Shown: positions 1 to 34,184 of the stretch, in pieces
Layout of the letters: each line of letters begins with the position of its first letter
Numbering within the stretch: the stretch's first letter is position 1
NCBI GenBank assembly: GCA_003281065.1
Contig: QCDA01000006.1
Span: 1-34,184 of the forward strand
DNA length: 34,184 nt
Reading direction: 5' to 3'
Source: Pelagibacteraceae bacterium AG-349-E10
Lineage (GTDB): Bacteria > Pseudomonadota > Alphaproteobacteria > HIMB59
The notes under the pieces: model-generated
Database searches by the model: none
Seen by the model: only the letters and a program-made list of their open reading frames with translations
What the model was told of the DNA's origin: nothing
Position numbers and translations under genes: made by a program

Positions 1-81
1 TTTAGGAGCTGCTTTCTTTTTTGCAGCTTTCCTTTTCTTAGGAGCTGCTTTTTTCTTTGCAGCTTTTCTCTTTTTAGCCAT
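1..81 (-). CDS. Lysine/alanine-rich histone H1-like protein (5' end only)
   Basis: Only the first 27 codons are in the window; the gene runs off the left edge. The peptide starts MAKKRKAAKKKAAPKKRK and repeats a unit made of Lys, Ala, Arg and Pro, as in bacterial histone-H1-like, AlgP-type DNA-binding tails. The start is supported by a strong GGAGG Shine-Dalgarno sequence 6 nt upstream of the ATG, which is rare in this window. Such proteins are thought to bind DNA or RNA through charge alone. The upstream region holds three inverted repeats. The composition is clear, but the function is only inferred and the full length is unknown. Confidence 0.6.
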   Translation of the reverse strand, partial: MAKKRKAAKKKAAPKKRKAAKKKAAPK

Positions 82-102
82 TATAGCCTCCTTACTTTTT
101 AC

Positions 103-166
103 ACTTACTAGTAAGTATAAAACGAATATCTAATGATATTCATTTTCTTAAAAAAAATTTAAGAAA
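103..166. promoter_or_regulatory. Three consecutive inverted repeats between divergent genes
   Basis: The gap between the H1-like gene and the helicase holds three perfect inverted repeats in 64 bp. These are ACTTACTAGTAAGT (103-116), GAATATC/GATATTC with a 4-nt loop (124-141), and TTTCTTAAA/TTTAAGAAA with a 5-nt loop (144-166). No U-rich tail follows, so terminators are unlikely. Operators for the divergent promoters are possible. AT-rich DNA makes short palindromes by chance, but three in a row is notable. Confidence 0.35.
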
Positions 167-214
167 GTATTTAATTAAGTCAACATTTTATTTATGGTAA
201 CTTCTTTTCATTGA

Positions 215-2767
215 ATGAATCAAATTGAAATAATTTTAGGTCCAACTAACACTGGAAAAACATTTTACGCTTTTGAACAAATGTTTTCCTTTAAAAACGG
301 TGTTTTTGGTTTCCCTTTAAGGCTTTTAGCAAGAGAAAATTATGATAAAGCATGCAAACTTTACCCAATAAATCAAATTGCATTAATAACTGGAGAAGAA
401 AAAATAATTCCTTCAAATGCGAAATATTTTTTTTGTACAGTCGAATCAATGCCAGATGATTTTTTTGAATTTGTTTGTGTAGATGAAATTCAATTAGCCT
501 CTGACTATGAAAGAGGACATATTTTTACTCAAAGACTTTTATATTCTCGTGGAGAACAAAAAACTATTTTTCTAGGTTCTCTCACTATGGAGGAAATTAT
601 TAGAGAATTAATTCCTGAGGCAAAAATAATTTATAAAAATAGATTTTCTGAGTTAAATTTTATTGGCCATAAAAAAATTCAAAATATTAAACCTCGATCA
701 GCAATAATTGCTTTTAATTTAATCGGTCTTTACGAAATCGCTGAGCAAATTAGAAGCTTAAAAGGAGGTGTGGCTCTTGTGGCCGGAGCACTCAGCCCTA
801 AAACTAGAAATTCTCAAGTTAAATTATACGAGGATGGTGAGGTTGATTATATTGTAGCCACTGATGCTATTGGAATGGGTTTGAATTTAGATATCAACCA
901 AGTTTATTTTTCTGGTTTAGAAAAGTTTGATGGAAAATATGTTCGATCTTTGAATGATATGGAAATAGGTCAAATAGCAGGAAGGGCAGGTCGCTATACA
1001 AAATCTGGTTATTTTGGGACTACTCTTGGAGCTAAGTTTACAAATCTGGAGTCTATAGAGAACATCCAAGCCCATAAATTTGAACCAGTTAAGAAAATAT
1101 TTTGGAGAAATCATCTTCTATCATTTAAGTCAGAATATGAGTTAGTAAACTCGTTGAAAAAGAAATCAGATAATCACCGACTAATTCTAAAAAAAGATGC
1201 TGAGGATCAAAAATTTTTATTAAGGTTTCTTAAAGACTATAGAAAAAATTTTAAAATTGACAATCCTGAAACTTTAAAACAATTATGGGACGTTTGTCGA
1301 ATACCAGATTATCAAAATATTTCAGATGAAAAACATGTTGATTTGTTAATAAAAATATTTAATGAACTCATAAAAAATCAATGGGTATTTAGTGATAAAT
1401 TTTTAGATAAAGAAATTTCTTACTTACAAAATTATAACGGTAGCATTGATGATCTTATCTACAACTTAAATGAAACAAGAACTTGGCTATATATTACTAA
1501 CCAGAAACACTGGATAAATAACTCTATTTGGGTTGAAACTGTAAAAAATATTGAAAACAAACTGTCTGAGCAGATACATTTAAGCTTAATGCAAAAATTT
1601 GTCGATAAAAATAAAAGTGAAATTATTCAAAATTTAAATATTAGTAAAAAAAATATATCTTTAACTGATAATAGATATGTTAAGATAAAAGATGAAAAAA
1701 TAGGAGTTATAAAAGGTTTTAAAATTTTTTTTGATGAAAAATATAAAGATATTTTAAATAACAACTACCATAGAATAATTAAAGAACAAATTTTCCCTTA
1801 TATGTCTTTTAACGTTGATAATTTTATAGCAGCACCGAATGAAAGCTTGTTAATCAATTCAAAAGTTGATGAGAATGGAAATTTTCAGAACTTATATCTT
1901 AAATGGGGGGATGCAAATGTGGCAATTTTTAAAAAAGGAATTGATATCACCCATCCGATTTTAGAACCAATTTTAGACGACTTACTATTATCACCCGATC
2001 AAATTAAAAAAATTCAGGAGAAAATTCAAAAATGGTTCGAGGAAAATTACCTCTCGAAGTTGGATTTATCGGACAAACTAAAAAAATTTAACTCAAAACC
2101 TGAGGAGAGAAGTTTTATTTTTAAGATAATTGAAAGTCAATATAATCTTTACCAAGTAAATATATTGGATGAATTTAAGTTATTTGATGAACCACAAAGA
2201 AAAGAAATTCATTCCCTAAATTTTAGATTAGGAAAGAATGTTATATTTAATTCTGAATTAATCAGACCTGAATACATGAAGTTAAAGTTTTATCTATGGA
2301 ATTTGTATAATAATGAATTTTTAAATATTGATGAGTACATACCAAAAGATGGCAATGCAACACTTAATATTCAAAATAAGTTAAATGAAGAACTATTAAC
2401 TTTCCTAGGTTTTATTTCTAAAAATGACTTACTAATCAGGCTTGATATTTTTAATGAATTTGAAAAACAATTATTTAAAAGAGAAAATAGAGGCCCTTTC
2501 TCACTTCCTATGGATTTATCTAATCTTTTGGGAATTAAAAAAGATAAATTAATTAATATTATTAGAAGTAGATCTTTTAATATACAAGAGATAGCAGAAA
2601 ATGATTTAATTATTTCTAAAAAGATTAATTCTAATAAGACATTAGAGTTAAAACAAAAAAAAAACAAAAAAGTATTGAAAAAATCATCAAAAAAAGTAAA
2701 AAAGCCATCATCAAAAAAATTATTTAATAATCCTTTTGACCAATTAAAAAATATAAATGTTGAATAA
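215..2767 (+). CDS. Suv3-like superfamily 2 RNA helicase
   Basis: An 850-residue ATP-dependent helicase resembling the alphaproteobacterial relatives of the mitochondrial RNA helicase Suv3. Walker A is GPTNTGKT at residues 9-16, motif II is DEIQ at 90-93, and the second RecA domain has TDAIGMGLN (216-224) and QIAGRAGR (253-260). The remaining ~590 residues are poorly conserved, and the last ~40 are Lys-rich, suggesting nucleic-acid binding. Mitochondrial Suv3 works in RNA turnover; a similar role here is inference. The ATG at 215 has no Shine-Dalgarno sequence, and the upstream ATG at 194 runs into a stop. The gene overlaps the next by 11 nt and heads a coupled run with fdxA and carD. Confidence 0.85.
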   Translation: MNQIEIILGPTNTGKTFYAFEQMFSFKNGVFGFPLRLLARENYDKACKLYPINQIALITGEEKIIPSNAKYFFCTVESMPDDFFEFVCVDEIQLASDYERGHIFTQRLLYSRGEQKTIFLGSLTMEEIIRELIPEAKIIYKNRFSELNFIGHKKIQNIKPRSAIIAFNLIGLYEIAEQIRSLKGGVALVAGALSPKTRNSQVKLYEDGEVDYIVATDAIGMGLNLDINQVYFSGLEKFDGKYVRSLNDMEIGQIAGRAGRYTKSGYFGTTLGAKFTNLESIENIQAHKFEPVKKIFWRNHLLSFKSEYELVNSLKKKSDNHRLILKKDAEDQKFLLRFLKDYRKNFKIDNPETLKQLWDVCRIPDYQNISDEKHVDLLIKIFNELIKNQWVFSDKFLDKEISYLQNYNGSIDDLIYNLNETRTWLYITNQKHWINNSIWVETVKNIENKLSEQIHLSLMQKFVDKNKSEIIQNLNISKKNISLTDNRYVKIKDEKIGVIKGFKIFFDEKYKDILNNNYHRIIKEQIFPYMSFNVDNFIAAPNESLLINSKVDENGNFQNLYLKWGDANVAIFKKGIDITHPILEPILDDLLLSPDQIKKIQEKIQKWFEENYLSKLDLSDKLKKFNSKPEERSFIFKIIESQYNLYQVNILDEFKLFDEPQRKEIHSLNFRLGKNVIFNSELIRPEYMKLKFYLWNLYNNEFLNIDEYIPKDGNATLNIQNKLNEELLTFLGFISKNDLLIRLDIFNEFEKQLFKRENRGPFSLPMDLSNLLGIKKDKLINIIRSRSFNIQEIAENDLIISKKINSNKTLELKQKKNKKVLKKSSKKVKKPSSKKLFNNPFDQLKNINVE

Positions 2768-3194
2768 ATTCTTCCAATCCTTCAATGAAAAGAAGGATAA
2801 AAATGATGATCACTCTTTTGAGTCAGATTTATATAATCTGATTTACGAAATTATTATTGCAGATCATGAAATTTCGGAACAAGAGATTAATTTTGCCTCT
2901 GAGTTATTAGAATTTTACTTTAAAATACCAATTCAAAGTAATAAAGAGCAATTTACTAAATTAGCCAATAAACAGCATTTCAACACCGACTTATCTCAGT
3001 TCTCATACAGACTTAAAACATCGCTTAGTTACGAACAGAGAATGGATGTAATTTTAATTTGTTGGCAAGTTTTAATGGTTGATGGCAAAGAAGATCAGCT
3101 TGAGGTTTCTACTGCAAGAAAAATATCAACGTTACTTGGCCTAGAAGATAAAGATTTTATATTGATTAGAAATAGAGTAAAAGACAGCCAATGA
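2757..3194 (+). CDS. TerB-like (tellurite-resistance B family) protein
   Basis: A 145-residue, all-helical acidic protein. Two similar segments, around residues 25-50 ([19 protein letters not shown]) and 90-115 ([19 protein letters not shown]), each have the D-x-x-[IV]-x-x-x-E pattern typical of TerB-like domains, where acidic residues bind metal. The start overlaps the helicase end by 11 nt, and the stop overlaps the ferredoxin start (ATGA), so translation is probably coupled. In many alphaproteobacteria an S4-domain RNA-binding gene sits between helicase and ferredoxin; here this gene takes that place. Its cellular role is unknown. Confidence 0.65.
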
Positions 3195-3523
3195 CCTACT
3201 TAGTTAATGACAAGTGTATCAAGTGTAAATACATGGATTGTGTTGAGGTATGTCCCGTGGATTGCTTTTACGAAGGTGAAAATATGCTTGTCATTAACCC
3301 TGATGAATGTATTGACTGCGGAGTATGTGAACCGGAATGCCCGGTTGAAGCAATTATCCCAGATGACTTGGACGATGGTACAAAATGGTTAGATGTAAAT
3401 GAAAAATATTCACAAGTTTGGCCTAATATAACTACAAAAAAAGATGCCCCTGATGATGCAAAACAGTGGGAAGGGGTAGAAGATAAATTTAAAAATCATT
3501 TCAGTGAAAAAGGAGCTGATTAA
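3191..3523 (+). CDS. fdxA: 7Fe ferredoxin FdxA
   Basis: A 110-residue [3Fe-4S][4Fe-4S] ferredoxin, a cytoplasmic electron carrier. Cysteines fall at 9, 12, 17, 21, 25, 40, 43, 46 and 50 in the order typical of Fdx[18 protein letters not shown], then [13 protein letters not shown]9, C17 and C50 are expected to hold the 3Fe cluster, and C21, C40, C43 and C46 the 4Fe cluster. A C-terminal tail of ~50 residues is normal for the family. The gene overlaps the upstream one by 4 nt and the downstream carD by 1 nt (TAATG). Pairing with carD is common in alphaproteobacteria, although the functional link is not established. Confidence 0.95.
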
Positions 3524-4224
3524 TGCCTGTTAAAAAAAAAGCTTCAACAAAAAAAGTTTTAAAAAAAAATATAAAAGTTAAGACCAAAAAAAAAGTTAAA
3601 GTAAAAAAAAAGTCACCTGCCAAAAAACAACCCTTAAAAAAAATAATTAAGAAAAAAGTTTTAAAAAATGTATTAAAAAAAGTAGTAAAAAAAATTGCTA
3701 CACCAAAAGCTCCTAAGATTAAAAAAGTAATAGTTCCACAAGTATTTAAAGCAGGAGAAAATATTGTTTACCCTACCCACGGCGTAGGAAGAATTCTCAC
3801 TATAGAAAAGTTCCAATATGATCTAGTGGAAGAACAATTGTATGTAATTCAGTTTTTTCAAGACAAGTTAACAATCAGAGTACCCTTTGCTAAAGCAAAA
3901 TTGATTGGTTTAAGAAATATTACTAGCAAACCATCTATGACTAGAACACTTTCTGTTTTAAAGCAAAAACCTAAAATAAAAAAGGCAATGTGGAGTAGAA
4001 GGGCTCAAGAGTACGACCAAAAGATAAACTCTGGTGACATAAAACTTCTCTCAGAGGTCGTCCGAGACCTATTTCGAAAAGATGATCAAACTGAACAGTC
4101 ATATAGTGAGCGCCAAATGTTTCAGGTTGCTTTTGAGAGATATACTAGAGAATTTGCAATATCCGCAAGTTTAAAGTTTGAGGAAGCATCTACAAAAATA
4201 CTAGAAATTTTGAATAAAAGATAA
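3523..4224 (+). CDS. carD: CarD/CdnL-type RNA polymerase-binding regulator
   Basis: A 233-residue transcription regulator. Residues 1-70 form a very Lys-rich extension, and the CarD domain starts at 77 with AGENIVYPTHGVGRI, the family signature of the RNA-polymerase-beta-interacting Tudor-like fold. A helical C-terminal half follows. CarD/CdnL proteins stabilise the open promoter complex at rRNA and growth genes. The basic N-terminal extension is not part of the usual ~165-residue protein; it could add non-specific DNA binding (inference). The start shares one base with the fdxA stop. The gene ends 1 nt before the convergent TIGR02300 gene. Confidence 0.9.
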   Translation: MPVKKKASTKKVLKKNIKVKTKKKVKVKKKSPAKKQPLKKIIKKKVLKNVLKKVVKKIATPKAPKIKKVIVPQVFKAGENIVYPTHGVGRILTIEKFQYDLVEEQLYVIQFFQDKLTIRVPFAKAKLIGLRNITSKPSMTRTLSVLKQKPKIKKAMWSRRAQEYDQKINSGDIKLLSEVVRDLFRKDDQTEQSYSERQMFQVAFERYTREFAISASLKFEEASTKILEILNKR

Positions 4225-4225
4225 A

Positions 4226-4549
4226 CTAATTAGTTTCTTCTTCGTTTTTATCAGTTGGGATATCAATACTGATATCTTCTGCTAGGTTATCGGTATCTTC
4301 AGTTTGGGTATCAGTATCTTCTGTTTCTTCAATTAGGTCTTTTAACTCATCATTTTCTTTGGCAGTTTTAGTGGGTGTTGCAACGCTTACTCCCGCTTTT
4401 CTTCCTCTTTTAGGTTTTGCTATATTTACAGCTTCAATAGATTTACCACACTCTGGACAATTAATTACGTCCTGATAAAAATCATAATACTTGACGCTAC
4501 CACAGGGGCATGTTCTTTTGTGACCTAAATCGATTTGCTCTTCTAGCAT
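4226..4549 (-). CDS. TIGR02300-family zinc-ribbon protein
   Basis: A 107-residue protein of a family found mostly in alphaproteobacteria. The N-terminal part reads [20 protein letters not shown], matching the family's GTKRxCPxxGxKFYDLNKDP pattern, although the FYDLN block is changed to YDFYQ. C14, C16, C31 and C34 can form a zinc ribbon. A short basic linker (KPKRGRKAG) follows, then a strongly acidic tail of ~45 residues. Function is unknown in the family. It is convergent with carD and divergent from rpmF, with 64 bp between the two starts that must hold both promoters. Confidence 0.8.
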
Positions 4550-4613
4550 TGTGGGCAGATTTATACATTATTATTGTAATTTATACAAATTTTTATTATG
4601 TTATCGCTCTAAT

Positions 4614-4877
4614 ATGGCAGTTCCAAAAAGAAAAACCACACCTTCAAAAAGGAATATGAGGCGCTCTCATCATAGAGCGGGCACTCAACTATTCGCAGAA
4701 GACAAAAAATCAGGTGAATTGAGAAGACCCCATCATATTGATCTCAGTACTGGTATGTACAGGGGTAAGCAAATAATTATTAAAAAAGCTAAAAAAGACA
4801 AAGATGCTGATGGTCAAGCACCTGTAAATACTGACGAAACAACTAAAACTATTGAAGCACCAGCTGCTTCAAAGTAA
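4614..4877 (+). CDS. rpmF: 50S ribosomal protein L32
   Basis: An 87-residue large-subunit protein. The start at 4614 is chosen because L32 begins [20 protein letters not shown]; a longer in-frame reading from 4551 adds only non-homologous residues. The core covers about residues 1-60 ([19 protein letters not shown]). The last ~27 residues are an extra Lys/Asp/Thr/Ala-rich tail not present in usual L32. S16 and L19 in this window also carry acidic tails. In many alphaproteobacteria rpmF precedes plsX-fabH; here it stands alone, ending directly against the convergent recX. Confidence 0.93.
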
Positions 4878-5366
4878 TTAATCTCTAATTGCTTTATATA
4901 TCGAATTTTCTGAAAAGCTTTGCTGATAGAGCTTTTTTTTAAGTTCACTAGTTTCTAACTTCGATAGTTTCTTTCTTAAAATAAATCGTTTTAAAATATT
5001 TAGCTCTAAATCTGGATTTTCAGATACCTTTTTAGAGATATATTCCTCAATTAAGCTTTGTTCAAAACCTTTTTGATAAAGTTTAATTTTAATTTTTTTT
5101 ATAGAAAACAGTGATTGTTCATAATAATGAAATACAGTTTCAATAAATTGCTTTTCATCTATTATCTTTAAATCATCTAATTTTTGTAAGATATTATCAA
5201 TAAGTTCTTGTTTAGAGATATTTTCCGGGAAAATGACTTTCTGATAAGTTTTTTTATTTTTGAGTCTTTTTTCTAGAATTTCAGAAATTTTTTTTTTAGT
5301 TGCTGGATATTTACCCAAGTATTTTAGTGCTTCATTATAAAGATATTCATCAGCTTTTTTTTTCAT
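4878..5366 (-). CDS. recX: Regulatory protein RecX
   Basis: A 162-residue helical protein modulating RecA filaments. It shows the RecX three-helix-repeat pattern: ALKYLGKYPATKKKISEIL near the N-terminus, then DNILQKLDDLKIIDEKQFIETVFHYY, then IKIKLYQKGFEQSLIEEYI. The RecX family binds RecA and inhibits or tunes strand exchange. The protein is very Lys-rich, as expected from the base composition. It is convergent with rpmF without any gap, and recA is not in the window, so it stands apart from its partner. Confidence 0.8.
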   Translation of the reverse strand: MKKKADEYLYNEALKYLGKYPATKKKISEILEKRLKNKKTYQKVIFPENISKQELIDNILQKLDDLKIIDEKQFIETVFHYYEQSLFSIKKIKIKLYQKGFEQSLIEEYISKKVSENPDLELNILKRFILRKKLSKLETSELKKKLYQQSFSENSIYKAIRD

Positions 5367-5410
5367 AGTTTATATTTTATGAATTATTATTATGAAGTAT
5401 ACAAACAAAG

Positions 5411-5487
5411 GCGCTTGTAGCTCAGTAGGATAGAGCACCAGATTCCTAATCTGGGGGTCGCAGGTTCGATTCCTGCCAAGCGCGCCA
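5411..5487 (+). tRNA. tRNA-Arg (anticodon CCU)
   Basis: A full cloverleaf can be drawn. The acceptor stem is GCGCTTG/CAAGCGC with discriminator G and encoded CCA. The D stem is GCTC/GAGC, and the anticodon stem CCAGA/TCTGG has loop TTCCTAA, giving anticodon CCT that reads AGG. The T stem is GCAGG/CCTGC with loop TTCGATT. Length is 77 nt with CCA. No copy of its 3' end was seen nearby, so there is no sign of an element integrated here. Confidence 0.95.
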
Positions 5488-5527
5488 ATAACTTTGACAT
5501 ATTAAAAAAAATTTTTATAAATTACTT

Positions 5528-6490
5528 ATGGTAAAAGTTTTTTTTCTATTAAATCTTTTACTTTTCACTTCTTTCTCAAATGCCCAGCTAATGGAAACAA
5601 AAGACCCTAAAGCTTTATGCTCCAACGGTGAGCAAGCGACATTTACCTTTTTTGAGGGCAATACAAATAATTGGTTAATGTATATTCAAGGAGGGGGTGT
5701 GGCTGCAAACGAAGACCAATACAGATCAAGAAATAACGGTTTAAAATCTCCTGCAGTTTCAAATGAAAGAGGTAAAACTTATATGGTCGAAGACTTTATT
5801 AACAACAACTATAATGTAATTTACATTCCTTATTGTAGCAATGACATACATCAGGGCACGCACGTAAACAATATTGATGGAAAAAAAGTTTATTTTCATG
5901 GTCGATACATTATTGAGGACATTTTTAATCAGTATGATGAAAGGTTTAAAAAAGCAGATAAATTAATTTTTGCAGGTTATAGTGCTGGGTCCTTGGCTTT
6001 GGGTTTAAACGTCGATCTAATTAAAAGATATGAAAATCCATATATTATTGCTGATAGTTTTTGGCTAGACGCAGAGTCTCTAAATGTTCGTTTAGGATGG
6101 AATGACGGACCATGGCCTAAAATTGTAAAGTTTTTATATAATGACAGGGTTGAGTATTGTAAAGATTCTCATTGGGCAAATTGTTTTTCTTCAAGACAAT
6201 TATTTGAAAGAAATAATTTGAATAATGTTTTTTTTATTTGGAACATAGGTGATCCTTACATGAAAGGTAATTTAGATAAAGTGAGACAATCTATAAATGA
6301 AGACGCAACTTTTTATAAAGCTGGTTTTTCAATTAATGCTGAAGAAAGAAAGTTAAAAGGAAATATTGAGTGGGGGCATGTTATGACAGCTACTGATTTA
6401 TATTACAAAGATTTTGAAGGTACCTCATTACAAAAGTTAATTTGGAATTGGATAAACGGATCTGGGAAAACTATTTATATAAACAATTAG
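5528..6490 (+). CDS. Secreted pectin-acetylesterase/Notum-like carboxyl esterase
   Basis: A 320-residue protein with an N-terminal signal peptide (hydrophobic residues 2-17, likely cut after SFSNA). The alpha/beta-hydrolase pattern of the pectinacetylesterase/Notum family is visible: the oxyanion block MYIQGGGVAAN (51-61), nucleophile elbow GYSAGS (150-155, Ser152), a candidate Asp at 176 or 181, and a late His in WGHVM (His283). The family removes acetyl or acyl groups from polysaccharides or other substrates; the substrate here is unknown. It lies directly after a tRNA and overlaps the convergent gcrA stop by 4 nt. An export-dependent esterase is an accessory-type gene within otherwise core DNA. 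Confidence 0.75.
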   Translation: MVKVFFLLNLLLFTSFSNAQLMETKDPKALCSNGEQATFTFFEGNTNNWLMYIQGGGVAANEDQYRSRNNGLKSPAVSNERGKTYMVEDFINNNYNVIYIPYCSNDIHQGTHVNNIDGKKVYFHGRYIIEDIFNQYDERFKKADKLIFAGYSAGSLALGLNVDLIKRYENPYIIADSFWLDAESLNVRLGWNDGPWPKIVKFLYNDRVEYCKDSHWANCFSSRQLFERNNLNNVFFIWNIGDPYMKGNLDKVRQSINEDATFYKAGFSINAEERKLKGNIEWGHVMTATDLYYKDFEGTSLQKLIWNWINGSGKTIYINN

Positions 6491-6957
6491 TTTTTCTCGT
6501 GTAAAAAATCCAAAAGTCTATCTAAATATTTTTCATCAACATTATATGCTTTTTTATAATGTTCAATACAATATGGTTTTGTTGGAATATTCTGACCACC
6601 ACAATAGTGAAATCCCTCCTCAAGTGGATCTCCGATAGGCCATTGACAAGATTTAAAGTTACCTGTGCCAACAATACTCTTTTTAAAACTAAATTTTTCT
6701 CTTCTTCGAACAGGTTCTTTTCTTATTGTATTTTGAGAAGATGAATTACTGGTTTCTCTGTACATGGTGACAGAAGAAAACTGTTGATTTTGAGTTGATT
6801 TTTTTCTGGAATTTTGACGTCTTTCAAGACCCAGTCTAAAAGCTTTACCAATAACGGCATTTTTAGTAAATCCAAGCTGCACGCCAATCTGGCTAGTAGC
6901 AACCCCTTCATTCCAAAGTTTTTTAAGATCTTCTACTTTTTGGTTATTCCAAGACAT
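6487..6957 (-). CDS. gcrA: Cell-cycle regulator GcrA
   Basis: A 156-residue transcription factor. The N-terminal DNA-binding part MSWNNQKVEDLKKLWNEG...SQIGVQLGFTKNAVIGKAFRLGL matches GcrA closely. A basic linker of ~60 residues follows, then the conserved sigma70-binding C-terminal domain CQWPIGDPLEEGFHYCG...KPYCIEHY. In Caulobacter, GcrA binds sigma70 and acts at promoters with GANTC sites methylated by CcrM. Its presence supports an alphaproteobacterial origin. It is divergent from pgk, sharing a ~100-bp intergenic region with a 14-bp palindrome. Confidence 0.93.
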   Translation of the reverse strand: MSWNNQKVEDLKKLWNEGVATSQIGVQLGFTKNAVIGKAFRLGLERRQNSRKKSTQNQQFSSVTMYRETSNSSSQNTIRKEPVRRREKFSFKKSIVGTGNFKSCQWPIGDPLEEGFHYCGGQNIPTKPYCIEHYKKAYNVDEKYLDRLLDFLHEKN

Positions 6958-7002
6958 TTTTTATGTACCTACTCTATTTAGTTCCTTATATGGGTAGTTT
7001 TA

Positions 7003-7016
7003 TACTATATATAGTA
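7003..7016. promoter_or_regulatory. 14-bp palindrome in the gcrA/pgk intergenic region
   Basis: TACTATATATAGTA is a perfect palindrome between divergent gcrA and pgk. It overlaps a possible plus-strand -10 (TATACT, 7001-7006) with a weak TTAGTT 17 nt upstream. An operator is possible, but alternating AT sequence alone could give this. Confidence 0.25.
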
Positions 7017-7058
7017 GTAGTAATCTAGCCTAAAATGGTTAAAAAAATGTGAATAAAT

Positions 7059-8225
7059 ATGAAATCTCTTAAAAATTTGAACTTTGAAAAAATCCTAAAT
7101 GTAGGTATTAGAGTCGATTTCAATGTTCCTATCGATAAAAATTTTAGAATTACAGACAAAACAAGATTAGATAGATCTAAGGAAACGATCGATTTTATTA
7201 AAAATAAACAATGTAATATTTTTCTTATTTCACATTTTGGAAGACCAAAAGAAAATTTTGATGAGAAATATTCTTTCTCAAAATTAATTGATCAGTTTGA
7301 GGATATATTGGAGTTAAAATTAAATTTTATTAGTTATGATAGTTTTTTAGATAGTGGCCTTAATGAAATAGATGCTGATAAGCCAACTATAAGCCTTTTA
7401 GATAATATAAGATTTTTTGAGGGAGAAATAAAAAATGATTTAAATTTTAGCAAGTCTATTACAGATAAATTAGATTTATATGTTAATGAGGCTTTCTCTG
7501 CTTCTCACCGATTTCACTCATCAGTTAATCAAATGGCTAAAAACATATTGTCAGCACCTGGATTTAATTTTGAGAGAGAAATTTTAGCAATAGATAATAT
7601 AAAAAAATCTACAAAGAAAAAATTAGCGATTATTGGTGGATCAAAAGTTTCAACTAAAATAAAAACACTTCTATCTTTAACATCCTCTTGCTCAGATATT
7701 TTTGTTGGAGGGGCAATGGCAAATAATTTTTTTAAATATAATAGTATAAATGTAAGCAATTCTTTAATTGAAGAGGACACAGAAAGTATGATTGAAATGA
7801 TTTACAATTCTGCAAAATCAACAAATTGTAAAATTCATCTTCCATCAGATGTTATACTTGACTCAAATGAAAATAAATTAATAGATGAGCTTCCTAAAAG
7901 CTCCGATTTTAAAATCCTAGATATATCAGTTTCTTCACACGCAGTTTTAGAAAAACTGATAGGTAACAGTGATATCGTTTTGTGGAATGGACCAATGGGA
8001 ATGATCGAAGACAATAAATTTTCAAAGGGATCAATAAATTTAGCACATCTCCTAGCAAAATCTCAAGCAGATGTTGTCATAGGTGGTGGAGACACAATTT
8101 TAGCAATCAATATGGCTGAGGAAAAATTTGAAAATTTTTATTTTGTTTCAACAGCTGGCGGTGCTTTTCTTGAGGCGCTCGAGAACAAAGATCTTCCTGG
8201 AATTCAAGCCCTTATGGCTGATTAA
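7059..8225 (+). CDS. pgk: Phosphoglycerate kinase
   Basis: A 388-residue glycolytic/gluconeogenic enzyme converting 1,3-bisphosphoglycerate and ADP to 3-phosphoglycerate and ATP. Motifs: RVDFNVP, SHFGRPK, LLDNIRFFEGEIKND, KLAIIGGSKVSTKI, VLWNGPMGM, VIGGGDT and the C-terminal FVSTAGGAFLEAL. Length is typical. The usually strict VNDAFGxxHRxHAS block reads VNEAFSASHRFHSS, with Asp to Glu and Gly to Ser. It stands alone rather than next to gap or fba. The tail overlaps the convergent ispZ by 14 nt. Confidence 0.95.
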   Translation: MKSLKNLNFEKILNVGIRVDFNVPIDKNFRITDKTRLDRSKETIDFIKNKQCNIFLISHFGRPKENFDEKYSFSKLIDQFEDILELKLNFISYDSFLDSGLNEIDADKPTISLLDNIRFFEGEIKNDLNFSKSITDKLDLYVNEAFSASHRFHSSVNQMAKNILSAPGFNFEREILAIDNIKKSTKKKLAIIGGSKVSTKIKTLLSLTSSCSDIFVGGAMANNFFKYNSINVSNSLIEEDTESMIEMIYNSAKSTNCKIHLPSDVILDSNENKLIDELPKSSDFKILDISVSSHAVLEKLIGNSDIVLWNGPMGMIEDNKFSKGSINLAHLLAKSQADVVIGGGDTILAINMAEEKFENFYFVSTAGGAFLEALENKDLPGIQALMAD

Positions 8226-8748
8226 TAAAATGTTTTTTTAGCAATGGAATTTGAATTATTGTAAACACAATAGTAATTCCCATTATTCCAAATACTTTAA
8301 AATTTACCCAAACATCAGTCGTTTGAGTCCGCCAAACTATTTCATTTAAAACAGCTAAAAGAATAAAAAAGCTTGACCACATTTTATTCATTAACCCCCA
8401 ACCCTCATCAGTCAATTTTAATGATGAGTTTAATAATAACTTTAAAACGGGTTTATTAATTAACGTACTTCCAATCAAAACTGCAGCAAAAAGAGCATTT
8501 ATAATTGTTGGTTTCATTTTAAAAAATATCTCATTTTTTAGAAAAATACTTAAACCACCAAAAACAACTAAGATAATTGTACTTACTAACATCATTGTTG
8601 AAATTTTTCTTTCTTTGAAATAGATGGCTATAAGGGAAATAAATGTTGCAACTATTACAGCAGCAATACTTAAATAAAGATCTTTATCTGATTTATAATA
8701 GACTGCGAAAAAAACAATTAAGGGAAAAAATTCAAACAATTGTTTCAT
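8212..8748 (-). CDS. ispZ: Inner-membrane septation protein A (YciB/IspZ)
   Basis: A 178-residue polytopic membrane protein with about five hydrophobic segments. It starts MKQLFEFFPLIVFFAVYY, the typical beginning of the YciB/IspA family, and has the block LTDEGWGLMNKMWSSFFILLAVLNEIVWR around residues 112-140. The family takes part in septation and envelope maintenance. It is the last gene of the minus-strand dapF-mtaB-ftsY-ispZ operon, 1 nt after ftsY, a gene order known from alphaproteobacteria. The plus-strand pgk overlaps its 3' end. Confidence 0.9.
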   Translation of the reverse strand: MKQLFEFFPLIVFFAVYYKSDKDLYLSIAAVIVATFISLIAIYFKERKISTMMLVSTIILVVFGGLSIFLKNEIFFKMKPTIINALFAAVLIGSTLINKPVLKLLLNSSLKLTDEGWGLMNKMWSSFFILLAVLNEIVWRTQTTDVWVNFKVFGIMGITIVFTIIQIPLLKKHFINQP

Positions 8749-8749
8749 T

Positions 8750-9568
8750 TTATAATAGTCTATCTAAATATCCTTCAAATTGAAACTCTCTTAAGTCATT
8801 CATGCCTTCGCCATATCCTTCAAATACTACAGGAATATCAAAATCATTTATTATTGTTAGAAGAGCTCCATACTTAGCATTAGAATCTACCTTATTTAAA
8901 ATAATACCATCTAAAGTGATATATTCTTGAAAACCTTCTATTATATGTTTTGATGCAAGACCAGTATTAGCATCTAATGTCAAAAAAGCCCTTATTAAAT
9001 TAAATTGATCAGATTTTTTTGAAACGATATCTGAGATTTTTTTTAGCTCAGCCATTAAGTTTTTGTTGTTATGCTGTCTCCCAGATGTATCAACAATAAT
9101 AACATCACTCTCTTCCAGATTATCAATACCTTGAAAAACAACAGCAGATGGATCTTCCATATTATTACCCTTATGAATGGGCACTTCAAATTGATTTGTG
9201 AAATGTTCAAGTTGATCGATTGCGGCAGCCCTAAATGTATCTGCTGCAATTACAGCAGGCTTTAAGCCATTTTTTTGAATTAGATTTATAAATTTACCTA
9301 TGAATGTTGTTTTTCCCGAGCCGTTATTTCCTGCAATAATATATAAGCTTCTATTTTGAAAAGAAAAACCTCCAAATTTTTTTTCTTTGAATTTTGTAAG
9401 CAGTTCATCTTTAATAACTTTTTTAATATCCTCTTCTTGTGAATTATTTTCTTTTATTTTTGAAATAATTAAATCAGCAAATTTTGGTTCTACACCATTA
9501 TCAAATAAAAGATCCTCTATCTCATCTATATTTAAATTCTTTTGAAAGATTTTTTTTAAAAAAAACAT
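8750..9568 (-). CDS. ftsY: Signal recognition particle receptor FtsY (NG domain only)
   Basis: A 272-residue SRP receptor GTPase that pairs with Ffh to bring ribosomes to the membrane. Motifs: G1 GNNGSGKT (80-87), DTFRAAAIDQLE, G3 DTSGRQHNN, LDANTG, G4 NKVDSNAKYG, and the closing GYGEGMNDLREF. The protein is short: no acidic A domain precedes the N domain, so membrane contact must come from the N-terminal amphipathic helix (FFLKKIFQKN). Its partner ffh is in the window. The gene overlaps mtaB by one base. Confidence 0.95.
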   Translation of the reverse strand: MFFLKKIFQKNLNIDEIEDLLFDNGVEPKFADLIISKIKENNSQEEDIKKVIKDELLTKFKEKKFGGFSFQNRSLYIIAGNNGSGKTTFIGKFINLIQKNGLKPAVIAADTFRAAAIDQLEHFTNQFEVPIHKGNNMEDPSAVVFQGIDNLEESDVIIVDTSGRQHNNKNLMAELKKISDIVSKKSDQFNLIRAFLTLDANTGLASKHIIEGFQEYITLDGIILNKVDSNAKYGALLTIINDFDIPVVFEGYGEGMNDLREFQFEGYLDRLL

Positions 9569-10773
9569 TAAACCCTGATAACTTCTCCTACGGGTACACC
9601 TACCAAGGGTACTTTATGTTTGATATAATTTTGATCATATCCAATAGCTAATCCTGAATTTAAATCTTCAATAAGGATCTCCCTTGGTAATGAAAGTTTG
9701 GATTTTACTTTTTTTAAAATTAATTCGCCAAGATCTCTTAAAATTTTTGCTCTCTTTTTAATAATTGATTTAGAAACCTGAGGCATCCTTGAAGCAGGAG
9801 TATTGTTTTTTGGAGAAAAAGGAAATATGTGGAGGTGAGAAATTTCATTGTCTCTTAATAGTTTGTATGTATTTTCAAACATCGTATCCGTTTCTGTAGG
9901 AAATCCTGCAATAATATCTGCACCAAATGAAATATCTTTTCTAATTTTTTTACAACGATCAACAAATTGAAATATATCTTTCGAATTATGTCTTCTTTTC
10001 ATTCTTTTCAGTATCATGTCATCACCAGACTGTATACTAAGGTGAAGATGCGGCATTACTCTTTGATCTTTGAGTACTTCATTAAAATTTTCATCAACTT
10101 CAACACAGTCTATTGAGGATAGTCGAAGACGTTGTAATTTAGTTTTATCAAGAATATCTAAAATTAAATTGCTCATGTTATATTTGTGATCAAAATCGCT
10201 CCCATAATCTGATATATCGACACCAGTTAAAACAATTTCTTTGACACCATCTTCTACAACTCTTTCCACCTCATCAATTAAGTAAAAAGGATCAAAACTC
10301 CTATTATTGCCTCTACCAAAAGGAATAATACAAAATGTGCACCTATGATTGCATCCTTGTTGAATTACAAGACTTTCTCTGATGTTAAGGTTTTTACTAT
10401 CTAAAGATGGGCGGATATCTTGAGGAGAGTCAAATATGTCTTCCTTGAAATCTACTTCGAGTTCTTCATCAAGTAAAGATGTCCAAGTTTCTGATTTCAG
10501 TTTACTTATATTATCAATAACTTTATCGACCTCAGTCATTGTAGAATACTTATCTGGAGATATTTGTGCAGCACAACCTGTCATTACAATTTTTTTATCG
10601 GGATATTCTTTTTTAATTCTTCTAATAGTTTGTCTTACCTGCCTCTCAGTCTCATTTGTTACGGCACAAGAGTTTATAACAACCATATTTTCATTATTAT
10701 TTACTAATAATTCTTCAATTTTTTTTCCTTCAAAGTTATTTAGTCGACATCCAAAATTAACAACTTTAGTCAT
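9568..10773 (-). CDS. mtaB: tRNA t6A37 methylthiotransferase MtaB
   Basis: A 401-residue radical-SAM enzyme adding a methylthio group to N6-threonylcarbamoyladenosine at tRNA position 37. The N-terminal UPF0004 domain has cluster cysteines C9, C36 and C67. The radical-SAM motif CNHRCTFC is at 141-148, preceded by VIQQG and followed by IPFGRGNNRS, typical of MtaB rather than MiaB. A C-terminal TRAM-like part is short. It lies directly after dapF with no gap and overlaps ftsY by one base. Confidence 0.92.
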   Translation of the reverse strand: MTKVVNFGCRLNNFEGKKIEELLVNNNENMVVINSCAVTNETERQVRQTIRRIKKEYPDKKIVMTGCAAQISPDKYSTMTEVDKVIDNISKLKSETWTSLLDEELEVDFKEDIFDSPQDIRPSLDSKNLNIRESLVIQQGCNHRCTFCIIPFGRGNNRSFDPFYLIDEVERVVEDGVKEIVLTGVDISDYGSDFDHKYNMSNLILDILDKTKLQRLRLSSIDCVEVDENFNEVLKDQRVMPHLHLSIQSGDDMILKRMKRRHNSKDIFQFVDRCKKIRKDISFGADIIAGFPTETDTMFENTYKLLRDNEISHLHIFPFSPKNNTPASRMPQVSKSIIKKRAKILRDLGELILKKVKSKLSLPREILIEDLNSGLAIGYDQNYIKHKVPLVGVPVGEVIRV

Positions 10774-11586
10774 TTAAATATTAATCGATGATTGATAAAC
10801 TAACTCTGCAGGGCCTTGAAGGAATACCATCTTGTCCTTGATTTCTGTTTTTAATACTGATCGTTCAGTAACTACTTTGATTTTAGAGGACACAAAGTCA
10901 TTATGATTTAAAACAAAAGCAGTAGCACAAGTTCCTGAACCACATGCTAGTGTATGTCCGCCACCACGTTCCCAAAATAATACTTTTACTTTTGATTTTT
11001 TTAATACCTCTACAAAAGTAATATTAGCTTGATCAGGAAATAATTTATTTTTTTCAAGTAAAGGCCCTAACATATTTAATTTAATTAGCTTTAAATTCTT
11101 TACTAATACTACACAATGAGGGTTTCCAATATTTGCCCCCATTATTTTTATTAACCCAGGTATCTTTATTCTTTTAATTTGAATACTTTGAGAGTCAATT
11201 TTTTTTGATAAAGGAATTTTTTTCCAATCTAAAGTTACTTCCCCAACATTGATTTTGTATTCCTTTTGAGTTTTCTTACCAAAATGTAAAAATTTATGAG
11301 TTTTAATGACTGCCTTTTTAACTTTTTTTACTTCAACTAAATATTTGTAGGCACATCGTAATCCATTCCCACAATTTTTCCCAAGTGAGCCATCTGAGTT
11401 ATAAAATGTAATTTGATAATATGAACTGATTTTTTTTAATAGAATTAATTGATCGCAACCTACCCCAAAACGCCTGTCGCAAAGTCTTTTAATAACCTTT
11501 TTTGACTTTCTAATGAAATCAACGTTTTTATCCACAATAATAAAGTCATTCCCTGCTCCTTGAGCTTTCATAAAAGGTATTTTCAT
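10774..11586 (-). CDS. dapF: Diaminopimelate epimerase
   Basis: A 270-residue enzyme interconverting LL- and meso-diaminopimelate for lysine and peptidoglycan. It starts MKIPFMKAQGAGNDF. The two catalytic cysteines are in NCGNGLRC (C72) and ACGSGTC (C215). Length fits the family. It is the first gene of the minus-strand operon and divergent from ffh, with a ~90-bp shared upstream region. asd, for the same pathway, is also in the window. Confidence 0.95.
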   Translation of the reverse strand: MKIPFMKAQGAGNDFIIVDKNVDFIRKSKKVIKRLCDRRFGVGCDQLILLKKISSYYQITFYNSDGSLGKNCGNGLRCAYKYLVEVKKVKKAVIKTHKFLHFGKKTQKEYKINVGEVTLDWKKIPLSKKIDSQSIQIKRIKIPGLIKIMGANIGNPHCVVLVKNLKLIKLNMLGPLLEKNKLFPDQANITFVEVLKKSKVKVLFWERGGGHTLACGSGTCATAFVLNHNDFVSSKIKVVTERSVLKTEIKDKMVFLQGPAELVYQSSINI

Positions 11587-11635
11587 AGACCAGCTATAGT
11601 GATATAAATTCCTAACTAAATAAAGGAAAAATTAG

Positions 11636-11668
11636 TCGGCCGATGAGTATCATTCGCCGATTTTTTTT
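11636..11668 (+). terminator. Intrinsic-terminator-like hairpin just before ffh
   Basis: An 11-position stem (11636-11646 with 11650-11660, loop GTA) has one C-C mismatch and one G-U pair, capped by a GC-rich base TCGGC/GCCGA, and is followed by eight T. It reads on the plus strand and ends 9 nt before the ffh ATG. No plus-strand gene lies upstream, since dapF runs the other way. It could therefore control ffh by attenuation or end antisense transcription. Confidence 0.7.
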
Positions 11669-11677
11669 ATTTTTTAA

Positions 11678-13030
11678 ATGTTTGAAAATATAACAAATAA
11701 GATAACTGGGATTTTTCAAGGTCTCTCAAATAAAGGCGCTATCACTGAAAAAGATTTAGAGACAACCCTGCGAGAGGTTAGAGTTGCTCTGTTAGAGGCA
11801 GATGTCTCTCTTAGAGTATCTAAAGATCTTATTAAAAAAATCCAAGAAAAAGCACTTGGCCAAAAAGTAATTGAAAACGTCCAGCCAGGACAACAAATAA
11901 TTAAAATAGTAAGTGATGAACTAACAGAAATACTTGGTGTTCAAAGTAGCGAGCTAAACTTTAAAAATAAACCCTCAACTTTTTTAATGTGCGGTCTGCA
12001 GGGTGCAGGTAAAACAACAACAATTTCAAAACTTGCTCATTACTGTCAAAATTCTCTTAATAAATCTGTAGCACTTGTGTCAACAGATTTAAGAAGACCA
12101 GCCGCTATAGACCAACTTCGTATTTTATCTCAAAAAAATAATATTCAGTTTATTGAGCCAATAAATGAAAATATAAAAGATATTGTCAATAATGCTCTTG
12201 AACAAAGTAAAAAACTTTTATCGGATGTTTTAATTATAGATACCTCAGGTCGAATTAGTACAGATGAGGAATTACTTTTAGAACTGAAAACAATTCATGA
12301 TCTGGCAAAACCACAAGAGAATTTACTTGTTTTAGACTCAATGATGGGTCAACAAGCCCTAAGCGTTGTAGAGTCTTTTAACTCCACAGCACCACTTACT
12401 GGATTTATATTAACAAGATTAGACGCAGACCCAAGAGGAGGAGTTGCACTTTCAGCAAAATATCAAACAGGTTTGCCAATTCGTTTCTTTGGATCAGGAG
12501 AAAATATTGAAGATTTTGAAGTTTTTCACCCAGAGAGAATAGCTTCTAGAATTCTTGGTATGGGAGATGTTGTTTCATTAGTTGAAAAAGCACAAAAAGA
12601 TTTTGATCAAAAAGAAATGGAAAATCTCCAATCTCAGATGATGAGTGGGAAATTCAATATGAATGATCTTTTAAAACAGTTTTCTCAAATGAAAAAAATG
12701 GGAGGAATGTCTGGACTAATGTCACATATGCCAGGTGTCAGCAAAATTAAAAATATGATGGAGAGTGGAGATTTTGACGAAAAAGTTATTGATCATCAAA
12801 TTGCAATTATTTGCTCAATGACAAGAGAAGAAAGAGTTGATCCTGATTTACTAAAAGCTTCAAGAAAAAGAAGAATAGCAACAGGGTCTGGTAGACAGGT
12901 ACACGAGGTCAACAGGCTTTTAAAACAATTTGAGCAAACTAAAAAACTTATGAAACAAGCTCAAAAACCAGGTTTTGCAAATAAAATAAAAAGTTTATTA
13001 GGCGGAAACCAAATGCCAACGATTGAATAA
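11678..13030 (+). CDS. ffh: Signal recognition particle protein Ffh
   Basis: A 450-residue SRP54 GTPase that binds signal sequences of nascent membrane proteins. The NG domain shows GLQGAGKT (106-113), DLRRPAAIDQL, DTSGRISTDEELL and TRLDADPRGGVALS. The Met-rich M domain follows (QSQMMSGKFNMNDLLKQFSQMKKMGG), with the SRP-RNA-binding SGR motif (TGSGRQVHEVNRLLKQF). The start has no Shine-Dalgarno sequence, and a terminator-like hairpin sits directly upstream. It begins the ffh-rpsP-rimM-trmD-rplS run. No SRP RNA gene was found in the window. Confidence 0.97.
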   Translation: MFENITNKITGIFQGLSNKGAITEKDLETTLREVRVALLEADVSLRVSKDLIKKIQEKALGQKVIENVQPGQQIIKIVSDELTEILGVQSSELNFKNKPSTFLMCGLQGAGKTTTISKLAHYCQNSLNKSVALVSTDLRRPAAIDQLRILSQKNNIQFIEPINENIKDIVNNALEQSKKLLSDVLIIDTSGRISTDEELLLELKTIHDLAKPQENLLVLDSMMGQQALSVVESFNSTAPLTGFILTRLDADPRGGVALSAKYQTGLPIRFFGSGENIEDFEVFHPERIASRILGMGDVVSLVEKAQKDFDQKEMENLQSQMMSGKFNMNDLLKQFSQMKKMGGMSGLMSHMPGVSKIKNMMESGDFDEKVIDHQIAIICSMTREERVDPDLLKASRKRRIATGSGRQVHEVNRLLKQFEQTKKLMKQAQKPGFANKIKSLLGGNQMPTIE

Positions 13031-13048
13031 ATACAGAAGGGAGAAATC

Positions 13049-13642
13049 ATGGCGACAAAAATAAGACTAGCAAGAGGAGGTTCAAAAAAAAGACCTTTCT
13101 ATAGAATTGTGGTTGCAGATGAGAGAGCACCAAGAGATGGTAACTTCATTGAAAAAATAGGCAACTTCAATCCAATGGTTCCCAAGGATCACAAGGAAAG
13201 AGTAATGCTTAGCAAAGAAAGAGCCGAACATTGGCTTAAGGTTGGGGCCCTGCCAACAGAAAGAGTTCAAAAAATTCTCTCTGAATTAGGAATGATGGAA
13301 GCTCCAAAAATAACTGAGAAAACAAAAAAGCATTTACCAAAGGCAAAGGCTCAAGAAAGAGTTAAAGCAAAAGAAGAAGCAGCATCAAAAGCTGCAGAAG
13401 ATGCAAAAGCTAATGAAGAAGCAGCTAAAGCAGAGGATGAAAAACCTACTGAGGATGTAACTACCACAGAGGAGCAACCGCCTGTTGAAGAAGCAGCAGT
13501 TGAAAAACCAGCTGAAGAGGTGAAGACAGAAGAGACTTCTGAGCCGGAGGAAAAGAAAGAAGAAGCTCCTGCAAAAGAAGAGCCCAAAGAGGAGGAGGGT
13601 TCAACTGAGGTTTCAGAGGATAAACCCGAAACTAAAGAGTAA
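13049..13642 (+). CDS. rpsP: 30S ribosomal protein S16 with long acidic tail
   Basis: A 197-residue protein. Residues 1-85 are normal S16 ([42 protein letters not shown]). From about residue 100 to the end runs a low-complexity tail rich in Glu, Ala, Lys, Thr and Pro, more than doubling the usual ~80-90 residues. A good Shine-Dalgarno sequence (AAGGGAG) precedes the ATG. Alanine-rich extensions of S16 are known in alphaproteobacteria, but this one is long. It is part of the conserved ffh-rpsP-rimM-trmD-rplS order. Confidence 0.95.
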
Positions 13643-13648
13643 TTACTT

Positions 13649-14146
13649 GTGACCCTCTTTGAGAAGCATTTCATACAAGTTGGTGTAATTGGCAGACCTA
13701 AAGGAACTAAGGGTCTGCTAAGGTTTCACAGTTATTTAAATGATGATCGTGATGTAAATCAATTTAAAAAATTTTATTTAGATAATAAAAAAACTATTAA
13801 CTTAAAACTAGTATCTTTTGATAAAAAAAGCCCACTTATAACAATTGACGAAATAAATAATAGAACAGACATTGAAAAGTTTGTTAATAAAAAAATTTTT
13901 TTAAAAAAAGAACAACTATCACCAGTAAAAGGAAACGAATATTATTTCCATGATCTAGAGGGACTTGAGGTATTTGATAATAAAGACCAGAGAGTTGGAG
14001 AAGTTGCTTCAGTTGTAAATTTTGGTGCAGGGGATTTATTGGAAATATATTTTATTAAAAGTAAAAAAAAGGAATTTTTCAGATTTACTGAACAAAACTT
14101 TCCATTTGTAAATATTAAAGAAAAAAAAATTATAATTAAAAATTAA
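13649..14146 (+). CDS. rimM: Ribosome maturation factor RimM
   Basis: A 165-residue protein assisting maturation of the 30S head by binding S19. The RimM N-domain begins VGVIGRPKGTKGLLRFHSY, and the PRC-barrel C-domain contains YYFHDLEGLEVFD and VGEVASVVNFGAGDLLEI. The start is taken as GTG at 13649, 6 nt after the rpsP stop, because the conserved region begins ~11 residues later and no ATG is available. It shares one base with the trmD start (TAATG). Confidence 0.93.
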   Translation: MTLFEKHFIQVGVIGRPKGTKGLLRFHSYLNDDRDVNQFKKFYLDNKKTINLKLVSFDKKSPLITIDEINNRTDIEKFVNKKIFLKKEQLSPVKGNEYYFHDLEGLEVFDNKDQRVGEVASVVNFGAGDLLEIYFIKSKKKEFFRFTEQNFPFVNIKEKKIIIKN

Positions 14147-14871
14147 TGTTAAAATTTAATATTCTTACTTTATTTCCTGAAGTTTTTCCTGGAACTTTAC
14201 AACATGGCTTGTTAGGCAAAGCTCTGTCAAAAAATCATTTCGAAATCAATACGATCAATATAAGAGATTACAGTGATTTATCTGCGAACTCTGTTGATGA
14301 TAAACCATTTAGTGGTGGCGCAGGTATGGTATTAAGACCTGATATAATTTCAAAATCTATCGAAGCAAACTTTAATAAAAATGAATTAGATAGCTGTATT
14401 AAAATATGTTTTTCTGCAAAAGGTAAAAAACTCACTCAAAAAAAATTAACTAATTATAATTTCAATCAAGATTTTATCTTACTAAATGGTAGATATGAGG
14501 GCATTGACCAAAGAGTAATTGATTATTATAAATTTCAAGAGATTTCTGTGAGCGATGTCATCTTAAACGGAGGAGAGATAGCATCATTATTATTTATTGA
14601 GGCGTTAATGAGACTTCAACCTGGTGTTCTTGGAAATAATGATACCCACAATATTGAGTCATTTCAAAATGGACTAGTTGAACATGATCAATTCACCAGA
14701 CCAAACCCATGGATAACCCCTGATCACTCAGAAATAGAAGTACCTTCCATACTCGTGAGTGGTAAACATGCTGATATAGATCTTTGGAAACACCAAAATT
14801 CGTTGGAAAATACTGAAAAAAATAGACCAGATTTATTTAAAAACTATTTAAAAAAAAACAAAAATGAGTAG
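14146..14871 (+). CDS. trmD: tRNA (guanine-N1)-methyltransferase TrmD
   Basis: A 241-residue SPOUT methyltransferase forming m1G37. It begins with FNILTLFPEVFPGTLQHGLLGKAL. The trefoil-knot SAM-binding blocks LNGRYEGIDQRV and ISVSDVILNGGEIASL are clear, as are FSGGAGMVLRP and the C-terminal block EHDQFTRP. Translation is coupled to rimM. MtaB, which modifies the same nucleotide 37 in other tRNAs, is also encoded in the window. Confidence 0.96.
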   Translation: MLKFNILTLFPEVFPGTLQHGLLGKALSKNHFEINTINIRDYSDLSANSVDDKPFSGGAGMVLRPDIISKSIEANFNKNELDSCIKICFSAKGKKLTQKKLTNYNFNQDFILLNGRYEGIDQRVIDYYKFQEISVSDVILNGGEIASLLFIEALMRLQPGVLGNNDTHNIESFQNGLVEHDQFTRPNPWITPDHSEIEVPSILVSGKHADIDLWKHQNSLENTEKNRPDLFKNYLKKNKNE

Positions 14872-14921
14872 AATATGCCGCTCTGATACCACCCACATAT
14901 TAATATTGGATGGAGCACACA

Positions 14922-15593
14922 ATGAATGAAATTATTAAAAACTACGAACAATCACAAATTCAGCAGATTTTAAAAAGTTCTAAGGTTTCAGACTTCGCGC
15001 CAGGTGACACTGTCAAAGTTAACGTAAAGATCAAAGAAGGAAATAAAGAGAGAGTGCAAGCATTTCAAGGTGTCTGTATTGGTAAAAAAAATAACGGTCT
15101 TAATTCTTCATTTACTGTTAGAAAAATTTCTAGCGGTGAAGGCGTTGAAAGGGTTTTTCCACTATACAGTAATGTTATCGACTCAATCGAACGTGTAAAA
15201 GTTGGTGATGTAAGAAGAGCTAAATTATATTATTTAAGAGGTTTGTCTGGTAAAAAAGCAAGAATTGCCGAAAGAACTGACGGTCGATCATATGATGATA
15301 ACCAATTTGTATCCACAATTGTAGATGCTGAAGAGATTCCAGAGGTTAGTAGTGAAGAAAATAAATCAGAAACACCTGTAACTGAAGAATTACCAAAGGA
15401 AGAAGCTAAAGAGACCAAAACAGAGGAAACTTCATCTCAAGAAGCCCCTAAGTCTGAAGACAATTTTAAAGAAAAAATTAAAGAAACTAAATCAGAGGAA
15501 TCATCACCACAAGAAGAACCCAAAGTTGAAGATGAGCCAAAAGAGAAAAAGCCTGCAGAGAAAAAAATAGAAGAGGCAGAAACTAAAAGCTAA
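14922..15593 (+). CDS. rplS: 50S ribosomal protein L19 with acidic tail
   Basis: A 223-residue protein from the ATG at 14922. This start is preferred over the in-frame ATG at 14910 because GGAG (14912-14915) is well spaced before it and L19 begins close to this Met. The core (about 1-120) has [36 protein letters not shown] and [10 protein letters not shown]. The remaining ~100 residues are a Glu/Lys/Ser/Thr/Pro tail containing two similar blocks ([17 protein letters not shown] and [17 protein letters not shown]), so it grew at least partly by internal duplication. Confidence 0.93.
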
Positions 15594-15603
15594 AAGTATT
15601 ATC

Positions 15604-17013
15604 TTGAGCAACCAAGGCCCAAAAACACTTTTTGATAAAATCTGGTCTGAGCATCTTGTCGGTCAAAGAGAAGATGGGACTAATCTTTTATATATTGATC
15701 GTCATTTAGTTCATGAAGTAACTAGCCCTCAAGCCTTCGAAGGATTAAAACTATCTAATCGACCTGTTCATAGACCAGAGGCTACGATAGCTGTCGCAGA
15801 CCATAATGTTCCCACTATAAATAGACAAAATATTGAGGACCCACAAAGTAAAATTCAAGTCGAAACTCTGGCAAAAAACACTAAAGAGCATGGAATTCAA
15901 TATTTTGATTTAATGGACCAAAGACAAGGTATTGTTCATATCATTGGTCCTGAGCAGGGAATTACCCAACCGGGCATGACAATTGTCTGTGGCGACAGTC
16001 ACACCTCTACCCATGGAGCTTTCGGAGCTCTCGCTTTTGGTATCGGAACAAGTGAAGTTGAGCATGTTCTGGCTACGCAAACAATTGTTCAAAATCCTGC
16101 AAAAAATATGAGAATTTCGGTAAATGGTGAACTTCCTTTTGGTGTAAATTCTAAAGATTTAATCTTGTACATAATTGGAAAAATTGGAACAGCTGGAGGA
16201 ACTGGTCATGTAATTGAGTATGCCGGTTCATCTATTATGGGCCTTTCAATGGAAGGCAGAATGACTATTTGTAATATGAGCATTGAAGCTGGTGCTCGCG
16301 CTGGTTTAATTAGCCCAGATCAAACAACTTTTAATTACATAAAAGGCAGACCTTATGCTCCTGGAACTGAACACTGGGATCAAGCAGTAGAATACTGGTC
16401 ATCTCTTCCCTCAGATAATGATGCAAATTACGATAATGAAATAGTTATAGAAAGTTCAGAAATTGACCCAATGGTGACATGGGGAACTAGCCCTGAGGAT
16501 GTTGTGTCAGTGAAAGGCACTGTACCAAATCCGAGCAGTGCTAAAACAGAAAATAAAAAGAAAAGTATAGAAAGATCACTTGAGTATATGGGCCTTAAGC
16601 CTGGAACAAAAATTACAGACATAAAATTAGATAAAATATTCATTGGCTCTTGTACTAATGGTCGAATTGAGGATTTAAGAAAAGTTGCATCTATCGTAAA
16701 GGACAAAAAGATTGCTTCACACGTTCAAGCAATGATAGTACCAGGATCAGGCTTAGTTAAAAAACAAGCAGAAGAAGAAGGAATTGATAAAATTTTAAAA
16801 GATGCTGGCTTTGAATGGAGAGAGGCTGGATGTTCAATGTGCCTTGGTATGAATCCCGATCAATTAAAACCTGGTGAAAGGTGCGCATCAACTTCTAATA
16901 GAAATTTTGAAGGTAGACAAGGCCGAGGTGGCAGAACTCATTTAATGAGTCCTGAGCTTGCTGCAGCGTCTGCTATTACGGGAAACATTTCAGACATAAG
17001 AGATTTTACATAA
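15604..17013 (+). CDS. leuC: 3-isopropylmalate dehydratase large subunit
   Basis: A 469-residue aconitase-family enzyme of leucine biosynthesis that works with LeuD. The start is TTG at 15604, since conserved LeuC sequence ([30 protein letters not shown]) begins within ten residues and no ATG is near. Substrate and cluster motifs are [32 protein letters not shown] and [12 protein letters not shown], giving the three cysteine ligands of the [4Fe-4S] cluster. Only 10 nt separate it from rplS, so ribosomal and leucine genes are probably co-transcribed. Confidence 0.97.
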
Positions 17014-17014
17014 A

Positions 17015-17623
17015 ATGGATAAGTTTCATTCTTTAAAAGGTATCGCAGCTCCTTTACCAATTGTTAATATCGATACTGATATGATCATTCCAAAACAATT
17101 TCTCAAAACAATTAAAAGAACCGGTCTTGGCGTAAGTTTGTTTTATGAGATGAGGTATGATAACGATGGAAATCTCATTAAAGATTTTGTTTTGAATACA
17201 TCTCCTTATGATCAGTCAAAAATTTTGGTTGCTGGTGATAATTTTGGTTGTGGTTCAAGTAGAGAGCACGCCCCTTGGTCTCTTAAAGATTTTGGAATAA
17301 GAAGCGTAATTTCAACAAGTTTTGCTGATATTTTCTATAATAATTGCTTTCAAAATGGGATTTTACCGATTGTTGTCAGCCCTGAAAACCTTGATCAGTT
17401 AATGACAGCAGCTAAAAATCAAATTGAGTTCACCATTGACCTTCCGAAGCAAGTTGTCAAAGTTGGAAACCATTTAATCAAATTTGAAATTGAAGAATTC
17501 AGAAAAGAGAGACTTTTGCAGGGATTAGACGATATTGGCATTACCCTTGGTTACAAAGACAAAATTAATGCTTACGAAGAGGATAAAAAAAATAAAAAAC
17601 CTTGGTTATTTAAAGATAATTAA
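17015..17623 (+). CDS. leuD: 3-isopropylmalate dehydratase small subunit
   Basis: A 202-residue swivel-domain subunit that completes the LeuC active site. Motifs: [23 protein letters not shown] and [20 protein letters not shown]. Length is standard. It starts 1 nt after leuC and ends directly before leuB, so the three leu genes form one translation-coupled block. Confidence 0.97.
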
Positions 17624-18706
17624 ATGAGTTCTAAAATTTTAGTTTTGCCAGGAGACGGCATAGGTGTGGAAGTTGCAGATCAAGCAATTAGAGTAATTGA
17701 AAAATTAAATGAGCAAGGCCTTAATGCTAGCTATGAAAAAGATTTAGTTGGAGGCGCTTCATATGATGTTAATGGCGAACCTTTAACTAACACTGTTTTA
17801 GAGAAAGCAAAAAATTCAGATGCTATATTATTGGGAGCAGTTGGTGGATCAAAGTGGGATGATGTAGAGAGATCAAAAAGACCAGAAGCTGGGCTTTTAG
17901 GTTTGAGGAAAGAATTAGAACTTTTTGCAAATTTGAGACCTGCTTTAGTTTTTGATGCTCTTGTTTCAGCTTCAACCTTAAAAAATGAAGTGGTAAACAA
18001 TTTAGATATTATGATTGTAAGGGAATTAACTGGTGGTGTTTATTTTGGTCAACCTAGAGGAATAGAAGACACACCAAATGGCAAGAAAGCGATTGACACA
18101 CAAATTTATTACGATTACGAAATCGATAGGATTGCTAGAGTTGCTTTTGATTTAGCCAGAAAAAGAAATAATAAAGTAACATCTGTTGAGAAAGCTAACG
18201 TTATGGAAACAGGTGTACTCTGGAGAGAGATTGTGAAAGAAACTCATAAAGATTTTTCAGATATTACACTAGAAAATATGTTAGCAGATAATTGTGCCAT
18301 GCAACTTGTCAGAAACCCAAAACAATTTGATGTAATAGTTACAGACAACCTCTTTGGAGATCTGCTGAGCGATTGTGCTGCTATGCTCACTGGTTCGCTT
18401 GGAATGTTACCATCGGCATCATTAGGAGAAGAAAAAAATGGAAAAAGACATGGACTTTTTGAGCCTGTTCATGGAAGCGCCCCTGATATTGCAGGTCAAG
18501 ATAAAGCAAATCCAATCGCTACCATTTTAAGTTTGTCTATGATGTTAAAATATAACCTCAATAAACCAGAGTTATCTAACAAAGTAGAAAGTGCCGTCCA
18601 AAAAATTCTTTCTGAGGGTTACAGAACTGGAGACATTTACACAAATGAAGACCAAACTCTTGTTTCCTGTTCTAAAATGGGCGATTTAATAATTGAGAGA
18701 ATTTAA
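17624..18706 (+). CDS. leuB: 3-isopropylmalate dehydrogenase
   Basis: A 360-residue NAD-dependent, metal-dependent enzyme that oxidises and decarboxylates 3-isopropylmalate. It begins ILVLPGDGIGVEV. It shows GAVGGSKWDD, LGLRKELELFANLRPA, the substrate-site VRELTGGVYFGQPRG, metal-binding DNLFGDLLSDCAAML and the nucleotide-site GLFEPVHGSAPDIAGQ. Start and stop both adjoin neighbouring genes. The asd start lies at or just after its stop. Confidence 0.97.
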   Translation: MSSKILVLPGDGIGVEVADQAIRVIEKLNEQGLNASYEKDLVGGASYDVNGEPLTNTVLEKAKNSDAILLGAVGGSKWDDVERSKRPEAGLLGLRKELELFANLRPALVFDALVSASTLKNEVVNNLDIMIVRELTGGVYFGQPRGIEDTPNGKKAIDTQIYYDYEIDRIARVAFDLARKRNNKVTSVEKANVMETGVLWREIVKETHKDFSDITLENMLADNCAMQLVRNPKQFDVIVTDNLFGDLLSDCAAMLTGSLGMLPSASLGEEKNGKRHGLFEPVHGSAPDIAGQDKANPIATILSLSMMLKYNLNKPELSNKVESAVQKILSEGYRTGDIYTNEDQTLVSCSKMGDLIIERI

Positions 18707-18707
18707 G

Positions 18708-19739
18708 TTGGCTTCTTCTAAAAAACCTAAAATTGCTGTTGTCGGAGCAACTGGAAATGTCGGTAGAGAGGTTTTAGATATTATTGATGAAAAAGAAATT
18801 CAATATTCTGATTTAATCGCTTTAGCTTCTTCTCGTTCTAAAGGAAGCACAATTGATTACGGAGAAAACAAGTCTGTTGTAGTAGCAGACTTAGCTGAAT
18901 ATGATTTTTCTGATACTGACATAGCTATTTTTTCACCAGGTGCGAAAGTTTCAAGTGAGTTTGCTCCTAAAGCTGCTAAGCAAGGTTGTATAGTAATTGA
19001 TAATACCTCTCATTTTCGAACAGATCCAGATGTCCCATTAGTAGTCGCTGAGGTCAATCCTGAGGCGCTAAAAGACTTTAGAAAAAAAAATATTATTTCT
19101 AATCCTAATTGTTCAACTATGGGGATGCTAGTTGCGGTTAAACCTTTGCATGATCATTTCAAAGTTAAAAGAATTGTTGTTTCAACTTATCAATCAGTTT
19201 CTGGTGCAGGTAAAGAAGCTGCAGATGAATTATTTAATCAAACTAAATCAATCTATGCAAATGAAGCAGTAGTAAAGGAAAAATTTACTAAACAAATTGC
19301 TTTTAATGTTATCCCGCATATAGATGTTTTCTTAGAGGACGGTCAAACCAAAGAAGAGTGGAAAATGTACAATGAAACAAAAAAAATTCTTGATCAAAAC
19401 ATTGAACTAACTGCAACTTGTGTTCGAGTACCAGTATTTATATCTCATTCACTAGCTGTAAACATCGAGTTTGAAAAGCCTTATGACGAGGACCAAATAA
19501 GAGAAATTTTTAAAAAATCCCCTGGTCTAAAAATGATTGATTACCGTGCTGATGAGGGGTACGTAACTCCGATTGAATCTGCAGGTTTAGACCCTGTCTA
19601 CGTTAGCAGAATTAGAAGAGACCTTACTATTCCAAATGGTCTAAATTTCTGGTGCGTGTCTGATAATTTAAGAAAGGGAGCTGCTTTAAACACTGTACAA
19701 ATAGCAGAAATCTTGATCAAAGATTATTTAAGCTCTTAG
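18708..19739 (+). CDS. asd: Aspartate-semialdehyde dehydrogenase
   Basis: About 343 residues; makes aspartate semialdehyde for lysine, diaminopimelate, threonine and methionine. Motifs: KIAVVGATGNVGREVL, the active-site ISNPNCSTMGML, YQSVSGAGKEAADELF, and the late VPVFISHSLAVN. Two TTG starts fit. The one at 18708 gives MASSKKPKIAV and sits 1 nt after the leuB stop. The one at 18693 adds five residues inside leuB. I prefer 18708 because GAGAGA lies at a suitable distance. The 3' end overlaps convergent pdxY by 23 nt. Confidence 0.93.
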   Translation: MASSKKPKIAVVGATGNVGREVLDIIDEKEIQYSDLIALASSRSKGSTIDYGENKSVVVADLAEYDFSDTDIAIFSPGAKVSSEFAPKAAKQGCIVIDNTSHFRTDPDVPLVVAEVNPEALKDFRKKNIISNPNCSTMGMLVAVKPLHDHFKVKRIVVSTYQSVSGAGKEAADELFNQTKSIYANEAVVKEKFTKQIAFNVIPHIDVFLEDGQTKEEWKMYNETKKILDQNIELTATCVRVPVFISHSLAVNIEFEKPYDEDQIREIFKKSPGLKMIDYRADEGYVTPIESAGLDPVYVSRIRRDLTIPNGLNFWCVSDNLRKGAALNTVQIAEILIKDYLSS

Positions 19740-20517
19740 CTTTAAATCTTTTTTTTCTTTTTTTAGAACGTATTTTATTTTTTAGCAAAATATCATAAAT
19801 ATCATTCGTAACATTTTCTAGTATTTCTCTTGTTGTATTTTTTTTGTAGATATAGTGAGCGTATAAAGCTGTAGATTGGTCGCCAGCTCCATGAAATCTT
19901 TCTTTAAAATTTATGTAAGGTGTTTCTATGACAAAAATTTCTCTTTTATTACAAATAATATTTAATATTTTTTTATTTTTTGGAATGCTTCTTATTAATA
20001 CTTGACTATTAAACTTCCTCGTAAACGATTTGAGGTCAGTTATGATCTCGCTAATACTATAGTTTTTTACATCTTTATTATTTAAGTATGACCACTCAAA
20101 AAAATTTGCTGATATATATTTAACTTTTGTTATTACTTTTTTAAAAAAATTTGCAACGTCTTTTTCTACATATAGACCTATTCCTATATCTCCCATTACA
20201 GGGTCTAAAACAATTCTATTTTGCACATTAATAATTTTACCAATCGATTTTGAAATCTTTGAGTTGGGTGTGTAGCCAATAATTGTTAAATCATTTAAGC
20301 TTAATTTATATGTTTTCCTGACTTTATTAAAAATAACCCATGGATTTAAACTGTTGTTATTGATTTGAAGTGTGCCCTTTACAGCTTTATGAGATGTCAA
20401 AATTACAGTCGGTATCTCATAAATATTATAACCTTTGTCACTTAAGATTGACCGAGCGGCATGATTTCCAACTTTATCATTTAAGACAGTAGACTGAATA
20501 CTAACTATATTCCTCAT
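19717..20517 (-). CDS. pdxY: Pyridoxal kinase-like (PdxY/PdxK) protein
   Basis: A 266-residue ribokinase-fold protein of the pyridoxal kinase family, which phosphorylates pyridoxal in vitamin B6 salvage. Visible: IVSIQSTVLNDKVGNHAA near the N-terminus, DPVMGD in the middle, ANFFEWSYL (family PNxFE) and the anion-hole/catalytic FHGAGDQSTALYAHYIY. The core motif is GAGD rather than the commoner GTGD, and the protein is Lys/Asn/Ile-rich with a basic C-terminus, so it is divergent. It might be specialised or partly degenerate. It is convergent with asd and divergent from sodB. Confidence 0.75.
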   Translation of the reverse strand: MRNIVSIQSTVLNDKVGNHAARSILSDKGYNIYEIPTVILTSHKAVKGTLQINNNSLNPWVIFNKVRKTYKLSLNDLTIIGYTPNSKISKSIGKIINVQNRIVLDPVMGDIGIGLYVEKDVANFFKKVITKVKYISANFFEWSYLNNKDVKNYSISEIITDLKSFTRKFNSQVLIRSIPKNKKILNIICNKREIFVIETPYINFKERFHGAGDQSTALYAHYIYKKNTTREILENVTNDIYDILLKNKIRSKKRKKRFKAKSLNNL

Positions 20518-20606
20518 ATTTTTGTATTTATTTCTTCAAAGGTTGTCATTGTTTCCACAATAATATAAAAAATACGCATTAAGAATTTTAATTAAAGGAA
20601 ATAAAT

Positions 20607-21200
20607 ATGACTTTTGAATTACCAAGCTTACCTTATGCAAATGATGCTTTAGCTCCATATATGTCATCAGAAACTCTTGATTTCCATCATGGCAAACATC
20701 ATCAAACATATGTAACAAATTTAAATAATCTTGTTAAAGACACCGATATGAAAGACTCTTCTCTTGAGGAAATAGTTGTAAAATCAAGTAAAGACTCATC
20801 GATGGCAGGAATTTTTAATAATGCAGGTCAACATTGGAACCATATTTTATTTTGGCAATGTATGAAACCAAATGGGGGAGGCTCTATGCCGTCCGAATTG
20901 GAGAGTAGAATTACATCAGACCTAGGAGGGATTGATCAATTCAAAGAAGCTTTTATTCAGGCAGGAACAACTCAATTTGGTTCTGGATGGGCTTGGCTTG
21001 CCATCGATAATGGTAAATTAGTGGTCACAAAGTCACCTAATGCTTCTAATCCTCTAGTTGATGGAATGAAGCCAATACTGGGATGTGACGTATGGGAACA
21101 CTCTTATTATATAGATTATAGAAACAAACGACCTGATTATTTAAAAGCTTTTTTAGATAGTCTAGTAAACTGGGAATTTGTCGCTTCTCAATTAGATTAA
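20607..21200 (+). CDS. sodB: Iron superoxide dismutase
   Basis: A 197-residue cytoplasmic enzyme dismutating superoxide. The metal ligands are His27 (FHHGKHHQTY), His79 (WNHILFW), and Asp161 and His165 (DVWEHSYY). The second-shell Gln75 in NNAGQHWNH lies in the N-terminal half, which is the Fe-type arrangement. An AAAGGAAAT ribosome site precedes the ATG. The gene stands alone and ends at a clear hairpin terminator. Confidence 0.96.
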   Translation: MTFELPSLPYANDALAPYMSSETLDFHHGKHHQTYVTNLNNLVKDTDMKDSSLEEIVVKSSKDSSMAGIFNNAGQHWNHILFWQCMKPNGGGSMPSELESRITSDLGGIDQFKEAFIQAGTTQFGSGWAWLAIDNGKLVVTKSPNASNPLVDGMKPILGCDVWEHSYYIDYRNKRPDYLKAFLDSLVNWEFVASQLD

Positions 21201-21206
21201 ATATTT

Positions 21207-21239
21207 GGGCTGCTTATAAAAAAGCAGCCCTATTTTTTT
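21207..21239 (+). terminator. Intrinsic terminator after sodB
   Basis: A perfect 9-bp stem, GGGCTGCTT (21207-21215) with AAGCAGCCC (21222-21230), has a 6-nt loop and is followed by TATTTTTTT. It sits 6 nt after the sodB stop and 3 nt before the convergent hsp20 stop, so it may partly serve both strands, although the U-tract is only on the plus side. Confidence 0.9.
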
Positions 21240-21241
21240 AT

Positions 21242-21691
21242 TTAAGCTGATAAAAGTTTAGAATTCGTATTAACTTTTATTTTTCTGGGTTTTTGGTGTT
21301 CAGGTATTTCTCTTTCAAGATTTATACTTAACAGACCATTATTTAAATCAGCCTCTATAACTTTTACAGTATCAGCTAACTCAAACTTTCTCTCAAAATT
21401 TCTGTTGGCAATTCCTCGATAAAGATATTCTGATTTATTCATAGTTTTATCATCAACCATTTCACCTTTAACAGTCAAAAGATTACCCTCTTGGGATATA
21501 TCTATTTGGTCCTCACCAAAACCGGCGATAGCCATGGTAATTTGGTAAATATTTTTGTCATGTTTGACGATATTATAAGGTGGATAAGAAGCACCTTTAT
21601 TGTTCGTAGAAAAGACGGTATCAAAAAGTTTATCAAACTCATCGAAACCAACTGATGATCTCCATAGAGGAGATAAGTCAAATGTAGTCAT
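21242..21691 (-). CDS. ibpA: Small heat-shock protein (Hsp20/IbpA family)
   Basis: A 149-residue ATP-independent holdase chaperone. It starts MTTFDLSPLWRSSVGFDEFDKLFD, as in IbpA/HspH-type proteins of proteobacteria, followed by the alpha-crystallin domain (YNIVKHDKNIYQITMAIAGFGEDQIDI to GLLSINLEREIPE). The C-terminal PRKIKV carries an IxV-type anchor. The ribosome site AAGGAGG is unusually strong for this window. It is preceded by a sigma32-like promoter and a structured leader, consistent with heat induction. Confidence 0.93.
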   Translation of the reverse strand: MTTFDLSPLWRSSVGFDEFDKLFDTVFSTNNKGASYPPYNIVKHDKNIYQITMAIAGFGEDQIDISQEGNLLTVKGEMVDDKTMNKSEYLYRGIANRNFERKFELADTVKVIEADLNNGLLSINLEREIPEHQKPRKIKVNTNSKLLSA

Positions 21692-21773
21692 AATTAACCT
21701 CCTTAAGCGTTAATTGTTAATTGCAGTTTTTAAACCTGCGTTAATAAAGAAATTCCAAATGGCAATTTCTCTT
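21692..21773 (-). promoter_or_regulatory. Structured 5' leader of hsp20, candidate RNA thermometer
   Basis: The predicted ~80-nt leader can fold into three hairpins. The one next to the start pairs AATTAAC with GTTAATT (plus-strand 21709-21715 with 21692-21698), a perfect 7-bp stem whose 10-nt loop carries the AAGGAG ribosome site and which ends directly at the ATG. The others are GCAG/CTGC (21723-21739) and AGAAATTCC/GG-AATTTCT (about 21748-21770). It does not match the classical ROSE motif. Thermosensing is inference. Confidence 0.45.
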
Positions 21774-21780
21774 ACTATTA

Positions 21781-21808
21781 ATTTGGGATTTCAATTTTTA
21801 ATTTCAAG
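21781..21808 (-). promoter_or_regulatory. Sigma32 (RpoH)-like promoter of hsp20
   Basis: On the minus strand CTTGAA (21803-21808) is followed after 15 nt by CCCAAAT (21781-21787), close to the RpoH consensus CTTGAA-N(13-17)-CCCCATNT. It lies ~90 nt upstream of the hsp20 ATG, leaving room for the structured leader. Confidence 0.65.
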
Positions 21809-21857
21809 ACTTTCAAATTGACTGTTGGATCATTTTTTTAGATGATAGGCTCCTTTA

Positions 21858-22829
21858 ATGTATTCAATTGTTGCAAATAAGCCCGGTGATACAAGCGTTC
21901 TTCAAAGGAAAAGTATTGAGCTCACTGTACTTAAATCGAATGAAATTTTGATTAAAAATAGAGCAATTGGAGTAAATTTCATTGATATTTATTTTAGAGC
22001 AGGATTATATCCTTGGCCTGTTGACAAAGATCTTGTTTTAGGCTCTGAAGGTGCAGGCGAGGTTGAAGCTATAGGTTCTAATGTTACAAAGTTTAAAATA
22101 GGGGATCGCGTAGCATATGCGCAACCTAATAATGCATACGCAACACATAGAATGATATCAGAGGATCTCGTAGTTTCTATCCCAGATAGCATATCTTTCG
22201 ATAAAGCAGCCGCATCAATTCTTAAAGGACTAACAGTAAAGTATCTTGTTTGTGACAGTTATAACTTACAAAGTAATCATGAGGTATTATTTCATGCTGC
22301 GGCTGGAGGCGTAGGATTGATCGCAGGCCAATGGATAAAAGACATTGGTACAAAATTAATAGGTACAGCTGGTAATTCAGATAAATGTGAGTTAGCAAAG
22401 CAAAGAGGCTTTGACGAGGTTATAAATTACTCTGAAAAAAATTTTTTAGATGAAGTATTAAAAATCACAAATAACAAAGGCCTTGACGTGGTTTATGACA
22501 GTGTTGGTAAAGATACAATGTTTCAATCATTTAAATGTTTAAAAAAACATGGGATGTTAGTTAGCTTTGGTCAATCATCTGGACCATATAAAGACATTCA
22601 AATGACAGATCTAGCATTTGGTTCTTTTTATTTAACTCGACCTACACTATTCCATTTTTACGCTAATAGAGAGTGGCTTGAAATTGCAAGCCATAAATTA
22701 TTTGAGATGATTGTAAAAGATAAAATTAAATTGGATAAAATTACAAAATATGATCTTGATAATGTTGCTGACGCTCACACAGATATGGAAAATAGAAAGA
22801 CTTCGGGATCTATTGTCCTAAAGATTTAA
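21858..22829 (+). CDS. qor: NADPH:quinone oxidoreductase, zinc-free MDR family
   Basis: A 323-residue medium-chain dehydrogenase/reductase. It resembles Qor: VGVNFIDIYFRAGLYP, GSEGAGEVEAIG, RVAYAQPNNAYATH, LKGLTVKYLV, and the nucleotide-binding HAAAGGVGLIAGQW. No structural or catalytic zinc cysteine cluster is visible. These enzymes reduce quinones with NADPH. Its start lies ~165 bp from the divergent hsp20, so their promoters share the gap. The 3' end overlaps the convergent aminotransferase by 20 nt. Confidence 0.92.
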   Translation: MYSIVANKPGDTSVLQRKSIELTVLKSNEILIKNRAIGVNFIDIYFRAGLYPWPVDKDLVLGSEGAGEVEAIGSNVTKFKIGDRVAYAQPNNAYATHRMISEDLVVSIPDSISFDKAAASILKGLTVKYLVCDSYNLQSNHEVLFHAAAGGVGLIAGQWIKDIGTKLIGTAGNSDKCELAKQRGFDEVINYSEKNFLDEVLKITNNKGLDVVYDSVGKDTMFQSFKCLKKHGMLVSFGQSSGPYKDIQMTDLAFGSFYLTRPTLFHFYANREWLEIASHKLFEMIVKDKIKLDKITKYDLDNVADAHTDMENRKTSGSIVLKI

Positions 22830-24159
22830 CTTCACTAAATACTTCTTTAAGAGTTTTCTCTAGAGTATCAAATATTATACCCATCTCCTCCTCCGATGTA
22901 ATAAAAGGGGGACATAACACAATTGATGGTCCAAGAGGTCTACATATCAAACCATTTTCAATACACTTATTAGCAACACGCTCGCCAATGGATATCGAAC
23001 CATCGAAGGGTAGTTTATTTTTTTTATCTTGAACCATCTCTAAAGCACCCATAAGTCCAATGCCGCGAGACTCACCTATAAACTCTAAATCTTCAAAGTT
23101 CTTTAAACCACCCATAAAAATTGGCTCAAGGTGTCTAACATTTTCAATCATTTTCTCATTAATTATAATATCAATTGCTTCTAGCGCTAGGGCACAACCT
23201 ACAGGGTGTCCACCGGCTGTGAAACCATGAAAAAATTCCTCTGCCTCATAAGAAGCCTCCATCATTTCTTTTGTCATTTTTTCTCCCAAAATAACTGCAC
23301 CAAGTGGAAAAAAACCTGATGTTATACATTTAGAGGCAATAATAATATCAGGATCAATATTGTATGTTTGAGATCCCCATAAGTTACCAGTTCTACCAAA
23401 ACCACAAATTACCTCATCAGCAATAAATGGAATATTGTATTTTTTTAAAATTTTTTGAACTATCTCAAAATATCCTTTTGAAGGAGGTATCACACCACCT
23501 GCCCCCATAACAGGTTCTGCAAAAAAACCTGCAATGGTATCAGGCCCCTCTCTTAAAATTAAATTTTCTAAATCTTCACCCATTCTTTTGGTAAACATTT
23601 CCTCACTCTCTTTTTCTAAGCCATATTTCCAATAATGAGGACAAGCTGAATGTATAAAACCATCTAAGGGTAATCCAAATTCACTATTGTATGGTTTTCC
23701 TGTCATCGAAGCAGAAACAGCCGTTACACCATGATATGAATTTATACGAGTAATTATTTTCCTTCGATTGGAATGCCCTTTTCTTTTATTAATAAACCAT
23801 AATAATTTTACAGTAGTGTCATTAGCTTCAGATCCTGAGTTTGTAAAAAAAACTTTACCATCCGTGAAAGGAGATATTTCAATTAATTTATCTGCAAGTT
23901 CTACAGCTGGTTCAGATATTCTTCCAAAAAAGGCGTGGTAACCAGAAAATTTTTCATATTGTTTTTTTGCTGTTTCAACCATTCTGGGATGATCGAAACC
24001 AACCACAGAATTCCATAATCCTGAATTGGCATCTAAATATTTTTTTCCATCTTGATCGTAAACATATATTCCTTTCGCTTGGTTTAAAACAATAGGACCA
24101 AGTAGATTTAAATTTTTAAGATCGGTAAAACCATGTAAAACTTTATCTGTATTAATCAT
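22810..24159 (-). CDS. Class III aminotransferase (omega-amino acid:pyruvate type)
   Basis: A 449-residue PLP enzyme of the class III family. PLP-site residues: FFTNSGSEANDTTVKL (104-119), SYHGVTAVSASMTG, AEPVMGAGG (Glu215), ADEVICGFGRTG (Asp248) and the Schiff-base Lys277 in ASKCITSGFFPLGAV. The N-terminal GLWNSVVGFDHPRM and GYHAFFGRISEPA resemble enzymes using putrescine, beta-alanine, taurine or other omega-amines with pyruvate. The substrate cannot be fixed from sequence. It follows a 41-codon ORF and a candidate structured leader RNA with its own promoter. Confidence 0.88.
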   Translation of the reverse strand: MINTDKVLHGFTDLKNLNLLGPIVLNQAKGIYVYDQDGKKYLDANSGLWNSVVGFDHPRMVETAKKQYEKFSGYHAFFGRISEPAVELADKLIEISPFTDGKVFFTNSGSEANDTTVKLLWFINKRKGHSNRRKIITRINSYHGVTAVSASMTGKPYNSEFGLPLDGFIHSACPHYWKYGLEKESEEMFTKRMGEDLENLILREGPDTIAGFFAEPVMGAGGVIPPSKGYFEIVQKILKKYNIPFIADEVICGFGRTGNLWGSQTYNIDPDIIIASKCITSGFFPLGAVILGEKMTKEMMEASYEAEEFFHGFTAGGHPVGCALALEAIDIIINEKMIENVRHLEPIFMGGLKNFEDLEFIGESRGIGLMGALEMVQDKKNKLPFDGSISIGERVANKCIENGLICRPLGPSIVLCPPFITSEEEMGIIFDTLEKTLKEVFSEVKSLGQ

Positions 24160-24285
24160 TTAATCTACAACCTCATATAAACTTTCTAAAATTAGAATAT
24201 TTCTAAATGGAATATCCACTAATCCTGTATCAGCAAGAAAATATCCAATAAAAAAGAAGAGTATCATGAAAATTAACTTCAACAT
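24160..24285 (-). CDS. Possible 41-residue membrane miniprotein upstream of the aminotransferase
   Basis: An ORF from ATG (24283-24285) to a TAA directly followed by the aminotransferase ATG. It would encode MLKLIFMILFFFIGYFLADT followed by a short polar part ending in SLYEVVD: one transmembrane helix and a short tail. The exact stop-start junction suggests translational coupling. No Shine-Dalgarno sequence precedes it, and AT-rich DNA yields such hydrophobic ORFs by chance, so it may be leader sequence only. Confidence 0.4.
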   Translation of the reverse strand: MLKLIFMILFFFIGYFLADTGLVDIPFRNILILESLYEVVD

Positions 24286-24311
24286 CTTTAAAAAAGGATA
24301 ATATAGAAATC

Positions 24312-24345
24312 AAAAAAGGGTTAGAACAATTTGTCCTAACCCTTT
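24312..24345 (-). terminator. Intrinsic terminator, minus strand
   Basis: On the minus strand AAAGGGTTAG pairs with CTAACCCTTT, possibly extended inside by two pairs past a mismatch, and is followed by TTTTTT. It lies between a near-consensus minus-strand promoter and the aminotransferase genes. Confidence 0.8.
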
Positions 24346-24412
24346 AAGAAAGAAGTGGCCCACTAAGAAAAAAGCCGCTTCTATAAGGCTGTAAAAAGAG
24401 ATTAATCTCTTA
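24312..24412 (-). ncRNA. Candidate sRNA or attenuator leader ahead of the aminotransferase
   Basis: Starting from the predicted start near 24412, the minus-strand transcript would fold into: a perfect 16-nt palindrome AAGAGATTAATCTCTT (24396-24411); a stem GAAGCGGC/GCCACTTC with one G-U pair and an A/U-rich loop, which competes with a short AGCC/GGCT pairing; and a terminator. The terminator is a 10-bp stem (24315-24324 with 24336-24345) followed by six U. Either a ~100-nt small RNA or an attenuated leader of the downstream aminotransferase fits. It matches no riboswitch class that I recognise. Confidence 0.5.
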
Positions 24413-24418
24413 ATTTTT

Positions 24419-24447
24419 ATTATAATTACGGGGAAAAATAACATCAA
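24419..24447 (-). promoter_or_regulatory. Near-consensus sigma70 promoter, minus strand
   Basis: On the minus strand TTGATG (24442-24447) is followed after exactly 17 nt by TATAAT (24419-24424). Transcription would begin near 24412, at the edge of a 16-bp perfect palindrome that could also be an operator. Confidence 0.65.
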
Positions 24448-24518
24448 GAAAATTGAAATAACCACAATATATAGAATAAATTAGATCTATATGCTACTAA
24501 ACTTAGTTAAATGAGAAA

Positions 24519-26009
24519 ATGAGCATCTTTAGATTCCTAGATAATATTCCGACTGTTTTTTTCACAATTATTTGGATTGGATTACTCGGTGCAATAACTT
24601 TAGGTGCACCATATATTTCTATTGAAGACATAAAAATTCTTATCACAATTAAAAATAATGAATTAGTTTCAAATTTTTCAGAGTTTTTCAATCCACATTT
24701 GATATTTTTAAATATCGCATCAAAGCTCACGAATTTTTTTGGTTTTAACAATTACTTTCTGTTTAGACTACCGAATTTTATATACTTAGGATTATTAATT
24801 TTTGTCTCATATAAAATTATTAAATTAAAATTTTATGACCTCAATTATTTAATGCCTCTTACAGCAGTGATGTTAAGTGGCACAATTTTAATTTCAATGA
24901 TAACCATTGATGGTTCTCTTATTTCAGGCTTGGTGACTTTATTAATATTCTATTATTTATTAAAAATTTTCGACGATGAAAATTTTTATAATGTATTTTT
25001 TTTTATATTATTTAGTTTAATTGCATTAATTCTCAATAATTTCTATTTTGTTATATTAATAACATTTTTGATATTCATAAAATTATTTAATTTAAAGCTA
25101 GAGAAAAAAAAACGTCTTAACTTAATTTCTTATCTATGTTTTATTTATATATCTTTTTTAGTTTTTCTGATTATTCAGGGTATTAATAAAACGGATTACT
25201 ATTCCATACTTAATTTCGATCCAAATATTTTATTAGAGAAACTTTCGAAGAGTGTTATTTTTTTACTACCTTTATTAAGTTTGCTAATTATTTCTATTTT
25301 TTATAATGGTATAAAAAGAATTAACTGGAATAAGGAATTGATTATATTCCTTTTTTCAATAATTCTTTGTTGGTTTATGTTTATTTTTTCTAATAAATTA
25401 AATATATCGATTTTAATCTTTTTATTACCAATAATGTCTATTTATATTTTTAGAACACTAGAATTTGTTGAATTAAAATGGTCGAAAATAGTTTTAGTTA
25501 CCCTTTTTTTTATACCAGCAGGCATAATTTATTTTGATACCTCCCTTTATCACAGTACTTCAGAGATACCTCAGATAAATTATATTTTTTATTTAATGAT
25601 AATTTTAGTATCATTAATTAATCCAGTTTTTTCTCTCCAAGAAAAATCCTTAACGACAGCATATAAAACTATCTCATTTTCTTTGATTTTAGTTGTATTT
25701 TTCACTTCAGTCTTTTTTTATTCACAATATAAGAATAAAACATTGAGTCCCGTTATCTATGATACTTTAAAAAATGATTTAAATTGTGATATAAAAAAAT
25801 CCGAATTTATATTGGAAGAAAATTATCCACTAGATTTAATGTTGTTTTTTAGTGACAAAGTGAAACCAGACTATTTTTCAGATTGCCAAATAGAATTCAA
25901 ATTTAGTTCCCTTGATACAATGCCAATAGAAGATAGTGACTCAATAAATAAAACCATACTCGATATGACAACAAAATCATTCATAAATATCAACTTTAAT
26001 AAATTATGA
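24519..26009 (+). CDS. Polytopic membrane protein, GT-C glycosyltransferase-like
   Basis: A 496-residue integral membrane protein with roughly ten to twelve hydrophobic helices and a ~75-residue soluble C-terminal part. The first third (an extracytoplasmic loop with SIEDIKIL, then FNPHLIFLNIASKLTNFFGFNNYFLFRLPNFIYLG) resembles the start of PMT/ArnT-type (family 39) glycosyltransferases, where a polyprenyl-phosphate sugar donor is used at the periplasmic face. The usual Asp-Glu pair of the first loop is not clear (IED only), so activity is uncertain. It overlaps the PAP2 gene by 4 nt (ATGA), which suggests joint work on lipid-linked envelope sugars. Confidence 0.6.
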   Translation: MSIFRFLDNIPTVFFTIIWIGLLGAITLGAPYISIEDIKILITIKNNELVSNFSEFFNPHLIFLNIASKLTNFFGFNNYFLFRLPNFIYLGLLIFVSYKIIKLKFYDLNYLMPLTAVMLSGTILISMITIDGSLISGLVTLLIFYYLLKIFDDENFYNVFFFILFSLIALILNNFYFVILITFLIFIKLFNLKLEKKKRLNLISYLCFIYISFLVFLIIQGINKTDYYSILNFDPNILLEKLSKSVIFLLPLLSLLIISIFYNGIKRINWNKELIIFLFSIILCWFMFIFSNKLNISILIFLLPIMSIYIFRTLEFVELKWSKIVLVTLFFIPAGIIYFDTSLYHSTSEIPQINYIFYLMIILVSLINPVFSLQEKSLTTAYKTISFSLILVVFFTSVFFYSQYKNKTLSPVIYDTLKNDLNCDIKKSEFILEENYPLDLMLFFSDKVKPDYFSDCQIEFKFSSLDTMPIEDSDSINKTILDMTTKSFININFNKL

Positions 26010-27442
26010 CTTTCTTCAATCAGTTAAACTCGCAAGAAAAAAGAATAAGTATTTATCTGTTAATTGGAGCTTTTTTTTTCTTATTATTTGATTATTCAGT
26101 AGCTTCTTTTTTTGACAGTATTAATCATCAAACAAAGTCTCTTTTTGGAACACTCACTCACTTTGGTGACTCTTTATATTTTTTTGTACCTACTATTTTA
26201 ATCTGGGGGTTAATAAAAATTATTAAAAGTAAAAATCAAATTATGGAAACCATAAGTGACATTAGTCTATTTATTTTTTTAAATATCTTATTAAGTGGTA
26301 TAGTTACACAAATATTAAAACATATAATTGGAAGACCACGACCAGTTTTATATAATGGCTTTGAATTAAAATCATTAGACATAATACAATTTGACTCTAA
26401 ATGGCATTCATTCCCATCAGGTCATACCGCAACTATTTTTGCTTTTATCTTTTGTATGATATTTCTCTTTCCGAAAATTAAAAATGCATTGATAACTATT
26501 GCAATTATTATTGCATCTACGAGAGTCATAGTTGGCGCTCATTTTATTAGTGATATCTTTGGCGGTACGCTTGTTGCATACCTTTCAACAATATTTATTT
26601 CAAAAAAATTAGCAGATAAAAACAAGTTATTTACATCAGAAAGTGACAAACTAATTCCAAATAATAATGTTGAAATAATTTCAAGCACTATTGCCAATCT
26701 TTATCAAAACATTTTCTCTCTTTACTTGAATTTTAATTTTTACTTTAAAACCCTTACAATAACTCTCCTACTCTCAATATTATTTTTCATATTTCCCTCA
26801 TTAGACATAACTGTTAGTGGCCTATTTTTTGGACAGGAAGGTAAATTTATTGCTTCAGAGTCTGACTGGTTTATCTATTTTGTCCGTAAAATGCTTTTAC
26901 CTCTCATGGCTTTATTAGTTTTTTTTGTTCCCATAGCTGCTGTTTTCAAACAAATTTATTACAAAGAAAAAATTTTAAATATTGCAGTCAGAGAGTGGGT
27001 TTACTTGTTTTCTTGTCTTATTATCGGAACAGGTGTTGTTGTAAACTCTATTTTTAAAAATTTGTGGGGTCGTGCAAGGCCTAATGACACCATTCAATTT
27101 GGAGGAGAAGAGCCATTTACCATTCCATGGTTAAATGTTGATTATTGTAGCACCAATTGTAGCTTCGTTTCAGGTGACGTGTCTTTTTTTACGCTATCTT
27201 TAGCTTTACTAATTATATTCAATAAAACTTCATGGAACACATTTGCATATGCTTCAATTCTTTTAATCTCATTATTAAGAATTATGGAGGGTGATCATTT
27301 TTTGAGTGATACGATTATGAGTTTTATCATCACATATGTAATAATAAAGGGGCTCAATGATATTTTTAAGAACTTTCCAGAGGATCTAAATTTAAATCAA
27401 TTAAAAAAACCCTCTTGGCTATCTCGAAAAAACTCTAATTAA
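26006..27442 (+). CDS. Tandem PAP2-family phosphatase, second domain altered
   Basis: A 478-residue membrane protein containing two PAP2 (type 2 phosphatidic acid phosphatase) domains. Domain 1 is canonical: KHIIGRPRP (106-114), PSGH (137-140) and STRVIVGAHFISD (Arg173, His179, Asp183). Domain 2 keeps KNLWGRARP (351-359) and LLRIMEGDHFLSD (Arg425, His431, Asp435), but its PSGH position reads VSGD (388-391), replacing the proton-donor His by Asp. Such enzymes dephosphorylate lipid phosphates, undecaprenyl pyrophosphate or lipid A. Coupling to the GT-C-like gene fits a lipid-carrier or lipid A role (inference). Confidence 0.88.
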   Translation: MTFFNQLNSQEKRISIYLLIGAFFFLLFDYSVASFFDSINHQTKSLFGTLTHFGDSLYFFVPTILIWGLIKIIKSKNQIMETISDISLFIFLNILLSGIVTQILKHIIGRPRPVLYNGFELKSLDIIQFDSKWHSFPSGHTATIFAFIFCMIFLFPKIKNALITIAIIIASTRVIVGAHFISDIFGGTLVAYLSTIFISKKLADKNKLFTSESDKLIPNNNVEIISSTIANLYQNIFSLYLNFNFYFKTLTITLLLSILFFIFPSLDITVSGLFFGQEGKFIASESDWFIYFVRKMLLPLMALLVFFVPIAAVFKQIYYKEKILNIAVREWVYLFSCLIIGTGVVVNSIFKNLWGRARPNDTIQFGGEEPFTIPWLNVDYCSTNCSFVSGDVSFFTLSLALLIIFNKTSWNTFAYASILLISLLRIMEGDHFLSDTIMSFIITYVIIKGLNDIFKNFPEDLNLNQLKKPSWLSRKNSN

Positions 27443-27474
27443 AATTCATTATAATTTTATATCTACAGATTAAT

Positions 27475-28353
27475 ATGTTAATTTATAATGTGAGATATTT
27501 TTTTAGTCTATTTGTAGTTATTTTATTTCACCCATTTTTATTATTCGCAGAAGATTTAATTCCCGAAAAATTCCATGGTACTTGGAGCAATGATTGTTCA
27601 AAAGAACAAGATGTATTTATTATTACTGAAAGTAGCTACTTTAATCTCTATGAAAGTCAGGATGAAATAGACGAGTATGCGTATTTCTACCTTCAGTTTT
27701 CTGACTCAAAGACATATAAAGATTGGATTTATCTGGATGGAGAAATATTTGAATTTAAAAATGTTTTTATGAAACTGAATGACGATATTTTAGAAGTTGT
27801 ATTCGAAGAGCAAGATAATCTCGATGGATCCTATGATTTTTTAAATAATACAAACAACACTTTTACATATGCTAAATGCGATAACACGCCTGCTAGTTTA
27901 ACTCTATTATTCGGAGAGGTATTATCATATATGAATTCAAAGGCATCTTTATCCTGTTCAAATTTCTCCAAGAATAAGGGGGAGTGCTTTGAAGATGTTT
28001 TTAGTTTTTTAGATGTCTCTGGTAATAAAGCACTTTCAAATGCTGAGATTAATAGAGCTTCTAAACTTTTAGTTTTTTTTAGCACAATAAATGGGCAAGA
28101 ATTTGATGAGGCAGGTCTGTTTGGAATAATTTCTAGTTATGCTATCACCCCCTTACTTACTAAAGTTATTTTAAATAATTTTGATTTTGACAACAGTGCA
28201 GATCTCACACTAGAAGAAATACTTCAAGACAGAGAGGGTTTATTTGATTTAGATTTTAGTGCAAATGATCAAATAGAAATAGATAATCAAAAAATTAACG
28301 AGCAAATTAGGGACTTCATTAACAAACTTCAAGGTTTAGGGAGTTTTTTATAA
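27475..28353 (+). CDS. Exported EF-hand protein
   Basis: A 292-residue protein with a signal peptide (hydrophobic 9-24, likely cut near LLFA-ED). The N-terminal ~110 residues form an unrecognised domain (FHGTWSNDCSKEQDVFIITESSYF) that resembles small secreted lipocalin-like sheets. The C-terminal half has EF-hand loops DVSGNKALSNAE (180-191) and DFDNSADLTLEE (237-248), both with Asp or Ser/Asn at 1, 3, 5 and Glu at 12, and a degenerate third near 260. Calcium binding in the periplasm is likely. It ends 7 bp before the tRNA-Arg(UCG) 3' end and is the last gene before the element array. Confidence 0.7.
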   Translation: MLIYNVRYFFSLFVVILFHPFLLFAEDLIPEKFHGTWSNDCSKEQDVFIITESSYFNLYESQDEIDEYAYFYLQFSDSKTYKDWIYLDGEIFEFKNVFMKLNDDILEVVFEEQDNLDGSYDFLNNTNNTFTYAKCDNTPASLTLLFGEVLSYMNSKASLSCSNFSKNKGECFEDVFSFLDVSGNKALSNAEINRASKLLVFFSTINGQEFDEAGLFGIISSYAITPLLTKVILNNFDFDNSADLTLEEILQDREGLFDLDFSANDQIEIDNQKINEQIRDFINKLQGLGSFL

Positions 28354-28360
28354 ATTAAAC

Positions 28361-28435
28361 TGGCGGTTCCGCAAGGATTCGAACCCTGACTAAATGATCC
28401 GAAGTCATTTGTGCTATCCGTTACACCACGGAACC
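28361..28435 (-). tRNA. tRNA-Arg (anticodon UCG), integration site
   Basis: Complete minus-strand tRNA. The acceptor is GGTTCCG/CGGAACC with discriminator G and encoded CCA, and the D stem is GTGT/GCAC. The anticodon stem AATGA/TCATT has loop CTTCGGA, giving anticodon TCG. The T stem is CAGGG/CCTTG with loop TTCGAAT. Its first 38 nt, from nucleotide 1 to the end of the anticodon loop, recur exactly at 30698 and 32204. A -10-like TAAAAT lies 8 nt upstream of nucleotide 1 and is kept at the rightmost copy. Confidence 0.95.
28398..28435 (-). repeat. 38-nt direct repeat, copy 1 (inside the tRNA)
   Basis: This is the tRNA-Arg 5' half from G1 through A38, the last anticodon-loop base. It is identical to 30698-30735 and 32204-32241, all in the same orientation. 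It would be the left attachment junction of the element array, with recombination at the anticodon loop. Confidence 0.9.
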
Positions 28436-28489
28436 TTTAGTTGATTTTATTAACTTTTTTATTAATTCATAGAGGATATATTTTTTTAA

Positions 28490-28507
28490 GGGACAAATAT
28501 GGGACAC
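28490..28507. repeat. Doubled GGGAC motif, left copy of segment 1
   Basis: GGGACAAATATGGGACAC: a 5-bp word repeated with an 11-bp period, 54 nt from the tRNA 5' end. An identical 18-bp copy lies at 30588-30605, near the other end of the same segment. The one-turn spacing is what a protein binding twice on one DNA face would want, such as recombinase arm sites. Confidence 0.7.
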
Positions 28508-28526
28508 TAAAGATATAATTTTATCT

Positions 28527-29018
28527 ATGAAAACCCTCTTAGCCCTATTGTTATTAATCCCTAGTTTGAGTTGGAGCGAAGACAATTTAGATGGGACATA
28601 TCTATTTTGTGATAATCCAAAATATAATCATATAGCTTGGCAAACCGGATATGAGTTTAAAGGTAAAAGCAAAGACAACAAAGACTATCCTGATGAAAAT
28701 TATTTAATGCATCATGACCTTATTCAGTACAATATTAGTTTAAATACTGATGGAAATTTAAAAGAAACTTTTCAAAGATATATTGCCTACCCAAGTTGGA
28801 TACAAATTTTCAATTATAATTATATCGAAAAAAGATTTTGGGTTTGGGAAGAATTTGACAGATATACTTTAGACCACATACATGTTCACGAAACAGAAAG
28901 CTCTTTCAAATCAAATAAAATTTGTTCAGTAGTAGATAGTAAAAAAGAACTTATGAATAAAATTAATTCTGAATTTCAAAGAGAAAAAAAACTTATTGAA
29001 AAGAATAGAAAAATTTAA
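28527..29018 (+). CDS. Secreted protein of unknown function, shared leader 1
   Basis: 163 residues with signal peptide MKTLLALLLLIPSLSW, then an unrecognised mature part (starting SEDNLDGTYLFCDNP) rich in Tyr, Trp and His, ending in a charged helix. The DLDGTYLFCDNP-like opening, a short beta strand with a cysteine, is common in small exported proteins of unknown role. The leader DNA (48 bp) is identical to that of the gene at 29375, while the mature parts share nothing visible. The stop overlaps the next start by one base (TAATG). It is cargo of segment 1. Confidence 0.65.
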   Translation: MKTLLALLLLIPSLSWSEDNLDGTYLFCDNPKYNHIAWQTGYEFKGKSKDNKDYPDENYLMHHDLIQYNISLNTDGNLKETFQRYIAYPSWIQIFNYNYIEKRFWVWEEFDRYTLDHIHVHETESSFKSNKICSVVDSKKELMNKINSEFQREKKLIEKNRKI

Positions 29019-29374
29019 TGAAAACCCTCTTAGCCCTATTGTTATTAATACCCTCTTTGAGTTGGGCTGAGAAACTCACTCTTAAATGTTCATATTTAGA
29101 AGGTTATTTTATTTTGCAAGATAATTTCTTATTTACAAAATTATCTCAGTATAAAGAAGAAGGTCAAATCCGTAATTATAAAAAAGTTGATAAGAATGAT
29201 GTTTTTATAACTTTTGAATTAAAAGAAATAATAGGCTCTGTTGGTTTTAGTGAATCAGAAGAACGAAGACAGCTTTTAATTAAAATAGAAAATGAATTTG
29301 GTTGGAAATATAACAGAATTACTAAGACTCTTATTAGGGGAACAAATCATCATGATTGTAGAGAATATGATTAG
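29018..29374 (+). CDS. Secreted protein of unknown function, shared leader 2
   Basis: 118 residues with the same leader MKTLLALLLLIPSLSW, then AEKLTLKCSYLEGYFILQDN. The mature part is a small, probably beta-rich domain with cysteines near both ends (KCSYLEG and NHHDCREYD), which could form a disulfide in the periplasm. The leader DNA equals the neighbouring copies for the first 33 bp and then differs slightly. Translation is probably coupled to the genes on both sides. No family is recognised. Confidence 0.6.
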   Translation: MKTLLALLLLIPSLSWAEKLTLKCSYLEGYFILQDNFLFTKLSQYKEEGQIRNYKKVDKNDVFITFELKEIIGSVGFSESEERRQLLIKIENEFGWKYNRITKTLIRGTNHHDCREYD

Positions 29375-29902
29375 ATGAAAACCCTCTTAGCCCTATTGTT
29401 ATTAATCCCTAGTTTGAGTTGGGGAGATAGTGATTTAATTTATGATACAGGTGACTGGGATGTATGGAAATTCACTGATGATTTTACTGATGAGAGTTTT
29501 TATAGAGTTCAAGGCTTCACAAAAAGTATTAATTCCCTAGCTTCAGACCATTTTAAAATAAGTTTGCAATACACTAGTTCTAAAACGCCTGACCATCTAA
29601 CATTAGCCCCACTAAGAAATACTTTCTTATGTAAAAATACACATAGTGAAGTAAATGTTCGTATGCGAATTGATAAAAATAAAGCTTTCTCTCATAAATT
29701 TAAGAAATATAAGGATAAAGCTCATGGTGTTGTATTTGCCACTATGGATAAAACATTTATAAATAATCTTCTAAATAATTTAAGAAAAGGTAATATTTTT
29801 TTATTTGAAATCCAAAATAAAGGTTGTGATAAAAATTATAAAAGAGAAAAGCGTTTGACTGGTCTCGATGGTGCATTGAAAGTAATTGATAAAAACTTAT
29901 GA
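29375..29902 (+). CDS. Secreted protein of unknown function, shared leader 3
   Basis: 175 residues with leader MKTLLALLLLIPSLSW, then GDSDLIYDTGDWDVWKFTDD. The mature part has an alternating strand pattern (WDVWKFTDDFTDESFYRVQ) and two late cysteines (FLCKNTHSE and NKGCDKNYK). The start codon follows the previous stop without any gap, and its own end overlaps the next gene by 4 nt (ATGA). The 48-bp leader DNA is identical to that at 28527. Function is unknown. Confidence 0.6.
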   Translation: MKTLLALLLLIPSLSWGDSDLIYDTGDWDVWKFTDDFTDESFYRVQGFTKSINSLASDHFKISLQYTSSKTPDHLTLAPLRNTFLCKNTHSEVNVRMRIDKNKAFSHKFKKYKDKAHGVVFATMDKTFINNLLNNLRKGNIFLFEIQNKGCDKNYKREKRLTGLDGALKVIDKNL

Positions 29903-30252
29903 CTAAAATAATTCAATTTAAAAAACCAGAACCTAAGAAAAAGAAACCAAGAAAACATGGTCCTAGAGAGCTTTCTCTCACTAAGAAATTTGAAGAGTTA
30001 AATAAACAATGGCATAAAAATGAAAGAGCATTTACTGATTTATTTCAAGAGTATGTACCACATGAAAAAAAATACTTTAAAGAAGCTTTTAGAATATACA
30101 AAGAACAGAATAAGTTATTAAGAAAAGTTGCAACTAAAACAGAATTAAGAAGAGAAATTAAACAAGATATAGCTAAATATGAGAAGGCTTATAAAAAACA
30201 AACTAGAGCATTTCTTAGTTTCATTGAAGCAATCAAGAAGTTAGATAAGTAA
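29899..30252 (+). CDS. Basic coiled-coil protein of unknown function
   Basis: 117 residues without signal peptide or membrane helix. Residues 8-22 are strongly basic (KKPEPKKKKPRKHGPRE), as in nucleic-acid-binding tails; the rest is helical and charged, with heptad-like spacing (FEELNKQWHKNERAFTDLF, FRIYKEQNKLLRKVATK). It is coupled to the upstream secreted-protein gene by ATGA and shares one base with the next start. A DNA-binding role, for example in element maintenance, is possible but speculative. Confidence 0.6.
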   Translation: MTKIIQFKKPEPKKKKPRKHGPRELSLTKKFEELNKQWHKNERAFTDLFQEYVPHEKKYFKEAFRIYKEQNKLLRKVATKTELRREIKQDIAKYEKAYKKQTRAFLSFIEAIKKLDK

Positions 30253-30527
30253 TGGTTAAAAGGAAAATAGCAAAAAGTAAAACCAATAAACTCAATAATC
30301 CTCTTGAAGATAATAATTTAAAAATAGTTTTAATCGTATGTGCTACGGCTTTAATTATGTTTTTTTCTTATCAATTTTACTTTTCAAGTCATGCTACATG
30401 TGTGAGAGCAGAAGTTGCAGTTAGTAAAGATTATTTTGATAGAACATACGGGCCCCATGAATGGAGAGAAGTTAAAGATGAGAGGCTTATGAGTATCAAA
30501 AGAAAGTGTTCTATAAGGGTCAAATAG
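30252..30527 (+). CDS. Small membrane-anchored protein of unknown function
   Basis: 91 residues: a basic N-terminus (MVKRKIAKSKTNK), one transmembrane helix (about 24-46, LKIVLIVCATALIMFFSYQF) and a ~45-residue outer part with two cysteines (CVRAEVAVSKDYFDRTYG ... KRKCSIRV). The positive-inside rule places the C-terminal part in the periplasm. The start overlaps the previous stop (TAATG). It is the last intact gene of segment 1. Confidence 0.55.
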   Translation: MVKRKIAKSKTNKLNNPLEDNNLKIVLIVCATALIMFFSYQFYFSSHATCVRAEVAVSKDYFDRTYGPHEWREVKDERLMSIKRKCSIRVK

Positions 30528-30545
30528 CTATTGTAGAAAAATTAG

Positions 30546-30632
30546 ATGATGAAAAAACTCTTAGCTCTATTGTTATTAAAATTATGTGGGACAAATATGG
30601 GACACATCGAAACAAATTTTAACCAATTTTAA
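30546..30632 (+). pseudogene. Truncated shared leader at the right end of segment 1
   Basis: ATG at 30546 or 30549 reads MMKKLLALLLLKLCGTNMGH and stops after 28 codons. The first part is the same signal-peptide DNA as in the upstream genes, with a few changes. It breaks off where the others continue to the cleavage site and joins directly to the doubled GGGAC motif. It looks like a leader whose mature part was lost by recombination. The ~450-bp stretch 30528-30983 holds no other gene, only repeats and the tRNA half. Confidence 0.5.
30588..30605. repeat. Doubled GGGAC motif, right copy of segment 1
   Basis: An identical 18-bp copy of the motif at 28490-28507, here 92 nt before the second tRNA half. 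It forms a direct-repeat bracket private to segment 1. Confidence 0.7.
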
Positions 30633-30697
30633 TTAATATAAGAAAAAAAAGTAGCTAAAGTAAAAGAAGATAAGCAAGGTGAAAGACTACAAGAATT

Positions 30698-30735
30698 TCC
30701 GAAGTCATTTGTGCTATCCGTTACACCACGGAACC
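30698..30735 (-). repeat. 38-nt tRNA-Arg 5'-half repeat, copy 2
   Basis: Identical over 38 bp to the 5' half of tRNA-Arg(UCG). It has no 3' half, so it is not a functional tRNA. Its right flank (TTGA...ATTATCTTTTTT) keeps a weak resemblance to the region upstream of the intact tRNA. It separates segments 1 and 2. Confidence 0.9.
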
Positions 30736-30783
30736 GTATTGAAAACATTATCTTTTTTGCAATAAATTTTCATTAAAATAAAA

Positions 30784-30807
30784 GTATACGAAAAAGTATA
30801 CGAAAAC
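30784..30807. repeat. Doubled GTATAC motif, left copy of segment 2
   Basis: GTATACGAAAAA followed directly by GTATACGAAAAC: two near-identical 12-bp units, 48 nt from the tRNA half. GTATAC is itself palindromic. The same position holds a different doubled motif in segment 1 and at 32297. A second copy is at 32130. Confidence 0.7.
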
Positions 30808-30983
30808 TTGTCTAAGACTTTCATACCAAATAAACTTTATCAAAAAATTTTATAAATAATTATCCATATATTTCGTTTAGTTTTAAATTAGTAAAAGATA
30901 AATCAATTCTCGAAAACAAACGAATGTTTGAAAAGATTACTGTTTCTAAATTTCTTTTTGATTCTGCTTCGGTTTACTTGGTC

Positions 30984-31679
30984 TTACTTGTTGTTACGAT
31001 TCCAATGCTCTGGAGAAACGAATTTATCAACAATTTTTTTTGAAAAATCAATTTCTATTTTTTCACATAAAGTTTCAATAGCATTGAAATTACCGCTTAT
31101 GATTGCATCCGTGTCAACCTCAATTACTCGATTTACAGTCTGGATCAATTCTTTCAATCTAAGTTCATAATCATCGGCAAATTTATTCCAAAAATCTTCT
31201 TCAGTGCTGTGTTGAACCATAAAATGCGTTCTCAAACAGGAGCGGATAAAATTCTGTCTATTTCTTCGGACAACGACCCATAAAGCGTCGGGAAATTGAG
31301 AATTAAAAATACGCCATAGGAGCGAAAGTTTAGCATCTTTATATAACCATGGTAGGTTGTGTGAGTATCCTTGTGCTTTTATGATATTATGTAAAATTTC
31401 TTTTAGGGATTTCCCATCACCAAAAGAAATTTTAATGTTAAAGTCTCGAGGGGGAAGAGATCTAACCCCTAATGGGCAAAAATCTCCTGCTTTAAGAATT
31501 CCTTTGATAATCTTTTCCCTTATTACAGTGTTTTCGAAAAAACCTTTTGGATTAGGTTCGCCACCAGGGACTGTTGGTCCTGTAAAGACTCCCAACTCTG
31601 CCATGATACCAGCAGTCATTGAAGTTCCTGAACGAGGAAGTCCAGTGATCAATATTGGAGTTTCTGAATTTAGTGTCAT
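30984..31679 (-). CDS. Sulfotransferase-like P-loop protein
   Basis: 231 residues. The N-terminal ILITGLPRSGTSMTAGIMAELG (9-30) is the 5'-phosphosulfate-binding loop of PAPS-dependent sulfotransferases, and WVVVRRNRQNFIRSCLRTHF (about 134-153) fits the 3'-phosphate-binding Arg/Ser segment. The C-terminal end is short but plausible. Such genes are common cargo in marine phages and islands, where they modify surface glycans or lipids. It is transcribed against the neighbouring ORFs and sits alone in segment 2. The acceptor is unknown. Confidence 0.8.
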   Translation of the reverse strand: MTLNSETPILITGLPRSGTSMTAGIMAELGVFTGPTVPGGEPNPKGFFENTVIREKIIKGILKAGDFCPLGVRSLPPRDFNIKISFGDGKSLKEILHNIIKAQGYSHNLPWLYKDAKLSLLWRIFNSQFPDALWVVVRRNRQNFIRSCLRTHFMVQHSTEEDFWNKFADDYELRLKELIQTVNRVIEVDTDAIISGNFNAIETLCEKIEIDFSKKIVDKFVSPEHWNRNNK

Positions 31680-31795
31680 GGCATTGACTATATAATTATA
31701 ATTAAATCGTTAGTATTATTATCCAACTTATCATCGTTTAATGCGATGAAATTTTTTATCAAAACGCTTAATTTCCCTATGTTAGAAAAAAAAGT

Positions 31796-32020
31796 GTGAT
31801 TGATAAATATCAAACTATTTATGATTTGTATTTAAATTATGATTTAGATGATGAAAAATTATGGATAGATACCACATATCAATTTGATCTTAGAATTTAT
31901 GTTGATAGATATGATTTTTCTATGGGTTTCCCTATTGAGACAGGACCAAGATGTAAAATATTTGATTATGACTCTTTAGATAAAGTTAAAAAAATTAAAG
32001 ACAGAGAAAAATTACTTTAA
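31796..32020 (+). CDS. Small acidic protein of unknown function
   Basis: 74 codons from a GTG at 31796, with no clear Shine-Dalgarno sequence. The peptide is rich in Asp and Tyr (YQTIYDLYLNYDLDDEKLW, IYVDRYDFSMGFPIE) and ends in a charged helix. It has no signal peptide or membrane helix. The high aromatic/acidic content and lack of stop codons in AT-rich DNA support a real gene, but no family is recognised. It is divergent from the sulfotransferase gene. The 321-bp stretch after it (32021-32341) holds only repeats. Confidence 0.4.
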   Translation: MIDKYQTIYDLYLNYDLDDEKLWIDTTYQFDLRIYVDRYDFSMGFPIETGPRCKIFDYDSLDKVKKIKDREKLL

Positions 32021-32129
32021 TCATATATATCTGAAATATCACCTTTATAAAGTTGGATATCTTTCAATCTAAAGTGAAAAATTATTTTAATTGAAATTAG
32101 AACAACAAACTCACTATATGCCAACTAAA

Positions 32130-32152
32130 GTATACGAAAAGTATACGAAAAC
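32130..32152. repeat. Doubled GTATAC motif, right copy of segment 2
   Basis: GTATACGAAAA then GTATACGAAAAC, the same as the left copy but with one A fewer, making the period 11 bp. It lies 51 nt before the third tRNA half. Confidence 0.7.
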
Positions 32153-32203
32153 ATTTCCTGTAAATATCTTTAAAAACTTAGACTTTTACCTAGATTGAAA
32201 TAA

Positions 32204-32241
32204 TCCGAAGTCATTTGTGCTATCCGTTACACCACGGAACC
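32204..32241 (-). repeat. 38-nt tRNA-Arg 5'-half repeat, copy 3
   Basis: Identical over 38 bp to the intact tRNA 5' half. Its right flank (TTGATTTTATTGACTTTTTT) is nearly the same as that of the intact tRNA, including the -10-like TAAAAT on the minus strand. This may be the original tRNA 5' half and promoter pushed away by insertions, or the end of a further element. Confidence 0.9.
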
Positions 32242-32296
32242 AATTATTGATTTTATTGACTTTTTTTTATTTTAAACAACTTACTAAAATTAATCC

Positions 32297-32312
32297 GACA
32301 CTTGTCAGACAC
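32297..32312. repeat. Doubled GACAC motif beside the third tRNA half
   Basis: GACACTTGTCAGACAC: the word GACAC repeated with an 11-bp period, 55 nt from the tRNA half, exactly where the other two segments carry their own doubled motifs. No second copy was found up to the window end. Confidence 0.55.
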
Positions 32313-32341
32313 TAAGGTTATAATCAATTTATTATAAGATA

Positions 32342-33322
32342 ATGAAAACCCTGATAGTCCTATTGTTGTTGACACCTGCCTTGAGTATAGCAAAAATTTA
32401 TAATGGGACTCTTGTAGATGCTCATAGCCAAGTGGGACCATTAATCAGCAATGAACAAGTATCAAAACAAATTATTAATAATGATGTTGATCTAACTTTA
32501 CTATCAATTAGAGGAAAGTGGGATTCTGCTACCCAAAGATATCTTTCTATACAAAAATTAACTAACCAAAAGACAAAATATTTAATTCCAACTAAGCTAG
32601 GAGGTTTTACAAGAAAAGAAAGAGATAACTCTAAAGTAATTAGAACAATTAAATATTTAAGAGACCAAGCTCTCAATTCTAATATCAACTATGTTGGTTT
32701 TGGTGAAATCATAGTCCAGCATGCTCCTCATAATCATTCAAAATTAAAATACGAAGGCATAAATCTTGACTTCAAATCTGAAAGAATAAATAAAGCAATT
32801 GATATCGTTCTTAGCGATAAAAAACCTGTAATACTTCATGTTGAGTTAAATGATTATGAAGAAGACTCAAAAAAAATACTAAGTCAATTAATTGATTTGG
32901 CTAAAAAAAATCCAAGTGAAGATTTTTTGTTAATGCATATGGCACAAATCGAATTTTCTGAGGCCGAATACTTGTTAAATGATACGAACAATATTCATTT
33001 TATAACTTCACATGCAGATAATGAAAAAAAAAGACAGATGAAAAGAAATCCGGGGAAGGCTCAAATGGGATGGATAAATCTATTTGATAAAAATGACAAT
33101 CTACAAAAGAGATGGTTAGATTTAATGAATAAAAATCCTAAACGGTTTGTTTTAGCATTAGACAATGTTTGGGATGGACATTGGCTAAAAGGATACTCTA
33201 CTAGAATTTATATTTGGAGAAAAGCACTCTCTTCTCTAGACAAACAAGCTGCTTTACTTATTGCATGTGGAAATGCAAATGATTACTTTAAACTTGAAAT
33301 TAAATGCTTAGAGGAGAGGTAA
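32342..33322 (+). CDS. Exported amidohydrolase-2-like protein
   Basis: 326 residues with a leader (MKTLIVLLLLTPALSIA) related to those in segment 1. The mature part looks like an amidohydrolase-2-type TIM barrel: LVDAHSQVG at the first strand (His28), GFGEI (Glu122), PVILHVEL (His166), LLMHMAQ (His199), FVLALDNVW (Asp274) and a GNANDYFKL ending. The usual HxH of the first strand is HSQ, so one metal ligand is missing and catalysis is doubtful or altered. Substrate unknown. It lies next to the third tRNA half and so may be element cargo. Confidence 0.65.
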   Translation: MKTLIVLLLLTPALSIAKIYNGTLVDAHSQVGPLISNEQVSKQIINNDVDLTLLSIRGKWDSATQRYLSIQKLTNQKTKYLIPTKLGGFTRKERDNSKVIRTIKYLRDQALNSNINYVGFGEIIVQHAPHNHSKLKYEGINLDFKSERINKAIDIVLSDKKPVILHVELNDYEEDSKKILSQLIDLAKKNPSEDFLLMHMAQIEFSEAEYLLNDTNNIHFITSHADNEKKRQMKRNPGKAQMGWINLFDKNDNLQKRWLDLMNKNPKRFVLALDNVWDGHWLKGYSTRIYIWRKALSSLDKQAALLIACGNANDYFKLEIKCLEER

Positions 33323-33331
33323 TAAATAAAG

Positions 33332-33568
33332 ATGACAACTTTATCTAGCTCTATATTTTACATACTAACGGGATGGACTTGTGCAATAAATATATACAAA
33401 TTCTTTTATCAAAAAAAATTAAAAGACTCTCAAAATCAAGACAGTCAAAATGATATTCAGTTTAATGAAATGAGGTCACATTATAAAAAAGCAGATAAAC
33501 TAGGGAAGATTTTTTTAACGCTTTGGTGTTTTTCTGCAGTTTGGTTTTTTTATAATTTGAATACGTAA
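33332..33568 (+). CDS. Small two-helix membrane protein of unknown function
   Basis: 78 residues with two hydrophobic helices (about 6-24, SSIFYILTGWTCAINIYKF, and 59-75, GKIFLTLWCFSAVWFFY) joined by a polar Gln/Asn/Lys loop. It starts 9 nt after the amidohydrolase-like gene in the same direction, so co-transcription is likely. No family is recognised. Confidence 0.5.
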   Translation: MTTLSSSIFYILTGWTCAINIYKFFYQKKLKDSQNQDSQNDIQFNEMRSHYKKADKLGKIFLTLWCFSAVWFFYNLNT

Positions 33569-33579
33569 GCTTAAAAGAA

Positions 33580-33795
33580 ATGATCAACCCAACATTCGAT
33601 AAAAAAAAACATGGAAAGTGGGAGTATAGAATTTACACTCAATATTTAGATGATGAAGAGTTAAAGTCCGAAAATGACTGGCTTAATAAGGGGGGTAAAG
33701 AAGGTTGGGAGTTGGTCAATGTAATTAAAGATAAATCTGATATCCCTTCAAAACACAAAATGATTTATTATTTTAAGCGAGAAAAAATATCTTAA
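33580..33795 (+). CDS. DUF4177-like small protein
   Basis: 71 residues. The pattern KWEYRIYT...LNKGGKEGWELVNVI...MIYYFKRE matches the DUF4177 fold (WEY-strand, helix, GKEGWELV, YYFKR strand). Function is unknown in the family, and these proteins are frequent in phages and mobile regions. It starts 11 nt after the previous ORF in the same direction. Confidence 0.65.
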   Translation: MINPTFDKKKHGKWEYRIYTQYLDDEELKSENDWLNKGGKEGWELVNVIKDKSDIPSKHKMIYYFKREKIS

Positions 33796-33822
33796 GTATT
33801 TCCATAATAGTTATTTAATTTA

Positions 33823-33903
33823 ATGAATGAATATAGATATTTAATATTTGGAATAGTTATAATTATCATAACTTATATATTGTACTTAGGTCTGACAACT
33901 TAA
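33823..33903 (+). CDS. Possible 26-residue membrane peptide ahead of ybgC
   Basis: The ATG at 33823 reads MNEYRYLIFGIVIIIITYIL and a few more residues, then stops in a TAATG that overlaps the ybgC start. The whole peptide is one transmembrane helix. The coupling to ybgC is suggestive, but hydrophobic ORFs of this size arise easily in AT-rich DNA. Confidence 0.35.
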   Translation: MNEYRYLIFGIVIIIITYILYLGLTT

Positions 33904-34184
33904 TGTTCCAATACAACTTCAAAATATATTATGAAGACACAGACTCTGGTGGAGTTGTATATTACGCTAATTATTTAAAATTTATTGAGAGAGCACGTAC
34001 TGAAATCATCAATGAATTGGGATTTACACTTAATTCTTTATTAAAAGATTATGATCGACTTTTTTTAGTAAAAAAGATTGAATGTGATTATATTGAGTCA
34101 TGCAAACTAGAGGATCAATTAACTGTGAAAAGCAAAATTTTGTATCTTAAAAATGCATCATTTGAGCTCGAACAAAATATTTAC
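33903..34184 (+). CDS. ybgC: Acyl-CoA thioesterase YbgC (5' part)
   Basis: The first 94 codons, running off the right edge. YEDTDSGGVVYYANYLKFIERARTE is the hot-dog-fold active-site block of YbgC-type thioesterases, with the catalytic Asp in EDTDSGG. The family hydrolyses short acyl-CoA thioesters and is normally the first gene of the tol-pal operon, so core envelope genes probably follow beyond the edge. It marks the return to core genome after the element array. Confidence 0.88.
   Translation, partial: MFQYNFKIYYEDTDSGGVVYYANYLKFIERARTEIINELGFTLNSLLKDYDRLFLVKKIECDYIESCKLEDQLTVKSKILYLKNASFELEQNIY

Follow-up and report, generated by a model that had tools for sequence, protein, structure and literature searches.

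Small Integrase-Less Elements Stacked at a tRNA-Arg(UCG) Gene in a SAR11-Type Bacterium and Their Possible Insertion by Recombinases Supplied in Trans

1. The Question Raised by the Locus

How can short cargo cassettes come to lie in series beside an intact tRNA gene if none of them encodes the enzyme that would insert them? This question is raised by the window analysed here, i.e., a stretch of 34,184 nucleotides (contig QCDA01000006.1) from Pelagibacteraceae bacterium AG-349-E10, a SAR11-type ocean bacterium. ARAGORN and the sequence itself place an intact tRNA-Arg(UCG) gene at 28361–28435 on the minus strand. Its first 38 nucleotides, from nt 1 to the last anticodon-loop base (nt 38), form the first copy of a 38-mer (28398–28435, minus strand), which recurs as exact minus-strand matches at 30698–30735 (copy 2) and 32204–32241 (copy 3). 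With up to three mismatches permitted, the window holds only these three exact matches, and the 38-mer did not occur in 100 shuffles, so the three exact 5′-half copies described in the first-pass annotation are confirmed. The displaced 5′ fragments lie upstream of the intact tRNA and share its orientation, and the likeness between copies 1 and 3 continues about 25 nt past the tRNA into its upstream region. Copy 1 is probably the attachment core, and segment 1 beside it would be the supplier of the present tRNA 5′ half together with the proximal upstream region.

The flexible tract of the window reaches 33331: in relatives with an empty site, 43 nt separate the 5′ end of the tRNA from the gene that begins here at 33332; this conserved right neighbour (33332–33568, plus strand, 78 aa) serves as the marker for empty versus occupied sites. 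Both of the segments first recognised are present, but the tract holds at least three, the third being degraded.

2. Structure of the Three Segments

Segment 1 (28436–30697) comprises 2262 nt between cores, and no integrase was recognised in it by ORF and profile search. Its left end, of type A (28398–28567, 170 nt), and its right end (30577–30735, 159 nt) correspond to those of segment 1 at locus L034 (genome G045), with 95.9% and 92.5% identity, respectively. Inside the left end lies an arm-like repeat, GGGACAAATATGGGACAC (28490–28507, plus strand), in which two GGGACA motifs are spaced 11 bp apart, and the right arm-like repeat (30588–30605, plus strand) is identical to it at 18 of 18 positions. 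The left repeat also scores in a promoter-like site, whose TATAAT ends at 28519. The cargo is encoded on the plus strand: an ORF of 163 aa (28527–29018) with the signal-peptide-like leader MKTLLALLLLIPSLSW and no Pfam family, two ORFs of 118 aa (29018–29374) and 175 aa (29375–29902) that have the same leader and are otherwise unlike it, a basic ORF of 117 aa without a confident family (29899–30252), and an ORF of 91 aa without a family (30252–30527). Directly before the right arm there is a degenerate copy of the leader DNA (30549–30579, plus strand; repeat family D1).

Segment 2 (30736–32203), with 1468 nt between cores, is likewise free of a recognised integrase in ORF and profile search. 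Its arm-like repeats both carry AGTATACG twice on the plus strand, 12 bp apart on the left (30780–30806) and 11 bp apart on the right (32126–32151). The cargo consists of a sulfotransferase-like protein of 231 aa (30984–31679, minus strand; PF13469) and an ORF of 74 aa without a family (31796–32020, plus strand). The left end (30698–30783) is 90.8% and the right end (32142–32241, 100 nt) 91.0% identical to segment 1 of L061, and the interior between them has no match there.

Segment 3 (32242–33331) is delimited as an insert relative to empty sites, its outer tRNA copy being gone. It has a degenerate arm-like repeat (32295–32311, plus strand; CCGACA and CAGACA, 11 bp apart) and a cargo ORF of 326 aa (32342–33322, plus strand) with a related leader and no Pfam match, which was found at this site in none of the 40 searched relatives. 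The window segments match one another solely in their ends and leader DNA.

3. Occupancy of the Site in the Genus

Occupancy was compared in 41 same-genus relatives plus the window; 10 of the 52 genus genomes, in which the tRNA half was not matched, were left out at this locus. Seven of the 41 relatives were unreadable (L033, L035, L036, L037, L039, L044 and L065). Among the 35 readable loci, 6 are empty, with 43 nt between the tRNA 5′ end and the next conserved gene, 28 are fully spanned and occupied by 0.7–6.0 kb without a recognised integrase, and one, at a contig end, is partial (L063, a right end on a cut contig without an intact tRNA, counted as partial and not as empty). The site is a hot spot in the genus, and its content differs between close relatives: the left flanks of G048, G045 and G020 are 95.4–95.9% identical to that of the window, while the first is empty and the others hold 6.0 kb and 5.0 kb, respectively. 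Single-segment alleles and alternative cargo are also present. That is to say, the comparison proposed in the first-pass annotation yielded the empty, single-segment and other-cargo alleles that it had called for, and its view of stacking with gain and loss between relatives holds. Of the 27 inserts, 16 share one gene, of 310 aa (whole in 15, partial in one), the remaining content being variable; this gene is found behind different left ends in different genomes.

These data bear directly on an old tandem duplication around the tRNA followed by vertical inheritance, which the first-pass annotation had named as a counter-explanation. Three adjoining same-strand copies would be expected of it, and the recurrence of the 310-aa gene shows that old age is possible for part of the tract; however, likeness between the copies is limited to ends and leader DNA, and relatives have empty sites and swapped cargo. 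This explanation was dropped as extremely improbable, since cargo differs and empty sites exist.

4. Arm-Like Repeats and Shared Ends

Segments 1 and 2 each carry a direct repeat with 11- or 12-bp spacing inside both ends, with the motifs GGGACA and GTATACG, respectively. In 22 of the 27 left ends at occupied sites, a repeat of this kind, spaced by 11 bp, begins 51–55 nt from the tRNA; the shuffle control gave a mean of 0.28 such ends and a maximum of 2. The repeats of the two ends agree with each other in 12 of the 17 bounded elements, namely in 5/5 integrase-bearing and 7/12 integrase-less ones; the mismatched elements (L045, L049 segment 1, L061 segment 1, L062 and L069) are all integrase-less. 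L182 (G035) was left out of both counts. When one element per end type is taken (n = 8), all eight match and no other among the 40,320 pairings scores as high, under a pairing score devised after the repeats had been seen. Across 162 genomes of the order, the GGGACA repeat with at most one mismatch is confined to this locus (20 places in 15 genomes). With two mismatches it is also found at one unrelated place, in G007. Judged by sequence and position, the repeats are probably integrase arm sites.

In addition, common ends of 87–170 nt enclose unlike cargo: one pair of ends is shared by segment 1 of the window, segment 1 of L034 and L057, and another by segment 2 of the window and segment 1 of L061. 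Such ends, together with the tRNA halves and the repeated leader DNA, offer homology by which cargo could be exchanged without any site-specific recombinase, and the 310-aa gene behind differing left ends agrees with this. Nevertheless, in three tRNAs the elements are bounded at the anticodon loop (nt 38, 41 and 40), the arm-like repeats are paired, and integrase-bearing counterparts exist, so homologous recombination is improbable as the whole explanation, and it may be an added contributor to cargo exchange.

5. Integrases and the Search for a Helper

The claim that neither segment encodes an integrase proved correct: PF00589 has no match in segments 1 and 2, and the two matches in the same genome lie on other contigs. 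No integrase was found at the tRNA-Arg(UCG) site in 52 genus genomes. The genus does contain five elements of the same layout with an integrase at other tRNAs, i.e., at Ala, Met and Gly (L165, L167, L169, L170 and L171). L167 duplicates nt 1–41 of tRNA-Ala and L170 nt 1–40 of tRNA-Met. The first proposal, that insertion takes place at the anticodon loop and supplies a new 5′ half, is supported. L165 and L171 duplicate the entire tRNA-Gly and therefore support the 5′-side layout and the arm pairing, not the half-tRNA rule. Integrase-less elements with matched repeats also exist at tRNA-Ala (L184 and L185), and L184 shares 1227 nt of cargo at 98.4% identity with the integrase-bearing L169 at tRNA-Met, the two hosts being 91.3% and 95.9% identical at two flanks.

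The main rival to mobilisation in trans is that the inserts are decayed, CIME-like remnants, each having lost its own integrase by deletion and now consisting of dead cargo between leftover att sites. This is possible, though we consider it rather unlikely. The unmatched repeats of 5 of the 12 integrase-less bounded elements agree with decay, as do the several outer cores that have 2–5 mismatches or are lost, and the failure to find a helper in the viral contigs and the genus and order genomes searched. The left ends of L192 and L218 are 84.5–84.7% identical over 110–111 nt to that of the integrase-bearing L167, yet no integrase was found there. Against this, the inserts show no integrase remnant (tblastn, best E 0.063), and copies 2 and 3 remain identical at 38/38 positions and the segment 1 arms at 18/18, although they would be unselected in dead elements. 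Moreover, a single loss event would not yield one pair of ends around different cargo across genomes, and the cargo ORF of many type A and B inserts starts 91–94 nt from the tRNA, much as the integrase gene does in integrase-bearing elements (62–99 nt).

Mobilisation in trans, in turn, has to contend with the search for its helper. The viral contigs gave no match to the 38-mer, to a 22-mer or a degenerate 22-mer from the tRNA half, or to the GGGACA arm pair; the arm pair had no further site in the 162 genomes of the order, and no integrase with such arm repeats, or specific for tRNA-Arg(UCG), was found; a resident helper could be missed because the completeness of the genus genomes is 50–99%. 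The five bounded elements of 17 without a left–right repeat match, all integrase-less, also weigh against it, and the 310-aa gene in 16 of 27 inserts would agree with an insert that part of the genus acquired long ago and inherited. Two candidates were rejected: L183, the sole viral relative from integrase alignment A1, has a 3′ tRNA end upstream of its integrase, and the left end of segment 1 matches, in phage records, just the tRNA-Glu genes of four. Segments 1 and 2 had no plasmid match, and the 117-aa cargo protein had no relative in the viral contigs. With regard to phage satellites such as PICMI and VEIME, defined by packaging and spread through a helper phage, no strong PHROG match was obtained for three cargo proteins of the window or for six of L045. 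Three genus integrases resemble those of Pseudomonas, Mannheimia, Pasteurella and other phages at below 60% identity. No circular form or movement of the elements was observed.

6. Proposed Mechanism

We favour, with moderate confidence, small non-autonomous elements stacked at tRNA-Arg(UCG) and inserted by tyrosine recombinases supplied in trans. The tract 28436–33331 would be a stack of at least three such elements. At every insertion a tyrosine recombinase would have acted at the anticodon loop, and the incoming element would have brought its own tRNA 5′ half and upstream region, by which the tRNA was rebuilt. Older elements would be pushed outward, and their tRNA copy, no longer needed, would decay. 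The sequences themselves show the cores, the empty alleles, the exchanged cargo, the ends held in common, the pairing of the repeats and the lack of a recognised integrase. The integrase-less elements keep the cores and the paired arm-type repeats at both ends, by which an integrase of a phage, or of an integrase-bearing island at another tRNA, would be able to insert and excise them; the enzyme would act in trans and the elements may still be moving. The first-pass annotation had left movement in trans and CIME-like remnants side by side, and both stay candidate readings, because no tRNA-Arg(UCG)-specific helper was found.

A broader version, offered tentatively as the less probable one, is a genus-wide cassette system of two levels. 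On the first, several tRNAs would harbour minimal integrase-less elements, each carrying a 5′ half and arm sites suited to one of several different foreign integrases, i.e., one landing place and many helpers. On the second, a 50-bp signal-peptide-coding module (ATGAAAACCCTCTTAGCC...) would act as a recombination seam or a ready-made leader, behind which unrelated secreted proteins would be exchanged. The module is found in 79 distinct instances, bordered by the ATG on one side and about nt 50 on the other; of its 46 places outside the locus, 43 are no more than 6.5 kb from a tRNA gene, compared with 23% expected from the tRNA density in G029, places in related genomes not being independent.

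7. Significance and Comparison with Known Systems

The anatomy is countable (tRNA 5′ half, arm pair, cargo, arm pair, tRNA 5′ half) and suggests how cassettes of about 1–5 kb come and go, without a resident integrase, between cells whose flanks are about 95% identical. Island finders based on integrases miss such elements; the arm repeats are a signature by which each element might be assigned to its helper.

Most known islands indeed restore the 3′ half, as first stated: Table 1 of Islander gives 3760 with a 3′ and 159 with a 5′ fragment, i.e., 159/3919 of the 5′ type (PMC4383910). Its 5′-fragment islands resemble the present locus in the fragment displaced upstream and the crossover at the anticodon loop; the intact tRNA and a displaced bounding fragment are found here, and an integrase inside is not. 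Because Islander requires an integrase and a length of no less than 2 kb (PMC4383910), the window segments would be filtered out. Tycheposons are also tRNA-bordered cargo elements of marine bacteria, but they measure 4–200 kb and carry a tyrosine recombinase (PMC10872708), whereas the segments here (1.5–2.3 kb; 2262 and 1468 nt) are too small and have none, and membership of this class is not borne out. CALINs and MITEs are likewise non-autonomous, keep their recombination sites and use an enzyme in trans (PMC11389934); their sites are attC or inverted repeats, in contrast to the tRNA halves and the arm-like repeats, presumably for a phage-type integrase, found here. CIMEs share retained att sites, missing integration genes and tandem accretion (PMC5704250). 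The core copies and paired arm-like repeats would correspond to a retained attL and attR, if the repeats function as supposed. As regards a derivation by loss of integration and transfer genes, neither an integrase nor a remnant of one was seen in the inserts; CIMEs are described as decayed ICEs or IMEs (PMC5704250), unlike segments of 1.5–2.3 kb with a 5′ half and ends common to unlike cargo.

The additive flexible genomic islands with tRNA-fragment repeats of Ca. Actinomarinales (PMC7771536) and Methylophilaceae (PMC10872708) are similar in having variable content at a fixed place, and the present locus likewise has a fixed place, serial cassettes at a tRNA and content unlike in close relatives. 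In Methylophilaceae, the repeated piece is the 3′ end of tRNA-Lys, namely its last 20 nt (PMC10872708), whereas the 5′ half is repeated here. In the portions cited, additive islands are described without paired arm repeats or shared ends; the window locus shows both, and the absence of an integrase was checked in it.

The tRNA-Arg(UCG) Locus

The first 38 nt of tRNA-Arg(UCG) (28361–28435, minus strand) occur three times in the window, at 28398–28435, 30698–30735 and 32204–32241, where none would be expected by chance. The first-pass annotation, which described three perfect 5′-half copies ending at the anticodon loop, was right on this point: the copies are exact and in the same orientation, correspond to nt 1–38 of the tRNA, and their last base is the final base of the anticodon loop. 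The assembly containing the window comprises 902,891 bases in 46 contigs. The same half is also found in 38 named stretches, 3 from Pelagibacteraceae (e.g., AG-404-P08) and 35 from uncultured Alphaproteobacteria, and the host is therefore called SAR11-type. When up to 2 mismatches are allowed, 42 of 100 genomes (the window's own counted) contain the half, every one of the same genus; that genus is represented by 52 genomes, 10 of which gave no match. The finding at tRNA-Arg is real, bigger than first described, and one instance of a pattern that extends more widely through the genus.

All 41 relatives with a tRNA-half match were examined, and with a conserved 78-aa gene (33332–33568, plus strand) as the right landmark, occupancy was readable in 34 relatives and the window, and unreadable in 7 relatives. 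Six sites (L038, L041, L046, L047, L050 and L058) are empty, the tRNA 5′ end being 43 nt from the landmark, and 28 are filled and wholly spanned, with inserts of 667 to 6043 nt; L063, where the right end alone is visible before the contig stops, is counted as neither empty nor fully spanned. Empty sites and other cargo had been proposed as the check on mobility, and besides these six empty sites other cargo is present in close relatives: by left flank, G048 (95.5%), G045 (95.9%) and G020 (95.4%) are close to the window, yet the site is empty in the first and carries other cargo of 6.0 kb and 5.0 kb in the other two.

By the same landmark, the window insert extends from 28436 to 33331, and therefore a third segment (32242–33331) follows copy 3 and contains a 326-aa ORF. 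Of the earlier description of two integrase-less segments, the count must thus be enlarged, and the lack of an integrase is upheld: none of the PF00589 (integrase family) matches of the 52 genus genomes falls within inserts at this site, and tblastn with nine genus integrases, run on the window region and on the 40 loci that were examined first, revealed no integrase (best E, 0.063), a result that L182 shares.

A 310-aa gene, searched for and not found in the window insert, is present in 16 of 27 inserts (whole in 15, partial in L049), mostly adjoining the landmark; this landmark-side tract has the look of old DNA passed down within part of the genus, and the tRNA-proximal content of the inserts is more variable. 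The landmark-adjoining copies of the tRNA half have 0 mismatches in L057 and L069, 3 in L045 and 5 in L062, as expected if selection acts on the tRNA-proximal copy alone. On the other side of the tRNA, the PAP2 reading frame enters the tRNA 3′ end in L038, L040, L046, L049 and L069, where its last residues, RKDSNPD, are encoded within the tRNA. In the window, where the tract concerned is 27417–28360, the PAP2 terminus reads SRKNSN, and a 292-aa gene lies in the 0.9 kb between it and the tRNA; this gap is perhaps an old 3′-side insertion, with a decayed tRNA 3′ end left behind.

Shared Ends and Differing Cargo

Segment 1 (28436–30697) has the same ends as L034 segment 1 (left 170 nt, 95.9%; right 159 nt, 92.5%) and L057 (left 110 nt, 95.5%; right 151 nt, 90.7%), while the interiors show no match apart from leader DNA. 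Host-flank identity between L057 and the window is 80.7% and 83.0%, lower than that of the element ends, whose compared lengths take in the conserved tRNA half. Likewise, segment 2 (30736–32203) shares 87 nt (90.8%) and 100 nt (91.0%) with L061 segment 1.

The leader DNA is a near-identical module of about 50 bp that opens three abutting ORFs of segment 1 (28527–28576, 29018–29067 and 29375–29424), encoding the signal-peptide-like leader MKTLLALLLLIPSLSW at the head of different ORFs. Its 35-nt pattern (at most 3 mismatches) has 61 occurrences, spread over 33 of the 52 genus genomes; these counts include related genomes and are hence not independent. By coordinates, 15 of the 61 are at the tRNA-Arg(UCG) locus; outside it, a tRNA lies no more than 6.5 kb away at 43 of 46 places and no more than 3 kb away at 31, whereas in G029, a genome in one contig, 23% and 12% of the sequence is that close to a tRNA. 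The exceptions at 6.5 kb are L193 and L206, on short contigs, and L215. Across 79 distinct instances, conservation sets in with the ATG and is lost gradually around nt 50; since the search selected the first 35 nt, the informative parts are the left border together with nt 36–50. Stops interrupt some instances, and the module is kept as DNA, beyond the peptide alone.

Arm-like Repeats

In segment 1, GGGACAAATATGGGACAC lies 54 nt inside the left core, with a second copy 92 nt inside the right core, and each end of segment 2 has two AGTATACG. Of the 27 occupied left ends, 22 have a GC-containing hexamer that is repeated at 11 bp and starts 51–55 nt from the tRNA; after dereplication, the 27 being partly related, the count is 6 of 11. 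Shuffled ends gave a mean of 0.28, and the other spacings in the range 6 to 18 gave 0 to 4. Tyrosine integrases bind arm sites of this kind on both sides of the core, and the repeats may be regarded as candidate arm sites. When each end type is represented by a single element, the best match between left and right repeats falls within the same element in 8 of 8 cases, and out of 40,320 pairings no other reaches their score, which was devised once the repeats had been seen. Of all 17 bounded elements, 12 pass and 5 fail (a pass being a score that exceeds those of 99.5% or more of the 262 between-family controls), that is, 5/5 integrase-bearing and 7/12 integrase-less elements. A promoter-like site scored for the first cargo gene takes in the arm-like repeat of segment 1, such sites being no commoner there than in shuffles; it is speculated that integrase binding at this predicted arm could alter cargo expression.

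Elements at Other tRNAs

Integrases of 314–327 aa, with gene starts 62–99 nt from the tRNA 5′ end, occur elsewhere in the genus: in L167 (tRNA-Ala, nt 1–41 duplicated 4.6 kb away), L170 (tRNA-Met, nt 1–40, 6.9 kb), L169 (tRNA-Met region), and L165 and L171 (tRNA-Gly, the entire tRNA duplicated). Each has its own repeat with 11- or 12-bp spacing at both inner ends. Classical 3′-half elements are present too, at tRNA-Asp (nt 34–78) and tRNA-Arg(UCU) (nt 33–77). Between L165 and L171, identity is 89.7% over 1011 nt at the integrase end and 93.4% over 106 nt at the right end, and beyond these they share an 83-nt stretch and little else; cargo swap occurs in these integrase-bearing elements as well. 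In the expected tRNA-Met place beside the L169 element, ARAGORN calls a tRNA-Lys(CTT) (L169:7042–7111), which may be damaged, because its 5′ part is unlike the intact tRNA-Met copy.

Two tRNA-Met halves occur in 1 of 52 genomes, and the tRNA-Ala half is present twice in 3: in L167, and in L184 (2.2 kb) and L185 (5.0 kb), which have GTGATAAC repeats at each end and no integrase among the PF00589 matches of the 52 genus genomes. L184 shares 1227 nt (98.4%) with L169, starting directly after the L169 integrase gene; at the tRNA-Arg flanks the two hosts show 91.3% and 95.9% identity. A 341-aa cargo gene, whose sequence looks dehydrogenase-like, is 99.7% identical between L184 (oriented 7690–8715) and L169:8369–9394. 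Two adjacent proteins (30% and 33% identity), namely DUF2130, assigned in L045, and a 125–127-aa partner, are common to L045 (tRNA-Arg, oriented 5882–7500) and L185:11286–12900, both 5-kb integrase-less elements and possibly a satellite family.

Proposed Mechanism and Known Systems

The likely order would be that a circular element with core and arms encounters an integrase from elsewhere, its core recombines with that of the tRNA anticodon loop, and the inserted element provides a fresh tRNA 5′ half and upstream region, each insertion displacing older elements outward; the arm role of the repeats, where the integrase comes from, spread from cell to cell and current movement are all inferred. 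Site-specific insertion at tRNA-Arg(UCG) is well supported and highly probable. Movement by an integrase supplied in trans is favoured over decay, and the whole statement, insertion together with trans movement, is rather probable. The 310-aa gene and the element-class counts do not alter these odds, since neither the empty sites nor the exchange of cargo between common ends depends on them.

Among the titles and abstract openings listed in the literature searches, none describes integrase-less 5′-half elements with paired arm repeats for SAR11. PMC3861242 reports a genome resembling those of pelagiphages that carries an integrase together with 46 bp of tRNA-Leu; phages with tRNA att sites therefore exist, and these might serve as helpers.
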